From positions 1 to 64,000 of the forward strand of contig PLBO01000151.1 of assembly GCA_003134555.1 (NCBI GenBank): a stretch of 64,000 bases of DNA, written 5' to 3'. The DNA comes from Actinomycetota bacterium. Its GTDB lineage: Bacteria > Actinomycetota > Acidimicrobiia > IMCC26256 > PALSA-610. Made by a program: the position numbers and the translations under genes. Positions 1-64,000 of the stretch are shown here, in pieces. The notes beneath the pieces were generated by a model, which was not told where the DNA came from, ran no database searches, and worked only from the letters and a program-made list of their open reading frames with translations. Positions within the stretch are counted from its first letter, which is position 1. Each line of letters starts with the position of its first letter.

Positions 1-447
1 TCGATCATGCCGGGCAAGGTCAACCCCGTGATCCCCGAGGTCGTGACGCAAGTGAGCGCGCAGGTGATCGGCAACGACGCGGCGATCGCGTTCGGCGGCT
101 CGCAGGGGAACTTCGAGCTCAACGTGTTCGTGCCGATCATCGCGCGCAACCTGCTCGAGTCGATCGACCTGCTCGCGAGCGCGTGTTCCGTGTTCGCCGA
201 CGAATGCATCCGCGGGATCGAAGCCAACAGTGCGACACTCGAGCGCAACGCCGAGGCGTCGCCCGTCATCGCCACGGCTCTCGTCCCGCATCTGGGCTAC
301 GAGACCACCGCGGCGATCATCAAGGAGTCGAACCGCACCGGGAAATCGATCCGGCAGGTCGTGCGCGCCCGCAAGCTGATGACCGGCGCCGAGCTCGATC
401 GCGCGCTCGACGTCGAGGCGATGACCCGGGGCGGGATCATCGAGTAA
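1..447 (+). CDS. fumC: fumarate hydratase class II, C-terminal part
   Basis: Class II fumarase, which converts fumarate and water to L-malate in the TCA cycle. Only the last 148 residues are in the window; the frame is open from base 1. It begins inside the family signature (S-I-M-P-G-K-V-N-P), the mobile active-site loop. The later G-N-F-E-L-N-V stretch is typical of fumarase, whereas aspartate ammonia-lyase usually has Q-L-Q-L-N there, so fumarase is preferred. The C-terminal domain is complete. Its TAA stop shares one base with the ATG of the next gene, so the two are probably translated together. The preceding TCA enzyme, succinate dehydrogenase, is encoded near 20-23.6 kb. Confidence 0.9.
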   Translation, partial: SIMPGKVNPVIPEVVTQVSAQVIGNDAAIAFGGSQGNFELNVFVPIIARNLLESIDLLASACSVFADECIRGIEANSATLERNAEASPVIATALVPHLGYETTAAIIKESNRTGKSIRQVVRARKLMTGAELDRALDVEAMTRGGIIE

Positions 448-1376
448 TGGCGTCCGAACAACACGATTCGAGGCGGGCGATCGTTGCCGCCCTCGCCGCC
501 AACCTGGGGATCGCGATCCTCAAGTTCGTGGCGTTCCTGGTGACCCAATCGAGCTCGATGCTGTCGGAGTCGATCCACTCCGTCGCCGACACGGGCAATC
601 AGGGGCTGCTGCTGATCGGACGGGCGCGGGCCGGCCGGCCGGCCGACGAGCGGCATCCGTTCGGCTACGGATCGTTGCGCTACTTCTATGCGTTCGTCGT
701 CGCGTTCGTGCTGTTCAGCCTCGGCGGCGTGTTCTCGATCTTCGAAGGTGTCGACAAGTTGCGCCATCCGCACCAGGTCGAGAGCGCGGTGTGGGCCATC
801 GGGGTTTTGCTCGGCTCGATGGTGATGGAGGGGTTGTCGTTTCGCACCGCGACCCGGGAAGCCAACGCGGTTCGTCCGGCCGGCGAGTCGTGGTGGCAGT
901 TCATCCGCCACACCAAGAGCCCCGACCTTCCGGTGGTGCTCCTCGAGGACTCGGCCGCGCTCGTCGGCCTGGTCATCGCGCTCCTGGGTGTCGTCGTCGC
1001 CGACGTGACCGGCGACGGTCGTTGGGACGGTGTGGGCAGTCTCGCGATCGGGATCCTGCTCGTCGGAGTCGCGATCGTGCTCGTGATCGAGATGGGCAGC
1101 CTGCTCGTCGGCGAGGCCGCGCGGCCCGAGGTCGTCGATCGAATCCGGCGGGCCATCGAAACCTTTCCCACTGTGAGTCGCTGCATACATCTGCGCACGG
1201 AGCATCTCGGTCCCGACGAGATCGTGGTCGCGGCGAAGGTCGAGTTCGACCCCAACCTCACGGTCGCGGAGCTCGCGTCGACGATCGACGAGCTCGAGGT
1301 CGAGATCCGGAGGGTCGAACCGCGGGCGACGCTGATCTTCGTGGAGCCCGACGTGTACCGCGAGCCGGCCGGCTAG
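447..1376 (+). CDS. cation diffusion facilitator family transporter
   Basis: A 309-residue CDF-family exporter of divalent metals (Zn, Fe, Mn or Co), acting as a proton antiporter in the cytoplasmic membrane. The first transmembrane helix (about 17-33) leads into an H-x3-D metal site (H44, D48) in the sequence S-E-S-I-H-S-V-A-D. A later helix holds an acidic pair near residues 166-167 in place of the usual second H-x3-D, which may change metal choice. The C-terminal 100 residues match the cytoplasmic dimerisation domain. The ATG overlaps the fumarase stop (TAATG); a longer upstream frame exists but lies inside fumC. The stop codon shares the palindrome CTAG with the convergent VWA gene. The metal transported cannot be told from sequence. 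Confidence 0.88.
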   Translation: MASEQHDSRRAIVAALAANLGIAILKFVAFLVTQSSSMLSESIHSVADTGNQGLLLIGRARAGRPADERHPFGYGSLRYFYAFVVAFVLFSLGGVFSIFEGVDKLRHPHQVESAVWAIGVLLGSMVMEGLSFRTATREANAVRPAGESWWQFIRHTKSPDLPVVLLEDSAALVGLVIALLGVVVADVTGDGRWDGVGSLAIGILLVGVAIVLVIEMGSLLVGEAARPEVVDRIRRAIETFPTVSRCIHLRTEHLGPDEIVVAAKVEFDPNLTVAELASTIDELEVEIRRVEPRATLIFVEPDVYREPAG

Positions 1377-3109
1377 AAGCTCGCGAGCGCGCGCGGCACG
1401 ACGTCGGCGAGGTCGCTCGTATCGCGCGCGTCGAAGTTCCACGCGTTCGTCGTCTGCGCGATCTTGCGCAAGGTGCTGAGATCGGCGTCGTTGCTGTACG
1501 TGATCGTGAAGACGCGGACGTTCGGGTTGGTCGCCAAGTGCGCGAGCAGCGCGGCCTGATTGTTGTCGTGGTCGTCTTCGTTGTATCCGTCGGTCAGCAG
1601 CACGACCGCATTGATCCGCTGCGGGTCGGCGCGGCGCGCGACCGCGTCGAACGCGTCGCGCGTCGCGGCGTAGAGCGGTGAGCCTCGCTGTGGCATGAGG
1701 GATGGGATGGCCTTCTGCAGCGCGCGGCTGCGAGTTGCGAGCGGACCGATCGGAACGATGTCGCGCCAGTTCGGACTGACCGGATTCGACAGCTTGGTCG
1801 TGAAGATGCGCAGGCCGACATAGTCGTCGGGCGCGAGCTGGTCGAGCGCACCGGCGAGCGCGGTCTTCGCGAGCGCCATCTTGGTCGGACCGTTTCGCGT
1901 GGCCAGATCGCCCATCGAATCGGAGACGTCGAACAGGAAGAGCACTCGGGCGCGACGGCGGTTGGTCTCCCAATGGGCGAGCGCACGTTCGATCTCTACC
2001 GGTGACGCGGGCGCGACCGCGCTGGTGCGCGCCGTGGCATCGACGCCGTTGCTCGGAACCAGGAGGTCGGTCCGCACGCCGGCCCCGGGCCGGAAGCCCG
2101 CGGCCGCGACCTTCGCCTGGGCCGCGGGTTGGAGCGCGAACTTCGTGAACAGCCGCGCGCCGGCGCGTGCAGCTGACGACGACCAGGGCGCATCGAGCAC
2201 GATGATGGGATTGTCGCTCTCGATGGCTGCGCTTCTCGGATAGATCGCGACGAGCGGCAGCGCCGCCTTCTTCGCACCGCGCCCGGCGAGCGAGACGTCG
2301 TCCTGCGCGTGACCTCGGTTGTACGCGACGACGGAGCGTTCGTCGGCGATCACTGCCGAGAGATAGGTGAGCGCGCTCCCGGCGGACTTGGTCGCGAGCC
2401 GCTGCCAGTTGTCGAAGTACACCTGGGTCGAGTCGCCGTAGTACACGACCGACTGCTCGAGGGCGCGGGCGTCACCTGCCGCGGACGGCGACGAGTCGAG
2501 CGCGATCGTGGCGTCGAGACCGGTCGTCGACCAGTTGGGGTTGCCTTTGCCGAGCCGGAACGGTCCCCATTCGCGATGTCCGTACCCGCCCCAACCGCGT
2601 TTGTTCCGGGTGAGTGTCGTGAGTTCACCCCAGCCCAGCGGTTTGTGCGGGTAGTCGAGGGCGCGGGCCATCGGCGCCGGCATCGCGATGACGAGCGGAG
2701 TGCGTGCGTACGGTGTGCCGTTCGGCGCCATCGGCCGGCGGCGTTGATCGACCAAACGCGCGTTGAGGAGCTGCCCCCACATCGTCGATCCGGGCACCCA
2801 CGCGACGGGCGCCGGTCCGAGGCGCTCGGAGTCGGGCCAGTTCCCGATGAGCTCGCGCATCGCGACGGAGGAATCGACGGTCTGTACGCGGACGAAGGCG
2901 CATCCACCGTCGCGCAGCCGCGCGGCCGGAGACCCGTTGAAACGCGACGCGGTATCGGCCAGGAGCGACGAGGTCTCCGACGTGGCCGCGATGTCGACCG
3001 GGACACATCTCCCCGGATCGGCGAGTTGCACGACGGTGGTGCTCTCACGATACGCGCACCCGCTGACGAGCAACACGATCAACCCGACGACGCTTCGCCT
3101 TTGCCACAC
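1373..3109 (-). CDS. solute-binding/VWA-domain lipoprotein
   Basis: A 578-residue exported lipoprotein. The GTG start gives a short signal peptide ending in L-V-S-G-C (lipid anchor at C18). Residues about 35-350 resemble a periplasmic-type solute-binding fold. From about 385 to the end there is a von Willebrand A domain with a MIDAS motif (D-V-S-D-S near 392) and the later L-L-T-D-G. Solute-binding plus VWA fusions occur in actinobacteria; the ligand is unknown. The start lies 2 bases after the stop of the upstream 194-residue gene, so they form an operon. A longer in-frame extension upstream overlaps that gene and is rejected because it would bury the signal peptide. It could act in adhesion or metal-dependent protein binding at the cell surface. 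Confidence 0.8.
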   Translation of the reverse strand: MWQRRSVVGLIVLLVSGCAYRESTTVVQLADPGRCVPVDIAATSETSSLLADTASRFNGSPAARLRDGGCAFVRVQTVDSSVAMRELIGNWPDSERLGPAPVAWVPGSTMWGQLLNARLVDQRRRPMAPNGTPYARTPLVIAMPAPMARALDYPHKPLGWGELTTLTRNKRGWGGYGHREWGPFRLGKGNPNWSTTGLDATIALDSSPSAAGDARALEQSVVYYGDSTQVYFDNWQRLATKSAGSALTYLSAVIADERSVVAYNRGHAQDDVSLAGRGAKKAALPLVAIYPRSAAIESDNPIIVLDAPWSSSAARAGARLFTKFALQPAAQAKVAAAGFRPGAGVRTDLLVPSNGVDATARTSAVAPASPVEIERALAHWETNRRRARVLFLFDVSDSMGDLATRNGPTKMALAKTALAGALDQLAPDDYVGLRIFTTKLSNPVSPNWRDIVPIGPLATRSRALQKAIPSLMPQRGSPLYAATRDAFDAVARRADPQRINAVVLLTDGYNEDDHDNNQAALLAHLATNPNVRVFTITYSNDADLSTLRKIAQTTNAWNFDARDTSDLADVVPRALASF

Positions 3110-3111
3110 GG

Positions 3112-3696
3112 TTACTCGCCCGGTCCGTTTTCCGTCGCGCGGTCCGCGCCGAGTGCGAGCAGGAGATCCTCGTGCAATTGCATCCAGACCGTGTGGTACG
3201 AGTCGAGTCGCGGCGACGTGAGCCATTCGGTTTCACCCTCGTCGACGCGCGCCAACGCCGCGCGCAGCCGGGGACGGTACGCGGCGAAGCGATCGATGGT
3301 GCGGCCGAGACGCGACGCCACGGGCCCGATCCGCTCGTCGAGCGTGTGGAGGCGATCGACCACCGACCAGTCGTAGCGCGGGTCGCGGTGATCGTTGGGG
3401 CTGCCCCCCGGCTGCACCTGCCAGTCGCTGCAGACGCGCAGCAGCTCACTGTTCAGCGGCAGGAAGCGTTCGTACGCCCGCTGCGCGACGCGCTCCTCCT
3501 CTCCGCCCCCCGGCAGGCGGGCCCACGACGCGTGCGTCACCCGGCCTTCCGTCGTGATGCGGATCCCGCGCGTGCTACGAGCAACGAAGCCGTCGTCGAT
3601 GAGGAGAGTGACGATCTCGGTCTCCTGGAGCTCGACCACGCCGCGCAGGCGAACCTCGTGCAGCAACCGGAACGTCGCGTCGTCGGGCGCGGTCAC
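3112..3696 (-). CDS. hypothetical protein, operon partner of VWA lipoprotein
   Basis: A 194-residue soluble protein that I do not recognise. The first 60 residues read like a winged-helix fold (helices, then T-T-E-G-R-V-T), and the remainder is helical and rich in Arg, Glu and Trp, without signal peptide or membrane segment. It could be a small regulator, but no DNA-binding claim is made. The GTG start at 3696 lies 6 bases downstream of TACCAT (3708-3703 on this strand) with no Shine-Dalgarno sequence, so a leaderless transcript is likely. It is the first gene of a two-gene operon with the lipoprotein below it and diverges from the swivel-domain gene. Confidence 0.65.
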   Translation of the reverse strand: MTAPDDATFRLLHEVRLRGVVELQETEIVTLLIDDGFVARSTRGIRITTEGRVTHASWARLPGGGEEERVAQRAYERFLPLNSELLRVCSDWQVQPGGSPNDHRDPRYDWSVVDRLHTLDERIGPVASRLGRTIDRFAAYRPRLRAALARVDEGETEWLTSPRLDSYHTVWMQLHEDLLLALGADRATENGPGE

Positions 3697-3702
3697 GTCG
3701 AG

Positions 3703-3730
3703 ATGGTAACGGTGAGCGCCCGGCTACATT
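3703..3730. promoter_or_regulatory. divergent leaderless promoter pair
   Basis: TACCAT on the minus strand (3708-3703) is 6 bases before the GTG at 3696. TACATT on the plus strand (3725-3730) is 8 bases before the GTG at 3739. Neither start has a ribosome binding site. Both fit the actinobacterial TANNNT -10 element of leaderless mRNAs. Confidence 0.5.
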
Positions 3731-3738
3731 CGATCACC

Positions 3739-4086
3739 GTGACCGACATCGGGATCGGAACCCGCGTGTTCGAGGCCGGGCCGGTACGGGGCTCGTGGCG
3801 ACGGCTGACGACGCCGGACGACGTGCTCGAGCTCATGGACACGACGGCTGAGGGCGTCGTGGCCTGTGTCGCCGATGCCGGCGCCACGTTCCTCGCGCCG
3901 ATCTTCGACGAGCTCGCGGCCGTGGTGTGTCTCTCGGGCACGCCGCTTTCGCACATCGGCATCGTCAGCCGGGAGTACCAGGTGCCGTGCGTCATGGCCG
4001 CGACGCTTGCGAGCGAGCCGGCCGACGGTGACGTCGTCGAGGTCGATTGCTCGGCCGAGCCCGGCGTCGTGCGGAATCTCGCGTGA
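3739..4086 (+). CDS. stand-alone PEP-utilising enzyme mobile (swivel) domain
   Basis: A 115-residue protein consisting only of the mobile phosphohistidine domain found in pyruvate phosphate dikinase, PEP synthase and PTS enzyme I. The motif G-T-P-L-S-H-I-G-I-V-S-R-E with H72 matches the phosphate-carrying histidine loop, followed by V-P-C-V-M. No ATP-grasp or PEP-binding domain is attached, so it must work with a separate protein if it is a phosphocarrier. The GTG at 3739 is preferred because TACATT lies 8 bases upstream; an ATG at 3703 would add 12 residues. Its stop overlaps the start of the next gene (GTGA), and three genes, 3739-5791, form a tight operon of unknown function. Confidence 0.7.
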   Translation: MTDIGIGTRVFEAGPVRGSWRRLTTPDDVLELMDTTAEGVVACVADAGATFLAPIFDELAAVVCLSGTPLSHIGIVSREYQVPCVMAATLASEPADGDVVEVDCSAEPGVVRNLA

Positions 4087-5207
4087 CGCTCCCGTCTCGA
4101 GCCGAGATCGAGCGCTGGATCCGCTACCACAGCGAGGTCTCGTACGCGTTGACGACCGAGCGCACCGCACTCGAGTCGGCGCTGATACCGGTGAGTGCCT
4201 ACATCCTCATCGCGTGCGTCGAGTGCTACCGGCGCTATCCCGAGATCATCGACGAGATCAGCCGGGCGATGCCGCCGGAGGAGCTCGGGCGCGCGGGCCA
4301 TCGACTCACGACGCAGATCGATCCGGTGCACATGTGGGCAGTCCCCAACTTTCCCCTGGTCGGGCGCAAGGTGCTCATGGCCGCAGGTCTCGTCGACGCC
4401 ACCGACGACGCTCATCGACTGGGAACGATCCTCGAATTCTGGGCTCGGGCCGCGGGCGCGTACCGATTCGACGACGGCACGCATCAGGCATCCGACGCGA
4501 ACGGCGCGGCCACGCCGTATCGCTCGTACGTCGAGGAACTGGCGGCGGCGTGCGAGCCGGTCGCCGATCCGGAGCAGCGCGCGGCGATCAGCCGCCTCAA
4601 CGCGTTGCTCACCTCGTACCTGTTCCTGCTCTGGTTCGATACACGCTCGGGCTATCAGGACACGGGCCCGTACCCGCTGCCCGACGGTCGCACGCTCCTG
4701 TTGCGCGCGTACAACCGTCTCGGTGTGTCGCATTTTCCGTGGAGCGCCGAGGTATCGGCCGCGATGCCGCACCAGGAGTTGCTCGGCGCGTTCGTCCTGC
4801 GCGACGCGCGCTTGCGCGTGACCGATTTCGGTACGTCGGTGACACAGCCCGAGGACTATTGGCCGCGGGTCGACGCGTTCGCGTTCTTCGACGTGTCGTC
4901 GGAGTCGCTCGTACCACTCGACCGCACGCAGCGCGACGCGCTCGCGATCGCCGCGAAGTCGGCGCAGAAACAGCTCTACCGGAAGATCGCGGGGATGGAA
5001 CGCCGGGCCAAGATCGACGCCGGCGCGTACGTGTACTTCACGTTCCTCCGCCCGTTCGCCGAGCTCGCGGGGGTCGACGTCGACTGGACCGTGCCGCGCG
5101 ACAGCACCGACCTCTACCCGTTCCTCGAACTGATCGACGGCGCGATCGCACCCGCGCCCGATGCCCCCGTCGAGACCCCCGAGACGTATTACCTACCGCT
5201 GCCGTGA
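4083..5207 (+). CDS. hypothetical protein, swivel-domain operon
   Basis: A 374-residue soluble protein that I do not recognise. It is acidic, rich in aromatic residues and helix-forming segments, with no signal peptide, P-loop or metal motif that I can see. The start is a GTG overlapping the stop of the swivel-domain gene by four bases (GTGA), and the end overlaps the next start the same way, which is strong evidence of translational coupling. Because the upstream gene encodes a phosphohistidine domain without a catalytic partner, this protein or the next may provide the missing enzymatic domain, but no nucleotide-binding motif supports this. A longer frame from 4047 would overlap the upstream gene and is not favoured. 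Confidence 0.62.
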   Translation: MTLPSRAEIERWIRYHSEVSYALTTERTALESALIPVSAYILIACVECYRRYPEIIDEISRAMPPEELGRAGHRLTTQIDPVHMWAVPNFPLVGRKVLMAAGLVDATDDAHRLGTILEFWARAAGAYRFDDGTHQASDANGAATPYRSYVEELAAACEPVADPEQRAAISRLNALLTSYLFLLWFDTRSGYQDTGPYPLPDGRTLLLRAYNRLGVSHFPWSAEVSAAMPHQELLGAFVLRDARLRVTDFGTSVTQPEDYWPRVDAFAFFDVSSESLVPLDRTQRDALAIAAKSAQKQLYRKIAGMERRAKIDAGAYVYFTFLRPFAELAGVDVDWTVPRDSTDLYPFLELIDGAIAPAPDAPVETPETYYLPLP

Positions 5208-5791
5208 GCCGCTGGCTGCTCGACTTCGCGGCCGCCGACGGGTTCGCGGGCTTCGTCCGGCTCGAGCTGCGCGAGGCCGAACAGATCGCGTGGTACTGGA
5301 CCTATCTCGTCGGCGTTCCCGACGTCGAAGGCGTGATCGTCGTGCGCGACCACGAGGTACTGCTCCCGCGCCAGGGACTCGAGATCCGCGCCGAAGGTCT
5401 GTGGGCCGAACTGTGGTGCGAGGCGCCGCGCGAACACTGGACGTTCGGACTCGAGTCGTTCGGCGTGCGCCTCGACGCGGCCGACGACGCGCTGCGAGCC
5501 GGCGGCGAGATCGGGGAACGGGTCGCCGTCGGTCTCGACATCGAATGGGAGGTCGGCGACGACGGTCCGCCCGCGGGGGTCGTGCACGGCGACGTGCTCG
5601 TCGGACGCGCGCGTCACCAGATCGACGCGCCGGGCTGGTTCTACGACGCCGACGCGCCGGAGCCCGGCTCCCTAGAGGGTGAGGTGATGTCGACGGTCTA
5701 CGTCCCGCTCGGCGATGACCGCAGGTACGTCGAGCGGAACCTGGTGCGCACGGGCGACAATCCGCGATGGTCGCTCGACCGGCACGGCTAG
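5204..5791 (+). CDS. hypothetical protein, third gene of swivel-domain operon
   Basis: A 195-residue protein of unknown function, rich in Trp, Glu and Asp, with alternating hydrophobic stretches that suggest a beta-rich fold similar in style to lipocalin or AttH-like domains; this is an impression only. No membrane segment or signal peptide. The GTG start overlaps the stop of the upstream gene (GTGA). The stop codon TAG (5789-5791) is also the first three bases of the -10 element TAGGGT of the following MOSC gene, so this operon ends exactly where the next promoter begins. Confidence 0.6.
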   Translation: MSRWLLDFAAADGFAGFVRLELREAEQIAWYWTYLVGVPDVEGVIVVRDHEVLLPRQGLEIRAEGLWAELWCEAPREHWTFGLESFGVRLDAADDALRAGGEIGERVAVGLDIEWEVGDDGPPAGVVHGDVLVGRARHQIDAPGWFYDADAPEPGSLEGEVMSTVYVPLGDDRRYVERNLVRTGDNPRWSLDRHG

Positions 5792-5794
5792 GGT
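5789..5794 (+). promoter_or_regulatory. -10 element TAGGGT formed from a stop codon
   Basis: TAGGGT lies 6 bases upstream of the ATG of the MOSC gene (5801), and its TAG is the stop of the preceding gene. There is no Shine-Dalgarno sequence, so a leaderless transcript is likely. Confidence 0.5.
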
Positions 5795-5800
5795 TCGCGG

Positions 5801-6271
5801 ATGTTCACCGGACATCTCGTCGGTATCTACACCGCGGCCGAGGCCGGAGCGCTGCTGGCGCCGAGCACGGAGTTGCGCGCCATCGAGGGCGTCGGGCTCG
5901 ACGGTGATCGCTATGCCACCGAGGTCGGTAAGTACTCGGACCGGGAGGGACCGCATCGCCAGGTGACGTTCGTGGAGCGCGAGGTGATCGCCGCCGTCAA
6001 CAGCGAAGCGGGCGTCGAGCTCGCCGAACACGAGACGCGCCGGAACCTCGTCACCGAAGGTGTGCCTCTGCACCACCTCGTCGGCCAGACGTTCCGCGTC
6101 GGCGACGTGGTGTTCCGGGGAATCAAGACGTGTCCCCCCTGCGCCTATCTCGAGCAGCTGACGCGGCCCGGTGTGCGCGCCGCGCTCGAGAATCGGGGCG
6201 GTCTGCGGGCGGAGGTCGTGCACGGCGGCACCCTCCGGATCGGCGACGAGATCACCGCCGGGTCGAGCTGA
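5801..6271 (+). CDS. MOSC domain-containing protein
   Basis: A 156-residue MOSC protein, the fold of molybdenum cofactor sulfurase C-termini and of YiiM-type proteins. It shows the family features G-x-D-G-D-R-Y near residues 31-37 and a cysteine pair C-P-P-C (C111, C114). The cysteine next to the end of the domain is the one thought to bind a persulfide or Mo ligand in this family. The size is that of a single-domain MOSC protein. Such proteins are linked to detoxification of N-hydroxylated compounds or to sulfur transfer to Mo centres; no molybdopterin gene is nearby. The ATG start is leaderless-like (TAGGGT 6 bases before it). The next gene starts 3 bases after its stop. Confidence 0.82.
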   Translation: MFTGHLVGIYTAAEAGALLAPSTELRAIEGVGLDGDRYATEVGKYSDREGPHRQVTFVEREVIAAVNSEAGVELAEHETRRNLVTEGVPLHHLVGQTFRVGDVVFRGIKTCPPCAYLEQLTRPGVRAALENRGGLRAEVVHGGTLRIGDEITAGSS

Positions 6272-6274
6272 CCC

Positions 6275-6679
6275 ATGGACTTCGACCACCGCCGCGTCGC
6301 GCTCGCCATCGCACGCGGGCGAGCCGTCAACGGCCTCGTGATGCTCCTTCTCCCCGGTGTGGTGGGCTGGATCCTGTTCGGCCGCGCTGGTCGCGAGCCC
6401 ACGGCGCGTGCGCTCCTGCGGCTCGTCGGGATACGCGACCTCGTGCTCGGCGTGGGCGCGATCACCACGATCAAAGAACACACGATGGATGCCGAGTGGG
6501 TCGGGATGGGCGCGGTGGCCGACGCCGTCGACGGGGTCGTGAGTCTCGTGACGCCCGGCCTCAAGCCGCAGTCCCGGCTCGTGTCGCTGATCGGCGGCGG
6601 CGCGGCTGCAGCCGGTCTGCTCGCCTCGCGCGCACTCGCCGACGAGCGCGCCAAGCCGTCGTCAGAAATCGATTCCTGA
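6275..6679 (+). CDS. small membrane protein, DUF4267-like
   Basis: A 134-residue protein with a hydrophobic segment near 20-34 (L-V-M-L-L-L-P-G-V-V-G-W), a second amphipathic stretch near 46-62 and a third near 105-118, so it is probably an integral membrane protein with three or four short helices. The alternation of R-x-V-N-G and G-I-R-D-L-V-L-G resembles the DUF4267 family; I am not certain. It begins 3 bases after the MOSC gene and is probably in its operon. Its last 18 bases overlap the convergent glpK gene. Confidence 0.6.
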   Translation: MDFDHRRVALAIARGRAVNGLVMLLLPGVVGWILFGRAGREPTARALLRLVGIRDLVLGVGAITTIKEHTMDAEWVGMGAVADAVDGVVSLVTPGLKPQSRLVSLIGGGAAAAGLLASRALADERAKPSSEIDS

Positions 6680-8119
6680 CAGCTCGGGGATCCAGTGCCG
6701 GGCGCGGCTGACGGCCTCCTGCCAGCGGTCCCGATCGAGCACGCGCGCCGGTTCCACGCGGACGCGCGGCTTCCACGTGTGCGCGAGCTCGTCGACCGAG
6801 CGATGGTGGCCGACCGCGAGGCCCGCCATGAGTGCCGCGCCCCGAGAGGTTGCTTCTCGCATCGGCGAGATCTCGACCGGTCTCTGCGCCGCGTCGGCGA
6901 GCGCCTGTACGAACGTGTCGTTGTCGGTCATGCCGCCGTCGACGCGCAGGGCGGGGATCGCGACGCCGCTGTCGGTCTCGGCCGCGTCGACGAGATCGGC
7001 GCCGCGCTGCGCAACGCCTTCGAGCACCGCGCGCACGATCTCGGCGCGTCCCGTGCCGCGCGTCAAGCCGAAGAAGGCGCCGCGGGCGCCGTAGTCCCAC
7101 GCCGGCGTGCCGAGGCCGAGTAGCGCGGGTACGTAGACGACGCCGCCGGTGTCGTCGACGCGCGACGCGAGCGAGTGCGACTCGTCCGAGGACGAGATCA
7201 ACCCGAGGTCGTCGCGCAACCACTGGATGTTCGTTCCGGCCGCGAGCATCACGGCCTCGATGCCCCAGGTGATGCGCCCTTCGTGGCGCCACGCCACGAT
7301 CGGGAACGTCCCGGCCGGGCCGCGTTGATCGAACGTTGGGGGCTCCTTGCCGAGGACGAGGTCGAGCATCCCACCGGTGCCGAACGTGATCTTGGCGTCA
7401 CCCGGATGTACGCAGCCCTGGCCGACGAGCGATGCTTGCTGGTCACCGAGGAGCGCGGCGATCGGCGGCGCGCCGGGCAGCGCGCTCGCGGCGCCGACCA
7501 CGCCGCTCGAGTCGACGATCGACGGCAACATCTCGCGTGGAATGTCGAGCGCGGTCAGGATCTCCGTGTCCCACTCGGCGGGATTGCGCGCGACCTGGAG
7601 GCCGGTGATGGCCGCGTTCGTTGCGTCGGTGACGTGCACTGCACCCTGCGAGAGCGTCCAGGCAACCCATGTGTCGACGGTTCCGAAGCAGAGGTCGCGC
7701 GCCCGCCCGCGGTCTTGGAGCTGTTCGAGGAGCCACTGCAGCTTGGTCGCGGACTGATTGGGGCCGGTGCGCACGCCCTGGGCGCGGAGGTTCAGGCACG
7801 TGCCGATCGTCCGGAGGTCTTGCCAGCCGATGCCCGATCCGACGGGTTCGCCCGTTGCGCGATCCCACACGATGGTCGAACCGCGTTGGTTCGAGATGCC
7901 TACGGCGTCGACTGCGCCCGCGCGTTCCAGGGCTCCGGCTGCGAGCTCGAGACACGTGTCGGCCATCGCGCGCGCGTCGAACTGGACGATCCCGTCGGAA
8001 GGAGTGTCGGGGAGCAGCTCGCGCTCGACGTTGTGCAGGGCCGTGCCCGCGGCGTCGAACACGCCGACGCGCACACTGCTCGTGCCGACGTCGACGACGA
8101 GCACCCGCTCGCTGCTCAT
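6662..8119 (-). CDS. glpK: glycerol kinase (FGGY family)
   Basis: A 485-residue FGGY kinase, ATP + glycerol to glycerol 3-phosphate. The N-terminal phosphate loop D-V-G-T-S-S-V-R occurs at residues 10-17, the S-N-Q-R-G-S motif follows the first subdomain as in GlpK, G-D-Q-Q-A lies near 225, and the C-terminal ATPase motif V-D-G-G-M-T-D-N-D lies near 392. The length is close to that of E. coli GlpK. The assignment to glycerol rather than another polyol rests on these motifs and on glpD in the same operon. The ATG overlaps the stop of the upstream flavoprotein (ATGA). Order of transcription: glpD, flavoprotein, glpK. Confidence 0.88.
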   Translation of the reverse strand: MSSERVLVVDVGTSSVRVGVFDAAGTALHNVERELLPDTPSDGIVQFDARAMADTCLELAAGALERAGAVDAVGISNQRGSTIVWDRATGEPVGSGIGWQDLRTIGTCLNLRAQGVRTGPNQSATKLQWLLEQLQDRGRARDLCFGTVDTWVAWTLSQGAVHVTDATNAAITGLQVARNPAEWDTEILTALDIPREMLPSIVDSSGVVGAASALPGAPPIAALLGDQQASLVGQGCVHPGDAKITFGTGGMLDLVLGKEPPTFDQRGPAGTFPIVAWRHEGRITWGIEAVMLAAGTNIQWLRDDLGLISSSDESHSLASRVDDTGGVVYVPALLGLGTPAWDYGARGAFFGLTRGTGRAEIVRAVLEGVAQRGADLVDAAETDSGVAIPALRVDGGMTDNDTFVQALADAAQRPVEISPMREATSRGAALMAGLAVGHHRSVDELAHTWKPRVRVEPARVLDRDRWQEAVSRARHWIPELSGIDF

Positions 8120-9615
8120 GGCCAGACGAGCTCGCCGAACGGGTTGCCCAGGCCGAGCTTGCCGGGGTTCAGGATGCCGTTCGGGTCGAGGGCGTCCTTC
8201 ACCGATTGCAGCACGCCGAACCCTTCACCCAGCGCCTCGGGTACGAAGCGGGCCCGGTTCAGCCCGATGCCGTGGTGGTGCGAGAGCGCACCGCCCGCGG
8301 CGAGAACCGCGCGCTGTCCCACGTCCCAGACCTCTCGGTAATAGGCCTCGCGCTCGTCCTCGGGCGGGCGACCCGCGAACGTGAAGTAGAGACAGCCGCC
8401 GTCGAGGTACGAATGGCTCTGATGCGCGGATGCCGCCATCGTGTGTTCGACCGAACGGATCGCCTCGACGGTGCGGGCGTAGATCTCCGGCAGCGCTCGC
8501 CACGATGCGGCGATTTCCATCGTGTCGACCACCAGGCCCCGCGAGATCAAGGCTTCGAGCGCGGAGACGTCGTTGCGGTGGCCGAGCCATTGCTCGACGA
8601 AGGCCACGTCGGTGCCTTCGGCCTGCGCCGATTCGCACTCTTCGTCGACGATGCGACGCGTCGCCTCGGTGACGTGCGCGTCGCCTTCGTCGAGCATCAA
8701 CAGCAGGTGCGCATCACCAGTGTGGTAGCTGCGATCGGCTTCGACCGCGTCGTACAGGCGCAGCACCGCGGGCGTCGCGCCCCGCTGCACGATGCGGCGC
8801 ATCGCGTCGAGCCCGGCTGCGAAGCTCGAGAACGTGTATGCACCGCGCACCTCGGAGGTCGGGAGGTGATGGGCGCGCAGCCGCGCGCCGACGACGACCC
8901 CGAGTGTGCCTTCGGAGCCGAGGAACACTTGGGTGAGGTCGGGCCCGACCGCGGCGCGGGGTGCGCCGCCGGTGCGGAGCAAGGTTCCGTCGGCGAGCAC
9001 CACGTCGAGGCCCTCGACGATGTCCTCGATCTTCCCGTAGCGGGTCGACATCTGGCCCGCGCCGCGGCACGCGACCCAGCCGCCGACCGTCGAGAGCGCC
9101 ATCGACTGGGGCCAGTGCCCGCACGTGATGCCGTGGTGTTCGCGCAGTTCGTCCTCGAACACGTCGCCGAACGTGCCCGCGCGCACGTCGACCAGCAGCG
9201 AGGTCGGGTCGACCTCGACGATGCCGGTGAGGGCGGTGACGTCGAGGAGCACGCCGCCGAAGACCGGCACGCTCGCGCCGCACACGCCGCTGCGACCCGC
9301 GGCCGCGGTGACCGGTATCCGGTTCTCGTTGCACAGGCGCAGCACTGCTTGCACCTGCGCGGTGTCGTGCGGCTTGACGACCACCGACGCTCGCACCGCG
9401 ACCTGCGCGTCGAGTGCCCAGATCATCGCGAGCGGCCACCAGTCGCGGCTCGCGGCCGCGACCTCGGCGCCCGAGTCGATTACCTCGGCCCCGGTCGCGC
9501 GCAGTCGCTCGCGCCCGGCATCGTCGACCTCGACACGCCGGGTCTGTAGGTGATCGCGGATGTGGCCATCGCCGAAGGCGATAGGAGGAGTGGGAGCTCC
9601 CCGGTTCGTCTGCAC
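8116..9615 (-). CDS. FAD-binding oxidase, alkyl-DHAP synthase-like
   Basis: A 499-residue flavoprotein of the VAO/PCMH superfamily. The FAD pyrophosphate loop A-A-G-R-S-G-V-C-G lies near 103-111. The stretch G-H-W-P-Q-S and S-T-V-G-G-W near 162-175 matches alkyldihydroxyacetonephosphate synthase (AGPS). Near the C-terminus the S-H-H-H-G-I-G motif (H443-445) matches the essential histidine triplet of AGPS. That enzyme swaps the acyl chain of acyl-DHAP for a fatty alcohol, the step that creates the ether bond of ether lipids. D-lactate or glycolate dehydrogenases share the fold but usually lack the triple His. It sits between glpK and glpD, 17 bases after glpD, so its substrate may well be a glycerol-derived phosphate. 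Confidence 0.78.
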   Translation of the reverse strand: MQTNRGAPTPPIAFGDGHIRDHLQTRRVEVDDAGRERLRATGAEVIDSGAEVAAASRDWWPLAMIWALDAQVAVRASVVVKPHDTAQVQAVLRLCNENRIPVTAAAGRSGVCGASVPVFGGVLLDVTALTGIVEVDPTSLLVDVRAGTFGDVFEDELREHHGITCGHWPQSMALSTVGGWVACRGAGQMSTRYGKIEDIVEGLDVVLADGTLLRTGGAPRAAVGPDLTQVFLGSEGTLGVVVGARLRAHHLPTSEVRGAYTFSSFAAGLDAMRRIVQRGATPAVLRLYDAVEADRSYHTGDAHLLLMLDEGDAHVTEATRRIVDEECESAQAEGTDVAFVEQWLGHRNDVSALEALISRGLVVDTMEIAASWRALPEIYARTVEAIRSVEHTMAASAHQSHSYLDGGCLYFTFAGRPPEDEREAYYREVWDVGQRAVLAAGGALSHHHGIGLNRARFVPEALGEGFGVLQSVKDALDPNGILNPGKLGLGNPFGELVWP

Positions 9616-9632
9616 GCGGGGAGACTACGGAA

Positions 9633-11279
9633 TCACGCCGGCGGGTGCGACAGTGCGTCGAGCGCGGTCTCGGGGAGCCCACCCGCGATGCGTTCCTCCG
9701 CCACCAACGCCCGGTAGCGCGCGACCTGGTGTTCGCGTTCGTCGTCCGACCAGCCGAGCTCGCCGGCCATCAGGGTGGCGACGTCGTCGGCGGCGGCGGC
9801 CGACGCGTCGCGCGCCAGCAACCGAGCGCGTGTGCGGCGCGAAAGCACGTCGTCGACCGTGCGCGCCATCTCGGCCCGCGCCGCGTACACGACCTCGGCC
9901 CGGGAGTACGGAAGCTGCTCGATCAAGGGACGTGCGAGTTGCGGGTCGGAGCGCTCGAGCGCGGCAACGTCGCGCCCGTCGGCGCCGTAGCGCTCGCGCA
10001 GGTTCTGCGGGATGTCGGGTGCGTCCCAGCCGTCGGCGCCCTGCAGCGCGATCCGTTTCGTGCGGCTGTGGCCGCCGTGGCCGAGCACCCCGACCACCTC
10101 GTCGACGGCGTCGGCTGCCATCCGGCGGTACGTCGTGAGCTTGCCGCCGGTGACCGTGACGACCCCGCCCGGTGACGTGTGCACCGAGTGGCGGCGGGAC
10201 AGATCCGCGGTGCGCTCGCTCTTGGCCGCGGCGACGAGCGGGCGGAGCCCGGCCCACGTGCCGAGGATGTCGGCTTCGGTGATCTTCGTGGTCGACGCGC
10301 CGTTGATCGCGCGCAAGAGGTACGACACGTCGTCGGCGGTGATCTGCGGGTCGTCGATCGGTCCGTCGTAGTCGGTGTCGGTCGTGCCGATGTAGGTGAA
10401 ACGGTGCGGGCCGCCGTCGCCGCCCCACGGCACCACGAACACCGAACGACGGTCTTTCGGTACCGGGATGACGACCGCGATCTCGTTCTGCACCAGCGAC
10501 CACGGCACTGTGATGTGGATGCCCTTCGCGGGGCGGATGGTGGTCGCGTGCGTGGCGTCGTCGAGCGCGCGTACCTCGTCCGACCAGACGCCGGTCGCGT
10601 TGACGATCGTGCGGGCCCGGACCTCGATCTCCTCGCCGTCGGCCCTGACGCGAGCGCCGCGCACGTTGCCGGCCGCGTCCTTCGAGAGGCCGACGAGCGG
10701 CGCGTAGTTGACTACCGCGGCGCCGTGCGCGGCCGCGGTCTTCGCGACGGTGAGCGTGAGTCGCGCGTCGTCGGCCGCGGCGTCGTAGTAGATGTACGAC
10801 GCGGCGATGTTGTCGGCCGGGAGCGTCGGCATGTAGCGAAGTGCCTCGTCCTTGCTGACGCGCTTGTGCAGCTTGCCGATCCGGAGTCCGCCCGTCAGGT
10901 CGTACGCCCACATCGTCGCGCCGAGGATTCGCGCGATCCGGCGGGGGAGCAGGCCGTCCCTGGTGAAGACCGGGAGCAGGAACGGGAGCACGCGCACGAG
11001 ATGTGGCGCGGTCTTGCGCAGGATCTGCCGTTCGGCCAGCGCTTCGTAGACGAGCCCGACCTCCTTTTGCTGCAGATACCGGATCCCGCCGTGCACGAGC
11101 TTCGACGACTTGGACGACGTACCCGACGCCAGATCGCCCTTCTCGACGAGCGCGGTGCGCAGCCCGCGCGACGCGGCATCGAGTGCCACGCCCGTGCCGG
11201 TGATCCCCCCGCCGACGACGAGCACGTCGAACGCGTCGGCGCCGAGACGACGGATACCTTCGGCGCGGTCGAACGTCAC
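9633..11279 (-). CDS. glpD: aerobic glycerol-3-phosphate dehydrogenase
   Basis: A 548-residue FAD enzyme oxidising glycerol 3-phosphate to dihydroxyacetone phosphate and passing electrons to the quinone pool at the membrane. The Rossmann motif G-G-G-I-T-G at residues 24-29 follows D-V-L-V-V, and the family pattern continues with S-S-K-S-S-K-L-V-H-G-G-I-R-Y-L near 55-69. Length fits GlpD. The C-terminal 150 residues form the usual capping domain. The GTG start has no ribosome binding site but TACCCT lies 6 bases upstream (11291-11286), so the operon glpD, AGPS-like, glpK probably starts as a leaderless mRNA. Confidence 0.92.
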   Translation of the reverse strand: MTFDRAEGIRRLGADAFDVLVVGGGITGTGVALDAASRGLRTALVEKGDLASGTSSKSSKLVHGGIRYLQQKEVGLVYEALAERQILRKTAPHLVRVLPFLLPVFTRDGLLPRRIARILGATMWAYDLTGGLRIGKLHKRVSKDEALRYMPTLPADNIAASYIYYDAAADDARLTLTVAKTAAAHGAAVVNYAPLVGLSKDAAGNVRGARVRADGEEIEVRARTIVNATGVWSDEVRALDDATHATTIRPAKGIHITVPWSLVQNEIAVVIPVPKDRRSVFVVPWGGDGGPHRFTYIGTTDTDYDGPIDDPQITADDVSYLLRAINGASTTKITEADILGTWAGLRPLVAAAKSERTADLSRRHSVHTSPGGVVTVTGGKLTTYRRMAADAVDEVVGVLGHGGHSRTKRIALQGADGWDAPDIPQNLRERYGADGRDVAALERSDPQLARPLIEQLPYSRAEVVYAARAEMARTVDDVLSRRTRARLLARDASAAAADDVATLMAGELGWSDDEREHQVARYRALVAEERIAGGLPETALDALSHPPA

Positions 11280-11285
11280 CGGATC

Positions 11286-11291
11286 AGGGTA
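11286..11291 (-). promoter_or_regulatory. leaderless -10 element of the glpD operon
   Basis: TACCCT on the minus strand, 6 bases upstream of the GTG of glpD (11279), with no Shine-Dalgarno sequence between them. Confidence 0.45.
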
Positions 11292-11304
11292 GTTGGCCGC
11301 CGGC

Positions 11305-11655
11305 TCAGATCACTTGGCCGGCCGAATCGTCGTCGCGCACGACGTCGAGTCCTTGCGCGGCCCAGGCCTTCATGCCACCGGCCATGTTGACCGCGTCGAA
11401 GCCCCACTGGACGAGCTGCGCCGTGGCCTTGGCCGATCGGCCGCCCGATCGGCACACGCACACGATGCGACGGTTGATCGGGATCCGGAAGCGGGCCGAC
11501 TCGAGCTCGCCGAGGGGTACCCACTGCGCGCCGGGCGCGTGCCCGGCCTCCCATTCGTCGGCCTCGCGCACGTCGAGGAGCACCGTGTGCTCGCGGCCCG
11601 CGCTCGCATCCGTGACGTCGACCTCCGGAATGCGCTGTCCCTGCCACATGCTCAC
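11305..11655 (-). CDS. rhodanese-like sulfurtransferase
   Basis: A 116-residue single-domain rhodanese. It contains L-L-D-V-R-E-x2-E-W-x3-H near 26-39 and the active-site loop C-R-S-G-G-R-S with the catalytic C68; the six-residue loop fits sulfur rather than phosphate substrates (Cdc25-like loops are longer). It transfers sulfane sulfur through a cysteine persulfide in the cytoplasm. The GTG start overlaps the stop of the upstream acyl-CoA ligase gene (GTGA), so the pair is coupled. The physiological donor and acceptor are unknown; the transsulfuration genes lie at 15-17.6 kb. Confidence 0.88.
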   Translation of the reverse strand: MSMWQGQRIPEVDVTDASAGREHTVLLDVREADEWEAGHAPGAQWVPLGELESARFRIPINRRIVCVCRSGGRSAKATAQLVQWGFDAVNMAGGMKAWAAQGLDVVRDDDSAGQVI

Positions 11656-13268
11656 GAGATGGCCTCCTCGGCGATGTTCCGCAGCAGTTTGTAGTCGGCC
11701 TTACCCGCGGGCGAACGCTGCAGCGAGTCGACGCTCACGAAGTGTTTGGGCACTTTGTATCCGGCAAGGGTCGCGCGGCAGTGCGCGGCGAGACCCGATT
11801 CGTCGATGGTGACGGCGTGGGCCGGTTGCACGACGGCTACGACCATCTCACCCCAGCGGCGGTCGGGCACACCGACGACGACACAGTCGAACACGCCCGC
11901 GTGCGATCGCAGCGCGAGCTCGACTTCCTCGGGGTAGACCTTCTCGCCGCCGGTGTTGATGCACGCGGAACCGCGACCCAGCAGCCGGATCGTTCCGTCG
12001 GGGTCGACGGTCGCGTAGTCGCCGGGTATCGAATAGCGCCGGCCTTCGACCGTGCGGAACGTCGCGGCCGTCTTCTCCGGATCCTTGTAGTAGCCGAGAG
12101 GGATCGGACCGCCGACGCCGAGCATGCCGACGCGTTCGTCGCCGGGCCGAACGACGTCGCCGTCGTCGGTGACGACCACGAGCCGTTCGCCCGCCTTGAA
12201 CCGTGCGGGCGCGATGTCGTCGGTGGCGCGCGTCTCGGTGCGGGTCATGATGCCCTCGGAAGCCCCGAGCGAGTCGATGAGAGTGACCGTGGGCAGCAGC
12301 GCGAGCAGACCCCGCTTCGTCTCCGGGCTCCACGTGACGCCCGACGACGTGATCGCGCGCAAGGAGGAGAGGTCGAAGCGCGACGGTTGGGCCTCGAGCG
12401 CGGCCAGCAGGGGGCGGGCGAACGCGTCGCCCACGATCGTGCACACCTGCACGTGCTCACGTTCGATCGCAGTCCACACCGCTTCCGGATCGAGGCGAGG
12501 CGTGTCGAGCAACACGACGGTTCCGCCGCCCGACAGCGTCGAGAGCGCGATGAACAATCCGGTGCCGTGCATGAGCGGACACGCGGGAAGCAGCGTCGCG
12601 GCCTTTTTGCCCGCGTTGATCGAGGTCGCCACGTCGGGAGGTTCGGTACCCGGGCGCGCCATCTGCCACAACGACGTATAGAGATCGTCGCTGCGCCACA
12701 TCACCGCTTTCGGGTAGCCCGTGGTACCGCCGGTGTACAGGAACATCAGGTCGTCACCCGACGGTTCGCGCGTCGTTGCGGGGCGGCTCGCGTCGACCGC
12801 TGCCAACGCGTTCTCGTACTCGCGTGCACCGTCGAGCAGGGCGACGCCGCCGCCGGGATCGTGCGCGACCTGCATGAGCACGCGGGGACGACGCTCGGGC
12901 GGGAGCGCGCTGAGCGCGTCGCCGACCGTAGGAGCGAAGTCGTCGTGGTACACGAGCGCGACCGAATCGGAATTGTCGAGCAGGAACGCGAGCTCGGAGC
13001 CGACGTAGCGGTAGTTGACGTTCACCGGAACACAGCCGAGCTTCTGGGCGCCGAAGAACGTCTCCATGTACTCGGGCGCGTTCATGCACATGATCGCGAC
13101 CTTGTCGCCGGGCTCGAGCCCCGCAGCGCGCAGCACGTGCGCGAGACGCTCCGCCCGTTCGTCGAACTCCGCGAACGTCAGGCGCCGGTCGCCACAGACG
13201 AGCGCAATGCGGTCGGGCGCGAGCGCGGCGACGGTCTGCCAGGCGCGCGCGAAGGAGTGGTCGGACAC
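11652..13268 (-). CDS. acyl-CoA synthetase (AMP-binding, class I adenylate-forming)
   Basis: A 538-residue fatty-acid or aryl-acid CoA ligase: ATP, acid and CoA give acyl-CoA, AMP and PPi. The ATP-binding motif Y-T-G-G-T-T-G-Y-P-K is near residues 178-187, a second conserved block G-x-G-S-x-C-I-N-T-G-G-E-K near 425-440, and the C-terminal lysine region G-K-A-D-Y-K near 527. FadD-like enzymes usually have S-G-T-T-G-x-P-K; the T-G-G-T-T variant is common in actinobacterial FadD proteins. The GTG start at 13268 is 7 bases downstream of TAGCCT with no ribosome binding site. The rhodanese gene follows with a four-base overlap. Chain length cannot be told. Confidence 0.88.
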   Translation of the reverse strand: MSDHSFARAWQTVAALAPDRIALVCGDRRLTFAEFDERAERLAHVLRAAGLEPGDKVAIMCMNAPEYMETFFGAQKLGCVPVNVNYRYVGSELAFLLDNSDSVALVYHDDFAPTVGDALSALPPERRPRVLMQVAHDPGGGVALLDGAREYENALAAVDASRPATTREPSGDDLMFLYTGGTTGYPKAVMWRSDDLYTSLWQMARPGTEPPDVATSINAGKKAATLLPACPLMHGTGLFIALSTLSGGGTVVLLDTPRLDPEAVWTAIEREHVQVCTIVGDAFARPLLAALEAQPSRFDLSSLRAITSSGVTWSPETKRGLLALLPTVTLIDSLGASEGIMTRTETRATDDIAPARFKAGERLVVVTDDGDVVRPGDERVGMLGVGGPIPLGYYKDPEKTAATFRTVEGRRYSIPGDYATVDPDGTIRLLGRGSACINTGGEKVYPEEVELALRSHAGVFDCVVVGVPDRRWGEMVVAVVQPAHAVTIDESGLAAHCRATLAGYKVPKHFVSVDSLQRSPAGKADYKLLRNIAEEAIS

Positions 13269-13275
13269 ATTGCGC

Positions 13276-13281
13276 AGGCTA
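13276..13281 (-). promoter_or_regulatory. leaderless -10 element of the acyl-CoA ligase gene
   Basis: TAGCCT on the minus strand, 7 bases before the GTG at 13268; no Shine-Dalgarno sequence in between. Confidence 0.45.
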
Positions 13282-13326
13282 GGTGTCGCGCTGCGCCTCC
13301 GTCGTCTCCGGGCTCGTTGCTCGGAT

Positions 13327-14070
13327 TCAGCTCATGCCGGGGATCATGCCGGCGAAGTTGAAGCTCCGGCCGCCCGCGTTGTCGAAGACGTCGGTGCCGT
13401 AGGCATGGCCACGAGCTTCGATCGTGTGCACGCCGTCACCGAGGCTGATCGCGACGTGTCCGTCGGCCGGGATGTCGCCGAGATCCCTCGGCTCGTGGCC
13501 GAAATGGAACAGCAACGCGCCCGGTGTGTGCAGCGCCTGCTGCACACTCATCGTGCCCCCGTGATCGCGGATGGAGAGGTACTGCGCGGTGGCGCCGTCG
13601 GGGATTGTGACCCCGGCTCGGGCCGCGGCCCACTTCGTCAGCTCGGAACAGTCGAACGCCCGCGGGTTCGGATCGCTGATCGACGCGGTCGCGCCGTACA
13701 CGTAGGGCTTGCCCTTCTCGGCCATCGCGTTCGAGAGGAAGAGTTGCGTCGTCGGATTGCTCGCCGTTGTGGTCGTGCTCCCCGTCGGGTTCGACGCGAG
13801 CTGCGAGAGCTTCATGAGTTGCGAGACCATCGACGTCGCGCCGGTCGCGGTGCTGCTCGCGTCCGTCGACGGCGCCGAGAGCGGATTCGACAGGGGATCC
13901 GTCGAGGTTCCCGTCCCCATCGCGTCGGCGAGCAGCGACGCGAACTCCGGCGATTGCGTCGACGTCGCAGCCGGCGCGCGGCTTCCGCCGGCTCCGGGAG
14001 CCGATCCGGAGATGAGCTGCTGGATCTGCGCGATGCGCGTCTGGACTGCCGCGACGGAGTCGAAGGTCAC
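13327..14070 (-). CDS. NlpC/P60-like cell wall peptidase
   Basis: A 247-residue protein. The N-terminus (V-Q-T-R-I-A-Q-I-Q-Q-L-I) is a short coiled helix like that of actinobacterial flagellum-associated peptidoglycan hydrolases. It is followed by a Ser/Thr/Ala-rich linker of about 90 residues and a C-terminal NlpC/P60 domain with the catalytic cysteine in A-F-D-C-S-E-L (about C140) and the histidine in D-G-H-V-A-I-S-L (about H203). The family cleaves D-glutamyl-diamino acid bonds in peptidoglycan peptides. No signal peptide is visible, so export could rely on another route such as the flagellar one; no flagellar gene is in the window. The GTG start lies 6 bases after the stop of the cyclotransferase-like gene. 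Confidence 0.72.
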   Translation of the reverse strand: MTFDSVAAVQTRIAQIQQLISGSAPGAGGSRAPAATSTQSPEFASLLADAMGTGTSTDPLSNPLSAPSTDASSTATGATSMVSQLMKLSQLASNPTGSTTTTASNPTTQLFLSNAMAEKGKPYVYGATASISDPNPRAFDCSELTKWAAARAGVTIPDGATAQYLSIRDHGGTMSVQQALHTPGALLFHFGHEPRDLGDIPADGHVAISLGDGVHTIEARGHAYGTDVFDNAGGRSFNFAGMIPGMS

Positions 14071-14076
14071 GCGTTC

Positions 14077-14496
14077 TCATCGGCCGTCGGGCCCGGGAGT
14101 TTCGTCTTGCGGCCGGTCGCGCCATCGGCCTTCGCCGAGACGCCGGCAGCCGGTCAGGGGCGCGGTCCAGGCGTAGGTCGCGACGTCGAGTCCCGCCTGG
14201 GTCCTCACGGCGATGCGCTCGTACTCGTGGCCTTCGTAGCGGTCGAGCGCGTGGAGCGCGGCCGTCGTCCGGGCGGGGTCGAGGGTCACGACGGTGCCGT
14301 GGACGACGCGGCCGGCGCGCTCGGGATCGGGGTCGGGATCGGGAGCAGGGTCGAACGTCGCCGCGGGGTACCCGCGGCCCGTGTCGTAGAGGCGACCGGT
14401 CACGGCATCGGCTCGGGATTCACCGACGACCCAGGGTTCGAGCACCGCCCAGGCGTCGTGGCCGGGCGCGAGCGTGCCGTAGACGAAGAGCCGCAC
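14077..14496 (-). CDS. gamma-glutamylcyclotransferase-like (AIG2/GGCT fold) protein
   Basis: A 139-residue protein of the GGCT/AIG2 superfamily. It begins V-R-L-F-V-Y-G-T-L, the hallmark Y-G-S/T-L substrate loop, and has the catalytic glutamate in L-D-R-Y-E-G (about E87). Family members cyclise gamma-glutamyl amines or amino acids to 5-oxoproline; the exact substrate is open. A run of alternating Asp-Pro residues near 60 is a low-complexity loop. The GTG at 14496 puts the Y-G-T-L motif near residue 6 as in relatives; it starts 2 bases beyond the stop of the SRPBCC gene, which it follows in the operon. Confidence 0.75.
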   Translation of the reverse strand: MRLFVYGTLAPGHDAWAVLEPWVVGESRADAVTGRLYDTGRGYPAATFDPAPDPDPDPERAGRVVHGTVVTLDPARTTAALHALDRYEGHEYERIAVRTQAGLDVATYAWTAPLTGCRRLGEGRWRDRPQDETPGPDGR

Positions 14497-14498
14497 GC

Positions 14499-15026
14499 TC
14501 AATTCTCGGCCGCGCGCTCCGTCGTCGCCGCCGCCTCGCGTGCGCGCCGCTTGCGGTGCCAGCGCAACCCACCTTCGAGCGCGGCGAGGATCGTGTCGTT
14601 GTCGCGGGAGAGCCGGCTGTGCACCGTCTTCTCCAGCAGCACGCGCATGACGGGGTTGAACGCCTCGTACTCCTCGACGAACGTGACGCGCGTCCGCCCG
14701 TCGCCGAGATCGGTGAGCCGCGTCCAACCCGTCGCCCGCGACCACAACGGCTTGCCGACCGCGTCGTACCGCCAGGACTCGAACGGCTTCACCTCGGTGA
14801 GCCATTCCCACGACTGCCCGACGCCGCGCGACAGGAGCCACTTCGGCACGGGGAAGTAGCAGTGACGGACGAGGCCGTTGCCGGCGTCGTCGCCCGGATG
14901 GAGGATCTCGATGCGCGTCTTGACGTCCTTCGGTTGCGGACGGTCGGGGGCGCGGTACCAGAACACCTCCCACACTTCGTCGGGAGGCGCGCTGAGCTCG
15001 ATCGAGTACTCGTGGCGTTGCACCAT
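14499..15026 (-). CDS. SRPBCC (START-like) family protein
   Basis: A 175-residue protein with the polyketide cyclase/START-like ligand-binding fold: it opens with E-Y-S-I-E-L-S-A-P-P-D-E-V-W and has the long C-terminal helix (V-M-R-V-L-L-E-K). Such proteins bind hydrophobic ligands or act as lipid-carrying or cyclase domains; the ligand is unknown. The C-terminal tail is Arg/Ala-rich. The ATG at 15026 follows AAAAGGAT, a usable ribosome binding site, unlike most genes around it. It heads a minus-strand operon with the GGCT-like and NlpC genes and diverges from cystathionine beta-synthase across 78 bases. Confidence 0.72.
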   Translation of the reverse strand: MVQRHEYSIELSAPPDEVWEVFWYRAPDRPQPKDVKTRIEILHPGDDAGNGLVRHCYFPVPKWLLSRGVGQSWEWLTEVKPFESWRYDAVGKPLWSRATGWTRLTDLGDGRTRVTFVEEYEAFNPVMRVLLEKTVHSRLSRDNDTILAALEGGLRWHRKRRAREAAATTERAAEN

Positions 15027-15092
15027 CGCGATCCTTTTACGCGGTTCTCCAACGGGGCGCAAGTGGCGCCGCCGACGGGTCCGTTCCGGGGG

Positions 15093-15098
15093 TAGCGT
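15093..15098 (+). promoter_or_regulatory. leaderless -10 element of cystathionine beta-synthase gene
   Basis: TAGCGT, 6 bases before the ATG at 15105; no Shine-Dalgarno sequence. Confidence 0.45.
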
Positions 15099-15104
15099 CG
15101 GTGA

Positions 15105-16505
15105 ATGGCCGAAGCGCTGCTCCCGATCGACGCGGCCGATTCGATTCTCGATCTCGTCGGCCACACGCCGCTGGCGCGCCTGCCGCGCGTGAGCGGCGCC
15201 GAAGGCGTGCGGTGCACGCTCGTCGCCAAGCTCGAGACCACGAATCCGGGCGGCAGTGTCAAAGATCGCGTCGCGGTCGCGATGATCGACGCGGCGGAGC
15301 GCGACGGGTTGCTGAAACCGGGGGGCACGATCGTCGAACCGACGTCCGGCAACACGGGCTCGGGGTTGGCTATCGTCGCCGCCCAACGCGGCTACCGCTG
15401 CATCTTCGTGATGAGCGACAAGATGAGCGACGAGAAGGTCGCGCTGCTGCGCGCGTACGGGGCCGAGGTCGTCGTGTGTCCCACTGCCGTCCCGCCCGAA
15501 GACCCGCGTTCGTACTACTCGACGGCCGAGCGACTCGTGCGGGAGACCCCGGGTGCGTTCCGGCCCGACCAGTACTCCAACGCCGCCAACCCCCTCGCGC
15601 ACGAGCGCACCACCGGTCCCGAGATCTGGGAGCAAACCCGCGGTCGCGTCACGCATTTCGTCGCGGGCGTCGGCACGGGCGGGACGATCACCGGAGTCGG
15701 GCGGTTCCTGAAGGCGCAGAATCCGAAGGTGCAGATCGTCGGCGCCGATCCGTCGGGCTCTGTGTATTCCGGTGGCACCGGTCGCCCGTATCTCACCGAG
15801 GGGATCGGCGAGGACTTCTGGCCGACCACGTTCGATCCGTCGATCGTCGATCGGGTCATCGAGGTGAGCGACGCCGACGCGTTCCTCACCGCGCGGCGGG
15901 TAACCCGCGACGAGGGCTTGCTGATCGGCGGATCGGGTGGCACCGCCGTGCACGCGGCGTTGACCGTCGCGCGCGGGTGCGATCCCGACGACGTCGTGGT
16001 CGTCCTGATCCCCGATTCCGGACGCGGCTACCTGTCGAAGATCTACACCGATGACTGGATGTACCACATGGGCTTCCTGCGCGCCGGCGGCCCGGTTGCC
16101 GGCGACGTGCTCACGGCCAAGGGTCACGCCATGCCCGAGCTCGTGTTGATCACGCCCGACCGACCCGTGCGCGACGCGATCACGCTGATGCACGAGACCG
16201 GCGTGTCGCAGCTCGTCGTCTCGGTGACCACGGAGTTGCCGCTCGCGGCGAAGGAAGTCACCGGCACGCTGCGCGAGCTCGAGCTGATGGACCTGGCGTT
16301 TCGCGATCCCGCCGTGCTCGACCATCCGATCGACGAGATCATGGCCCCGCCGATGCCGATGATCGGCATCGGCGAAGCGGTGGCGCGCGTCGTCGAGTGT
16401 CTCGACGCCGTGCCGTCGGTGCTCGTGCTCGACGGTGGCCATCCGATCGGCGTGCTGACGCGTTCCGACGTGCTCGGCTTCCTCGCGGCGCGGTCTCCCG
16501 CATGA
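15105..16505 (+). CDS. cbs: cystathionine beta-synthase with C-terminal CBS pair
   Basis: A 466-residue PLP enzyme that condenses serine (or O-acetylserine) with homocysteine or sulfide. The PLP lysine lies in N-P-G-G-S-V-K-D-R (K53), and the cofactor phosphate loop P-T-S-G-N-T-G-S-G follows near 80. Residues 1-320 are the fold-type II catalytic domain; about 335-460 hold two CBS motifs, which in this family sense adenosyl ligands such as SAM. The CBS pair separates it from plain cysteine synthase. The coupled gene downstream (ATGA overlap) is a cystathionine gamma-synthase/lyase, so the operon performs transsulfuration. Start at the ATG 6 bases after TAGCGT. Confidence 0.9.
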   Translation: MAEALLPIDAADSILDLVGHTPLARLPRVSGAEGVRCTLVAKLETTNPGGSVKDRVAVAMIDAAERDGLLKPGGTIVEPTSGNTGSGLAIVAAQRGYRCIFVMSDKMSDEKVALLRAYGAEVVVCPTAVPPEDPRSYYSTAERLVRETPGAFRPDQYSNAANPLAHERTTGPEIWEQTRGRVTHFVAGVGTGGTITGVGRFLKAQNPKVQIVGADPSGSVYSGGTGRPYLTEGIGEDFWPTTFDPSIVDRVIEVSDADAFLTARRVTRDEGLLIGGSGGTAVHAALTVARGCDPDDVVVVLIPDSGRGYLSKIYTDDWMYHMGFLRAGGPVAGDVLTAKGHAMPELVLITPDRPVRDAITLMHETGVSQLVVSVTTELPLAAKEVTGTLRELELMDLAFRDPAVLDHPIDEIMAPPMPMIGIGEAVARVVECLDAVPSVLVLDGGHPIGVLTRSDVLGFLAARSPA

Positions 16506-17632
16506 GTGGTGACGGCTTCGAGACGCGGGCGATCCATGCGGGCCACGAGCCCGACCCGAGCACGGGCGCGATCGTGCCGCCCATCAGCCTCGCGACGACG
16601 TTCGCGCAGGACGCGGTGGGAAAGCACCGCGGCTACGAGTACTCGCGCAGCGGCAACCCGACGCGAACCGCGATGGAGACGTGTGTCGCCTCGCTGGAAG
16701 GCGCGCGGCACGGCCTCGCGTTCGCGAGCGGACTCGCCGCCGAAGATGCCATCCTGCGCACGCTCGACCCGGGTGACCACCTGATCATCCCGAACGACGC
16801 GTACGGGGGTACCTACCGGCTCGTCGCGCGTGTGCACGAGCGCCATGGGATCGCGTGGTCGGCGTGCGATCTGCGTGATCCGCGCGCGCTCGAGGCCGCG
16901 TGGCTCCCCGAGACCCGCATGGTGTGGATCGAGTCGCCCACGAACCCGATGCTCTCGATCGTCGACATCGCGGCGGCCGCGCACATCGCGCACGAGCGGC
17001 AGGCGCGGGTCATCGTCGACAACACGTTTGCCACGCCGTACCTGCAACAGCCGCTCGCGCTCGGGGCCGACGCTTCGGTGCACTCGTCGACGAAATATCT
17101 CGGCGGCCACTCCGATGTCGTAGGTGGATTCATCGCGGTGAACGCCGCCGAGCTCGCCGACGAATTGCGGTTCCTGCAGAACGCGATGGGCGCGGTGCCG
17201 TCACCCTTCGACTGCTATCTCGTGTCGAGGGGCGTGAAGACGCTCGCGGTGCGGATGCGCGAGCACTGCACCAATGCGCAGGCGATCGTCCGGATGCTGC
17301 GCGAGCACGACGCCGTCGCCAAGGTGATGTATCCCGACGAATCCGAGGTCGCGCGCCGTCAGATGCGCGACTTCGGGGGCATGGTGTCGTTCCTTGCGAA
17401 CGACGAGGATGCCGCGCTCGAGCTGGTCACGCGCACGCGTCTCTTCACGCTGGCCGAGTCTCTCGGTGCGGTGGAATCGCTCATCGAGCATCCCGCGCGC
17501 ATGACGCACGCGTCGGTCGCCGGCTCGCCGCTCGAGGTCGATCCCCGCCTCGTGCGCCTGTCCGTAGGCATCGAGTCGCAGGCCGACCTGCTCGCCGACC
17601 TGAAGCAAGCGCTCGACGCCGTCGCCGGGTAG
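16502..17632 (+). CDS. metB: cystathionine gamma-synthase / gamma-lyase
   Basis: A 376-residue Cys/Met-metabolism PLP enzyme. The N-terminus F-E-T-R-A-I-H-A-G is typical, the substrate loop Y-E-Y-S-R-S-G-N-P-T-R follows near 44-54, and the PLP lysine is in S-S-T-K-Y-L-G-G-H (K198). The sequence cannot decide between cystathionine gamma-synthase (toward methionine) and gamma-lyase (toward cysteine); the neighbouring cystathionine beta-synthase favours reverse transsulfuration to cysteine. The ATG overlaps the upstream stop (ATGA). The longer frame upstream lies inside the cbs gene and is not used. Confidence 0.88.
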   Translation: MSGDGFETRAIHAGHEPDPSTGAIVPPISLATTFAQDAVGKHRGYEYSRSGNPTRTAMETCVASLEGARHGLAFASGLAAEDAILRTLDPGDHLIIPNDAYGGTYRLVARVHERHGIAWSACDLRDPRALEAAWLPETRMVWIESPTNPMLSIVDIAAAAHIAHERQARVIVDNTFATPYLQQPLALGADASVHSSTKYLGGHSDVVGGFIAVNAAELADELRFLQNAMGAVPSPFDCYLVSRGVKTLAVRMREHCTNAQAIVRMLREHDAVAKVMYPDESEVARRQMRDFGGMVSFLANDEDAALELVTRTRLFTLAESLGAVESLIEHPARMTHASVAGSPLEVDPRLVRLSVGIESQADLLADLKQALDAVAG

Positions 17633-17638
17633 GCCAAC

Positions 17639-18373
17639 GTGGCCTACGTGTTCATCCACGGAGGCGGGTCGACCGCCCGGTTCTGGGATCGCCTGTTGCC
17701 CCATCTCGACCGGCCCGCGCTCGCCGTCGATTTGCCCGGGAGGAACGGCAAGCCGGCCGACTTTGCCACCTTGAGCGTCGACGACGAGGTGGCATCGGTC
17801 CTCGCGGATGTCGAAGCCGCCGACGCGGCAGAGCCGATCATCATCGTGGCGCACTCGTCGGGGGGACTCGTGGTGCCCGGAGTCGTCGCGGGCCTCGGCG
17901 ATCGCGTCGCGCACGTCGTGCTCAGTGCCGCGCTCGTGCCCGCGGAGGGCGGCCGTGGGATCGATTGCATGAAGCCGAGGCATCGCGATGGCCTCGTCGC
18001 CTCGGTCGAGCAGGCTCGTCGCGATGGCACGGTGATCGCGCTGCCGGGGCCGCCGGAAGATCCCGAGCCGTTCCGCTACACATACGGCGGCGATCCCCTC
18101 GACGACGACACTCTTGCCTTCGTGGTCGACCCCGTTCGGTGTGTCGCCGACACGGTGCACCACTATTTCCAGCCCGTCCATTGGTCGATCGCCGCACGCG
18201 TGCCGGTCACGTATCTGCTCAACACGCGCGATCGGCCGGTGGCATCCGACATGCAGGAGCAGATGGTGACGCACCTTCCTCGTGCCCCGCACGTGGTGCG
18301 TCTCGACTCCGGGCACATACCGGCCGTGACGGATCCCACAGACTTCGCGAGGCTGCTCGAGTCAGTGATCTGA
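17639..18373 (+). CDS. alpha/beta hydrolase
   Basis: A 244-residue alpha/beta hydrolase. The N-terminal oxyanion stretch is F-I-H-G-G-G-S, the nucleophile elbow is A-H-S-S-G-G with S73, and the acid and base probably lie in the last 50 residues (D-R-P-V-A and S-G-H-I-P, the histidine of the triad). It resembles the short salicylate-binding/hydroxynitrile lyase-like hydrolases. The substrate is unknown. GTG start 6 bases after metB; it is probably read from the same transcript. Its last 12 bases overlap the convergent acetyltransferase gene. Confidence 0.82.
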   Translation: MAYVFIHGGGSTARFWDRLLPHLDRPALAVDLPGRNGKPADFATLSVDDEVASVLADVEAADAAEPIIIVAHSSGGLVVPGVVAGLGDRVAHVVLSAALVPAEGGRGIDCMKPRHRDGLVASVEQARRDGTVIALPGPPEDPEPFRYTYGGDPLDDDTLAFVVDPVRCVADTVHHYFQPVHWSIAARVPVTYLLNTRDRPVASDMQEQMVTHLPRAPHVVRLDSGHIPAVTDPTDFARLLESVI

Positions 18374-18922
18374 GAGCGCGTCGAAGGCCGGCGGATACAC
18401 GAGGTGTCCTCGGAGCGACGCGTCGTAGTTGCGCAGGCGCATGATCTGCGCCGCTTCGGGTGGCGCCCAATCGGGAAGCGTGATGTGGATGCCGTGCGGC
18501 ACGGAATGCTCGAAGCCGAGGTGTCCGTAATACAACGGGCTGCCTTCCAGCACCACGAGCGGCTCCCCGTCGTCGTCGACGTGCGCGGTGACCGCGCGGA
18601 CGAGTGCCGACCCGATGCCTCGGCCGTGGAAGTCGGGCGCCACCGCGAGCGGCGAGAGGCATGCGATCCGATGCTCAGTGGCGTCGTCGCGGAGGGTTGC
18701 GTAGGTGACCATCACGTGACCGACTACGCGACCGCGAACTTCCGCAACCAGCGACCAATCCGGGACGAAGCTCGAAGACGCGCGGAGCGCCTCCACCAGC
18801 CGAGCTTCCGCGGGAGATCCGAACGCCGCCGCGACCACGTCCGCGATCGCCTCGCGGTCGTCGGGCCGCTCGGCGCGGATCGTCACGTCGCTCCCACTCC
18901 AATCGTCGCCCACGAGACGCAT
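18362..18922 (-). CDS. GNAT family N-acetyltransferase
   Basis: A 186-residue GNAT enzyme using acetyl-CoA. The acetyl-CoA loop is G-R-G-I-G-S-A-L (motif A, R/Q-x2-G-x-G/A) following L-A-V-A-P-D-F-H, and the later P-L-Y-Y-G-H-L-G-F matches the YhbS-like subgroup. Substrate unknown. The ATG at 18922 is chosen because GGAGGAG stands 6 bases upstream; an upstream ATG (19021) would add 33 residues of low quality. Convergent with the hydrolase and divergent from the sigma factor gene. Confidence 0.85.
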   Translation of the reverse strand: MRLVGDDWSGSDVTIRAERPDDREAIADVVAAAFGSPAEARLVEALRASSSFVPDWSLVAEVRGRVVGHVMVTYATLRDDATEHRIACLSPLAVAPDFHGRGIGSALVRAVTAHVDDDGEPLVVLEGSPLYYGHLGFEHSVPHGIHITLPDWAPPEAAQIMRLRNYDASLRGHLVYPPAFDALSDH

Positions 18923-18990
18923 GTTGACTCCTCCGATGCGGCGTTGCGAACGACTTTTCGCGTCCTCGACCGGAAATCTTGGTGAAGAAC

Positions 18991-19016
18991 GCAACCGGGA
19001 CGGGTTCTCACGCGTC
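18991..19016 (+). promoter_or_regulatory. possible ECF-type promoter upstream of the sigma factor gene
   Basis: GCAAC (18991-18995) and CGTC (19013-19016), 17 bases apart, resemble the -35/-10 of ECF sigma promoters. The predicted start of transcription, near 19023, would place GGAAGAG (19029-19035) before the GTG at 19044. If true the gene is autoregulated. Inference from pattern only. Confidence 0.3.
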
Positions 19017-19043
19017 ATCAAGTTGATGGAAGAGTCCGGGACC

Positions 19044-19562
19044 GTGACATTCGATCGACGGTTCGACGACTTCTATGTCTTCGACTACCCGAAGCTGATT
19101 TCCGCGCTTCGACTGGTGACGGGTGACGACGATGCCGCCCGCGACGCGGTCGACGAGGCTTGTGCTCGGGCGTGGGAGCGGTTGCGTCGCGGCCGTGAAA
19201 TCGATGTCTTGGCGGCCTGGGTTCGTGTGGTGGCGATCAACGGCGCACGGGGCGGTCTGCGGCGCCGCGCGGTAGAGCGACGAGCGCGCGCCCGGCTCGA
19301 GGCCCGTGCGATCCCAGCCGAGGCGGAGTCACTGGGTGGTGTTGCCGATGCGATGGACGTCCGCGCGGCACTCGCCGGCCTGCCGCGGAGGCAGCGAGAG
19401 ATCGTGGTTCTGTTCTATTTTCTGGACAAGAGCGTCGCGACTATCGCGCGCGAGCTGAACGTCGCCGAAGGCACGGTCAAAGCCGCGCTGCATCGCGCCC
19501 GCGCGTTGCTCGCGGAGCTGCTCACCGAACGTCCGGCCCGACCACACGAGGCGCAGACATGA
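19044..19562 (+). CDS. RNA polymerase ECF sigma factor
   Basis: A 172-residue sigma-70 family factor of the extracytoplasmic-function type, with region 2 (D-Y-P-K-L-I-S-A-L-R-L-V-T-G, then D-A-V-D-E-A-C-A-R-A-W) in the first half and region 4 (L-P-R-R-Q-R-E-I-V-V-L-F-Y-F, then helix-turn-helix with G-T-V-K-A-A-L-H-R-A) in the second; no region 3. It directs RNA polymerase to a stress or signal regulon. The GTG at 19044 has GGAAGAG upstream; an in-frame ATG at 19026 is the alternative. The next gene starts inside its stop (ATGA) and encodes a membrane protein in the position where an anti-sigma factor is expected. Confidence 0.87.
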   Translation: MTFDRRFDDFYVFDYPKLISALRLVTGDDDAARDAVDEACARAWERLRRGREIDVLAAWVRVVAINGARGGLRRRAVERRARARLEARAIPAEAESLGGVADAMDVRAALAGLPRRQREIVVLFYFLDKSVATIARELNVAEGTVKAALHRARALLAELLTERPARPHEAQT

Positions 19563-20107
19563 CTGACACCGATGAACTCGATCGCATCTGGCGCGAGGGC
19601 TTGGGGCACCTCGCGGCACCGACGACGCCGATTTCCGACCCCGCTTCCGCGGTGGGCGCACGAATGCGGCGGCGACACCAGTCGCGCGTCGCCGTGCTCG
19701 CGACCGCGACCGTCGTTCTCGCCGCCTCGATATTCGGAGTCGTCCTGACGAGTCGACGCTCCACTGAAACGGTTGTGCACACCGGTCCGGTGATCTTTCC
19801 CCGACCATTGGTGGTCAACGTCGTCGACGCGGCCCGCGGCAACCTCACCATTTCGTTCCCTGGGCGGAAGGTGTCCGGGTCACCTCCTCAGGTGAACCTT
19901 CCGGCCGGCCTCATCCAGTTCGACATCGCAACCCTCACCGCCGGCCACTCACTCGCAATCGACGGGGTTCCGGGCTTCGCCGCCACGCCGCAGACGGTCG
20001 GCACCGTCATCCGTACCGTGCAACTCCGGCCCGGCGTCTACGCATTGCACTGCGTGGTTCCCGGACACACCGAGGCGGGCGAAGAAATACTCCTCGACGT
20101 CGGCTGA
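19559..20107 (+). CDS. membrane-anchored cupredoxin, putative anti-sigma partner
   Basis: A 182-residue protein. Residues 1-42 are cytoplasmic, 43-64 form one transmembrane helix, and about 80-182 lie outside. The outer part reads as a cupredoxin: H130 in A-G-H-S-L, and the C-terminal loop C165-V-V-P-G-H170-T-E-A-G-E175. In blue copper proteins with this loop (C-x4-H-x4-M) the last position is the axial methionine; here it is glutamate. The start overlaps the stop of the ECF sigma gene by four bases. By position, topology and size it may be the anti-sigma factor, with the cupredoxin as the sensor, but the short cytoplasmic part lacks the zinc motif H-x3-C-x2-C. Function is inferred. Confidence 0.68.
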   Translation: MTDTDELDRIWREGLGHLAAPTTPISDPASAVGARMRRRHQSRVAVLATATVVLAASIFGVVLTSRRSTETVVHTGPVIFPRPLVVNVVDAARGNLTISFPGRKVSGSPPQVNLPAGLIQFDIATLTAGHSLAIDGVPGFAATPQTVGTVIRTVQLRPGVYALHCVVPGHTEAGEEILLDVG

Positions 20108-20112
20108 CCCGG

Positions 20113-20895
20113 CTACGGGAACGTCTGACCGATCAACCGGCGCTGCTTGAGTTGCGCCTTCGCGTAGTCCTTGTTCATGAGCGCGATGAAGTCGATCGAG
20201 ATCGACTTCGGGCACGCGGCCTCGCACTCCCGGTGGTTCGTGCACGAACCGAAGTAGGTCTCCATCGACTCGACCATGTTGACGGTGCGGTCCCAGCGCT
20301 CGGCCTGACCCTGCGGCAACAGGTTGAGATGCTGCATCTTGGCCGAGGTGAACAGCTGGGCCGCACCGTTCGGGCACGCGGCCACGCACGCGCCGCAGCC
20401 GATGCACGCGGCGGCGTCCATCGCCGCGTCGGCGACCGGCTTGGGGATCGGGATCAGGTTCCCGTCAGGTGCGCCGCCGGTTCCGACGCTCACGTAGCCG
20501 CCGGACTCGATGATGCGGTCGAACGCGGTGCGGTCGACGATGAGGTCCTTGACGAGCGGGAAGCCGGCGGCGCGCCACGGTTCGATCGTGAGGTGGTCGC
20601 CGTCGCGGAATTTGCGCATGTGCAGCTGGCATGTCGCGGTGGCGCGCTCCGGTCCGTGCGCCTGCCCGTTGATCATGAACCCGCACGCTCCGCAGATTCC
20701 TTCGCGGCAGTCGTGGTCGAAAGCGATCGGCTCCTTGCCGTCGTGCATCAGGCGCTCGTTCACGACGTCGAGCATCTCGAGGAACGACATGTCGGGGCTC
20801 ACGCCCGGAACGTCGTAGGTCTCGAACCCCCCGCCGGCATCGGCCGAGGCCTGGCGCCACACGGTCAGCGTGATGCGCATAGATGCGTTGCTCAT
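20113..20895 (-). CDS. sdhB: succinate dehydrogenase iron-sulfur subunit
   Basis: A 260-residue subunit carrying electrons from the flavin to quinone. The [2Fe-2S] ligands are C63, C68, C71 and C89 (C-R-E-G-I-C-G-A-C). The ferredoxin-like half has [12 protein letters not shown] near 163-174 for the [4Fe-4S] cluster, then [12 protein letters not shown] for the [3Fe-4S] cluster. The ATG at 20895 follows AGAGGTTC and lies 8 bases after sdhA. A longer frame upstream overlaps sdhA. Last gene of sdhCAB; convergent with the cupredoxin gene 5 bases away. Confidence 0.93.
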
Positions 20896-20903
20896 CTGAA
20901 CCT

Positions 20904-22822
<1,919 letters not shown>

Positions 22823-22826
<4 letters not shown>

Positions 22827-23635
22827 GCCTTGCACGGTGCGGTCGTGGGCTCGGTGTGCGGACACTGCAGGTCGACCACGTGGAGCTGGATCAGGATCGG
22901 GAAGCTGAGATTGCCGACGAGGATCAGTCCGGCGAACGCGGTTGCAAACGATCGGCGCAGCTTGTTGATACGCGGATTGTTGATGCCCATGCTCTGGAAC
23001 ATCGACCAGGCGCCGTGGTACAGGTGGAATGCCAGCGCGATGTTCGCAACCGCGTAGGCGAGCGCGACGACGGGTCGCTGCAGGCTGTAGACGAGGTTGT
23101 TGTAGGGATCACCGCGCACCCACTCGGAGTTGGCCGTTCCCCACGTGAGATCCATGAGGTGGAACACGAGGTAGAGCAGCACGATGATGCCGGTCCACCT
23201 CATGGTGCGTGACGCGAAATCGGCGGCGACATAGTCGCGTCTCGACTGATACTGCTGCGGCCGCGCTTTGCGGTTGATCATCGTCAAGCTGTACGCGGAA
23301 TGGAGATGCAGCACGAAGGCGACGAACAGACCCGATCGAAGCGTCCAGAGCAAGACGGTGCGCGGGAGCAGGTGGCCGGGCATGTCGCGCAGCGCCTCGC
23401 CGTAGAGGTTGATCTCCTCTTTGGAGAGGTAGAGCTTCAGGTTGCCGATCAGGTGGAACACCACGAAGCCCATGAGCATCAGGCCGGTGACGGCCATGAC
23501 CCATTTCTTGCCGACCGACGACCGGTAGAACCGCAGTATGGGCGGGCCGTTCGGCACGAGCTTGCGAATCGGCCGGGCCGGGGTGACCGGCGGCGTCTTC
23601 ACCGGCTTGGTCGGCGGGGTTGCTGTGGTCGCCAT
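22823..23635 (-). CDS. sdhC: succinate dehydrogenase cytochrome b subunit (b558 type)
   Basis: A 270-residue membrane anchor with five hydrophobic helices. After a Pro/Thr-rich 35-residue tail comes [15 protein letters not shown], the usual start of the b558 family; the conserved histidines in F-H-L-I-G-N, L-H-L-H-S-A, V-F-H-L-M-D and L-Y-H-G-A-W are candidate ligands for two haems. It replaces separate SdhC and SdhD subunits. The ATG at 23635 is used; a TTG nine bases upstream is possible. The -10 element TAGAGT (near 23678-23673) lies about 37 bases upstream, so this operon has a leader, unlike its divergent neighbour. Confidence 0.9.
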
Positions 23636-23718
23636 TGTCTCCAACTCGGACTCGTGAGCTTGTGAATCGGACTCTACGCTGCACTGTGGAAACGGCGACG
23701 AATCGTGCGGGGATTCAC

Positions 23719-24819
23719 ATGCGAGTCATAGAGGTGTTGGAACAGGGGATTTCGGACGGCACCCATATCGGCGCCCAGGTGTACGTGTCGCGCGACGGCG
23801 AGGTCGTCGCCGACTGCGCACTGGGCGACGCGCGCGCGGGCGTACCGATGACGACGGGCACGCTCATGAACTGGTTCTCGATGACGAAGGCCGTGACGGC
23901 GGTCGCGGTCGCGCAGCAGTGGGAGGCCGGCGCGCTCGACGTCGATGCCGCCGCGGCGCGCTACGTGCCCGAGTTCGGCGCGAACGGCAAGCACGAGATC
24001 ACGCTTCGCCACCTTCTCACCCACACGGCCGGTATCGCGAACGCCGACGGCATGCTGCAGGGCCAGGCGTGGCGAGAGTCACACGCCGAGAACCTCGCGC
24101 GCATCTACGCCGCCGCGCCGGAGTACCCGCCGGGCACGCGCGCCGGATACCACGCGGCCGCGGGCATGACGGTGCTCGGTGAAGTCGTCGCGCGCGTGAG
24201 TGGCGTGCCCTACGAGCGATACGTGCGGGAGCGCATCTTCGAACCGGTCGGCGCGCACGATTGCTGGGTGGGCATGCCCGAGGAGCGGTACGAGGCGTAC
24301 GGCGACCGGATCGGATTCATGCACGCCACGTCGGGCGACGGCGCGCGGCCGGTACCGAGGATCAACTCCGCCCGTTCGGCGGCCACGCCCATGCCCGGCG
24401 CGGGCGGACGTGGACCGATGAATCAGCTGGGTCGCGTGTACGAGGCGCTGGCGCGCGGCGGCGCGCCACTGGTGTCGCCGGTCACCCTCGCCGCGATCTC
24501 GGCGCGCCACCGAACCGAGATGCTCGACGAGACGTTCGGCATCGTCGTCGACTGGGGGCTCGGCCTCGCGGTCGACACGTCGGCGATGGGTCGCCACTGT
24601 TCGCGGCGCACGTTCGGTCACGGCGGCCACCTCTCTTCCGTCGCGTTCTGCGATCCCGAGCAGCGCCTGGTCGTTGCCGTCGTGTGCAACGGGATGCCCG
24701 ACCGCGACCGTCACTATCGACGCCTCGACGCGATCAGCAGCGCGGTTTACGTCGACCTCGGCCTGGCCGGGCCCGACGATCCGGGCCGCGCCAAACCCTT
24801 CCCGACCGCCGGTCTCTGA
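23719..24819 (+). CDS. serine hydrolase, class C beta-lactamase fold
   Basis: A 366-residue penicillin-binding-protein-like hydrolase. The catalytic S-x2-K is S54-M-T-K57, the tyrosine of the Y-x-A/N motif is about Y143 (G-Y-H-A-A-A-G), and the third motif is H-G-G near 301 (F-G-H-G-G-H-L-S-S). There is no signal peptide, so it is probably a cytoplasmic esterase or peptidase rather than a beta-lactamase, as for many members of this family. The ATG at 23719 follows GGGGATT. A GTG at 23686, 5 bases after TACGCT, is a leaderless alternative adding 11 residues. Confidence 0.85.
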   Translation: MRVIEVLEQGISDGTHIGAQVYVSRDGEVVADCALGDARAGVPMTTGTLMNWFSMTKAVTAVAVAQQWEAGALDVDAAAARYVPEFGANGKHEITLRHLLTHTAGIANADGMLQGQAWRESHAENLARIYAAAPEYPPGTRAGYHAAAGMTVLGEVVARVSGVPYERYVRERIFEPVGAHDCWVGMPEERYEAYGDRIGFMHATSGDGARPVPRINSARSAATPMPGAGGRGPMNQLGRVYEALARGGAPLVSPVTLAAISARHRTEMLDETFGIVVDWGLGLAVDTSAMGRHCSRRTFGHGGHLSSVAFCDPEQRLVVAVVCNGMPDRDRHYRRLDAISSAVYVDLGLAGPDDPGRAKPFPTAGL

Positions 24820-24827
24820 GTCGACCC

Positions 24828-26921
24828 CTACCGGGCGCGTCCGACTTCGACGATGACGAGCGGGTAGCGGTTCGCGACGCGTCCGACCTCGGGATGGGTG
24901 AGCACGACCTCCACGTCGACTGCGTCGTCGAGGTCGGCGGTGCCGACGAACACCACCGCGTCGGCATCGATGTCGCCGCGCCAGTGCCGCGCCCGACCGT
25001 CGACTGCGACCACGACGTCGGCGTCGACGATCGCGCGGTGGCTGTCGTTCGCCACGTGCACGTTGCCGGTACGCGGATCGACCATGGCGAGGACCGGCCG
25101 GCACGCATCGCGCACCGCGCCGTACGCGCGCTTGGGAACGCGGTTGTGGTCGAGCAGCCCGAAACCGACGGCGGGCGATGGATCGGCCAGGCAGAACACC
25201 GCGAAACCGCCGCACGGTGTGGCCTTGCAACGCCGCAGGTCTTCGATCTGTAGCTGCAGGAGTGCGGCCTGGTAGGCCTGCGTGGCGTCGCACCACTCGT
25301 CGAACGACTTCGCGTCGGCGACCGGAACATGGGTGTCGAACGCGCGCCGTTCGATCCCGTGGTGCTCGGCGAGATCGTCCCAGGCCAACTGGGGCCAGAG
25401 CTCGGGGCGCATCCATTCCGCCGACTCCGGGACCGACTGCGCGCCGAAGGCCGACACGAAGCGGCCGAGGCGCGGCACCGCCCGGATGGCGGGACCCAGA
25501 CCGGCGAGCGTGCCGTGCCGCCAGCCGAACCAGAGGTGCGAGTCGTCGCCCGCGCCCGAGCTCCGGATGACCGGCCGGGTTCCGTCGCATCGTGCGATCG
25601 CGTGCGCCGTCGACCGATCGAGTACCTCCTTGCCCCAGGTCGGAACCGTCGCGTTCGCGATGGCGCGCGCGGGTGCGTCGTCGCCGAGCGGCGCGTCGTG
25701 CGCGCACCACACGACGATCGACGGGTGGTGCCCCAGCAGCTCGACCATCGCGCGCGCCTGGCGCGCTGCCTGGCGGCGCACGCCGCGCGCGTACCCGCCT
25801 TCCATCGGGAAGTCCTGCCACAGGAGGAGTCCCGTCTCGTCCGCGGCGTCGTACAACGCGGGCGGCGCGACGTGCGTGTGCACGCGGAGGAGGTCGAGAT
25901 GCGCGTCGATGGCGCTCGCGACGTCGGCGCGGATCAGCTCGTCGTCGGCGTGGCCGAGGAGCGCGCGTGCCGGTGCGTAGCCGGCACCCTTCAGGAACAC
26001 CGATTCGCCGTTGACCAAGAACGTCGATCCCTGCCGCCGCACGTCTCGAAACGCGACGCGTTCCGCGAACCCGTCGCTCGGAACGCCGTCGACCTCGACG
26101 TCGAGCTCCAAGCTGCACAGCAGCTGCGGGCCGAGCGCACGCGGCCACCAGCGCGGTGGGTCGTCGACGGTCAAGGTCCACGCGAGCTCGTTGGTACCGG
26201 CCGCGAGGGTCACTGCCCTCCACGCGTCGAGCAACACCTCATGGGCCGGCCCGCGTACGACGGCGTGCAGGCGAGCCTCCCGGGGCTCGGTGGCCGCGTC
26301 GAGCGTTACATGGCACGCGAGCCGGCCGCGCTCGGCGGACGCGTCGACGCAGAGCACACGGGCGCGATCGATGCGGACCGGGCCCGACGACGCGAGCCGG
26401 ACCGGCTGCCAGATCCCGCCCGGGTTCAGCGACCGGTCGAACAGCGGCGACTGCCAGTAGCCGCCCGTGATCGTTCGCTTCGCGTTCCGGTCGCGCTGCG
26501 GCGGGCACGCGACCTCGATCGCGAGCACGTGTTCGTCGCGCTCGCTCAGCCTTTTGGTGACCTCGAACGCGTGCCGCGCGAAGTATCCCTCCGTCGCCCC
26601 GAGGTACTCGCCGTCGAGCCACGCGTCGCCGTAGTAGAAGATGCCGTCGAGCTCGAGGAACCAACGCCGCCGGTCGTGCGGTCCGGCGACTGCGGCCGGA
26701 TTGGCCATCGGGTGGGTGAAGGGCCGGCGGTAGAGCAGCGGTCCGTCGTGGTCGGCGAACGCGCGCTCCGCGCGCCAGTGGTGCGGCACGGAGACGCGCG
26801 CCCACGAGCGGTCGTCGCAGTCGGGCTCCGCAAAGGTTTTCGCAAGATCCGGTTCGGAAACATGCGCGCGCCATTCACCGCAGAGGCTCACTAGCTCGGA
26901 AGCGCGCGACTGACGGCTCAC
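24828..26921 (-). CDS. glycoside hydrolase family 2-like protein lacking catalytic glutamates
   Basis: A 697-residue protein with the domain order of GH2 beta-mannosidases/beta-galactosidases: N-terminal jelly roll (G-E-W near 14, W-L-D-G-E-Y-L-G-A-T near 105), immunoglobulin-like domain, TIM barrel (L-L-R-V-H-T-H, L-L-L-W-Q-D-F-P) and a short C-terminal domain. At the acid/base site the family has N-E after H-P-S-I-V-V-W; here it is D409-A410 (W-C-A-H-D-A-P). At the nucleophile site the family has S-E-F/Y-G; here it is S-A491-F-G. Both glutamates are therefore missing, so hydrolysis is unlikely; it may bind sugar. GTG start 8 bases after TACGCT (leaderless); an ATG at 26948 is possible. Confidence 0.8.
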   Translation of the reverse strand: MSRQSRASELVSLCGEWRAHVSEPDLAKTFAEPDCDDRSWARVSVPHHWRAERAFADHDGPLLYRRPFTHPMANPAAVAGPHDRRRWFLELDGIFYYGDAWLDGEYLGATEGYFARHAFEVTKRLSERDEHVLAIEVACPPQRDRNAKRTITGGYWQSPLFDRSLNPGGIWQPVRLASSGPVRIDRARVLCVDASAERGRLACHVTLDAATEPREARLHAVVRGPAHEVLLDAWRAVTLAAGTNELAWTLTVDDPPRWWPRALGPQLLCSLELDVEVDGVPSDGFAERVAFRDVRRQGSTFLVNGESVFLKGAGYAPARALLGHADDELIRADVASAIDAHLDLLRVHTHVAPPALYDAADETGLLLWQDFPMEGGYARGVRRQAARQARAMVELLGHHPSIVVWCAHDAPLGDDAPARAIANATVPTWGKEVLDRSTAHAIARCDGTRPVIRSSGAGDDSHLWFGWRHGTLAGLGPAIRAVPRLGRFVSAFGAQSVPESAEWMRPELWPQLAWDDLAEHHGIERRAFDTHVPVADAKSFDEWCDATQAYQAALLQLQIEDLRRCKATPCGGFAVFCLADPSPAVGFGLLDHNRVPKRAYGAVRDACRPVLAMVDPRTGNVHVANDSHRAIVDADVVVAVDGRARHWRGDIDADAVVFVGTADLDDAVDVEVVLTHPEVGRVANRYPLVIVEVGRAR

Positions 26922-26929
26922 CGGGCCCC

Positions 26930-26939
26930 AGCGTATGCT
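26930..26939. promoter_or_regulatory. overlapping bidirectional leaderless -10 elements
   Basis: The ten bases AGCGTATGCT carry TATGCT on the plus strand (26934-26939), 7 bases before the ATG at 26947, and TACGCT on the minus strand (26935-26930), 8 bases before the GTG at 26921. The two hexamers share the central TA. Confidence 0.55.
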
Positions 26940-26946
26940 CGCCGCC

Positions 26947-28347
26947 ATGAGCCGTCCCGCAACTCTCGGAGACCTGCGCGCCAGCGGTTGGGAGTCTCGC
27001 CCCGTCAAGGAGGAGATTCGCGCGAACGCGGTGAAAGCCCTGGCGGAGAAACGTCCGCTGGTCGAAGGTGTCGTCGGTTACGACGACACCGTGCTCCCAC
27101 AGCTCGCGAACGCGTTGCTGGCCGGGCACGACATGATCTTCCTCGGCGAGCGCGGTCAGGCGAAGACGCGCATGATCCGCGAGCTCGTCGGTCTGCTCGA
27201 CGAGTGGATGCCGATCGTCGCGGGTAGTGAGATCAACGACGACCCCTACGCGCCCGCGTCCACGCACGCGCGGCACCTCGTCGCCGATCGAGGCGACGAC
27301 ACCCCGATCGAATGGGTGCACCGCGACCGCCGTTACGGCGAGAAGCTCGCGACTCCCGACACCTCGATTGCCGACCTCATCGGCGAGGTCGACCCGATCA
27401 AGGTGGCCGAAGGTCGCTACCTCTCCGACGAGCTCACGATCCACTACGGGCTCGTGCCCCGCACCAACCGCGGCATCTTCGCGATCAACGAGCTTCCCGA
27501 TCTTGCCGAGCGCATCCAGGTTGGTCTGTTGAACGTGCTCGAGGAGCGCGACGTGCAGATCCGCGGCTACAAGATCCGGCTGCCGCTCGACGTGATGCTC
27601 GTCGCCACTGCGAACCCCGAGGACTACACCAACCGGGGTCGCATCATCACGCCGCTGAAGGACCGCTTCGGTTCGCAGATCCGCACCCACTATCCACTCG
27701 AGACCGAGCTCGAGATGGCGATCATCCACCAGGAGGCGCGGCCGCTGGCCGCGGCCGGGCTCCAGGTGTCGGTGCCCGATTTCATGACCGAGATCGTCGC
27801 CGAGATCTCGCAGCTCGCCCGCCGCTCACCGCACGTGAATCAGCGATCCGGTGTGTCGGCGCGCCTCTCGATCTCGAACTACGAGACGTTGGTGGCCAAC
27901 GCCGCCCGGCGCGCGCTCGCGAGCGGAGAGCGTGAGGTCGTGCCGCGTGTCTCCGATCTCGCCGCGCTCGCCGCTTCGTCGTCGGGCAAGATCGAGATCG
28001 AGACCCTCGACGACGGCCGCGAGGGCCAGGTGCTCGAGCGCATCCTGAAAGCGGCGACCCTCGAGGTCTTCCGGGCGCGCGTGCGACCCGAGCGCCTGGG
28101 GCCGATCGTCGCGTCGTTCGAGGACGGCTCGATCGTGCACACCGGCGAGGACGTCCCCGCGACGGAGTACCGCGACCTGATCTCGAAGCTCGATGGCATG
28201 CCGGCGGTGCTGTCCGACCTCGGCGTCGGCGAGTCGCCCGCGGGGATCGCGAGCGGCATCGAGTTCGTGCTCGAGGGGCTGCACCTGACCAAGCGCCTGA
28301 ACAAGGACGCCGTCGGTACGCGAGCCTCGTATCGCGGCCGGGGCTGA
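26947..28347 (+). CDS. MoxR-like / magnesium chelatase-type AAA+ ATPase
   Basis: A 466-residue AAA+ ATPase. The Walker A loop is G-E-R-G-Q-A-K-T (67-74). The Walker B region reads R-G-I-F-A-I-N-E-L-P (about 175-184), with Asn where most relatives have the first Asp; I believe this is typical of this subfamily. Sensor segments follow (A-T-A-N-P-E-D-Y, about 220). Such ATPases work with VWA-domain proteins as chelatases or remodelling machines; the probable VWA partner is at 30239. In mycobacteria a similar pair is adjacent, as I recall. The ATG at 26947 is leaderless (TATGCT 7 bases before). Confidence 0.82.
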   Translation: MSRPATLGDLRASGWESRPVKEEIRANAVKALAEKRPLVEGVVGYDDTVLPQLANALLAGHDMIFLGERGQAKTRMIRELVGLLDEWMPIVAGSEINDDPYAPASTHARHLVADRGDDTPIEWVHRDRRYGEKLATPDTSIADLIGEVDPIKVAEGRYLSDELTIHYGLVPRTNRGIFAINELPDLAERIQVGLLNVLEERDVQIRGYKIRLPLDVMLVATANPEDYTNRGRIITPLKDRFGSQIRTHYPLETELEMAIIHQEARPLAAAGLQVSVPDFMTEIVAEISQLARRSPHVNQRSGVSARLSISNYETLVANAARRALASGEREVVPRVSDLAALAASSSGKIEIETLDDGREGQVLERILKAATLEVFRARVRPERLGPIVASFEDGSIVHTGEDVPATEYRDLISKLDGMPAVLSDLGVGESPAGIASGIEFVLEGLHLTKRLNKDAVGTRASYRGRG

Positions 28348-28352
28348 ACCCG

Positions 28353-28394
28353 GAATTCGTCGCGCCGAATTCTTCGCGCCGAATTCTTCGCGCA
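28353..28394 (+). repeat. three 14-bp tandem units (GAATTCTTCGCGCC)
   Basis: Units at 28353-28366, 28367-28380 and 28381-28394 differ at one position each (GTC for TTC in the first, last base A in the third). They follow the stop of the AAA+ gene and are AT-richer than the surroundings. Each can pair with the CGAAGAATC repeats downstream. Confidence 0.75.
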
Positions 28395-28437
28395 CCGATT
28401 TCGCGGCGCGCGCCGCGCATTCCCCCTGCTCAACGTG

Positions 28438-28461
28438 TTCCGAAGAATCTTCCGAAGAATC
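28438..28461 (+). repeat. two perfect 12-bp tandem units (TTCCGAAGAATC)
   Basis: Copies at 28438-28449 and 28450-28461. The core CGAAGAATC is nearly the reverse complement of GAATTCTTCG in the repeat 45 bases upstream, so the 28353-28461 RNA could fold into alternative hairpins. The rest of the 28348-28558 gap holds only the promoter below. Confidence 0.7.
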
Positions 28462-28523
28462 GTTGCGACGGGGAAATTGGCAAGGGTGACGGGGTAGCGG
28501 CTGGCCGGCGGGCGAAAGCCGAC

Positions 28524-28551
28524 TTGACGGGTCGGGTTTAGCCGGTACCCT
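28524..28551 (+). promoter_or_regulatory. promoter of the DUF4395 gene (TTGACG / TACCCT)
   Basis: TTGACG (28524-28529) and TACCCT (28546-28551) are separated by 16 bases, and the -10 is 7 bases before the GTG at 28559. This is the clearest full sigma-70-type promoter in the window and again predicts a leaderless mRNA. Confidence 0.6.
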
Positions 28552-28558
28552 CCAATGC

Positions 28559-29071
28559 GTGGCGACCCGGCTGCTCTCGTTCCCGAATCCGGTCAACGAA
28601 GTGGCGGCGCGGCTCGTCGCCGCCGGAGTGGTGGCGCTCTCGGCCGTCGAGCTCGCCACGGGTCAGCACTGGCTACTGATCCCGCTCGCCTACGGCTTCG
28701 TCGCCCGGGTTCTCACCGGGCCCAAGCTGAGCCCGCTCGGCCAGTTCGTGACGAGGATCGCCGTTCCGAGATTGCCGTTCGCGCCAAGACCCGTGCCCGG
28801 GCCGCCGAAACGGTTCGCGCAGGGAATCGGCGCGGCGCTCACGACGATCGCCCTCGCGGCGTGGGTAGCGGGCGCACCGACCCTCGCCGACGTGCTCGTC
28901 GGCATGCTGGTCGTCGCGGCGACGTTGGAGTCGGTGTTCGGCCTCTGTCTCGGGTGCAAGGCCTTCGCGCTGCTGATGCGCGTCGGCGTGATCCCCGAGA
29001 GCGTGTGCCGGGAGTGCGCCGACATCTCGTCCCGGCAACAGCGCGAGATCACCGCCGGGCGTACGACCTGA
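28559..29071 (+). CDS. DUF4395 family membrane protein
   Basis: A 170-residue integral membrane protein starting with the family-typical F-P-N-P-V-N-E. It has about four hydrophobic helices (near 20-35, 42-53, 96-107 and 113-128). The cysteines C-L-G-C near 129-132 and C-x2-C near 147-150 suggest a redox or metal site near the membrane surface. In related genomes DUF4395 proteins often accompany thioredoxin or rhodanese genes, suggesting thiol or sulfur chemistry; none is adjacent here. The GTG start is placed by the promoter 7 bases upstream. The last 23 bases overlap the convergent GH1 gene. Confidence 0.78.
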   Translation: MATRLLSFPNPVNEVAARLVAAGVVALSAVELATGQHWLLIPLAYGFVARVLTGPKLSPLGQFVTRIAVPRLPFAPRPVPGPPKRFAQGIGAALTTIALAAWVAGAPTLADVLVGMLVVAATLESVFGLCLGCKAFALLMRVGVIPESVCRECADISSRQQREITAGRTT

Positions 29072-30221
29072 GCAGCTCCGCGCTCCCGCGCGGCTCGCGA
29101 TCGCGCGTGAAGCAACCGAACTGCACGTCGAAGCCGTGGTTCCACTCGTAGTTGTCGACGCCAGTCCAGTGGAAGAAGCCCCGCACGTCGACACCATCGT
29201 CGATCGCGCGCTCGACGAGCGTGAGCGATTCGCGTAACACGTCGCACCGCCATTCGTCGTCGTCGGTGCCGACGCCGTGCTCGCAGATCAACAACGGACG
29301 CCCGGGTAGCTCTTCGTGCAGGCGGTGCAGCACGATCGCGAGTCCTTCACTCCACGGCGCGTAGCCCATGGGGCCGACACGCGCGGACGTCGGATACGGC
29401 ACGATCGCTCCCTCGGCGTCGACGCCCGTCGCGCTGTAGTACGAGAAACCGACGAGGTCGCACGCCTCCCGCAGGTCGGGCACCTCGCGCGACGCCCGGC
29501 CCGGGAGCTCCAGCACGCCGTCGCGATCGGCGCGCATCCATACGTCCCACATCATGGCTTCGAGGCGCGCCTGCATCGAGTCGGCGGGAATCGTGTTGGC
29601 GACGGTGAACACCGGTGAGAGGTTGTGAACCGTCGCGACCGGCTTGCCGCCGCCGCGCAGCTCGCGCCAGGCGTCGCGCTGTGCGAGCAACATCGCGCCG
29701 AGCATGTCGAACCGCTTCTTTCCGTGCGGGTAGATGCCCGCGTACGCAGCGGGCTCGTTGATCGGCTTCCAGCCGAACACGAGATCGCCGAACGTCTCCG
29801 CGCAGAACGCTACGTGCCGCGCCCAGTAATACGAACGGGCGCGGTCGTCGACGAAACCGCCCTCGCCGTACTCGGTGAACCAACCGGGAAGCGTGAAGTG
29901 GTGCAGGCACACCCACGGCGACACGCCGGCAGAGCGCGCGGCCGTCAGCACCTCGAGCGTGTGCTCGATGGCCGCGTCGTCGCGCCGGCCCTCCTCGGGC
30001 TCGATGCGCGCCCACTCGATCGAGAGACGATGGTGCGCGAGCCCGTGCTGCGCGTAGAGCGAGAAGTCGTCGGCGAACCGCTCCGCGAAGCCGTTGCCGT
30101 CGCCGCTCGGCGGCATCGCGCCGGTGCGTTCGAGCGCGAACCAGTCGGATGCCGGCGCCGCGCCTTCGGCCTGGGTCGACGAAGCGGCGGTGCCCCACCA
30201 GAAGTCCGAGCCGATCGTCAC
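29049..30221 (-). CDS. glycoside hydrolase family 1 (beta-glucosidase-like)
   Basis: A 390-residue GH1 enzyme, shorter than the usual 440-480. It starts F-W-W-G-T-A-A-S-S-T-Q-A-E-G as in the family. The acid/base glutamate is in K-P-I-N-E-P (about E155), and the nucleophile is in L-I-C-E-H-G (about E313; family consensus I-T-E-N-G), so both catalytic residues are kept, unlike the nearby GH2 protein. Loops between barrel strands appear trimmed. Substrate uncertain (beta-glucoside or beta-galactoside). The GTG start is 6 bases from TACCGT, part of a bidirectional element shared with the VWA gene. Confidence 0.85.
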   Translation of the reverse strand: MTIGSDFWWGTAASSTQAEGAAPASDWFALERTGAMPPSGDGNGFAERFADDFSLYAQHGLAHHRLSIEWARIEPEEGRRDDAAIEHTLEVLTAARSAGVSPWVCLHHFTLPGWFTEYGEGGFVDDRARSYYWARHVAFCAETFGDLVFGWKPINEPAAYAGIYPHGKKRFDMLGAMLLAQRDAWRELRGGGKPVATVHNLSPVFTVANTIPADSMQARLEAMMWDVWMRADRDGVLELPGRASREVPDLREACDLVGFSYYSATGVDAEGAIVPYPTSARVGPMGYAPWSEGLAIVLHRLHEELPGRPLLICEHGVGTDDDEWRCDVLRESLTLVERAIDDGVDVRGFFHWTGVDNYEWNHGFDVQFGCFTRDREPRGSAELLRSYARR

Positions 30222-30226
30222 GGGGG

Positions 30227-30233
30227 TACGGTA
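30227..30233. promoter_or_regulatory. symmetric bidirectional leaderless -10 element TACGGTA
   Basis: The seven bases TACGGTA read TACGGT on the plus strand (30227-30232), exactly 6 bases before the ATG at 30239, and TACCGT on the minus strand (30233-30228), exactly 6 bases before the GTG at 30221. Only 17 bases separate the two start codons, so one -10 core must serve both genes. Confidence 0.65.
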
Positions 30234-30238
30234 ACGGC

Positions 30239-32239
30239 ATGTCGACCCGAGCCCGATATTCCCGATGGGACGGTACCCAGGTCGGGTTCGACCTCGACGC
30301 CGACGCGTTGCTCGAGGAGATGACCGACGATCTCCTCTACCACGGCGACCTCAATGCCGCGCTGCGCCGCATGATGCAGCAGGGCTTCCAGGATCGCCAG
30401 GGACGCGACGTCCAGGGCATGCGGGAGATGCTCGAGAAATTGCGCGAGCGTCGTCGTGAGCAGCTCGACCGCTACGACCTCGGCGGCGTGTACGAGGACA
30501 TCGCGAACCGCCTCGACGAGATCGTCGCGGAAGAGCGCGCCGGCATCGATCGCCGCGTCGACGAGGCCCAGCAGTCGGGCGACAAGCGCCGCGAGGAGCT
30601 GCTCGACGAGCTCGCGCAACAACGGCGCGAACAGCTCGAGCAGCTGCCCCCCGACCTTGCCGGCCGCGTGAGCGACCTGCAGCAGTACGACTGGATGGAC
30701 GACACCGCGCGCCAGCACTTCGAGGAGCTGATGGAGGAGCTGAAGAAGCAGCTCCTCGATTCGATGTTCAATCAGCTCAACCAGGGCATGTCGGAGATGT
30801 CACCCGAGCAGTTGCAACGAATGAAAGACATGCTCGGCGAGCTCAACCACATGCTCGAGCAGCGCGAAGCCGGCCAGGAGCCCAACTTCGAAGGCTTCAT
30901 GGAGCGATACGGCGACTTTTTCCCGGGCAATCCGCAAACGCTCGACGAGCTGCTCGAGCAGATGGCGCGGTCAATGGCGCAGATGCAGCAGCTCCTCAAC
31001 TCGATGACACCCGAGCAGCGCGCCCAGCTGCAGGAGATGGCGAACGCGCTGCTCGACGACATGGATCTGCGGTGGCAGGTCGACCAGCTCGGCCAAAACC
31101 TCCGGAACGCGTTCCCGCAGGCGGGTTGGGGGCAAGGCATGCGGTTCCGCGGCGACGAGCCGCTGCCGCTCGACGGTATGAGCGGTCTGCTCGACCAGCT
31201 CGGCGACATCGACGCCCTCGAGAACCTCCTGCGCAACGCGACCAGTCCGGGGCCCCTGGCGGAGGTCGACCTCGACAAGGTGCGCGACCTGCTCGGCGAC
31301 GACGCGGCGCGCTCGCTCCAACAGCTCGCGAACCTCGCGAAGGAGCTCGAGGAGGCCGGGCTCATCGAGCAGCGCGAAGGACGCATGGAGCTCACGCCGA
31401 AGGGCATCCGGCGCATCGGTCAGCGCGCGCTCGGCGACCTCTTTCGCCGTCTCCTGCAGGACCGCGCCGGTCGGCACGAGATCGAGCGCGCGGGCTTCGG
31501 GCACGAGCGTTCCGACGAGCACAAGCCGTACGAGTACGGCGACCCGTTCCACCTCGACGTCGGGCGGACGTTGAAGAACGCGATCACGCGTCAAGGTGCG
31601 GGCACGCCGGTGCACATGCTCCCCGAAGACTTCGAGATCGAGCGCACCGAGCAGCTCTCGCGCAGCGCCACCGTCCTCATGCTCGACGTGTCGCTCTCGA
31701 TGGAGATGCGCGGCCGCTTCCTCGCGGCGAAGAAGGTCGCGATGGCGCTGCACGCGCTCATCAGCTCGCAGTTCCCGCGCGACTACCTCGGGATGGTGAG
31801 CTTCGGACGGGTCGCCCGCGAGGTGAAGCCCGAGCGCCTGCCCGAGGCGACCTGGGACTTCGAATGGGGCACGAACATGCAGCACGCGCTGCTGCTCGCC
31901 CGCCAGCTGCTCGCCCGCCAGACCGGTCGCAAGCAGATCATCATGATCACCGACGGCGAGCCGACCGCCCACATCCTCGAGAACGGCGAACCCTTCTTCG
32001 ACTACCCGCCCGACCCGCGCACGATCGAGATGACGCTGCGCGAGGTGCAGCGGTGCACGAAGGACGGGATCCGTATCAACACGTTCATGCTCGAGGACAA
32101 CTTCTACCTACGGGAGTTCGTCGAGCGCATGATGAAGATGAACCGCGGTCGCGCCTTCTACACGACCCCGGAGACCCTCGGCGACTACGTCCTCGTCGAC
32201 TTCCTCGACCAGAAACGCTCCGAACGCCGCGCGAGCTGA
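30239..32239 (+). CDS. VWA-domain protein, probable partner of the MoxR-like ATPase
   Basis: A 666-residue cytoplasmic protein without signal peptide. The first 450 residues are strongly helical and rich in Glu, Gln, Arg and Met (repeated D-E-L-L-E-Q and Q-L-L-N-S-M patterns), likely coiled-coil. The C-terminal 200 residues are a VWA domain with MIDAS D-V-S-L-S (about 482-486) and I-T-D-G-E (about 568-572). Proteins of this shape pair with AAA+ ATPases such as the one at 26947, as in CobS/CobT or ChlI/ChlD. The metal or protein target is unknown. ATG is leaderless, 6 bases from TACGGT. Confidence 0.82.
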   Translation: MSTRARYSRWDGTQVGFDLDADALLEEMTDDLLYHGDLNAALRRMMQQGFQDRQGRDVQGMREMLEKLRERRREQLDRYDLGGVYEDIANRLDEIVAEERAGIDRRVDEAQQSGDKRREELLDELAQQRREQLEQLPPDLAGRVSDLQQYDWMDDTARQHFEELMEELKKQLLDSMFNQLNQGMSEMSPEQLQRMKDMLGELNHMLEQREAGQEPNFEGFMERYGDFFPGNPQTLDELLEQMARSMAQMQQLLNSMTPEQRAQLQEMANALLDDMDLRWQVDQLGQNLRNAFPQAGWGQGMRFRGDEPLPLDGMSGLLDQLGDIDALENLLRNATSPGPLAEVDLDKVRDLLGDDAARSLQQLANLAKELEEAGLIEQREGRMELTPKGIRRIGQRALGDLFRRLLQDRAGRHEIERAGFGHERSDEHKPYEYGDPFHLDVGRTLKNAITRQGAGTPVHMLPEDFEIERTEQLSRSATVLMLDVSLSMEMRGRFLAAKKVAMALHALISSQFPRDYLGMVSFGRVAREVKPERLPEATWDFEWGTNMQHALLLARQLLARQTGRKQIIMITDGEPTAHILENGEPFFDYPPDPRTIEMTLREVQRCTKDGIRINTFMLEDNFYLREFVERMMKMNRGRAFYTTPETLGDYVLVDFLDQKRSERRAS

Positions 32240-32245
32240 GCCGGC

Positions 32246-32326
32246 TGAGTCGCGCGAAACGATTCAGGGGATCGGCCGGGCGCCGATGGGATGAGACCGG
32301 GCACGGACGCCCGGCGATCTGACTCA
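32246..32326 (+). ncRNA. possible structured 5' leader upstream of the receiver-like gene
   Basis: TGAGTC (32246-32251) pairs with GACTCA (32321-32326), closing a domain with two perfect 6-bp hairpins: ATCGGC/GCCGAT (32271-32276 with 32282-32287) and CCGGGC/GCCCGG (32297-32302 with 32309-32314). The closing helix ends directly before GGAGGAG, the ribosome binding site of the gene at 32342. I could not match it to a known riboswitch. A dyad-rich GC-rich gap can arise by chance. Confidence 0.3.
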
Positions 32327-32341
32327 TGGAGGAGATGCGGG

Positions 32342-32725
32342 ATGGTTCCGCGCGTGCTCATGGTCCGACGCGACCTCGAACTCGACGAGATCGAGCCGGC
32401 AATCGCCCCGGACGGCGAAGCGGCCCTGGCCATGCTGCGACGGGAGCACTTCGACGCAGTGGTGGTCGACCTCGCGCTCGCGCCCCTCGACGGCTGGTGC
32501 GTGCTCGCGGCGGTCGGGAGCAGGGCCGAACGCCCCCGCCTGGTGGCTATCGTCGCCGACCGGGCCGATATCCCGCGGGCTCAAGTGCTCGGCGCAGTTT
32601 TGTGTGTGGCGGCGGGAACGCAACTCCACGCGCGAGCGTTGGTGCGCTCGACGAAGGAGATCACATGCCCGAGACCCCTCACGACCAACTCCCCGAGAAC
32701 GACGAAGACTGGCGTCAGCGCCTGA
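32342..32725 (+). CDS. degenerate receiver-domain (CheY-like) protein
   Basis: A 127-residue protein resembling a single receiver domain: V-V-V-D-L-A-L with D43 in the phosphorylation position, then P-L-D-G-W. The acidic pair at the end of strand 1 is absent (M-V-R-R-D-L) and the conserved K-P near the end is replaced (C-V-A-A-G-T), so normal phosphotransfer is doubtful. The last 20 residues are out of character because the gene runs 61 bases into msrB in another frame. ATG at 32342 follows GGAGGAG. The overlap raises the chance that the true protein is shorter or that a frame change occurred near its end. Confidence 0.6.
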
Positions 32726-33081
32726 CCCCGGAGCAATTCGAGGTGACCCGCCGCGCCGGAACGGAACGGGCGTTCACCGGCGAGTACTGGAATTGCCACG
32801 ACGACGGCACGTACGTGTGTGTCTGCTGCGGGGAACCGCTGTTCTCGTCGGAGACGAAGTTCGACTCCGGTACGGGCTGGCCGAGCTTCTTCCAAGCGCT
32901 CGCGACCGATGCCGTCGAGGAGGAGACCGACCAGAGCCACGGCATGACCCGCACCGAGGCGCGGTGCCGCAACTGTGGCGCCCATCTGGGCCACGTGTTC
33001 CCGGATGGTCCGCGTCCGACCGGTTTGCGCTACTGCATGAACTCGGCGTCGCTGCGGCTGGAGCCCGACGTCGGCGGGTGA
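32665..33081 (+). CDS. msrB: peptide methionine (R)-S-oxide reductase
   Basis: A 138-residue MsrB that reduces methionine-R-sulfoxide in proteins using thioredoxin. The structural zinc cysteines are C52 and C55 (C-V-C-C) and C101 and C104 (C-R-N-C). The catalytic cysteine is C124 in R-Y-C-M-N-S-A-S-L, and the substrate pocket W-P-S-F is near 72-75. It is the cysteine, not selenocysteine, form. The ATG at 32665 follows AAGGAG. Overlaps the upstream receiver-like gene by 61 bases. Confidence 0.94.
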
Positions 33082-33142
33082 CATCCATCACAGCTCCCCC
33101 CAGACGCTGGGGAGTTGGGGCGGGAGCGCCGTTACCCCTCTC

Positions 33143-33895
33143 GTGACGGCTCTCACCGTGGGTGTGACTACGGCGAAGAATTCGGCGTGCAAGCGGGGCG
33201 TGGCGACGAACATCGCCGCGAGCCTGGCCCGGCGCAGCGCAGTGTCGGCCCGGGTTTGCGTGGTGGACGCCGACCCGCTGGTTCTCGACGTGAGCACCCG
33301 CCTGGCCGTCGGCGGCCCTGTCATCGAGGACTTCGCCCGCCCGAACCCGCCCGCCGTGTCGAAGCTCGCCCGCGTCGGCTCCCCGCCGATGACCGTGCTC
33401 CCGTGTGGCGGCGGTCCGGTCGCCAGGGTCCATCTCGCGGCCGAAGCGGCCCTGCGCGGGCTCCGGGACGCGTTCGATCTCGTCGTGTGCGACCTGCCCG
33501 GCGGGCCGTCCGGCCCTGGGCTCGTGCTCGGCGCCCGGCTCGAGCTGCTCGACTGGCTCGTGCTGGCGGTCACCCCCGAGCCGTTGGCGGCGGCGGCGAC
33601 GAGTCACTTCCTCGAGCTTTTCGAGACGGCCCGTGACCGCGGCGACCTCGGCGACGTGCAGCTGGCGGTGGTCTGCACGGGCGACGAGAGCTCGACCGTG
33701 CTGTCGCTCTCCGAAGTCGAGGCGATCCTCGAGGTCGCAGTGGCGGGGCGGGTTCCGCAGCTGTGGGGACGCGCCGAACCCAACCGTGGGTTCGGCGCGG
33801 CCCTCGCCATCCCCGAGCTCGACGACGCGGTGTATGACCTATTCGCGGCATTCCGTGGCGGTCGTGAGCACCAGCGCCGATTACTCAGCCTCTGA
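33143..33895 (+). CDS. ParA/MinD-like protein with broken P-loop
   Basis: A 250-residue protein with the layout of a MinD/ParA ATPase: V-G-V-T-T-A-K-N near the N-terminus, R-V-C-V-V-D-A-D-P near 36-45, D-L-V-V-C-D-L-P-G-G near 112-121, then the long C-terminal helices. The deviant Walker A (K-G-G-x-G-K-T/S) is replaced by C-K-R-G-V-A-T-N (16-23), lacking the GK lysine, so ATP binding is doubtful. D-L-P-G-G-P replaces the usual Walker B. It may be a regulatory or scaffold relative, as seen in septum-site or pilus-assembly proteins. GTG start; no clear ribosome binding site. Confidence 0.65.
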   Translation: MTALTVGVTTAKNSACKRGVATNIAASLARRSAVSARVCVVDADPLVLDVSTRLAVGGPVIEDFARPNPPAVSKLARVGSPPMTVLPCGGGPVARVHLAAEAALRGLRDAFDLVVCDLPGGPSGPGLVLGARLELLDWLVLAVTPEPLAAAATSHFLELFETARDRGDLGDVQLAVVCTGDESSTVLSLSEVEAILEVAVAGRVPQLWGRAEPNRGFGAALAIPELDDAVYDLFAAFRGGREHQRRLLSL

Positions 33896-33954
33896 CCGCT
33901 CGTTCGGGCGTCGCTCGGATCTCGAAAACTCCCCCTTGCGCCCCGTGCACTGGG

Positions 33955-33983
33955 TTGACAGAATGACGCCGTTGTAATTCCAT
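33955..33983 (+). promoter_or_regulatory. probable promoter of the first whiB gene
   Basis: TTGACA (33955-33960) followed after 17 bases by TTCCAT (33978-33983); an alternative -10 is TAATTC (33975-33980). The following 80 bases form a leader ending in GAGGGGG before the ATG at 34063. Confidence 0.4.
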
Positions 33984-34062
33984 CGGCGGCATTTACGGCC
34001 CGACCACCCCCGGATGCCCAACCGGGAGCCGGTCAGATCACGAGCGAGCGAGGGGGCAGCCG

Positions 34063-34347
34063 ATGAGGGAGATGTTGATCCAGCTCGATGTCGATGCCGG
34101 AGACCGGCGCTGGCAGGAGCGAGCCAACTGCCTGGGAGTCGATCCCGACCTGTTCTTCCCCGAGCGCGGTGCCTCCACCAAGGAGGCGAAGGGCGTCTGC
34201 GGTGGCTGCGAGGTGCGTACCGAGTGCCTCGAGTACGCCCTGCGCCACGGCGAGAAGTTCGGAATCTGGGGCGGCATGTCCGAGCGGGAACGCCGGCGCA
34301 TCCGCCGCCAGCGGGCACTCGCCCGCCGCGGTCTCGCCAGCGCCTGA
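34063..34347 (+). CDS. WhiB-family iron-sulfur transcriptional regulator
   Basis: A 94-residue WhiB-like protein. Four cysteines, C23, C46, C49 and C55 (C-x22-C-x2-C-x5-C), bind a redox- or NO-sensitive [4Fe-4S] cluster. The G-I-W-G-G turn (67-71) and the basic tail E-R-E-R-R-R-I-R-R form the DNA- or sigma-binding end. The family works by binding the primary sigma factor and is found only in Actinobacteria and their phages. ATG with GAGGGGG upstream. Which subclass is not clear. A second WhiB lies 2 kb away. Confidence 0.92.
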   Translation: MREMLIQLDVDAGDRRWQERANCLGVDPDLFFPERGASTKEAKGVCGGCEVRTECLEYALRHGEKFGIWGGMSERERRRIRRQRALARRGLASA

Positions 34348-34378
34348 CCGCCGGGCGTCCGGTCGCGCGATTCGTCGC

Positions 34379-35272
34379 TCAGACGGGTTCCGGCGGAGGG
34401 TCGCCGGGCCACCAACGCGGGCCCTTGCCGACCCGCGCCTCGATGGTCGATTCCGCGTCGAGGCGGCTCCAGCGGAGGAAATCGTCGGTGCAACGATCGA
34501 GGTCGCGGCGCGGGATGAGACCCACCAGCTCGACGCTCGCGACGTCGGTCCCGTGCTCGCGTGCGAGAGCACGAACGTGCAGGCACGCGTCCTGAACCCC
34601 GGTGTGCTCGATCTCGACGAGGTTCATCGATACCTGCGCGCGCCGCGCTTCGGGGAGGAAGAAGCCGAGCGCACGCACGCCGCGTAGCCCACCCGATCGC
34701 TCGCGTACCTCGCGGGCGATCTGGCGCGCCACGCTGATTTCGCGGCTCACGAGCACGCAGTTGCACGCGACGAGCGGCTGGCGCGCGCCGACGGCCGTCG
34801 CGCCGAGCCGGGGGTGCGGCGCGGCCGGTCCGAAGTCGGGCTCCCGGCTGCGGAAGCTCGTCGCGCGCGCGCTGGGGAGATCGCGCTGCTCGGGGTCGGC
34901 GTCGTCGTACAAGAACACGGGCACGGCGAATTCGCGCGCCCACCACTCACCGAACTTGCGGGCTTCGTCGGCCGCCTCCGCCCGCTCGATCCTGGTCCCG
35001 CCGAGGGCGACGAACGGCACGACGTCGAGTGCTCCGAAGCGGGGGTGTTCCCCCGCGTGGTCGACGATCGAGCACTGCTCCGCCACGGCGGCGGCGAGCG
35101 ATCGGGCGCCGGCGACCGCGTCGCGGCGACCCGGTCCGGCGAGCGTGAACACGGAACGGTGATGATCGGCGTCGGCATGCACGTCGACGAGCGACGGGCC
35201 GCACGCGCGGGCAATGATGCGGAGCCGCAACATGTCGCGCCCTTCGGACACGTTGACGACGCACTCCAGCAC
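34379..35272 (-). CDS. glutamate formimidoyltransferase-like protein
   Basis: A 297-residue protein matching the formiminotransferase domain (N- and C-subdomains): C-V-V-N-V-S-E-G-R near 4-12 and H-A-G-E-H-P-R-F-G-A-L-D near 72-83, where the histidine in E-H-P-R (H76) is catalytic in the family. It moves the formimino group of formiminoglutamate to tetrahydrofolate in histidine breakdown. No other hut gene is nearby and the cyclodeaminase half is absent, so a different one-carbon role is possible. GTG start 7 bases after TACGCT, leaderless. Confidence 0.85.
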   Translation of the reverse strand: MLECVVNVSEGRDMLRLRIIARACGPSLVDVHADADHHRSVFTLAGPGRRDAVAGARSLAAAVAEQCSIVDHAGEHPRFGALDVVPFVALGGTRIERAEAADEARKFGEWWAREFAVPVFLYDDADPEQRDLPSARATSFRSREPDFGPAAPHPRLGATAVGARQPLVACNCVLVSREISVARQIAREVRERSGGLRGVRALGFFLPEARRAQVSMNLVEIEHTGVQDACLHVRALAREHGTDVASVELVGLIPRRDLDRCTDDFLRWSRLDAESTIEARVGKGPRWWPGDPPPEPV

Positions 35273-35279
35273 GGCGGCA

Positions 35280-35305
35280 AGCGTAGGGGCTTCGCTGAGT
35301 AGCCT
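35280..35305. promoter_or_regulatory. two divergent leaderless -10 elements
   Basis: TACGCT on the minus strand (35285-35280), 7 bases before the GTG at 35272; TAGCCT on the plus strand (35300-35305), 7 bases before the ATG at 35313. Neither gene has a ribosome binding site. Confidence 0.5.
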
Positions 35306-35312
35306 CGCCCGG

Positions 35313-36305
35313 ATGCGAATCGGGCTCGCGCTGCCGCAGTACGACTACTCGGTCGCGCAGGAGCGACCGTTGCGGTTCGAGACGATCGTCGAGCACGCGC
35401 TCCTTGCGGAAGCGGGAGGCGCCGATTCGGTCTGGCTCTCCGACCACTTGTTCCTCGATCTCGCGAAGTACGGAGGATCGGACCGGCGCGAGGGTTGCTT
35501 CGATCCGATCGTCACCCTGTCGGCCCTCGCGCGCGCGGTGCCTCGCGTGCGCCTCGGAACGCTCGTGCTGCTCGAGGCATTGCGGCCGGCGGCGGTGCTG
35601 GCCAAGGCGTTGGCCACGGTCGATCGTGTGAGCGGCGGACGGCTCGACGTCGGCCTCGGCGCGGGGTGGTACGCGCCCGAGTACACGGCGCTCGGCATGG
35701 ATATGCCGCGTCCGGGCGAGCGGCTCGACCGTCTCGTCGACGCGCTCGAGGTCGTCAAGGGTCTGCTCGGCGGTGGTCCGTTGACCTACGAAGGTCTGCA
35801 CCACCGCACTCGCGGTGCGGTCAACCGCCCGAGTGCGGTGCAACAGCCCCGGCCGCGCGTCTTCGTGGGCGGGAAGGGCGACCGTTTGCTCCGGCTCGCC
35901 GCGCAACATGCCGACGGTTGGAACACCTGTTGGGTGTGGACACCCGACGCCTACCGGGAACGGCTGCGCGTCCTCGACGACGCGTGCGCGAGCGTCGGCC
36001 GCGACCCGGCGTCGATGTGGCGGACGCTCGGGCTCTACGCGCTGTGCGGCGAGGACGAGCGCGATCTCGAACGGCGCTTCGACCGTCTACGCGCGCAGTC
36101 GCCCAAGGGTGTGCTCGACGGTGTCGATCTCGCGACGTTTCGTGTCGGCCGCCTCGTCGGCACCGTCGACGAGGTGCGGGCTCAACTCCGCGAGTGGGAG
36201 GGTCTGGGTATCGACACGCTCGTGCTCGGTGTCGGGTCGGTGCCGTTCCAGGTGTCGGCCCGCGACGACGTCGAGCTCCTGCTCGACACCTGTACGCGCA
36301 GCTGA
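35313..36305 (+). CDS. LLM-class (F420- or FMN-dependent) oxidoreductase
   Basis: A 330-residue luciferase-like TIM-barrel monooxygenase/reductase. It begins M-R-I-G-L-A-L-P-Q-Y-D-Y, has S-D-H-L-F-L-D near 46-52, G-T-L-V-L-L-E-A near 80, and L-D-V-G-L-G-A-G-W-Y near 111-120, the pattern of actinobacterial F420-dependent members. Cofactor F420 use is probable from the lineage, not proved. Substrate unknown. ATG leaderless, 7 bases from TAGCCT. Confidence 0.85.
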   Translation: MRIGLALPQYDYSVAQERPLRFETIVEHALLAEAGGADSVWLSDHLFLDLAKYGGSDRREGCFDPIVTLSALARAVPRVRLGTLVLLEALRPAAVLAKALATVDRVSGGRLDVGLGAGWYAPEYTALGMDMPRPGERLDRLVDALEVVKGLLGGGPLTYEGLHHRTRGAVNRPSAVQQPRPRVFVGGKGDRLLRLAAQHADGWNTCWVWTPDAYRERLRVLDDACASVGRDPASMWRTLGLYALCGEDERDLERRFDRLRAQSPKGVLDGVDLATFRVGRLVGTVDEVRAQLREWEGLGIDTLVLGVGSVPFQVSARDDVELLLDTCTRS

Positions 36306-36323
36306 GTTCGGGGCGCTCTCGCC

Positions 36324-36611
36324 TCAGCGCGGCGGCGACGGAACCAACTCGCGACGTCGACGCAGGATGCGCCGGCGTTCGCGCTCGGATGCTCCACCCC
36401 ACACACCGTGTTCGATGCGGTTGAGCAGCGCGTACTCCAGGCATTCGGTGCGCACGGTGCAGCCGTCACAGATGTGTTGGGCCGACTCGACACCGAGACC
36501 GTCGGACGGGAAGAACTCGGTCGGGCTCGCGCCCCGGCAACGCGCCTGGAGCATCCACGCGTATTCCTCGGGAGTCTCGTCCACGATCACCTTCCCCTTC
36601 GACGGAGCCAT
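36324..36611 (-). CDS. whiB2: WhiB2-like transcriptional regulator
   Basis: A 95-residue WhiB protein with C25, C48, C51 and C57 and the V-W-G-G turn (70-73), followed by the basic tail E-R-E-R-R-R-I-L-R-R-R-R. The pattern D-G-C-T-V-R-T-E-C-L-E-Y-A-L-x5-E-H-G-V-W-G-G resembles the WhiB2/WhmD/WhiB septation group. The ATG at 36611 is chosen because codons upstream are less GC-rich in third positions; an ATG at 36680 would add 23 Pro/Ala/Arg-rich residues. A region with AT-rich direct repeats lies upstream. Confidence 0.86.
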   Translation of the reverse strand: MAPSKGKVIVDETPEEYAWMLQARCRGASPTEFFPSDGLGVESAQHICDGCTVRTECLEYALLNRIEHGVWGGASERERRRILRRRRELVPSPPR

Positions 36612-36745
36612 ACGGCTCGCTTCGTTCCTTGGTTCGACGCGAACCCTGGGTTTCGCCAACGGTTTCGCCGGCGCAGTCATCACTGCACCTGCCCCGATCC
36701 AACGACCGACAAACTCTCAGACGTTTGGAAGGCCGAGTTGGCTCC

Positions 36746-36771
36746 ATATTTCATGTGGGCATTTCATGAAT
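36746..36771 (-). promoter_or_regulatory. AT-rich direct repeats upstream of whiB2
   Basis: ATTTCATG occurs at 36748-36755 and 36761-36768, 13 bases apart; the second copy sits in the palindrome TTCATGAA (36763-36770). This is the most AT-rich spot in an otherwise very GC-rich window and lies about 140 bases upstream of the chosen start. Probably an operator or promoter element. Confidence 0.45.
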
Positions 36772-36849
36772 TTTCTCGCTCGGGCGGCGTGAGGCGGGTT
36801 CTCGCTGGAGCGGCGCTACCCTGACCCGTCGTCTGACGAGGAGCGAGTG

Positions 36850-37119
36850 ATGGCCATCGACCCCGAAGAGCTCGAGGAAATTCCCCCGCAGGGTCACGTG
36901 CGGGTCGTCTACACCGGCCCGGTCGCGCCGCATTGGGAGATCCACCGGGTATTCGGCGACCAGCGCGCCATCGACGAGTTCCGGCAGCGGGCCATGGCGC
37001 GTCTGCAGTTGCTGCCCGTCTACGACCCGCAGTTCCGTCGCAACCGCGAGCGCGTCGCCCGCGATGCCGAGCGCGAGCACTTGATCCTCGAGTGGGATCT
37101 GGGCGACGAGCCCGAGTAG
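36850..37119 (+). CDS. hypothetical protein (89 residues)
   Basis: A small acidic soluble protein that I do not recognise. It has a conserved-looking core H-V-R-V-V-Y-T-G-P-V-A-P-H-W-E followed by a charged helix (R-A-I-D-E-F-R-Q-R-A-M-A-R-L-Q). No membrane segment or cysteine. TACCCT at 36817-36822 is a likely -10, giving a leader of about 20 bases that holds GAGGAGCG before the ATG; this gene is thus leadered. It sits alone between whiB2 and the phosphate transporter and is convergent with pstA1. Confidence 0.65.
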   Translation: MAIDPEELEEIPPQGHVRVVYTGPVAPHWEIHRVFGDQRAIDEFRQRAMARLQLLPVYDPQFRRNRERVARDAEREHLILEWDLGDEPE

Positions 37120-37141
37120 TCGCGAGGCACTGCACGTCCGG

Positions 37142-38065
37142 CTAGCGCCGGGCGGACGCGAAGCGCGACGAGACGATCCGCGCGACGACGGTGAACACGA
37201 ACACGATAACGATGAGTGTCAACGCGGCGCCCCACGCCCGGTCGGCTGCGGCCGGGAACGGCGTCTGCGCGTTGAACCAGATCTCCTGGGACAGCGTGGT
37301 GTTCGTGCCCTGGAACACGTTGGCATGCACTTTGCTCGTGACCCCGATGGTGAGGAGCAACGGCGCCGTCTCTCCGGCGGCGCGCGCAACGGCGAGCATC
37401 GCGCCGCTGACGATGCCCGGCAGGGCCGCCGGGATCGCGACCGAGACGACGGTGCGCCAGCGCCGTGCGCCCAACGCGTCGCTCGCCTGCCGAAGGTCGT
37501 CGGGGACGAGCTTCAGCATCTCCTCGCACGACCGGATGACGATCGGCAGCATGAGCGCGGCGAGCGCGAGCGACCCGGCGAATCCCGAGTAGCCGAAGTG
37601 GAGACCCGCGCTGACCCAGATGGTCGCGACGAAGAGACCCATGACGATCGACGGCACGCCGGTCATCACGTCGGCCATGAACCGGATGACGTTGGCGATG
37701 CGACTCTGGCGCCCGTACTCGTTGAGGTAGATGGCGGCGAGCACGCCCAGGGGTATCGCCATCAACGAGGCGGCCCCGGTGATCACCAGCGTGCCGACGA
37801 TGGCCGGCGCGATGCCGCCGCCGGGGAACTGCGTGACGATGGGCAGGTTCTTGGTGAGGAAGCTCAGGCTCATCACGCCCGCGCCCCTGCTCACCACGTA
37901 TACCGCGATCACGACGACCGGCACGAGCGCGAAGAGCAGCGATCCGATCATCCACGACGTCGCCAGCCCGTTGGCGAGGCGACGACGCGGTGAGACGGCG
38001 CGGTCGAGCATCCAGGCCTCCGGATCGTCGCGGTTCGTCGGTGCCGGGGGGCTGGCGACGGTCAT
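37142..38065 (-). CDS. pstA: phosphate ABC transporter permease
   Basis: A 307-residue inner-membrane permease of the Pst high-affinity phosphate importer. It has six hydrophobic helices and the EAA loop for contact with PstB (D-A-L-G-A-R-R-W-R-T, about 205-214; later A-R-A-A-G-E-T-A-P-L). The start overlaps the stop of pstC (ATGA). Third gene of the pstSCA operon on the minus strand; its ATPase is encoded separately at 41206 on the other strand. Confidence 0.93.
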   Translation of the reverse strand: MTVASPPAPTNRDDPEAWMLDRAVSPRRRLANGLATSWMIGSLLFALVPVVVIAVYVVSRGAGVMSLSFLTKNLPIVTQFPGGGIAPAIVGTLVITGAASLMAIPLGVLAAIYLNEYGRQSRIANVIRFMADVMTGVPSIVMGLFVATIWVSAGLHFGYSGFAGSLALAALMLPIVIRSCEEMLKLVPDDLRQASDALGARRWRTVVSVAIPAALPGIVSGAMLAVARAAGETAPLLLTIGVTSKVHANVFQGTNTTLSQEIWFNAQTPFPAAADRAWGAALTLIVIVFVFTVVARIVSSRFASARR

Positions 38066-39045
38066 CGTCCGACTCCCGACATGGCCGAGGCCCGGTTCGC
38101 CACGACGCGGGCGACGATGTTGACGACGATGGTGATCGCGAAGAGGACGACGCCCATCCCGATGAGCGCGGCGCGGTGCAGGTCGGTCGCCTCGGGGAAG
38201 TTGTGCACGATTACCGACGCCATCGTGTCGCCCTGACGGAACAGGTGCAACGTCAGCTGGTGGCTGCTTCCGATGACGAGCGCGACCGCGATCGTCTCAC
38301 CCATCGCGCGCCCGAGCCCCAGCATCGCGGCGCCGATCAGGCCGCTGCGCACGCGGGGGAACACCGCGACGCGCAACATCTCCCAGCGGGTCGCACCCAT
38401 CGCGAGCGCGCCGTTCTTGTCGTCCTGCGCGACCGTCGCGAGGACGTCGCGACTGAGCGACGTGACGATCGGCGTGATCATGACCGCGAGGACCAAACCC
38501 GCGGTCATGAAGCTCGCACCGAACGCCGGACCTCCGAAGAAGGTGCTGAGGATGGGCACCCGACCGATCGTGTCGGCGATGTGCCCGTAGAAGCGACCGG
38601 CAGGTGGCGTGAGCACGGCGAGCGCCCAGAATCCGTACACGACCGAAGGAATCGCGGCGAGGAGATCGACGACGTACGTCACTCCGGATCGCACACCCTT
38701 GGGCGCGAGCTCGGTGATGAAAAGCGCGATGCCGATGCTGGCCGGGACCGCGAGGCCGATGGCGATGACGGCGGTCAACATCGTCCCGTACACGAAGTCG
38801 AGCGCACCGAAATGGTCCAGGTTCGGGTTCCAGCTCCGGCTGGTGACGAAGCTCCAACCCTGGTGCGCGAACGCCGGCCAGGCGTTGCTCGTTGTGGAGT
38901 ACGCGATGAGGGCGAGGATCGCGAGCACGAGCAGGCCGGCGGCGAAAGCGATCGCGCGAAACATGCGATCGACCTGCTTGCCGCCGGCCGCGCTCGGCAG
39001 TGGTTCGCTCGCGCCGAGGTCGGGAGACGGGGCGAGCGTGGTCAT
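38062..39045 (-). CDS. pstC: phosphate ABC transporter permease
   Basis: A 327-residue Pst permease with six membrane helices, the pocket motif A-I-P-S-V-V-Y-G-F-W and the EAA loop A-L-A-M-G-A-T-R-W-E, ending G-R-A-M-G-E-T-I-A-V-A-L. Pairs with PstA. The ATG has its own -10 TAGCGT 7 bases upstream, whose TAG is the pstS stop codon, so pstC could be transcribed both from the pstS promoter and leaderlessly from this site. Confidence 0.93.
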   Translation of the reverse strand: MTTLAPSPDLGASEPLPSAAGGKQVDRMFRAIAFAAGLLVLAILALIAYSTTSNAWPAFAHQGWSFVTSRSWNPNLDHFGALDFVYGTMLTAVIAIGLAVPASIGIALFITELAPKGVRSGVTYVVDLLAAIPSVVYGFWALAVLTPPAGRFYGHIADTIGRVPILSTFFGGPAFGASFMTAGLVLAVMITPIVTSLSRDVLATVAQDDKNGALAMGATRWEMLRVAVFPRVRSGLIGAAMLGLGRAMGETIAVALVIGSSHQLTLHLFRQGDTMASVIVHNFPEATDLHRAALIGMGVVLFAITIVVNIVARVVANRASAMSGVGR

Positions 39046-39052
39046 CGAGCCG

Positions 39053-39058
39053 ACGCTA
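39053..39058 (-). promoter_or_regulatory. -10 element TAGCGT built on the pstS stop codon
   Basis: On the minus strand TAGCGT begins with the pstS stop TAG and lies 7 bases before the ATG of pstC (39045). There is no ribosome binding site for pstC. Confidence 0.45.
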
Positions 39059-40129
39059 GGCGGGGATCTGGAGCTTCGTCAGCTGCGCGATCGCCTTCTG
39101 CTGCAACTCGGTCGGCAGCTTGGCGTAGTTCGCGCCCTCGGCGAGGGCCTGACCGTCGTTGAGCACGAACGTGAGGAAGCTCTTCAGCGCCGTGCCCTTG
39201 GTCTTGTCGGTCTGCTTCTCGTACACGATGATCCACGTGGGCGAGGTGATCGGGTAGGTATCGGCGCCCGACTCGTTGAGCGGGCTGTACGTCAGGTCGT
39301 CCTTGACGGTCGCCGACGCCACGGCCGCGGCTGCGCCCGCAATGCTCGCGGTCACGAACGAACCCGCCGCGTTCTTGATCGACGCGAACTTCAGCTTCGC
39401 GCCCAGCGCGTCGGCGAAGTCGACGTAGCCGATCGCGCCGTCCGTCGACGAGACCGCCTGCGCGACTCCCTGGTTGCCCTGTCCGGCCTGCGAGTTCGAC
39501 GGCCAATTGACCGTGTCGCCGCTGCCGAGCGTCCAATCGCTTCCGCCTGCGGCGGCGAGGAATTTCGTGAAGTTGCTCGTGGTGCCGGAGGCGTCCGCTC
39601 GGTGCACCGCGACGATGTTGGTCGCGGGCAGGGTCGCGCTGCCGTTGTCACCTTGAATCGCCGGGTCGTTCCACTTCGTGACCGTGCCGGCGAAGATCTT
39701 GGCGATGGTCGGGGCGGTCAGCTTGAGCGAGTCGACACCGCTGACGTTGTACGACACCGTGATCGGGGCGGCGACAGTCGGGAAGTAGAGGATTGCGCCG
39801 CCCTGGTACTTCGGGACATCGGCGGCCTTCACGAGGCTGTCGGTCCCGGCGAAGTCGACCGTCTTGGTCTGCAGGTCGGTCTTGCCCTTACCGGAACCGC
39901 CGCCGGCGTAGTTCACCGTGATTGCCGAGTTCGCGTTCTGGAACGCCTGGATCGCGACCTGGTCGAACGTCTTTTGGAACGTCGAGCCCGAACCGTTGAG
40001 CGTCGTCTTGATCGAGCCCGAACTGCTCGGCGTCTTGGAGCTGCTGCCGCACGCGGCCAGGAGGAGGGCAGGCGCGACGAGCGCGATGACCGTGCGTCGT
40101 GCTACCCGAGACGGTCGCATCGATGCCAT
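39056..40129 (-). CDS. pstS: phosphate-binding lipoprotein
   Basis: A 357-residue phosphate-binding protein. A signal peptide ends in L-L-A-A-C (about C25), so it is a lipoprotein. The phosphate-binding segments are visible: G-S-G-S-T-F near 44, F-A-G-T-D near 87, and H-R-A-D-A-S-G-T-T-S near 172-181. It delivers phosphate to PstC/PstA. The ATG at 40129 is used; another lies 9 bases downstream. Upstream are PHO-box-like repeats, fitting induction by phosphate starvation. Confidence 0.93.
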   Translation of the reverse strand: MASMRPSRVARRTVIALVAPALLLAACGSSSKTPSSSGSIKTTLNGSGSTFQKTFDQVAIQAFQNANSAITVNYAGGGSGKGKTDLQTKTVDFAGTDSLVKAADVPKYQGGAILYFPTVAAPITVSYNVSGVDSLKLTAPTIAKIFAGTVTKWNDPAIQGDNGSATLPATNIVAVHRADASGTTSNFTKFLAAAGGSDWTLGSGDTVNWPSNSQAGQGNQGVAQAVSSTDGAIGYVDFADALGAKLKFASIKNAAGSFVTASIAGAAAAVASATVKDDLTYSPLNESGADTYPITSPTWIIVYEKQTDKTKGTALKSFLTFVLNDGQALAEGANYAKLPTELQQKAIAQLTKLQIPA

Positions 40130-40204
40130 CAGGTGTGTCCCCTTTCGGAGGTGGGCGTGAGTGTCCACACTAAGAACGAAGGATGGCTACACGACCGCCT
40201 CGAA

Positions 40205-40221
40205 GTGAACGACACGTGAAT
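40205..40221 (-). promoter_or_regulatory. PHO-box-like repeats upstream of pstS
   Basis: Read on the minus strand, ATTCAC (40221-40216) and GTTCAC (40210-40205) begin 11 bases apart, the spacing of GTTCACC-type direct repeat units bound by actinobacterial PhoP/RegX3. They lie about 75 bases before the pstS start. Confidence 0.55.
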
Positions 40222-40264
40222 CACGTCCGAACAATCGGCGATGTGCGGCGCGAAGCCGGTGCAC

Positions 40265-40945
40265 CTACACCGGTTCGGCGTCGCCGGGCAGCTGTCCGGT
40301 GATCATGAATTCGACCCAGCGCCCGATCATCACCGCGTGGTCGGCGGCGCGTTCGTAGTCGCGGCCGACGAACGCGAGCTGAACCGCCATCTGGAGCGCC
40401 GCCTCGTCGGTCGACTCGCCCGAGAAGCCGGAGAAGATGGCGCGGAACAGCTCCTTTTGGAGGTCGTCCATCACGTCGTCCATGTCGGGCAGTGCCGACG
40501 CGATGGCCTCGTCGCCGTCGGCGAACGCGTCGACCGCAAGGTGGGTCTGAACGCTGGCCTGGGCGCCCATGCGCTCGATGATTCCCCGGATCCGCGGCGG
40601 GAGCTCGCGGGGGTACAAACGCCGGGTGGCCCGGGCGACGTTGCGCATGAGCCCGCCCGTGAGCTCGATCTCGTGCAGTATCCGAAGGACCGCGAGCAAT
40701 GCCCGGAGGTCGGAGGCCATCGGCTGTTGAAGCGCGAACAGCTGGTAGACGCGGTGCTCGATCTGCAGCACGCGCTCCTTGATCTCGCGGTGCGCCTCGT
40801 AGATCTCGTCGACGACGGTGAGATCGGCGTCGAGCAGGGCCTGGGTGGCGGCACCGATCTGCTCGCAGCTCTTGACGGCGAGCTTCACTACCTCGGCTCG
40901 AACTTCGTTGACCTGCTCGTCGAACGTCCGCCGGGTCTCGACCAC
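40265..40945 (-). CDS. phoU: phosphate signalling protein PhoU
   Basis: A 226-residue all-helical protein made of two PhoU repeats, each with the acidic E-x3-D-x3-H/N pattern (for example E-I-Y-E-A-H-R-E and D-Y-E-R-A-A-D-H-A). It links the Pst transporter to the sensor kinase, signalling phosphate sufficiency. The GTG at 40945 follows GGAGGAC, a strong ribosome binding site, and gives the usual PhoU length; a longer frame to 41038 would run into the PHO-box region. Confidence 0.92.
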
Positions 40946-40999
40946 AATGTCCTCCGAAATTCGATCAGTTCGGCGTGAGTCTGCCCCCGAAAATGCCTG

Positions 41000-41065
41000 G
41001 TTCACGGGCACCCGCACGAGCCTCCGCCCGCTGTTCACTCGTGGTTCACCAACCGGTCATCCGTA
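41000..41065 (+). promoter_or_regulatory. PHO-box-like repeats between phoU and pstB
   Basis: GTTCACTCGTG (41033-41043), GTTCACCAACC (41044-41054) and GGTCATCCGTA (41055-41065) are three adjacent 11-bp units. Another GTTCAC at 41000 is 33 bases upstream, in the same phase. TACCAT at 41063-41068 may be the -10 of pstB. The rest of the 260-base phoU-pstB gap shows nothing else. Confidence 0.65.
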
Positions 41066-41205
41066 CCATACGGTCCGGCCAGCCGGCGTCCCTACCATGG
41101 CCATGTCGCGGGCGCTTGGCGGTGCTTCGGTCCAGCCGCGATGCTGGGCCGACGCTCATCACTCGCGGAAGGTCGGACGTGTCCTCAGCCGAACAGGGTG
41201 ACGCA

Positions 41206-42063
41206 ATGGCAATGCCGACGGTAAGTGTCCGTCCGAAGGACGCCGGTGCGAAGGGAGACGAGGAGGCCGCGCCGCACGCGTCGCGTGCGGAGGTCGTCTT
41301 CGACCTTCGAGACGTCAGCGTCAGCTATTTCAACGTCGTCGCGGTCGCCGGCGTGACACTCGATGTCCACCAAAACGAGATCACCGCGTTGATCGGTCCG
41401 TCCGGCTGTGGCAAGAGCACGTTGTTGCGTTCCTTCAACCGCATGAACGACCTGGTGGCCGGCGCGCGGGTGTCGGGCCATATCTCGTATCACGGTCACG
41501 ACCTCTACGCCCCGAGTGTCGATCCGGTCGAGGTGCGCCGGCGCATCGGTATGGTGTTCCAGCGACCGAACCCGTTCCCGAAGTCGATCTACGACAACGT
41601 GGCGTTCGGGCCGCGCATCAACGGCCGGCGCAAGGGCCTCGACGACATCGTCGAGGAGGCGCTCGTGAACGCCGTCCTCTGGGACGAGGTGAAGGGCAAG
41701 CTCAAGCAGTCGGCGTTCACGCTCTCGGGCGGACAGCAGCAGCGGCTGTGCATCGCGCGCTGTCTCGCGGTGCAACCCGACGTGATCCTCATGGACGAGC
41801 CCTGTTCGGCGCTCGACCCGATCGCGACCTCGCGCATCGAAGACCTCATGGCCGATCTCAAGCGCGACTACACGATCGTGATCGTGACCCACAACATGCA
41901 GCAGGCCGCTCGGGTGTCCGACATGACCGCGTTCCTGACGGCCGAGGTCGACGAACACGATCACCGGGTCGGTCGGCTCGTGGAGTACGACTCCACCGAC
42001 AAGATCTTCACGAACCCCTCCGACGCGCGTACCGAGGGATACATCACGGGTCGATTCGGATGA
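41206..42063 (+). CDS. pstB: phosphate ABC transporter ATP-binding protein
   Basis: A 285-residue ATPase that drives Pst import. Walker A is G-P-S-G-C-G-K-S-T (64-72), the ABC signature L-S-G-G-Q-Q-Q-R begins near 173, and Walker B V-I-L-M-D-E-P is near 193. Forward F-Q-R-P-N-P-F-P is typical of PstB. An N-terminal extension of about 30 residues is variable. It is separated from pstSCA and transcribed with the kinase/regulator pair. ATG at 41206 chosen over one six bases on. Confidence 0.94.
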
Positions 42064-42085
42064 ACCGGCTCACCCGGCCTCGATC

Positions 42086-43333
42086 GTGACGGCGTTCTTC
42101 GTCGTCTTCGGTCTGGTCGGGTGGGCGGTCGTCGTGTTCGTCGCGCGCGAGCTGGTCCTGGCCCGGCGCGAGCTCGCCCGGGCCGGGCGTGCGGTCGACG
42201 TTCCCGACAACCTCTCGTTGGTCGACGCGATTGCCGAAGGGCAGCGCGAGGCCGACGATCGGGTGCTGCAGTCGGAGGCGGTGCAGCACTGGTTGCTCGC
42301 GGCACTCGACGAGTCGAGCGACGCGATCGTCGTGATCGATCGCATCGGCCGTGAGATCGTGCGCAACTCGGTCGCGCGCCGCTTCGCCGGCGCGCGCACG
42401 GGGGAGGTACTCGCCGAGGAGGCCATCGCGGAACTCGTGCAGGACGCGCTCACCGGCCACAGCTCCGAGCGTGAGCTCCAGCTCTACGGCCCGCCGCGCC
42501 AGGTGCTGCAGCTGCGCGCATTTCCCTTGCGGCGCGACGGCGAGATCGTGGGCGCGGTTGCCTTCACCCGCGACATCTCCGAGGCGCGTCGGGTCGAAAG
42601 TGTCCGGCGCGACTTCGTCGCGAACGTCAGCCACGAGCTCAAGACCCCGATCGGCGCGCTCGGCCTGCTCGCGGAGACCATGGCCGCCACGGACGACGTC
42701 GCCGTGGTGCAACGGCTCGCCGACCGCGTCGTGCGCGAGGCCGACCGGCTCGCGCGCATCGTCGACGACCTCCTCGATCTCAGCACGATCGAGGCCCAGG
42801 AGGCTCCGACCCGCGCACCCATGCCGATCCGGCTCGTCCTCTCGGAGTGTGTCGACATCGTGCAGGCTGCCGCCGACGCGGCCGAGGTCCCGCTCCTCGT
42901 CGGACCGGAGCCCCCTGATCTCGAGATCTTCTGCGATCCCCGCCAGATGCGCAGCGCGCTGGTGAACCTGATCGACAACGCGATCAAGTACTCGGGTCCG
43001 GAGCAACCGGTCGAGATCGGTGCGTGCGTCGTCGACGACCGGATCGCGTTCGTCGTGCGCGACCACGGCATCGGGATACCGACGCGTGATCTCGAGCGCA
43101 TCTGGGAGCGCTTCTACCGCGTCGACCGGGCGCGCAGCCGCGACACGGGTGGCACCGGGCTCGGGCTCGCGATCGTGCGTCACGTCGCCCAGGCACACGG
43201 TGGTGAGGTCACCGTGCATTCGCGCGAGGGCGAAGGGTCCACGTTCACGCTCTACGTACCGCTCGCGAACGGCTCCGCGCGCGGCATCGCCGAAACGACA
43301 CCGACGGAGGACCGATGGCCGACCCGCCCCTGA
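42086..43333 (+). CDS. senX3: phosphate sensor histidine kinase (SenX3/PhoR-like)
   Basis: A 415-residue kinase. One short N-terminal membrane helix (about 3-20), a PAS-like segment (about 68-175, D-A-I-V-V-I-D-R-I-G-R), the HisKA helix with H183 in N-V-S-H-E-L-K-T-P, then the ATPase domain with N-box N-L-I-D-N-A-I-K-Y-S, G1 D-H-G-I-G-I-P and G2 G-G-T-G-L-G-L-A. This one-helix-plus-PAS form matches actinobacterial SenX3/PhoR kinases that read Pst activity through PhoU. Start GTG 22 bases after pstB; end overlaps the regulator gene by 19 bases. Confidence 0.88.
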   Translation: MTAFFVVFGLVGWAVVVFVARELVLARRELARAGRAVDVPDNLSLVDAIAEGQREADDRVLQSEAVQHWLLAALDESSDAIVVIDRIGREIVRNSVARRFAGARTGEVLAEEAIAELVQDALTGHSSERELQLYGPPRQVLQLRAFPLRRDGEIVGAVAFTRDISEARRVESVRRDFVANVSHELKTPIGALGLLAETMAATDDVAVVQRLADRVVREADRLARIVDDLLDLSTIEAQEAPTRAPMPIRLVLSECVDIVQAAADAAEVPLLVGPEPPDLEIFCDPRQMRSALVNLIDNAIKYSGPEQPVEIGACVVDDRIAFVVRDHGIGIPTRDLERIWERFYRVDRARSRDTGGTGLGLAIVRHVAQAHGGEVTVHSREGEGSTFTLYVPLANGSARGIAETTPTEDRWPTRP

Positions 43334-44028
43334 TTCTCGTGGTCGACGACGAGCAGTCGTACCGCGACGCGCTCACCGTCGCGCTGCAACGCGAGGGTTT
43401 CCTCGTCGAGACCGCGGCCGACGGCCCGGAGGCGATCGAGCGTTTCGACGCGACGCGCCCCGCGCTGGTCTTGCTCGACGTGATGCTCCCGAAGATCTCG
43501 GGCATCGACGTGTGTCGCGAGCTGCGGGCGCGATCGCGTGTTCCGATCATCATGGTCACCGCCAGGAATGCCGAGATCGACGCGGTCGTGGGCTTGGAGG
43601 TCGGCGCCGACGACTACGTGAGCAAGCCGTTCCGCCTCCGCGAGCTGATCGCCCGGGTGCGGGCCCTGCTCCGGCGACTCCCCGTTTCCGAACAGGATGC
43701 CGATCCCGCCGACGTGATCGAGGTCGGCGACGTCCGGCTCGACGCCGGGCGGCACGAGGTGTTCGTGCGGGGGATGGCGCTGGCCTTCCCGCTCAAGGAG
43801 TTCGAGCTGCTCGAGCTGCTCCTGACGAACGCGGGACGCGTGCTCACGCGTGACGTGCTCATCGACCGGATCTGGGGACCGAACTACTTCGGCGACACCA
43901 AGACGCTCGACGTGCACGTGAAGCGGCTGCGGTCGAAGATCGAGATCGATCCCGCGAATCCGAAGCGCATCGTCACCGTCCGTGGCGTCGGCTATCGCTA
44001 CGAACGCGCGGCGGCCGTCGCTTCGTAA
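43315..44028 (+). CDS. regX3: phosphate response regulator (RegX3/PhoP-like)
   Basis: A 237-residue OmpR/PhoB-type regulator. Receiver residues are D11, D12, D55 (phosphorylated) and K104 in S-K-P-F. The C-terminal winged helix (about 135-232) ends in R-G-V-G-Y-R-Y. It is the likely protein that binds the GTTCAC direct repeats in this island. Overlaps the kinase gene, so the pair is coupled; ATG at 43315 with GGAGG just upstream (43306-43310). Confidence 0.92.
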   Translation: MADPPLILVVDDEQSYRDALTVALQREGFLVETAADGPEAIERFDATRPALVLLDVMLPKISGIDVCRELRARSRVPIIMVTARNAEIDAVVGLEVGADDYVSKPFRLRELIARVRALLRRLPVSEQDADPADVIEVGDVRLDAGRHEVFVRGMALAFPLKEFELLELLLTNAGRVLTRDVLIDRIWGPNYFGDTKTLDVHVKRLRSKIEIDPANPKRIVTVRGVGYRYERAAAVAS

Positions 44029-44040
44029 GCGTCGTAGCGC

Positions 44041-45678
44041 TCACTCGGTAGGAACGGGTGCCGTCTGCGATCGTCGCTTGCGGAGTTGCAGGCCGAGAGC
44101 CGGGGGTCCGAAGACGGCGAGCAGTGCCACCACGCCGGCCACGACGTAGAGCAACAGGGGCAGCGGATCCCGGGCCGCCGGCGCAGAGATCGGTCCGCCG
44201 GCCACGTCGAGGCTCTGATCCGCCGCGGGCGCGACCGACTGACCCCCTGCGCCTGCGGCGCTCTTTCCCGTTGCGAGCTTCGTTACCGCGGAGCTCTTGC
44301 CGGTCGTGCGCGTACCGGTTCGGCCGGAGCTCCCGTTTGTTCCGCCACTTGACAGCCCCGATCCTCCGGACGCCGTGCCGCTCCCGGCCGGAGCCGCGGT
44401 CGTCGGCGGCGTTGCACCTTGCCGGTCGCTCGGCGGCGGGGGAGGTGCGTTGTTGGTGACGAAGTTCCCGGTAATCGTCGGATTGTCGCACTGGTCGATC
44501 GGCGGTGGCTCGACGTGGCCCGGAATCTTGCGAATGACGTCGAAGTCGGCCTGCACGAGATTCTTCGGCAGCGGCGAATAGCCGAGCAGGGCCGCTTCCT
44601 GCTGTCCGGCACACGCCACGTAGAGGATGAACTTGCTCAGTGTCTTGCCCTTGTCGGCGTTGAACGGCGGTGCCGTCGACGTCGGCACGATCATGTAGCT
44701 GTAACTGGAGACGGGGTACGCGCGCGCGTCGGGGAACGCGTAGACACCCGAGAGATTCTGCGTGAGGTCGGGGTTCAGCTTGGCGCCCTGGAGCGCGATG
44801 GCCACGGCGTTCGGAGTCGGCTGCGTGTAGTAACCCGCGTGGTTGAGGATCGACGCCACGGGAAAGCCTCGTTGCTTGGCGTAGCCGTATTCGACGTAGG
44901 TGATCGCACCGTTGTTGTACGGCGCGGCCACGTAGTCGGCGACGCCGTCGGAGAATTGCTGCTGCGTCGCGTTGATGTCGGGCCACAGCGACACGGCCGG
45001 GCACGGGTTCTGGTGGAGGCCGGACCGTGCGCAGAACGCGTTCCACAGGTCCCGCGTCTGGCTGGCCATGAACGCGCTGAACTGCGCGGTCGTACCCGAT
45101 CCGTCGGATCGCACCACGGGCCGGATCGGGAGGTTCGGGAGGTGTAGTTGCGGGTTGTCGGCCGCGAGCGCCGGATCGTTCCAGTTGGTGATGACCTTCG
45201 TGAAGATCTTCGCAAGGTTGGTCGGCGAAAGCCGGAGACTCGTCACGAGGCTGCCGTTGATCGAGAGGTGATACATGAACGACGTCCCGCCCGCGACGTC
45301 GGGGAGATACGCGTAGGGTCGATGCGCGGCAAGCGCGATTTCGTCGGTAGAAACGGTGCCCGTGGCGTCGGCGTACGCGGCAGTGAACGGGATCTCCGAC
45401 GCGGCGAAGTCGACCTGATCCTGGTAGAAGAACACGCGACCGGAGGTCGAGCCGACCCCCTGGAAGTTGATCGACAGGCCCTGACGAGCAACGTCGGCGG
45501 ACCACTGGTTGAGTGCGATCTGGACCCAGGTCGAGCCCGCACCGTCGATGCTCGCGTCGGCGTACGCCGGTCGGGCCGCGACGGGCACGAGGACGCTCAC
45601 GATGATCGCGAAGACCGCAACACGCGCGAGCACGCGGCCGCCCCGACGCGGTATCGCACGCGTGACGAGCCCGATCAT
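44041..45678 (-). CDS. pstS2: membrane-anchored PstS-like phosphate-binding protein
   Basis: A 545-residue PstS homologue with a signal peptide (V-L-V-P-V-A-A-R-P-A-Y-A-D, cleavage near 40) rather than a lipobox. The PBP domain spans about 42-400, with G-A-G-S-T-W near 46 and R-S-D-G-S-G-T-T-A near 195. It is followed by a Ser/Thr/Pro/Gly-rich stalk of about 100 residues and a C-terminal membrane helix (near 505-530) with a basic tail R-K-R-R. So the protein is held in the membrane by its C-terminus. The start overlaps the pstB2 stop (ATGA). Fourth gene of the pstC2A2B2S2 operon. Confidence 0.88.
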   Translation of the reverse strand: MIGLVTRAIPRRGGRVLARVAVFAIIVSVLVPVAARPAYADASIDGAGSTWVQIALNQWSADVARQGLSINFQGVGSTSGRVFFYQDQVDFAASEIPFTAAYADATGTVSTDEIALAAHRPYAYLPDVAGGTSFMYHLSINGSLVTSLRLSPTNLAKIFTKVITNWNDPALAADNPQLHLPNLPIRPVVRSDGSGTTAQFSAFMASQTRDLWNAFCARSGLHQNPCPAVSLWPDINATQQQFSDGVADYVAAPYNNGAITYVEYGYAKQRGFPVASILNHAGYYTQPTPNAVAIALQGAKLNPDLTQNLSGVYAFPDARAYPVSSYSYMIVPTSTAPPFNADKGKTLSKFILYVACAGQQEAALLGYSPLPKNLVQADFDVIRKIPGHVEPPPIDQCDNPTITGNFVTNNAPPPPPSDRQGATPPTTAAPAGSGTASGGSGLSSGGTNGSSGRTGTRTTGKSSAVTKLATGKSAAGAGGQSVAPAADQSLDVAGGPISAPAARDPLPLLLYVVAGVVALLAVFGPPALGLQLRKRRSQTAPVPTE

Positions 45679-46496
45679 CCGAAACGACCCGTGACGTAGT
45701 CGAGCGTGCGCTGATCGTCGGGTTCGAAGAACATCTTCTCGGTCGGACCCTGCTCCACGATCTCTCCCGGTGCACCCTCCGCCGCGAGGAAGAACGCACA
45801 GTGTTGCGACACACGCGCGGCCTGATGCATGTTGTGCGTGACGATCACGATCGTCACCTGCTCGCGCAGCTCGTCGATCGTCTCTTCGATCCGCCGCGTC
45901 GACGTCGGGTCGAGGGCGCTGCACGGTTCGTCCATGAGCAGGATCGCCGGTTGCACGGCCAGTGCTCGCGCGATGCACAGCCGCTGCTGCTGGCCGCCCG
46001 AGAGCGCGCCGCCCGCGGCACCGAGCCGGTTCTTGACCTCGTTCCAGAGCCCGGCCCGCCTGAGGCACTCCTCCACCAGTGCCGATGTCTCCGAGCGCGA
46101 CAGGCGCTGACCGGAGAGCTTCAGGCCGGCGACCACGTTCTCGGCGACTGTCATCGCGGGGAACGGGTTCGGCTTTTGGAACACCATGCCGATGGTGCGA
46201 CGGATGTCGGTGACGAGCAGCTCCGAGCGGTAGATGTCGACTCCGTCGATGCGAATCGTTCCCGCGAGCGATGCACTGGGAACGAGTTCGTGCATGCGGT
46301 TGAGAATCCGCAGGAACGTCGACTTGCCACAGCCCGAAGGGCCGATGAGCGCAGTGACCCGATTCGCCTCCATGTCGAGGCTCACACGCTGCAGAACCTT
46401 GTGCTCGCCGAACCACGCGCTGACGTCCTCGGCGACGAGGGAAGAGGCGCGTGACGACGTGGCCGCACGGGTCGTTGGCACGTCGATGACATCCAT
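45675..46496 (-). CDS. pstB2: second phosphate ABC transporter ATP-binding protein
   Basis: A 273-residue PstB with Walker [10 protein letters not shown] (52-60), signature L-S-G-G-Q-Q-Q-R, Walker B I-L-L-M-D-E-P and the PstB-typical F-Q-K-P-N-P-F-P. It shares the signature blocks of PstB1 but differs in the rest, so it is a separate paralogue and not a recent copy. Belongs to the second Pst operon between pstA2 and pstS2. ATG at 46496, 5 bases after pstA2. Confidence 0.93.
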   Translation of the reverse strand: MDVIDVPTTRAATSSRASSLVAEDVSAWFGEHKVLQRVSLDMEANRVTALIGPSGCGKSTFLRILNRMHELVPSASLAGTIRIDGVDIYRSELLVTDIRRTIGMVFQKPNPFPAMTVAENVVAGLKLSGQRLSRSETSALVEECLRRAGLWNEVKNRLGAAGGALSGGQQQRLCIARALAVQPAILLMDEPCSALDPTSTRRIEETIDELREQVTIVIVTHNMHQAARVSQHCAFFLAAEGAPGEIVEQGPTEKMFFEPDDQRTLDYVTGRFG

Positions 46497-46501
46497 GGTG
46501 C

Positions 46502-47644
46502 TCAAGCGAGTCCCTTTCGCGCGAGTCGGATACGACGGAGGCGGCTGATGTGGCCCGGTCCGCGGCCGCCGATGAGGCGGGCCGCGATGAACAGGACGAG
46601 CACGATGCCGAGGAGCACGAACGCGCCTGTCCACGCCCGGTCGATCGAGGCGGTCTGCGGGAAGCGAATGAGCCGGTACACGAACAGCGGGAGGGCGTCT
46701 TGTTTGCCCTTCAGCGGATTCGCGTTGAACGACGTGTTGCCGAGCGCGGTCAGGATCAAAGGCGCGGTCTCACCGATGACCCGAGCGACACCCAGGATCA
46801 CGGCGGTGAGGATTCCGCTACGCGCGGTCGGGAGCACGACGCGACGGAAGGTGCTGTAGTCGCCGCCACCGAGCGCCAATGAGGCCTCGCGGAGTCCCCC
46901 GGGGACGAGCCGCAGCACCACCTCCGCGGTGCGCGTCACCGTCGGGAGCATGAGCACCGAGAGCGCGAGAGCCGCGGCCAAGCCGGTCTGAGTCTGGTGC
47001 AGCGCGATGATGAAGGCGGCGTAGATGAACAAGCCGGCCACGATCGAGGGGATGGCGCTCATCGCGTCGACGATCATCCGCACGGGTCGCGCGAGCCTGC
47101 CACCGACCTCACTCAAGAACACTGCCGTCGCCACGCCCAACGGCACCGAGAGCACGACCGCGATTCCCACCATTTCGAGCGACCCCGCGACGGCGGCGGA
47201 CCCGCCCCCTTGGGTCGCGGAGCTCAGCGGTCCGACGTGGCTCTGGTCCTGTGTGAAGAACTGGGGCCGGAAGGCGTGGTAGCCGCGCATGACCGTGTAA
47301 CCGACGATGAGACCGAGCGGGATCAACATTCCCAGGCCGACCGTCGCGACGACGATGCCGACCAGCCGGTCGCGCGCTTGGATGGCCCCGACTCGCTCTC
47401 GTGCGATGAACCACGCCGTCGCGAGGAACAGGGCGTACCAGGAGACGAAGAAGCCAAGCATTCCCGACAGCGGCGTGAGTCGTTCGTAGATCAACCACGC
47501 CAGGCAGAACGAGCCCAGCGCGGCGGCAGCGAGGTCGGTCGCATCGGATCGACGAAATGCGCGCGGGCGAAGCCGGTTGTCGGGGAGCTCGTTTCGAGTG
47601 AGCTCGACTTCGCTCGCCCGCGCAGGAGTGGTGGTGGAAGCCAT
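46502..47644 (-). CDS. pstA2: second phosphate ABC transporter permease PstA
   Basis: A 380-residue PstA, about 70 residues longer than PstA1. The N-terminal extension carries two extra hydrophobic helices (L-A-A-A-A-L-G-S-F-C-L-A-W-L and F-F-V-S-W-Y-A-L-F-L-A-T-A-W) before the usual core; the EAA loop A-S-L-A-L-G-G-G-D-Y and V-I-G-E-T-A-P-L-I-L follow. The role is the same as PstA: phosphate passage. ATG at 47644, 8 bases after pstC2. Confidence 0.92.
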   Translation of the reverse strand: MASTTTPARASEVELTRNELPDNRLRPRAFRRSDATDLAAAALGSFCLAWLIYERLTPLSGMLGFFVSWYALFLATAWFIARERVGAIQARDRLVGIVVATVGLGMLIPLGLIVGYTVMRGYHAFRPQFFTQDQSHVGPLSSATQGGGSAAVAGSLEMVGIAVVLSVPLGVATAVFLSEVGGRLARPVRMIVDAMSAIPSIVAGLFIYAAFIIALHQTQTGLAAALALSVLMLPTVTRTAEVVLRLVPGGLREASLALGGGDYSTFRRVVLPTARSGILTAVILGVARVIGETAPLILTALGNTSFNANPLKGKQDALPLFVYRLIRFPQTASIDRAWTGAFVLLGIVLVLFIAARLIGGRGPGHISRLRRIRLARKGLA

Positions 47645-47652
47645 ACCTGTCG

Positions 47653-48654
47653 TCAGATCTCCGTCGCCGCACCGGAGCGCGAACGCGCGACCACGATCGA
47701 CGCGAGGGCGTTCACGATGAGAGTGATGACGAACAAGGTCAATCCCGCGGCCATCAGCGCGCTGATCCCGAACTGGTTCGATTCCGAGAACCGCAAGGCG
47801 ATCAGCGACGCGATCGAGTTGCCACCCGTCTGCAGCACGTGCGTGAGGGAGTGCGGGTCGAACAAGGGCGAGATGATGAGCGTGACCGCGATCGTCTCGC
47901 CCAGCGCGCGGCCGAGCCCGAGCATCGAGCCGCCGATGATCCCGCCTCGCCCGAAGGGCAGCACGACGGTCTTGATCACTCCCCACTTCGTGCCGCCGAG
48001 CGCCAACGCGCCCTCCTTCTCGCCGGGCGGGGCCTGCGAGAACACCTCGCGCATGACCGCGGTACAGATCGGCACGATCATCAGCGCGACGACGATGCCG
48101 GCGATGAAGGTCGATGCCGGATAGCTCCCGAGGTTCTCGGGATTCTTCGTGTGGAGGAACGGTACGAAGCCCAAATGGCTGCCCAGCCAGCGACTCAACT
48201 CGATCGCATGCGGCTGGAGGTACGCGCGTCCCCACAGGCCGTAGATGAGGCTGGGTATGGCGGCGAGGACGTCGATGAACGACGTCAGCGGGCGTCGGAG
48301 ACGGGCCGGCGCGTACTCGGTGACGTAGAGCGCGGCGCACATCGACACGGGAACGGCGATGCCCAACGCGATGAACGCGATCAGAAAGGTGCCGAGCAAT
48401 GCCGACCACACGCCGAACTGACCGAGGGACGGCGCCCACGTGGAGCGCGTGAAGAAGCTGAAACCCGCGACGTGGAGCGCTTGCCACGACCGAACGGCGA
48501 GGAAAAGACCAATCAGGGCCATCAAGGAGAGCGTGAGCGCGCCGCTCGCCCGCACGATGAGGCGGTAGATCCGGTCAGCACCTGAGCGCGTGATTGCGAT
48601 GGCGACGCGCGGCTCTTCCGACGCGGTTACGAGCACATCGCTGAAGGGGGACAA
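47653..48654 (-). CDS. pstC2: second phosphate ABC transporter permease PstC
   Basis: A 333-residue PstC with six membrane helices, A-I-P-S-L-I-Y-G-L-W and the EAA loop A-L-A-L-G-G-T-K-W-G, then G-R-A-L-G-E-T-I-A-V-T-L. It heads the second Pst operon. The TTG at 48654 is favoured by GGGAG 7 bases upstream; a GTG at 48636 is the alternative. PHO-box-like repeats occur 70-90 bases upstream, so the second system is probably also induced by phosphate limitation. Confidence 0.91.
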   Translation of the reverse strand: MSPFSDVLVTASEEPRVAIAITRSGADRIYRLIVRASGALTLSLMALIGLFLAVRSWQALHVAGFSFFTRSTWAPSLGQFGVWSALLGTFLIAFIALGIAVPVSMCAALYVTEYAPARLRRPLTSFIDVLAAIPSLIYGLWGRAYLQPHAIELSRWLGSHLGFVPFLHTKNPENLGSYPASTFIAGIVVALMIVPICTAVMREVFSQAPPGEKEGALALGGTKWGVIKTVVLPFGRGGIIGGSMLGLGRALGETIAVTLIISPLFDPHSLTHVLQTGGNSIASLIALRFSESNQFGISALMAAGLTLFVITLIVNALASIVVARSRSGAATEI

Positions 48655-48726
48655 GAGGCTCCCAAGCCGTCGTGTTCGACGCGGGCGGCGTCAGCAGTTA
48701 TTCGAGCCGCTCGCCTTGTCCGACGA

Positions 48727-48743
48727 GTGACCTCCGGGTGAAC
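48727..48743 (-). promoter_or_regulatory. PHO-box-like repeats upstream of pstC2
   Basis: On the minus strand GTTCAC (48743-48738) and GGTCAC (48732-48727) begin 11 bases apart, the same arrangement as before pstS1 and pstB1. They could also serve the divergent gene at 48800. Confidence 0.55.
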
Positions 48744-48799
48744 GACGACGAAACAACGGGGGACAACTGCACTGATGGGTCGGAGGTCGCGGGCCCGGA

Positions 48800-50914
48800 G
48801 TGTTAGCAACGATGACGCGCTCGGCGAGACGTCCCGACGTGTGCCGGAGGAACTCGGTGAGATCGCGCAGGATTCCGATTGGTCGCGAGACACGGCTCGT
48901 GGTCGCGCGCGATGCGGCAACCGACTCCTACAGGAGGCCCGCCGCGCTCGTCGCGCTCGTAGTGCTCGTGTGCTCGTTCGCAGTGTTCCTCGGCCGGCCG
49001 GTTGGTGCCGCGACCGGGCGCCAAGCGGAGGTGATACCGCCGAACGATCTCACCGATCAGGTGGTCGAAGTCCGCTGGCAGGGCTTCGACCCGACCCGGT
49101 CCGACGGCACCTTCGGTGTGGTGATCCTGGAGTGCGTCGCCAAGCCGAAGTCGGTCCTCGCCGACTGCGACGCCGCCCTGACGTTCCCGCTGTCGGTGTC
49201 CGGCAACCAGCAGTCGGGCGTCACCCGCAGCGACGGCACGGGCCGGACCTTTATCGACATCATGACGACGGCGCGGCTTCCGAAGCTCGCGTGTAGTGAG
49301 ACCAAATCGTGCTCGCTGCTCGTGTACGAGCAGACCCCAGCTGGTTTCGATCCGAACGGCTTGCCTTCCGCCCGCGCGCTCGTGCCTCTGAGTTTCCGCA
49401 AGAGCTCCGCCGACTGCCCGCCCGTGAAGCGCTTCGACGCCCGCGTCGAGACCGAGGCGTCTTCGGCGCCGGCGCTCTACCAATGGGCGGCCGACCTGTG
49501 CGGCGGTGAGCACGCGCTGACGCTCAACGTCACCAGCACGTCTTCGGACCAGGCTCGTGCCGACTTCTTCGACCGCAATGTCGACGTCGCAGTCTCGTCG
49601 CTCCCGCCCCAGCCCGGTGACGCCGGGCCCAAGGCGCCGAACTTCACGGTCGCCCCGATCGACCTGACGGCCGTAGTCGTCGCGTACAACGTGATCGACC
49701 CCGTCACGAACCAGCCGATCACCGATCTGACCCTGACTCCTCGACTCGTCGCGCGCCTGATCAGCGACTCCGACGTCCTGACGTTCTTCGACGATCCGGA
49801 GTTCAAGAGACTCAACCCCAATCACACGTTCCCGCTGCAGGGCACCGACCCCGGTTTGCGCGCCGAGCAGAATGCCGACACCTGGATCGTCACCAACTGG
49901 CTCAACTCCGACCACGCCGCTCGCGCGTTCCTCGACGGCCATGACGCGTATCGCAAAGACGTCGCGCCGGAGTGGAAGGGAATCGATTACCCGACCAAGG
50001 TCTTCGACGCCCGGAGCCAGAACGGTGTGTACTTCCCACGCCTCGGCGAGGCGGGCGTCGCCGAGCGACTGTTCGCCCATACGAAGCCCGCCGACACGGT
50101 GCCCGCGAGCCCGATCCAAAACGGATTCTTTGCCGTTCTCGACCTGCCCGCGGCGCAGCAATTCGCGCTGCCGATCGCGAAGCTCACTACGGGCGTCGGC
50201 AAGCCGGTCGTGACGCTCAGTGCGCGCAGCCTCACGGCGGGATACACCGCGATGACCACCACGAAGGATGGTTTTCACGTCGAGCCCAGTGCGCCGACTG
50301 ACCTCGGGGCGTGGCCGCTCACCAAGGTCGACCACGCGATGTTCCCGACCTCGTTCGTGAACACGACGGTCGGTGTACAGCTACAGCGTCTGCTCGACTA
50401 CGCCGTCGGACCCGGGCAGCAGACGGTACCGAACGGGTACGCGCCGCTCCCTTCCGCCCTCGTCGCGCAGACGAGGGCGGTTGCGGCGGCGCTCACGCCG
50501 CATCCGATACCGACCACGACATCGACGACGTTGGGAACGACGCCCACGACACCGGTTCCGCCTCCGTTCGTCGCGCCCACCGGTTCCGCCTTCAACCCGT
50601 CGCTCGGCGGCGTGAACGCGGACGGAAGCTCCGCGCAAACGAATCTGCCCTCCACGTCGGCGACTACCGGAACCGAGCCGACGGGAAGCGCGACTCCGAC
50701 GACGACGGCGCGTGCGGCCGCGAAGTTCGCGGCACTGCGGCTTCCGAGCGCCGGAGACCACCTCGTGGTACCGGTCGCGTTAGCCGTGGCGTTTCTGGCC
50801 TTGTTCGGCTGTGCTGCCGACGGGTTCGGGCGCCGCGCGATTCGATGGATCAACTCGGCCCGGGTTCGGCGAAAAGCGTCGAGGCTTTCCGTCACGGAGC
50901 AGCCGGCCCCATGA
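48800..50914 (+). CDS. surface PstS-like protein with degenerate LPXTG signal
   Basis: A 704-residue secreted protein. A hydrophobic helix near 48-66 is the signal peptide. Residues about 75-200 form a cysteine-bearing beta-rich domain (V-V-E-V-R-W-Q-G-F-D). About 210-580 look like a PstS-type binding domain. A Thr/Pro stalk (590-645) leads to L-P-S-A-G at 648-652, then a membrane helix and a basic tail (R-R-A-I-R-W, R-V-R-R-K). That is the layout of a sortase sorting signal with Ala in place of Thr. The gene is coupled to the sortase-like gene by ATGA. Start GTG at 48800; an ATG at 48812 is possible. Ligand probably phosphate by context; not shown. Confidence 0.72.
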   Translation: MLATMTRSARRPDVCRRNSVRSRRIPIGRETRLVVARDAATDSYRRPAALVALVVLVCSFAVFLGRPVGAATGRQAEVIPPNDLTDQVVEVRWQGFDPTRSDGTFGVVILECVAKPKSVLADCDAALTFPLSVSGNQQSGVTRSDGTGRTFIDIMTTARLPKLACSETKSCSLLVYEQTPAGFDPNGLPSARALVPLSFRKSSADCPPVKRFDARVETEASSAPALYQWAADLCGGEHALTLNVTSTSSDQARADFFDRNVDVAVSSLPPQPGDAGPKAPNFTVAPIDLTAVVVAYNVIDPVTNQPITDLTLTPRLVARLISDSDVLTFFDDPEFKRLNPNHTFPLQGTDPGLRAEQNADTWIVTNWLNSDHAARAFLDGHDAYRKDVAPEWKGIDYPTKVFDARSQNGVYFPRLGEAGVAERLFAHTKPADTVPASPIQNGFFAVLDLPAAQQFALPIAKLTTGVGKPVVTLSARSLTAGYTAMTTTKDGFHVEPSAPTDLGAWPLTKVDHAMFPTSFVNTTVGVQLQRLLDYAVGPGQQTVPNGYAPLPSALVAQTRAVAAALTPHPIPTTTSTTLGTTPTTPVPPPFVAPTGSAFNPSLGGVNADGSSAQTNLPSTSATTGTEPTGSATPTTTARAAAKFAALRLPSAGDHLVVPVALAVAFLALFGCAADGFGRRAIRWINSARVRRKASRLSVTEQPAP

Positions 50915-51843
50915 GCGCGGCGTCGACGACGGTGACGTCCGACCGTGCGTTCGAGCTGCGTCCACACGAGCCGGCTGTCGCGGAGTTCGAACCGACGAGC
51001 ACGACTCCTATCGCGGGCGAAGCGCTCGAGGTCGGGATCGTGTTGCGGCGAGGCCTCCGCGTGTTCGCCGCGGCCGTCGTGGCGTTCGTCGTGTTCGCGC
51101 TGTGGCTGTCGGGCCTTGCCCAGGCACGGAGCCAGGTCGGTCTGCAGCGACGCTTTCGCGCCGAGCTCGCGTCCGCGCAGGCGCCGGTCGGCGGCGCGAT
51201 CCCGGCGGGTGCCCCGGTCGCGATCGTCGAGATCCCGCGTCTTCACCTGCACGAGGCCGTCGTGGAGGGCGCGCGCAGCGGCCAGCTGCGCGAAGGTCCC
51301 GGCCATGTCGTCGGTACGCCGCTGCCGGGCCAGCCGGGCAATGCGGTGCTCGCGGGGCGGCGCACGATCTACGGTGCTCCGTTCCGGCACCTGAGCGCGC
51401 TGCGCCGTGGAGACAGCATCACCGTCACGACCGGCCAGGGCCGCGCGAAGTACCGCGTCGTCGGCGTCGTCGAGCTCGCGAGCAGCGACGGATCCTTCGT
51501 GCAGGACCATGCCGACAATCGGCTCACGTTGTTCACCTCCGCGTCGCGTTGGACTGCGAGTAGCCGGCTCGTCGTGTCCGCGACCCTCGTCGGCGATCCC
51601 TTTCCTGCCACGGCGCTGCGCCGCGCCCTCGACCCGGACGGCCTCGGTCTGACCGGCGAACGGAGCGCCGTCCCGTACGCGCTCGTGTGGCTCGAGCTGT
51701 TGGCCGTCGCGGCACTGATGACGGTTTTCGCGGCGTCGCGATGGTCGAAGATGACGACCTGGGTGGTCTTCACGCCGGTGCTCGCGGCCGCACTCTGGCT
51801 CTTCTTCGAGAACGCGGCGCGTCTGTTGCCCGCGACGCTGTGA
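50911..51843 (+). CDS. sortase-fold protein lacking catalytic His and Cys
   Basis: A 310-residue membrane protein of the class E/F sortase type: N-terminal membrane helix (about 48-70), sortase barrel (95-230) and two more C-terminal helices (about 253-275 and 284-305). In active sortases the barrel has G-H-R-T-x-Y-G and T-L-x-T-C. Here the first is A-G-R-R-T-I-Y-G (R150 in place of His), and the second is L-T-L-F-T-S (S210 in place of Cys). The Arg of the triad remains (R219). It therefore cannot work as a cysteine transpeptidase. It is coupled to the upstream protein with the changed sorting signal. Possible roles: binding or displaying the PstS-like protein without cutting it. Confidence 0.78.
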   Translation: MSAASTTVTSDRAFELRPHEPAVAEFEPTSTTPIAGEALEVGIVLRRGLRVFAAAVVAFVVFALWLSGLAQARSQVGLQRRFRAELASAQAPVGGAIPAGAPVAIVEIPRLHLHEAVVEGARSGQLREGPGHVVGTPLPGQPGNAVLAGRRTIYGAPFRHLSALRRGDSITVTTGQGRAKYRVVGVVELASSDGSFVQDHADNRLTLFTSASRWTASSRLVVSATLVGDPFPATALRRALDPDGLGLTGERSAVPYALVWLELLAVAALMTVFAASRWSKMTTWVVFTPVLAAALWLFFENAARLLPATL

Positions 51844-51965
51844 TCTCACGCCCTCCGCTGTGAAGTTGGGCAATCTTCAGAGCCGCGTCTCCTTCCCCAC
51901 GCCTCACGTTCACGTGGGCGTGCGTAGATGAGCACCTTCGAAACCACCTTCCAGGGAGGCACAGA

Positions 51966-53177
51966 GTGCGAAATCGACTGACCAGGCTGGGCGTCGTCGC
52001 GGGAGCCGTAGTGTCTGCCGTGATGGCGGCGTCAGCACTACCTGCGGGCGCGGCGCCCATTCCGAACACGGGGCCGACGATCCTGACGTGTGGCGTCACT
52101 GCCGGGGTCTGCCAGCATTCGCTCGGCCAGGCGGGCTCGGACACATCCTTTTGGATGATGAACGGCATCGCTCCGCAGTACAACGTGAACACGACGAAGA
52201 ACGTGAACACCGACTACGTCACCGAGATCCCGCCCGTCAACAGCGCGCCGTTCCCGGCGGGCACCTACGTGCCCGAGGACAACGTCGCGCCGGGCTACCT
52301 CTGGGACTCATTGACCACGGTCAATGGCCCCTGCGGTGGCGGGAGCACGCCGCCGAACGGCTCGTCGGCGGGTATCGCATGCCTGCTGGCGGACAAGACC
52401 GGCCAGGTCGACTTCGCCCGCTCGTCGCGGGGCCGCAAGAGCACTGACCCGGCGAACCTCGAGTTCTGGGCCTACGCCATCGGCGCGGTCGACTGGGTCA
52501 AGTTCCCGGGCTCGCACGCGCCCGCCACCCTGACGCCGACCCAGCTCATCAACATCTATACCTGCTCGGCGTCGACGCACCTCCCGATCGTCTCCAACTG
52601 GAATCAGGTCGGCGGCACCGCGGGTGCGATCGTCAAGTACGCGCCCCAGACCAGCTCCGGTACGTACAGCTTCTTCAACTCGAACGTGCTGAACGGCAAC
52701 ACGATCGACGCGAACTGCGACGCGAGCCACTTGTCGACGTTCCTCCAGGAGCACGACGCCCGCGCAGTGACGCTGGCTACCAAGCCCGGCGCCATCTACG
52801 CGTTCGACTACGCACGGTGGACCGCGCAGTCGAAGCAGTTCGAGGCTGACCTCCGCAACGGTGCGACGCTCGGCCAGATCAACGGCGTGGCCCCGAGCAC
52901 AACGACCGTCAACCCGGCGGGAACCTTCATCGACTCCCGCTGGATCTACAACGTGGTGCGCACGGACGCCCACCCGTCGTCGTACACGACCCAGACCGCG
53001 GACGTCCGGAAGTTGATCGGCGTGACGGCTTCGCCGTCGTCGACCGGCTACCTCTGCGCCGGCCTCGCGGCCCAGGCGATCACCCTCGCCGGCTTCGTGC
53101 CGATCGGGTCGGGTGTCACCGGCGGCTCCGGTAACCCGAACTCGACCTGCCGGTTCGAGCCGACTCCGATTCCGTAA
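51966..53177 (+). CDS. secreted PstS-like substrate-binding protein
   Basis: A 403-residue exported protein. A signal peptide ends near A-G-A-A-P (about residue 30), without lipobox or membrane anchor, so it is free in the cell envelope. The rest is a PBP-type fold with C-G-V, G-S-D-T-S-F-W-M-M near 57 (phosphate-loop-like) and many cysteine pairs (C42, C49, C123, C136 and others). It differs from PstS1 and PstS2 and is probably for a phosphate ester or organic ligand. GTG start after GGGAGGC. A single GTTCAC lies at 51908, too little to call a PHO box. Confidence 0.75.
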   Translation: MRNRLTRLGVVAGAVVSAVMAASALPAGAAPIPNTGPTILTCGVTAGVCQHSLGQAGSDTSFWMMNGIAPQYNVNTTKNVNTDYVTEIPPVNSAPFPAGTYVPEDNVAPGYLWDSLTTVNGPCGGGSTPPNGSSAGIACLLADKTGQVDFARSSRGRKSTDPANLEFWAYAIGAVDWVKFPGSHAPATLTPTQLINIYTCSASTHLPIVSNWNQVGGTAGAIVKYAPQTSSGTYSFFNSNVLNGNTIDANCDASHLSTFLQEHDARAVTLATKPGAIYAFDYARWTAQSKQFEADLRNGATLGQINGVAPSTTTVNPAGTFIDSRWIYNVVRTDAHPSSYTTQTADVRKLIGVTASPSSTGYLCAGLAAQAITLAGFVPIGSGVTGGSGNPNSTCRFEPTPIP

Positions 53178-53202
53178 TCTGCTCGTCGACTTCGACAAAC
53201 GA

Positions 53203-53237
53203 TCGGAGGTCCCGGCAACGGATGCCGGGACCTCCGA
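53203..53237. terminator. perfect 15-bp inverted repeat
   Basis: TCGGAGGTCCCGGCA (53203-53217), loop ACGGA, then its exact reverse complement (53223-53237). It follows the PstS-like gene by 25 bases and is followed by CTCGTTTC rather than a U-run; a strong GC-rich hairpin of this kind probably stops or protects the upstream mRNA. It is the strongest hairpin in the window. Confidence 0.75.
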
Positions 53238-53262
53238 CTCGTTTCACGCTCTGGAGGTATAC

Positions 53263-53898
53263 GTGGTCATCGCTGCGACCCGTCGGCGCGCCGGACAGAT
53301 GCTCGCGGTCGGATTGGGGACGGCCGTTGTCGTCGCGGGCTGCGGGAGCAGCAGTCACCCGAAGGCATCGCCGAGCTCGACGACTTCGACCACCTACACG
53401 ACCTCCACAACTTCTCCGAGCACCTCCGGATCGACGTCGATCCCGCGGACGGCCTCGACGGAGGATCCGAACCAGCTGTACAACCCGATCCCCTTCAACG
53501 TCGGCGACGTGGTGGGCCTGCCCAACGGCTGGAGCATGCAGGTCAGGAAGGTGAAGCTGTCGTATGCGCCGGCCGGACTCGCGGCCGCGCCGGACGGCCA
53601 GCAGTACGTGGGCGTAGAGATCAAGATGGTGAATGTCGGGCCCGAAGCGGTGAGCGTGAACGCCACGAAGATCTTCACGATCGCCGACGACAGGAACGGG
53701 CAGCATCCGGCGGTCGCCGTCGCCGGGCATCCGAACGGTCTCGACGGCAGCTACGCCCCCGGCACCGGCCGCACCGGCGAGCTGGTCTTCGCGGTGCCCT
53801 TCGGGCGCCAGTTGCGCATGTTGCTCGACGGGCCGGCGATCGGGACGCAGCGCACGGTGTTCCAGATCGACCCGCCGAAAGTGCCCCCGCGCGACTGA
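53263..53898 (+). CDS. DUF4352-like lipoprotein
   Basis: A 211-residue lipoprotein. The signal peptide ends in V-V-V-A-G-C (C26); a 45-residue Ser/Thr-rich linker follows, then a C-terminal immunoglobulin-like domain (about 80-205) with V-G-V-E-I-K-M-V-N-V-G and G-R-T-G-E-L-V-F-A-V-P, the pattern of the DUF4352/telomeric-repeat-binding-factor-2-like family. Such proteins often sit near surface binding proteins; function unknown. GTG at 53263 after CTGGAGG. Convergent with the peroxiredoxin gene. Confidence 0.78.
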   Translation: MVIAATRRRAGQMLAVGLGTAVVVAGCGSSSHPKASPSSTTSTTYTTSTTSPSTSGSTSIPRTASTEDPNQLYNPIPFNVGDVVGLPNGWSMQVRKVKLSYAPAGLAAAPDGQQYVGVEIKMVNVGPEAVSVNATKIFTIADDRNGQHPAVAVAGHPNGLDGSYAPGTGRTGELVFAVPFGRQLRMLLDGPAIGTQRTVFQIDPPKVPPRD

Positions 53899-53932
53899 CC
53901 GTCTCGGTCACGGCGCGACGGGTCGTGAGTAC

Positions 53933-54394
53933 CTAGAGCTTCGCGAGGGCCGCGTCGTACTCGGCCTTGTCGCGGGGCGTACCGAGATTCGGCGACTCGA
54001 AGTCGTCGACGATCTTGCCCTGCTTGTCGATCACGAACGTGGCGCGATTCGCGCAGCCGAGCTGCTCGTTGAAGACGCCGTACGCCCGGGCGACCGCGCC
54101 GTGCGGCCAGAAGTCGCTCAGCACCGGGAACGTGAAGCCCTGCTCCTCCGCCCACTTCTTCTGCGCGTGGCGCGAGTCGCACGAGATCGCGAGCACTTGC
54201 GCGCTGGCGCTCTGGTATTCGGAGAGGTTGTCGCGAAGCGAGCACAGCTCGCCCTGGCACACTCCGGTGAACGTGAACGGATAGAACACGAGCACGACGT
54301 TCTGCTCGTCGCGGAACGACGAGAGCGTCACGTCGTCGCCGTCCTGGTCCTTCAGTGTGAAATCGGGTGCTTCGGCGCCGGGCGCAAGGGTCAT
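53933..54394 (-). CDS. peroxiredoxin (AhpE/Bcp-like)
   Basis: A 153-residue thiol peroxidase reducing hydrogen peroxide and alkyl hydroperoxides. The peroxidatic cysteine is C46 in F-T-F-T-G-V-C-Q-G-E-L-C, the AhpE-type loop; C51 five residues on, absent in typical AhpE as far as I recall, could be a resolving cysteine. Thr in P-F-T-F-T and the later Arg (R-A-T-F-V-I-D) complete the active site. ATG at 54394; the long upstream frame is not real. It is convergent with the lipoprotein and follows the phosphatase gene. Confidence 0.88.
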   Translation of the reverse strand: MTLAPGAEAPDFTLKDQDGDDVTLSSFRDEQNVVLVFYPFTFTGVCQGELCSLRDNLSEYQSASAQVLAISCDSRHAQKKWAEEQGFTFPVLSDFWPHGAVARAYGVFNEQLGCANRATFVIDKQGKIVDDFESPNLGTPRDKAEYDAALAKL

Positions 54395-54491
54395 CTGTGC
54401 AGTCCTTCCGGGGGGAAACGCGCAGTCTACGAATCGTCGCCGGCTCTCCGGTGCGCGACGACTTCGGAGTAGCGACGAACGCCGGCGAGTA

Positions 54492-54959
54492 CTAGTCGGG
54501 CGGGGCCGGCAAATATCGAGCCGACGTGACCTCGCCCGTCGCATCGGTGTCGAGCGCCCACGTCGAGCCCTTCGGCCATTGCGGTGCGGCACCGATGTCG
54601 ACGCCGTGTTCCGCGTAGTGCTGCAGGAGCATCGGTATGACGTCGCCGTGCGTGCAGAACACCGCACCGTGTGTCGTGTGCTTCTGCACGAGCGCCAGCG
54701 CCTCGTCGAGTGTGGCGCCTTCGGCGAGCGCGTCGACCGGTTCGATCGCGACACCGCGTTCACCGGAGAGCGGAACCACGGTCTCCATACAGCGTACGTA
54801 CGGGCTGGACAGCAACCGCTCGAAGGGCGCGTCGGCGATGACTTCGAGCAGTCCGCGCGCTTGTAGGTGACCGCGTCCCGAAAGCGGACGCAGCCGATCG
54901 TCTCCATCCCAGACGTGGCGCTCTCCCGCTTTCGCGTGGCGAACGAGATAGATGGTCAC
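54492..54959 (-). CDS. SixA-like histidine phosphatase
   Basis: A 155-residue phosphohistidine/phosphoester phosphatase of the R-H-G superfamily. The catalytic R-H-A (R7, H8 in L-V-R-H-A-K-A-G-E) is at the N-terminus, the second catalytic histidine is in F-C-T-H-G-D (about 103), and the E of P-L-S-G-R-G/E-G-A-T is present. It matches the C-terminal half of mycobacterial MutT1. The GTG overlaps the NUDIX stop by one base (TAGTG) and has GGAGGTTC upstream, so the two are translated in near equal amount. Confidence 0.86.
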   Translation of the reverse strand: MTIYLVRHAKAGERHVWDGDDRLRPLSGRGHLQARGLLEVIADAPFERLLSSPYVRCMETVVPLSGERGVAIEPVDALAEGATLDEALALVQKHTTHGAVFCTHGDVIPMLLQHYAEHGVDIGAAPQWPKGSTWALDTDATGEVTSARYLPAPPD

Positions 54960-55393
54960 TACGAACCTCCGCGGGAGATGTTGTCGACCGCCGAGACCAG
55001 GCGGCGGTCGTGTTCGTACGACAGCAGTGTCGCCGCTTCCGCGGCCGTAATCCAACGCACCTCGTCGACCTCGTCGTTCGGATTCCACGAGGTTGTACCC
55101 ACTGGTGTCATCCTCCAGTAATGCACGACCTTGGGGCGACCGTGCCGGTCGACGTATTCGCTGGTCGGGAGGACGACGCCGAGCTCGACCCGGACGCCCG
55201 TCTCCTCTTCGATCTCTCGCCGCGCCGCGTCCTCGAACGACTCACCGGGTTCGAGCTTGCCCTTCGGAAGGCTCCAATCGTCGTAGCGCGGCCGGTGGAC
55301 GACGAGGTATTCGAGCGATCCGCCGGACGCTCCATGGATTGCATCGCGCGTCACGACGCCACCCGCGGCGCGAACGACGTTCCGCTTGCTCAC
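54959..55393 (-). CDS. NUDIX hydrolase (MutT1 N-terminal-like)
   Basis: A 144-residue NUDIX pyrophosphatase with box G-x5-E-x7-R-E-x-x-E-E-x-G-V at 45-67 (G45, E51, R59-E60-I-E-E). It opens V-V-R-A-A-G-G-V-V, as does mycobacterial MutT1, which breaks down 8-oxo-dGTP and diadenosine polyphosphates. In that protein a histidine phosphatase domain follows in the same chain; here it is the next gene. GTG start overlaps the CHAD stop (GTGA). Confidence 0.88.
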   Translation of the reverse strand: MSKRNVVRAAGGVVTRDAIHGASGGSLEYLVVHRPRYDDWSLPKGKLEPGESFEDAARREIEEETGVRVELGVVLPTSEYVDRHGRPKVVHYWRMTPVGTTSWNPNDEVDEVRWITAAEAATLLSYEHDRRLVSAVDNISRGGS

Positions 55394-56262
55394 AACCAGC
55401 CGCGCACACGCTTGGTGTCGGCCCGCCGCCACGCCGCGGGGAACTGGGCCCGGGCCGCGGCCGCGGCCTCGCGTTCGATCTGAGCGAGCATCCCGATCGC
55501 GTACGCCTCGGCGGGCGAGCACTCGTGCGCGGTCTTGACGAGCCACGCGCCGGCGACGACGGCGTCGTGGTGCTCGCCCAGCACCTCTTGCACCTTCGCC
55601 ATTGCGCGGGCGAGCCGCTGCGCGCGCTTGCCGAACGCGGGTTCGCACGCTTCCGCCGCGTAGCGGCACCGCTTGGCTCGCACTCGAGTCGAGTGCAACG
55701 CCTCGTCCGGAGGGTTGTCGCCCAACTTGCGCACCGCACGCCGGACCTTCTTCCACTGGCTGCGCACCACGGGCGCCAGCGCGTCGGAAGCGGGGGCGAG
55801 AGCGGCGGCGGTGAACGCGGGACGCGCCGCGGCCGCCGCGAGCCGGGACCGCAATTGCGTGTAGCGCGCCTGGCTCAACGCCGCGACCAGATCGAATCTC
55901 GCCGCGGCGCGGTCGGCGTCGAGCCGGCGTACGACGCGTCGCGCCGCTTCCGCCTCGGCCGGCGGGAGAAGCTGGGCGTGGTTGCGCAAACGATCACGCT
56001 GCACCTCGATGTCGCGTACCGCTCCGAGCTCGGAACCCAACCACCGCAGCTCGGCGCGAAGGTCGGCGGCCCACTGCGCGTCGACGAACTGCTCGAACGT
56101 CCGCAGGTCGGAACGGAGCCGGCGCGTCGCCACGCGTGCTTGGTGGACCGACTCGGGATCGTCGCCGATCCGGAGTTCCGCCTCGTAGGTGATCAGTCGC
56201 GCGTACGACTGCGTGATCGCCCGGCGCACAACCTCGGCAACGGTGATGTCGCGACCGCTCAT
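55390..56262 (-). CDS. CHAD domain protein (polyphosphate-binding)
   Basis: A 290-residue all-helical protein with two four-helix halves, each carrying the conserved basic motif of CHAD: V-H-Q-A-R-V-A-T-R-R-L-R near 39-50 and L-H-S-T-R-V-R-A-K-R-C-R-Y near 189-201. The rows of Arg, Lys and His bind polyphosphate; CHAD proteins sit on polyP granules. It lies 4 bases after ppk1 and is coupled to the NUDIX gene, so all four belong to one polyphosphate operon. The usual CYTH partner domain is absent. Confidence 0.88.
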   Translation of the reverse strand: MSGRDITVAEVVRRAITQSYARLITYEAELRIGDDPESVHQARVATRRLRSDLRTFEQFVDAQWAADLRAELRWLGSELGAVRDIEVQRDRLRNHAQLLPPAEAEAARRVVRRLDADRAAARFDLVAALSQARYTQLRSRLAAAAARPAFTAAALAPASDALAPVVRSQWKKVRRAVRKLGDNPPDEALHSTRVRAKRCRYAAEACEPAFGKRAQRLARAMAKVQEVLGEHHDAVVAGAWLVKTAHECSPAEAYAIGMLAQIEREAAAAARAQFPAAWRRADTKRVRGWL

Positions 56263-56266
56263 GGCA

Positions 56267-58342
56267 TCAGCCGTCGGGCGTGCGGACTTTGGCGCGTGCC
56301 ACCGCCAGCTCCTGGAACCGAACCTGTGACTCGACGCCGGCCACCGTCTCGACCTTGTGCCACGTGCCGTCGCGCTCGAGCGTCCAGGCGAGCACGTCGT
56401 CGGCGAAGTTGATCGTGAGGATCTCGTCGAGGCGCGCGCGCATACGCGCGTCGGTGATGCGCAGCATCGCTTCGACGCGTCGGTCGAGGTTGCGGGGCAT
56501 GAGGTCGGCGGAACCGATGACGTACTCGGTGTCCGGGTCGCCCGCCTTGCCGAAGCGGATGATCCGCGAGTGCTCGAGGTACCGGCCGACGACCGAACGC
56601 ACGGTGATGTTTTCCGACAGCCCGGGCACGCCGGCGCGCAGGCAGCAGATGCTGCGGACGACGAGATCGATCTTCGCCCCGGCCTCGGACGCGGCGTACA
56701 GCTCGTCGATCATCTCCGAGTCGACGAGCGCGTTGATCTTCATCGTGATCTCGCCGTCGGGTTGGGCTTGTCCGCGAATCAGGTCGCGCAACTCGTCGCG
56801 CAGGTGCATTGGCGCGACCAGCAGCCTTCGATACTCGCCCGGCCGGCTGTAGCCGGTGAGGTGGTTGAACAGCTCCGACAGATCGGAGCCGAGATCGGGG
56901 TCGCTCGACAGCACACCGAGGTCTTCGTAGCTCGTGGCCGTCTTGGGGTTGTAGTTGCCGGTGCCGAAGTGGCAGTAGCGCCGGATCCCGTCGGCCTCTT
57001 GGCGCACGACCAGCAGGACCTTGGCGTGAGTCTTGAGCCCGACGAGTCCGTACACCACGTGCGCGCCGGCCTGCTCGAGCATTCGGGCCCGTTCGATGTT
57101 CGCCTGCTCGTCGAAGCGCGCCTTCAGCTCGACGAGCGCGACGACCTGCTTCCCCGCCTCGGCGGCCTTGACGAGCGACGCGACGATGCCCGCCTCGTCG
57201 CCACCGGTGCGATACAGCGCCTGTTTGATCGCGAGCACGGAGTCGTCGCTCGCGGCCTGCTCCACGAACGCCTCGACCGAGTTCGCGAACGAGTCGTAGG
57301 GGTGGTGCAGGAGCACGTCGCCGCTTCGCATTGCCCAGAAGACGTCGCTTTCCTTGCCACCGACGAGCGGCGGCGGATTCTGCGGTGTGAACGGCGCGTA
57401 CTTCAGCTCGGGTCGGCGCAGGCCGTAGAGGTCCCAGAGCCCGTTCAGGTCGAGTGGCGCGTCGACCTGATAGACGTCGTTCGGGCCGAGCTCGAGCTCG
57501 CGGCACAACAGCGCGAGCACCTCGGGGGTGATGTTCGTGTCGACCTCGAGCCGAACGGCGAGGCCGAACTTCGTCCGTTGCCGCAACGAGATCTCCATCG
57601 CGGCGAGAAGATCCTCGGATTCGTCGCTGAGCTCGATGTCGGCGTCGCGGGTCACGCGGAAAGGATGCTGCGCGAGCACCTCCATGCCGGGGAACAGCGC
57701 GTCGAGATGAGCCGCGATCACCTGCTCGAGCGGTACGTACTGTGCGCTGTCGGGCACGCTCACGAACCGGGGGAGGAGCGGCGGCACCTTGACCCGGGCG
57801 AAGCGTTCCTCGCCATTCGAACGATCGCGCACGACGACCGCGAGATTGAGCGACAGGTTCGAGATGTACGGGAACGGGTGCGCGGGGTCGACGGCAAGAG
57901 GAGTGAGCACCGGGAAGATCCGGTCTTCGAACACGCGTGTGAGTTGCGCCTGAGAGTCGGAGTCGAGCTCGTGCCAGGCGGTGAAGGCGACGCCGGCCTC
58001 TTGGAGCGCGGGCCCGATCTCCTTGGTGAACGCGGTGGCCTGGCGCTCCACCAGCTCTTCGACGCGCGCCCGGATCGCGCGGAGCTGCTCGACCTGGTCG
58101 AGACCGTCGGGTGACGTCGAGCGCACGCCGACCGCCAGCTGTTCCTTGATGCCCGCGACCCGCACCTGGAAGAACTCGTCGATGTTGCCGCTGAAGATCG
58201 CGAGGAACTTGGCGCGTTCGAGCAGCGGGAGCGAGGGATCCTCGGCGAGCGCGAGCACCCGCGCCTGGAATTCGAGCATCGAGAGTTCCCGATTGAGGTA
58301 GCGGGAACCGTCCCGCGCCGTGCTCGTTTCCGGCGGGCTCAT
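56267..58342 (-). CDS. ppk1: polyphosphate kinase
   Basis: A 691-residue enzyme making polyphosphate from ATP. It has the N-terminal Y-L-N-R-E-L-S-M-L-E-F, the autophosphorylated histidine in G-L-K-T-H-A-K (H439) near E. coli H435, and the C-terminal domains with M-P-R-N-L-D-R-R-V-E. The length equals a normal PPK1. The ATG at 58342 is chosen because TACCAT stands 7 bases upstream (58355-58350); much longer upstream frames overlap the divergent MFS gene. First gene of ppk1, CHAD, NUDIX, SixA; it stores the phosphate taken up by the two Pst systems. Confidence 0.95.
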   Translation of the reverse strand: MSPPETSTARDGSRYLNRELSMLEFQARVLALAEDPSLPLLERAKFLAIFSGNIDEFFQVRVAGIKEQLAVGVRSTSPDGLDQVEQLRAIRARVEELVERQATAFTKEIGPALQEAGVAFTAWHELDSDSQAQLTRVFEDRIFPVLTPLAVDPAHPFPYISNLSLNLAVVVRDRSNGEERFARVKVPPLLPRFVSVPDSAQYVPLEQVIAAHLDALFPGMEVLAQHPFRVTRDADIELSDESEDLLAAMEISLRQRTKFGLAVRLEVDTNITPEVLALLCRELELGPNDVYQVDAPLDLNGLWDLYGLRRPELKYAPFTPQNPPPLVGGKESDVFWAMRSGDVLLHHPYDSFANSVEAFVEQAASDDSVLAIKQALYRTGGDEAGIVASLVKAAEAGKQVVALVELKARFDEQANIERARMLEQAGAHVVYGLVGLKTHAKVLLVVRQEADGIRRYCHFGTGNYNPKTATSYEDLGVLSSDPDLGSDLSELFNHLTGYSRPGEYRRLLVAPMHLRDELRDLIRGQAQPDGEITMKINALVDSEMIDELYAASEAGAKIDLVVRSICCLRAGVPGLSENITVRSVVGRYLEHSRIIRFGKAGDPDTEYVIGSADLMPRNLDRRVEAMLRITDARMRARLDEILTINFADDVLAWTLERDGTWHKVETVAGVESQVRFQELAVARAKVRTPDG

Positions 58343-58349
58343 GGCGTCA

Positions 58350-58355
58350 ATGGTA
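58350..58355 (-). promoter_or_regulatory. leaderless -10 element of ppk1
   Basis: TACCAT on the minus strand, 7 bases before the ATG at 58342. No PHO-box-like GTTCAC repeat was seen near it. Confidence 0.45.
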
Positions 58356-58432
58356 TGGGCTCGGCGAACTGCCCGCTCCCGGGCGAGCGCGTGAGCGAGC
58401 GCGTTCCGTGACCTTCCCCCGGTCGAGCTCGG

Positions 58433-59671
58433 ATGGGCGTCGTACGATGGCGCGCTACGGATACGCGCGCCCGCCTCGAGTCGACGACGTTCACGCCGTT
58501 TGCCCGGCTCGCGCTCGCCCACGCGGTCGGCACGGCCGGCGACGTGTTCGTGACCGTGTCGCTCGCGGGCTCGCTCTTCTTCGACGTGGGGGTCGGCGCC
58601 GCCCGTCCGAAGGTCCTGCTGTACCTGATACTTACGATGGCGCCGTTCGCGCTCGTAGCGCCGGTGCTCGGGCCCTTCCTCGATCGCACCCGTGGCGGCC
58701 GACGACTGATGGTGGCGGCGTCGATGGGCGGGCGCGCGGTCCTCTGCCTGCTCATGGCGAACCAGGTCAACAGCCCTCTGCTGTTTCCGCTCGCGTTCGG
58801 TGCGCTCGTGCTCTCGAAGGGCCAATCGGTCGCCAAGAGCGCGCTGGTTCCCGCGGTCGTCGATTCGCACGACGAGCTCGTGCTCGCGAACTCTCGGCTC
58901 GCCATCATCGGAGTTGTGGGCGCAACGGTTGCCGCTCCGATCGCCGCACTCATCCTCAAGATCGCGAGCGCGTCGTGGGTGTTGCGCACCGGCTCACTGG
59001 TCTTCGTCGTCGGCACCGTGTGCGCGTTCGGGATACCTCGGGCCAAGCGGGTGGGGTCCGAGGAGACAGTTGACGAACGCGACGCCCTCCACGCTCCCAG
59101 CGTCGTCATCGCCGGAACGGCGATGGGGTTGTTGCGCAGTGTCGTCGGCTTCTTCACGTTCTTCGCCGCGTTCGCCATGAAGCGCTCGCACGAGCCGGCG
59201 TGGGTCTTCGGCCTCGTGCTCGCGGCGAGCGCGGCGGGCAACGGCCTCGGGACGGTGATCTCGCCGTTCCTGCGGAAGAAGGTGCGCGAGGAATGGATGC
59301 TCGCGGGCGCCTTGCTCGTTCCCGCGCTTCCGCTCGTGATCGCCGCACGCGACTACGGGCGGGTGTCGCTCGTCGCGGCGGCCGCGACCGTCGCCGCGGC
59401 AACGGCCTGCGGACGGGTCGCGTTCGACAGCCTCCTGCAGCGCGACGGCGCGGAGTCGGTGCGCGGTCGTGCGTTCGCCCGATTCGAGACCCGCTTCCAA
59501 CTGGTTTGGGTTGCCGGTGGAGTCGGCGCCGTCGTGTTTCCCGGCGGCGGGCGAGGTGGCATCTTCGTCGTCGCGGTCGTCCTGCTGTTCGCCGGTCTGT
59601 CGTACGTCGGCGCCTTCCGCCGCGCCGCGGCGGCGCGAAATGCTCCCGCGGCGCCGCCCCCGTCGGGCTAG
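58433..59671 (+). CDS. MFS transporter
   Basis: A 412-residue membrane protein with about twelve hydrophobic helices, opening with F-T-P-F-A-R-L-A-L-A-H-A-V-G-T-A-G-D-V-F and carrying the MFS loop pattern G-P-F-L-D-R-T-R-G-G-R-R between helices 2 and 3 (about 80-92). Drug or nucleoside transport is possible; the substrate is unknown. ATG at 58433. Its stop TAG is the start of TAGAAC, the likely -10 of the next gene. Confidence 0.8.
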   Translation: MGVVRWRATDTRARLESTTFTPFARLALAHAVGTAGDVFVTVSLAGSLFFDVGVGAARPKVLLYLILTMAPFALVAPVLGPFLDRTRGGRRLMVAASMGGRAVLCLLMANQVNSPLLFPLAFGALVLSKGQSVAKSALVPAVVDSHDELVLANSRLAIIGVVGATVAAPIAALILKIASASWVLRTGSLVFVVGTVCAFGIPRAKRVGSEETVDERDALHAPSVVIAGTAMGLLRSVVGFFTFFAAFAMKRSHEPAWVFGLVLAASAAGNGLGTVISPFLRKKVREEWMLAGALLVPALPLVIAARDYGRVSLVAAAATVAAATACGRVAFDSLLQRDGAESVRGRAFARFETRFQLVWVAGGVGAVVFPGGGRGGIFVVAVVLLFAGLSYVGAFRRAAAARNAPAAPPPSG

Positions 59672-59674
59672 AAC
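59669..59674 (+). promoter_or_regulatory. possible -10 element TAGAAC built on the MFS stop codon
   Basis: TAGAAC begins with the TAG stop of the MFS gene and lies 6 bases before the ATG at 59681. The last base is C rather than T, so this is a weak match. Confidence 0.35.
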
Positions 59675-59680
59675 GGGCAG

Positions 59681-60898
59681 ATGTCTTTGGAGATCCGCGC
59701 GGTCGAACCGGACGAGGTCGACGATCTGCTGCTCGCCGACCAGCGCGGCTTCGGTGGCGAACCGCTGCGGCCGGGCGCGTCGCGCAGCTGGACGACGGGC
59801 GAGCTCGAGCGCACCCGGGTCGCGTTCGAGGCCGGCCGCATGGTCGGCGTGTCGCGGACCTACTCGTTCGAGCTCACGATGCCGGGCGGCGCGTTCCTCC
59901 CTGCCGCGGCGGTGTCGTGGGTCTCGGTCTTGCCCACGCACCGCCGGCGCGGTGTGCTCACGCGACTCATGGCCGCGATGCACGACGACGCGCGCGCGCG
60001 CGACGAGCCCGCCGCGATCCTCACCGCGTCCGAAGGTGCGATCTACACGCGCTTCGGATACGGCGTCGCGACGTGGCGGCTCGGTCTCACCGCCGAGCGG
60101 GCTCGCATCGCGTTCGCGCGTCCGGACGACGACGAGGGCACGACGCGCCTCGTTTCACGCGAGGACGCCGAGATCGCGTGCCCCGAAATTTACGACCGGG
60201 CGCGCCGCACCCGCGCGGGAATGGTCACCCGACCCGATTTCTGGTGGCCGCAGGTGTTCTGGGAGTACATCGTCGGACGCGCGAAAGCATCCTTCGTCGC
60301 GATCCATGCCGACGCGCAGGGTCGCGACGACGGCTACGTCGTCTACGAAATCGGTGGCGACTGGTCCGGCGGGCTTCCTGATCGACGATTGTCGATCATC
60401 GACATGCAAGCCGAATCACCCGCAACTTGGATCAGCCTGTGGCGCTACGCGTTCGGCATCGATCTGATCGGCACGGTCGCGGCGTCGAATCTTCCGATCG
60501 ACGATCCGCTCCGGCACGTCGTCGTCGACAGTCGCCGGGTGCGCGTCGACTACGTGAACGACCATCTGTGGCTCGCGCCGCTCGATCCCCTCGGAGTGTT
60601 GAGCGCGCGCAGCTATGCCGTGTCGGGCCGGGTCGTCGTCGAGGTGCACGCGCCCGACGGAACGCGGTCGCTCGTGGCGGTCGAGGTCGGCGACGACGGT
60701 ACGAGCTGCGTCGCCACGACCGAGCCGCCGGATCTGGTCTGCGATTCGAGAGTGCTCGGCATGTGCGCGTTAGGGGGAAACCGTTGGAGCGAGCTCGCCG
60801 ACGCCGGGCGGCTCGACGTCCGCCGCCCCGAGGTGCTCACCCTCGCCGATGCCATGTTCCTCGCCACGCCCGCGCCCGCGCTGCTCTCGCACTTCTGA
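59681..60898 (+). CDS. Eis-like GNAT acetyltransferase
   Basis: A 405-residue protein with the three-domain plan of mycobacterial Eis: N-terminal GNAT with the acetyl-CoA loop H-R-R-R-G-V-L-T (near 87-94), a middle GNAT-like domain and a C-terminal SCP2-like domain. The chain ends in S-H-F; in Eis the C-terminal carboxylate of a final Phe is the general base. Eis acetylates aminoglycosides and other amines at several positions; what this one modifies is unknown. Convergent with the dehydrogenase gene. Confidence 0.83.
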   Translation: MSLEIRAVEPDEVDDLLLADQRGFGGEPLRPGASRSWTTGELERTRVAFEAGRMVGVSRTYSFELTMPGGAFLPAAAVSWVSVLPTHRRRGVLTRLMAAMHDDARARDEPAAILTASEGAIYTRFGYGVATWRLGLTAERARIAFARPDDDEGTTRLVSREDAEIACPEIYDRARRTRAGMVTRPDFWWPQVFWEYIVGRAKASFVAIHADAQGRDDGYVVYEIGGDWSGGLPDRRLSIIDMQAESPATWISLWRYAFGIDLIGTVAASNLPIDDPLRHVVVDSRRVRVDYVNDHLWLAPLDPLGVLSARSYAVSGRVVVEVHAPDGTRSLVAVEVGDDGTSCVATTEPPDLVCDSRVLGMCALGGNRWSELADAGRLDVRRPEVLTLADAMFLATPAPALLSHF

Positions 60899-60916
60899 AC
60901 CTGAGTCGCGCAACCG

Positions 60917-61648
60917 TCAGGTCCAGCCCGAGCCCGCGCCGGCGACCATGCCGAAGGGTCCGCTCGGCCACCGAAAGCAGTCCGTCATCAGTTGATCGAC
61001 CTGTTCGCGCGTGGCGAGGCCTTCGTCAACGACGCGTTGAGCCTCTCGCACCATCGCGAAGTACACGCGGTTCGCGACGAACCCCCACTGCATCGGGTTG
61101 TCCTTCACGACGATCGGGTGCTTGCCGCAACGCGTTGCGGTGTCGACAACGGTCGCGATCGTCGCGTCACTGGTCTCCGGGGTCACGACGATCTCGGCGA
61201 GCTTCATCACCGGAGCAGGCGATGCCCAGTGCCAGCCGATGACGCGGTCCGGCCGGTCGGTCGCTGCCGCGAACGCCGCGATCGGGAGCCCGGATGTGTT
61301 CGACGCGAGGATCGTGCCCGGTGGCGCGACCCGGTCGAGATCGCGGAATACGCGCACCTTCAGCTCGAGTCGCTCGGGAACGGCTTCGATCACGATATTT
61401 GACGCGGCCGCCGCTTCGAACGACGCCGTGAACGTGATGCGGGCCAATGCCGCGTCGGCCTGCACTCGGGTCACTTTCCCGCGCGCCACTGCGTTGTCGA
61501 GACCGAATCGCCCGCTGGTGACGTGCGCGCGCGCCTCGTCGAGCGCGGCCGGAGCGACGTCGTAACAGGCGACGTCGTCGCCCGCGAGCGCGCACACCTG
61601 CGCGATCCCGCTGCCCATGACGCCCGCGCCGAGCACTCCGATTTTCAC
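60917..61648 (-). CDS. 3-hydroxyacyl-CoA dehydrogenase, shortened at the C-terminus
   Basis: A 243-residue NAD enzyme of beta-oxidation or butyryl metabolism. The Rossmann motif G-A-G-V-M-G-S-G is at 7-14, followed by the catalytic histidine in G-W-H-W-A-S-P (about 139) and the substrate-lining M-x-L-x-E-I. The family is about 285 residues long; this one stops right after G-P-F-G-M, where relatives go on with about 40 residues (helices of the dimer interface). No continuation is seen in the other frames before the neighbouring gene. It may be an active short form or a decaying gene. GTG start at 61648. Confidence 0.82.
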   Translation of the reverse strand: MKIGVLGAGVMGSGIAQVCALAGDDVACYDVAPAALDEARAHVTSGRFGLDNAVARGKVTRVQADAALARITFTASFEAAAASNIVIEAVPERLELKVRVFRDLDRVAPPGTILASNTSGLPIAAFAAATDRPDRVIGWHWASPAPVMKLAEIVVTPETSDATIATVVDTATRCGKHPIVVKDNPMQWGFVANRVYFAMVREAQRVVDEGLATREQVDQLMTDCFRWPSGPFGMVAGAGSGWT

Positions 61649-61678
61649 GTCGTACCGAGCCTCACGGCGTCCCGGACC

Positions 61679-62899
61679 TCACGGGTCGAGGGGAAGATCG
61701 ATTCGGGCGAGCCACAGCCCCGGAGCGACCAGCTCGCTCTCGGTCGGCACCATCGATTCGTCCGACCAGATGCGGTTGAGCTGATCGAGCGAACCGTCGC
61801 CGCGCTCCACCACGCCGTGACAGAACGCGGCGCCGGCTTCGTAGTGGCCACGATTGAGCTCCAGGCCGAGGAGGCGATCGACGAACCCGGTCGCATCGCC
61901 GCGCTCGAGCCGGTGCCGGCGCAGCGCTTCGTCGAGGCGGCCGTGCGCAGGCACCATTTGCTCGCCGATCGACTCGACGACCACGTCGGTGTAGCCCTCG
62001 AGGACCGACACGAAGCGTTGCAACTCCGCGAGGAGCGGCTCCTGCCGCTCGCTGCGCATTGCCCCGAGCAGCACATCGGGGTCGGTGAGGTTGGCGATCG
62101 CCTCCATCGAGGACGGATCCGAGGGATCGAAGCCACCGAGTTGGCTCTCCATTGCCTCGGCCTGCACTTCGTAGGCGCCGACGTACGCCGAGGCGCAACG
62201 CAGTAGCCGCTCGCGTACCCAAGGGACCGCGCGCTGAGCGCCGTGCACGACCTCACGCAGCGCCAGCGCGTAGCTCAGCTCGTCGAGCGGCAGCGACCAC
62301 TCCTGCGCGAAGGCGTCGACGTTGCGCGTGATGAACAACAGGTTCGGCGCGCCGTCGAGCGGCAGCGGCAGGTCGAACTGACCGAGCGCCCGGTGCGAGA
62401 GCAGTCCGATCATCGAACCGGCCCACCCGCCGAGGAGCAGCGGCATCATCATTGCGAACAACATGTCGGGGGAGAACGCGGCGGCGGCCGGGTTGGCGGG
62501 GTTCGGGTCGGGTTCGGAATCGGAGCGGCCGAGCGCGGCCGCGAGCGCGCCGAGCACAGGTTCGAGCCCGGTGAGGGTCACACTCGACCAGGTCGCCCGA
62601 TCGACGCTGCGGGCCGGAACAGTCAGCGCGGCCGAGATGCCGGTTGCTTCGGAGACCATCAGCTGCGCGGCCCGGACGACGTCGTCGAGCACGCGGGACG
62701 CTTCGGGGTCGATCGGCGGCTCGGCGTGTTGCTCGCCCGTCTCCATGTCGAGCTTCGCCATGGTTTCCGCGGTCCGGCGCGCGACCTCCATGTTGACGGG
62801 GCCGGGCGACTGCAGCATCCGCATGATCTCGGAGACGTCGAGGCCGAACGGGTTGAACGGGTTCGGAAAACCTTCCCCCATTTGGGGAACGTCGCTCAC
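61679..62899 (-). CDS. zincin-2 (DUF2342) family protein with altered metal motif
   Basis: A 406-residue protein of the actinobacterial zincin-2 family, judged from the long helical N-terminus with N-P-F-G-L-D, the G-L-E-P-V and the S-H-R-A-L-G-Q-F-D-L segments. In the family a zinc-binding H-E-x-x-H helix precedes V-P-W-V/L-R. Here the helix is R215-E216-V-V-H219, so one histidine is missing; metal binding may be weak or lost. No signal peptide; Met/Pro-rich segment near 155-165. Function of the family is unclear. GTG start 6 bases from TAGACT. Confidence 0.75.
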   Translation of the reverse strand: MSDVPQMGEGFPNPFNPFGLDVSEIMRMLQSPGPVNMEVARRTAETMAKLDMETGEQHAEPPIDPEASRVLDDVVRAAQLMVSEATGISAALTVPARSVDRATWSSVTLTGLEPVLGALAAALGRSDSEPDPNPANPAAAAFSPDMLFAMMMPLLLGGWAGSMIGLLSHRALGQFDLPLPLDGAPNLLFITRNVDAFAQEWSLPLDELSYALALREVVHGAQRAVPWVRERLLRCASAYVGAYEVQAEAMESQLGGFDPSDPSSMEAIANLTDPDVLLGAMRSERQEPLLAELQRFVSVLEGYTDVVVESIGEQMVPAHGRLDEALRRHRLERGDATGFVDRLLGLELNRGHYEAGAAFCHGVVERGDGSLDQLNRIWSDESMVPTESELVAPGLWLARIDLPLDP

Positions 62900-62904
62900 T
62901 ACGC

Positions 62905-62911
62905 CAGTCTA
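62905..62911. promoter_or_regulatory. overlapping divergent -10 elements
   Basis: TAGACT on the minus strand (62911-62906), 6 bases before the GTG at 62899. On the plus strand CAGTCT (62905-62910), 7 bases before the ATG at 62918, is a weaker match to TANNNT. Start codons lie 18 bases apart. Confidence 0.4.
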
Positions 62912-62917
62912 TGGACC

Positions 62918-63955
62918 ATGGCCGATGAAATCGTCGTCGCGGTTGCCGGCGTGTCGGGCTTCCTCGGGCAACGACTTTTGCCTTTGCTCGACGCCAGCCC
63001 CCATGTCGACCGGATCGTCGGTCTCGACATTCGTGACCCGGCCCGGCGCGCGCGCAAGCTCGAATTCCACCGGGTCGACGTGCTCGGCACCGACCTCACG
63101 CCCTACCTGCGCGACGTGTCGTCGATCGTTCACCTCGCGGCGGCGATCGGTCCGCTGCCCGACGACGAGTTGTTCACGCGCGTCAACGTCGAAGGCACTC
63201 GGCGCGTGCTCGGCGCGGCAACGGCGGCCGGTGTGACGAAGGTCGTGCGGCCGTCGAGCACCGCGGTGTACGGCGCCTGGGCGAACAACCCGGTGCCGAT
63301 CACCGAAGACGCGCCGTTGCGACCGAGCCCCGGTTACCTGCCGGCCATCGTCGACGGTGAGTGTGAGCGCCTCCTCGCCGAGTGGGCGAGCGCTGCACCG
63401 GGGCGCACGGCGACGCGGCTGCGCATCGCGCCGATCGTCGGCGTCGGGGCGCGCTCGTTGTTCACGGCGGTCGCGACCGGTCGCGCTCCGGTGCGCGTAC
63501 GCGGCGCGTCGCCGCCGGTTCAGGTCGTCCACGTCGACGACGCCGCGGCCGCGCTCGAACTGAGCACTTCGGTCGATCTCGACGGCGCGTACAACGTCGC
63601 CGCCGACGGTTGGCTCGCGTACGAAGACGCGGGGGCGCTGCTGCCGCGCGCACGCATGCCCGCGCTTCCCGCGCAGCTCGCGACACGCGTGCTCGCGGTG
63701 AGCTGGGCGACCGGGCTGGGCGACGCGCCGCCGGCGCTCGTGCCGTACCTGGTGCATCCCTGGGTCGTCGCGAACGATCGCCTCAAGCTTGCGGGTTGGA
63801 AGCCGCGTCACTCCAACGACGAGGCGCTGCTCCTCGCGAGCGGCGCGCCCGACCCGAGCCTGGTGCCCTGGGTCGCGGGCGCGGCAGCGGTCACCGCCGG
63901 CGCCGCGTTGGGCACGTGGTGGCTGACCCGGCGGCGCGGGCACCGAGGCCGTTGA
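62918..63955 (+). CDS. tail-anchored NAD-dependent epimerase/dehydratase-like SDR
   Basis: A 345-residue extended SDR. The nucleotide loop G-V-S-G-F-L-G (about 12-18), D-x-R near 40 and H-L-A-A near 72 are present, along with S-S-T-A-V-Y-G. In active epimerases a Y-x3-K follows; here the stretch is G-Y-L-P-A-I-V-D-G without the lysine, so catalysis is unsure. The C-terminal 30 residues form a membrane helix followed by R-R-R-G-H-R-G-R, fixing the protein to the membrane. ATG at 62918. Confidence 0.75.
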   Translation: MADEIVVAVAGVSGFLGQRLLPLLDASPHVDRIVGLDIRDPARRARKLEFHRVDVLGTDLTPYLRDVSSIVHLAAAIGPLPDDELFTRVNVEGTRRVLGAATAAGVTKVVRPSSTAVYGAWANNPVPITEDAPLRPSPGYLPAIVDGECERLLAEWASAAPGRTATRLRIAPIVGVGARSLFTAVATGRAPVRVRGASPPVQVVHVDDAAAALELSTSVDLDGAYNVAADGWLAYEDAGALLPRARMPALPAQLATRVLAVSWATGLGDAPPALVPYLVHPWVVANDRLKLAGWKPRHSNDEALLLASGAPDPSLVPWVAGAAAVTAGAALGTWWLTRRRGHRGR

Positions 63956-63966
63956 CGCGATCGCGA

Positions 63967-64000
63967 TTACGCGTGGGTCGTGTGCTCGGCGTACCAGGTG
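63967..64000 (-). CDS. C-terminal end of a minus-strand gene
   Basis: Reading from the window edge on the minus strand gives T-W-Y-A-E-H-T-T-H-A and a TAA stop at 63969-63967, convergent with the SDR gene 11 bases away. Eleven codons are too few to name the product; it could also be chance. Confidence 0.25.
   Translation of the reverse strand, partial: TWYAEHTTHA

Follow-up and report, generated by a model that had tools for sequence, protein, structure and literature searches.

Cysteine-less sortases encoded in actinomycetote pst loci, possible docking components of a Pst-type phosphate importer

The locus and its products

In the window, by which we mean the whole stretch of 64,000 nucleotides analysed, two overlapping genes on the forward strand lie beside genes for a Pst-type ABC importer. 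The upstream gene (48800-50914, true start uncertain) encodes a PstS-fold, membrane-anchored protein, hereafter the partner, and the downstream gene (50911-51843) a sortase-fold protein of 310 amino acids, hereafter the pseudo-sortase; both frames are open and share the ATGA at 50911-50914, in line with the initial annotation. Sortases are cysteine transpeptidases which normally attach proteins to the cell wall. The sortase fold of the downstream product, proposed from its sequence, was borne out by a Pfam Sortase match (7.6e-23, residues 106-227), by a profile search of solved structures, which also returned sortase, and by an AlphaFold2 model (pLDDT 86) that superposed best on 4d70 (Z 21.6, rmsd 2.0 over 154 residues) and on class E sortase structures with Z 18.1. 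Among subfamilies the best match was NCBIfam class E, NF033747, at 95.4 bits, below its cut-off of 160. The protein has an N-terminal transmembrane helix within residues 36-87, an extracellular barrel of about residues 100-230, two C-terminal helices (253-277 and 280-304) and the C-terminus LLPATL.

Alignment with active homologues placed Arg150 (codon 51358-51360, forward strand) at the position of the catalytic His and Ser210 (51538-51540, forward strand) at that of the catalytic Cys, with the third active-site residue kept as Arg219 (51565-51567, forward strand), which agrees with the three assignments made earlier. The pseudo-sortase has no Cys in its entire sequence. Its own genome holds four PF04203 loci; the other two that were aligned, L001 and L002, have H/C/R active sites, and L004, which fell below the alignment threshold, was left out of the active-site comparison. 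The loss of Cys is more than a chance event, as it is fixed across the family described below while L001 and L002 of the same genome keep all three residues.

The partner consists of a signal peptide, an N-terminal beta domain, a PstS-fold domain, a Thr/Pro linker, a transmembrane helix and a basic tail. In a 677-residue model starting at 48881 (overall pLDDT 66) the PstS-fold domain occupies residues 184-544, and the model superposed on M. tuberculosis PstS3 over 306 residues with Z 30.9 and rmsd 2.6. The N-terminal beta domain, a part that the structure comparison barely covered, may resemble neocarzinostatin. The pocket of the partner reads RAEQNADT, the phosphate-site motif RSDGSGT being replaced by RxExNAD-like letters in the profile alignment. 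Its C-terminal end runs, as had been noted, ...LRLPSAGD, hydrophobic helix, basic tail, with the sorting-signal-like LPSAG at 50741-50755 (forward strand) directly before the helix.

Divergently from the partner gene, on the reverse strand, lie genes for a PstC-like permease (47653-48654), which matches pstC of relatives with E down to 1e-167, a PstA-like permease (46502-47671, approximate start) and a PstB-like ATPase (45675-46634, start codon uncertain), so that all three genes of the importer core are present. They are followed on the same strand by a gene for a second PstS-like protein with a C-terminal transmembrane anchor (44041-45690, approximate start), which matched PF12849 with 5.6e-37 and keeps the canonical RSDGSGT. 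On the other side, a 403-residue secreted PBP-like protein of the PstS family, without a transmembrane anchor, is encoded at 51966-53177 (forward strand), and a DUF4352 protein at 53113-53898 lies downstream of it. A canonical pst cluster with a sensor/response-regulator pair (37142-44028) stands directly beside the pseudo-sortase locus; it encodes PstA, PstC, a lipoprotein PstS, a PhoU-like protein and PstB, and its lipoprotein PstS operon spans 37142-42063.

The promoter shared by pstC and the partner gene carries a PHO-box-like direct repeat, GTTCACCCGGAGGTCACT (48726-48743, reverse strand), and the canonical pho/pst cluster has further such repeats, at 41033-41061 and 40204-40221. With a consensus which we take to be GTTCACC, the number of PHO-box patterns across the window was not significant (9 found, 5.3 expected). 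The best match in 19 divergent promoters exceeded that in random stretches of the same loci with a combined p of about 3e-10, a value that is too optimistic since these loci are related. Homology and the PHO-box-like element, taken together, suggest phosphate as the probable cargo.

A family of Cys-less sortases linked to pst genes

Orthologous loci were collected by searches of relatives, of the class with the partner as query, of named genomes with the narrow profile A3, and of the phylum. Among 296 genomes drawn from the phylum about ten gave a strong match, a few of which were active sortases; the nearest named relatives of the window's organism are metagenome-assembled actinomycetotes. 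Near-duplicate loci occur between the collections (L125 equals L035 and L144 equals L037), therefore the locus counts given here are not counts of independent events. A Cys-less sortase was present in 13 of the 13 partner loci whose contig extends beyond the partner, the remaining loci stopping at contig edges. When pst linkage was scored by strong homology to PstA, PstB or PstC on the fetched stretch, all 41 pst-linked sortases of the tree set lacked the Cys, and none of the 58 Cys-bearing sortases was linked to pst. Among these 41, a search for an orthologue that retains both His and Cys found none. For seven further Cys-less sortases the fetched stretch lacked pst genes, in several cases because stretch or contig was short.

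In a tree built by a quick method, whose root was not inferred, all Cys-less sequences fell on one side of a single branch with SH-aLRT support of 89%. With the active-site columns removed they still lay on one side of a branch, but with weak support (9), and 45 of the 47, that of the window included, formed a starred set (98). By elimination, the two that fall outside it should be L048 and L074, both H-S-Q proteins, which agrees with the first tree. The N-terminal region is long in these two (L048:1422-3356 and L074:4861-7110), which make up another kind of Cys-less sortase; they adjoin a protein of 241-253 residues and have no pst genes nearby. Since the pst-linked Cys-less sortases form a supported clade, a single ancient loss of the Cys is likely and would be the simplest reading of the tree for this clade.

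In weighted alignment columns the His site is H in 100% of active sortases, against R in 79%, H in 19% and K in 2% of the Cys-less ones; the Cys site is C in 100% of the former against A, S, G or T in the latter, and the Arg site is R in 100% against 43%. Some pst-linked members, among them L115, L118, L126, L127, L131, L149 and L151, still have the His. The motifs GPGH, PGQxG and GxPF and residues of the barrel stay conserved in the Cys-less clade, and an aromatic residue at His+4 is kept in about 93% of its members; the residues adjoining Arg150 (RTT) are not conserved. Neither a substitute Cys/His pair elsewhere in the barrel nor a replacement Cys was found when the members were searched for them, 53 of 56 family members having no Cys in the extracellular domain, and the family alignment contained no new invariant pair of catalytic type. 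In L037, L043 and the duplicate L144 two Cys flank the former His site, at -1 and +8, and might form a disulfide. Taken as a pattern of sequence conservation, that of the Cys-less clade fits a fold which was kept and a chemistry which was lost.

Coupling of the pseudo-sortase to its partner

The initial annotation had also coupled the pseudo-sortase to the protein encoded upstream of it in the pst locus, and this co-occurrence holds across the family. Partner and pseudo-sortase share a strand in 43 of the 43 loci where both were found, and lie less than 400 nt apart in about 25 of them, with the gene order reversed in G028, G038 and G043. Furthermore, in two genomes, G024 (L072, a frame of 1000 residues) and G054 (L058, a frame of 1324 residues), both are fused in one uninterrupted open reading frame that comprises a beta region at the N-terminus, a PstS-like region (profile E of 7.6e-11 and 1.2e-16, respectively), transmembrane segments and the pseudo-sortase. 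The two fusion proteins share 44% identity over 815 residues, and PstABC were not found in the fetched region of either genome. Natural fusion of this kind is good evidence that partner and pseudo-sortase have a function in common. In both fusions the transmembrane segment of the partner precedes that of the pseudo-sortase, which would place the barrel beside the juxtamembrane segment of the partner. In the Herbiconiux and Cryobacterium branch other genes lie between the two, so that the pseudo-sortase may dock other proteins.

A further claim, that the enzyme and the sorting signal of its substrate were altered together, found no support, in the form given, in the comparison of partners. A signal-like L-P/A-x-x-G before the helix was seen only in the window (LPSAG), a genome of the same genus (LASAG), L037 (LPVRG) and L106 (LPDSG), with IADTG in the L036 partner as a weaker trace; the other partners end in a transmembrane helix and basic tail without any such motif. 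LPSAG as a conserved, co-evolved signal was therefore rejected as a general feature. The few motifs might be relics of an ancestral sorting signal, for which LAXTG, the signal of class E sortases (PMC5148588), is to be considered besides LPXTG.

Interpretation and comparison with known systems

The reading that we prefer, at a probability of roughly 0.6, is that the locus encodes a Pst-type importer regulated by phosphate starvation, in which a non-catalytic sortase docks PstS-like proteins at the membrane. Its core would be the ABC importer of PstC, PstA and PstB, and its surface assembly would comprise the anchored canonical PstS-like protein, the anchored partner with its changed pocket, the secreted PBP-like protein and the non-catalytic sortase. 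The latter, presumably a class-E-type sortase with three transmembrane helices that lost its nucleophile early, would act on the outer face of the membrane as a docking or scaffold domain and hold the partner uncut beside the transporter, most likely near its juxtamembrane segment. The residues for cutting have been lost, yet the pseudo-sortase has long been kept beside or fused to the partner, and it therefore probably holds its partners; that it holds them rather than cuts them is a reasonable inference. Co-occurrence and fusion are observed; the two proteins would, on this reading, bind each other physically at such a site and have a role in phosphate capture. We put it at about even odds that this widespread actinobacterial family is a working part of a Pst-type importer induced by phosphate starvation and docks PstS-like proteins at the membrane, with the former active site possibly a binding pocket.

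Several other explanations were weighed. The former active site might be an anion pocket, in which the conserved Arg (or His or Lys) binds phosphate, a carboxylate or a phosphorylated polymer and hands it on to the PstS-like proteins. Every Cys-less member has a basic residue at the His site, the Cys site has become small, and both the pst context and the PHO-box-like repeat would suit such a pocket; however, the variable RTT neighbours and the loss of Arg219 in about half of the members make it unlikely. That the pseudo-sortase serves mainly in cell-wall attachment of the assembly, together with WxL-like and WxL-interacting proteins, is suggested by WxLIP_PGBD proteins that adjoin it in Herbiconiux (below the cut-off) and Planotetraspora, and by L058, where the stretch upstream of the fusion gene (L058:2-3014) encodes first a protein with fn3 plus a weakly matching WxL domain and then one like WxL-interacting proteins. 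We consider this quite unlikely; the window's locus yielded neither WxL nor WxLIP proteins in a search that was not exhaustive.

The active H/C/R sortases of the same genome could be what a decoy or regulator acts on, but what is conserved is linkage to pst genes and PstS-like proteins rather than to active sortases or their substrates, and such a role seems very unlikely. Catalysis through another nucleophile, here Ser210, would draw on the Ser that replaces the Cys in the window and in about a third of the members; elsewhere in the clade Ala, Gly, Met, Thr or Val stands there, most members no longer have the base His, 53 of 56 extracellular domains are free of Cys and no new invariant catalytic-type pair takes over, which leaves continued catalysis highly improbable. 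Lastly, the lost catalytic residues might mark a functionless, decaying remnant, but the open frame and the fold residues are conserved across the phylum, the operon context is kept, and fusion with the partner occurs. Decay is scarcely credible and was rejected because of this conservation.

No published description of a pseudo-sortase was found in the open-licence literature searched, which is weak evidence of absence. An old, widespread Cys-less branch of sortases in pst loci, sometimes fused to a PstS-like protein, would put the sortase fold to a new use and add a new kind of accessory component to ABC importers in Gram-positive cells. Its members may be labelled sortases by automated annotation, and cultured relatives (Herbiconiux, Cryobacterium and Nocardioides) make the idea testable.

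Among known systems, class E sortases (SrtE1 of Streptomyces coelicolor, PMC5148588; PDB 5cuw and 5go5) share with the pseudo-sortase the sortase fold and the N-terminal transmembrane helix, and active homologues of the same phylum also share its two C-terminal helices and the LLPxx end. The aromatic residue at His+4 of class E sortases is mostly kept in the clade; in our own reading of the sequence it probably corresponds to the conserved Tyr of the beta3/beta4 loop to which signal recognition has been assigned (PMC5148588). Unlike class E sortases, the clade has lost the Cys, mostly the His and in part the Arg, and the pseudo-sortase lies in a pst locus, has no conserved LAXTG or LPXTG substrate and scores below the class E cut-off. 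With the Pst importer (PstSCAB) the locus has in common PstC, PstA, PstB, PstS-fold proteins and the PHO-box-like promoter; unlike in PstSCAB, its PstS-like proteins are anchored by a C-terminal transmembrane helix, one has an altered pocket, and a pseudo-sortase is added. Clusters of WxL and WxL-interacting (DUF916) proteins resemble the loci of those relatives in which WxLIP-like genes accompany the pseudo-sortase, as distinct from the window's locus. As an analogue for docking, SipA of Streptococcus pyogenes is a signal peptidase-like protein without the catalytic dyad that keeps its cleft and is required for the polymerisation of pili (PMC4049620); it differs in fold and in system, and is likewise an enzyme of surface-protein processing turned non-catalytic and needed for surface assembly.
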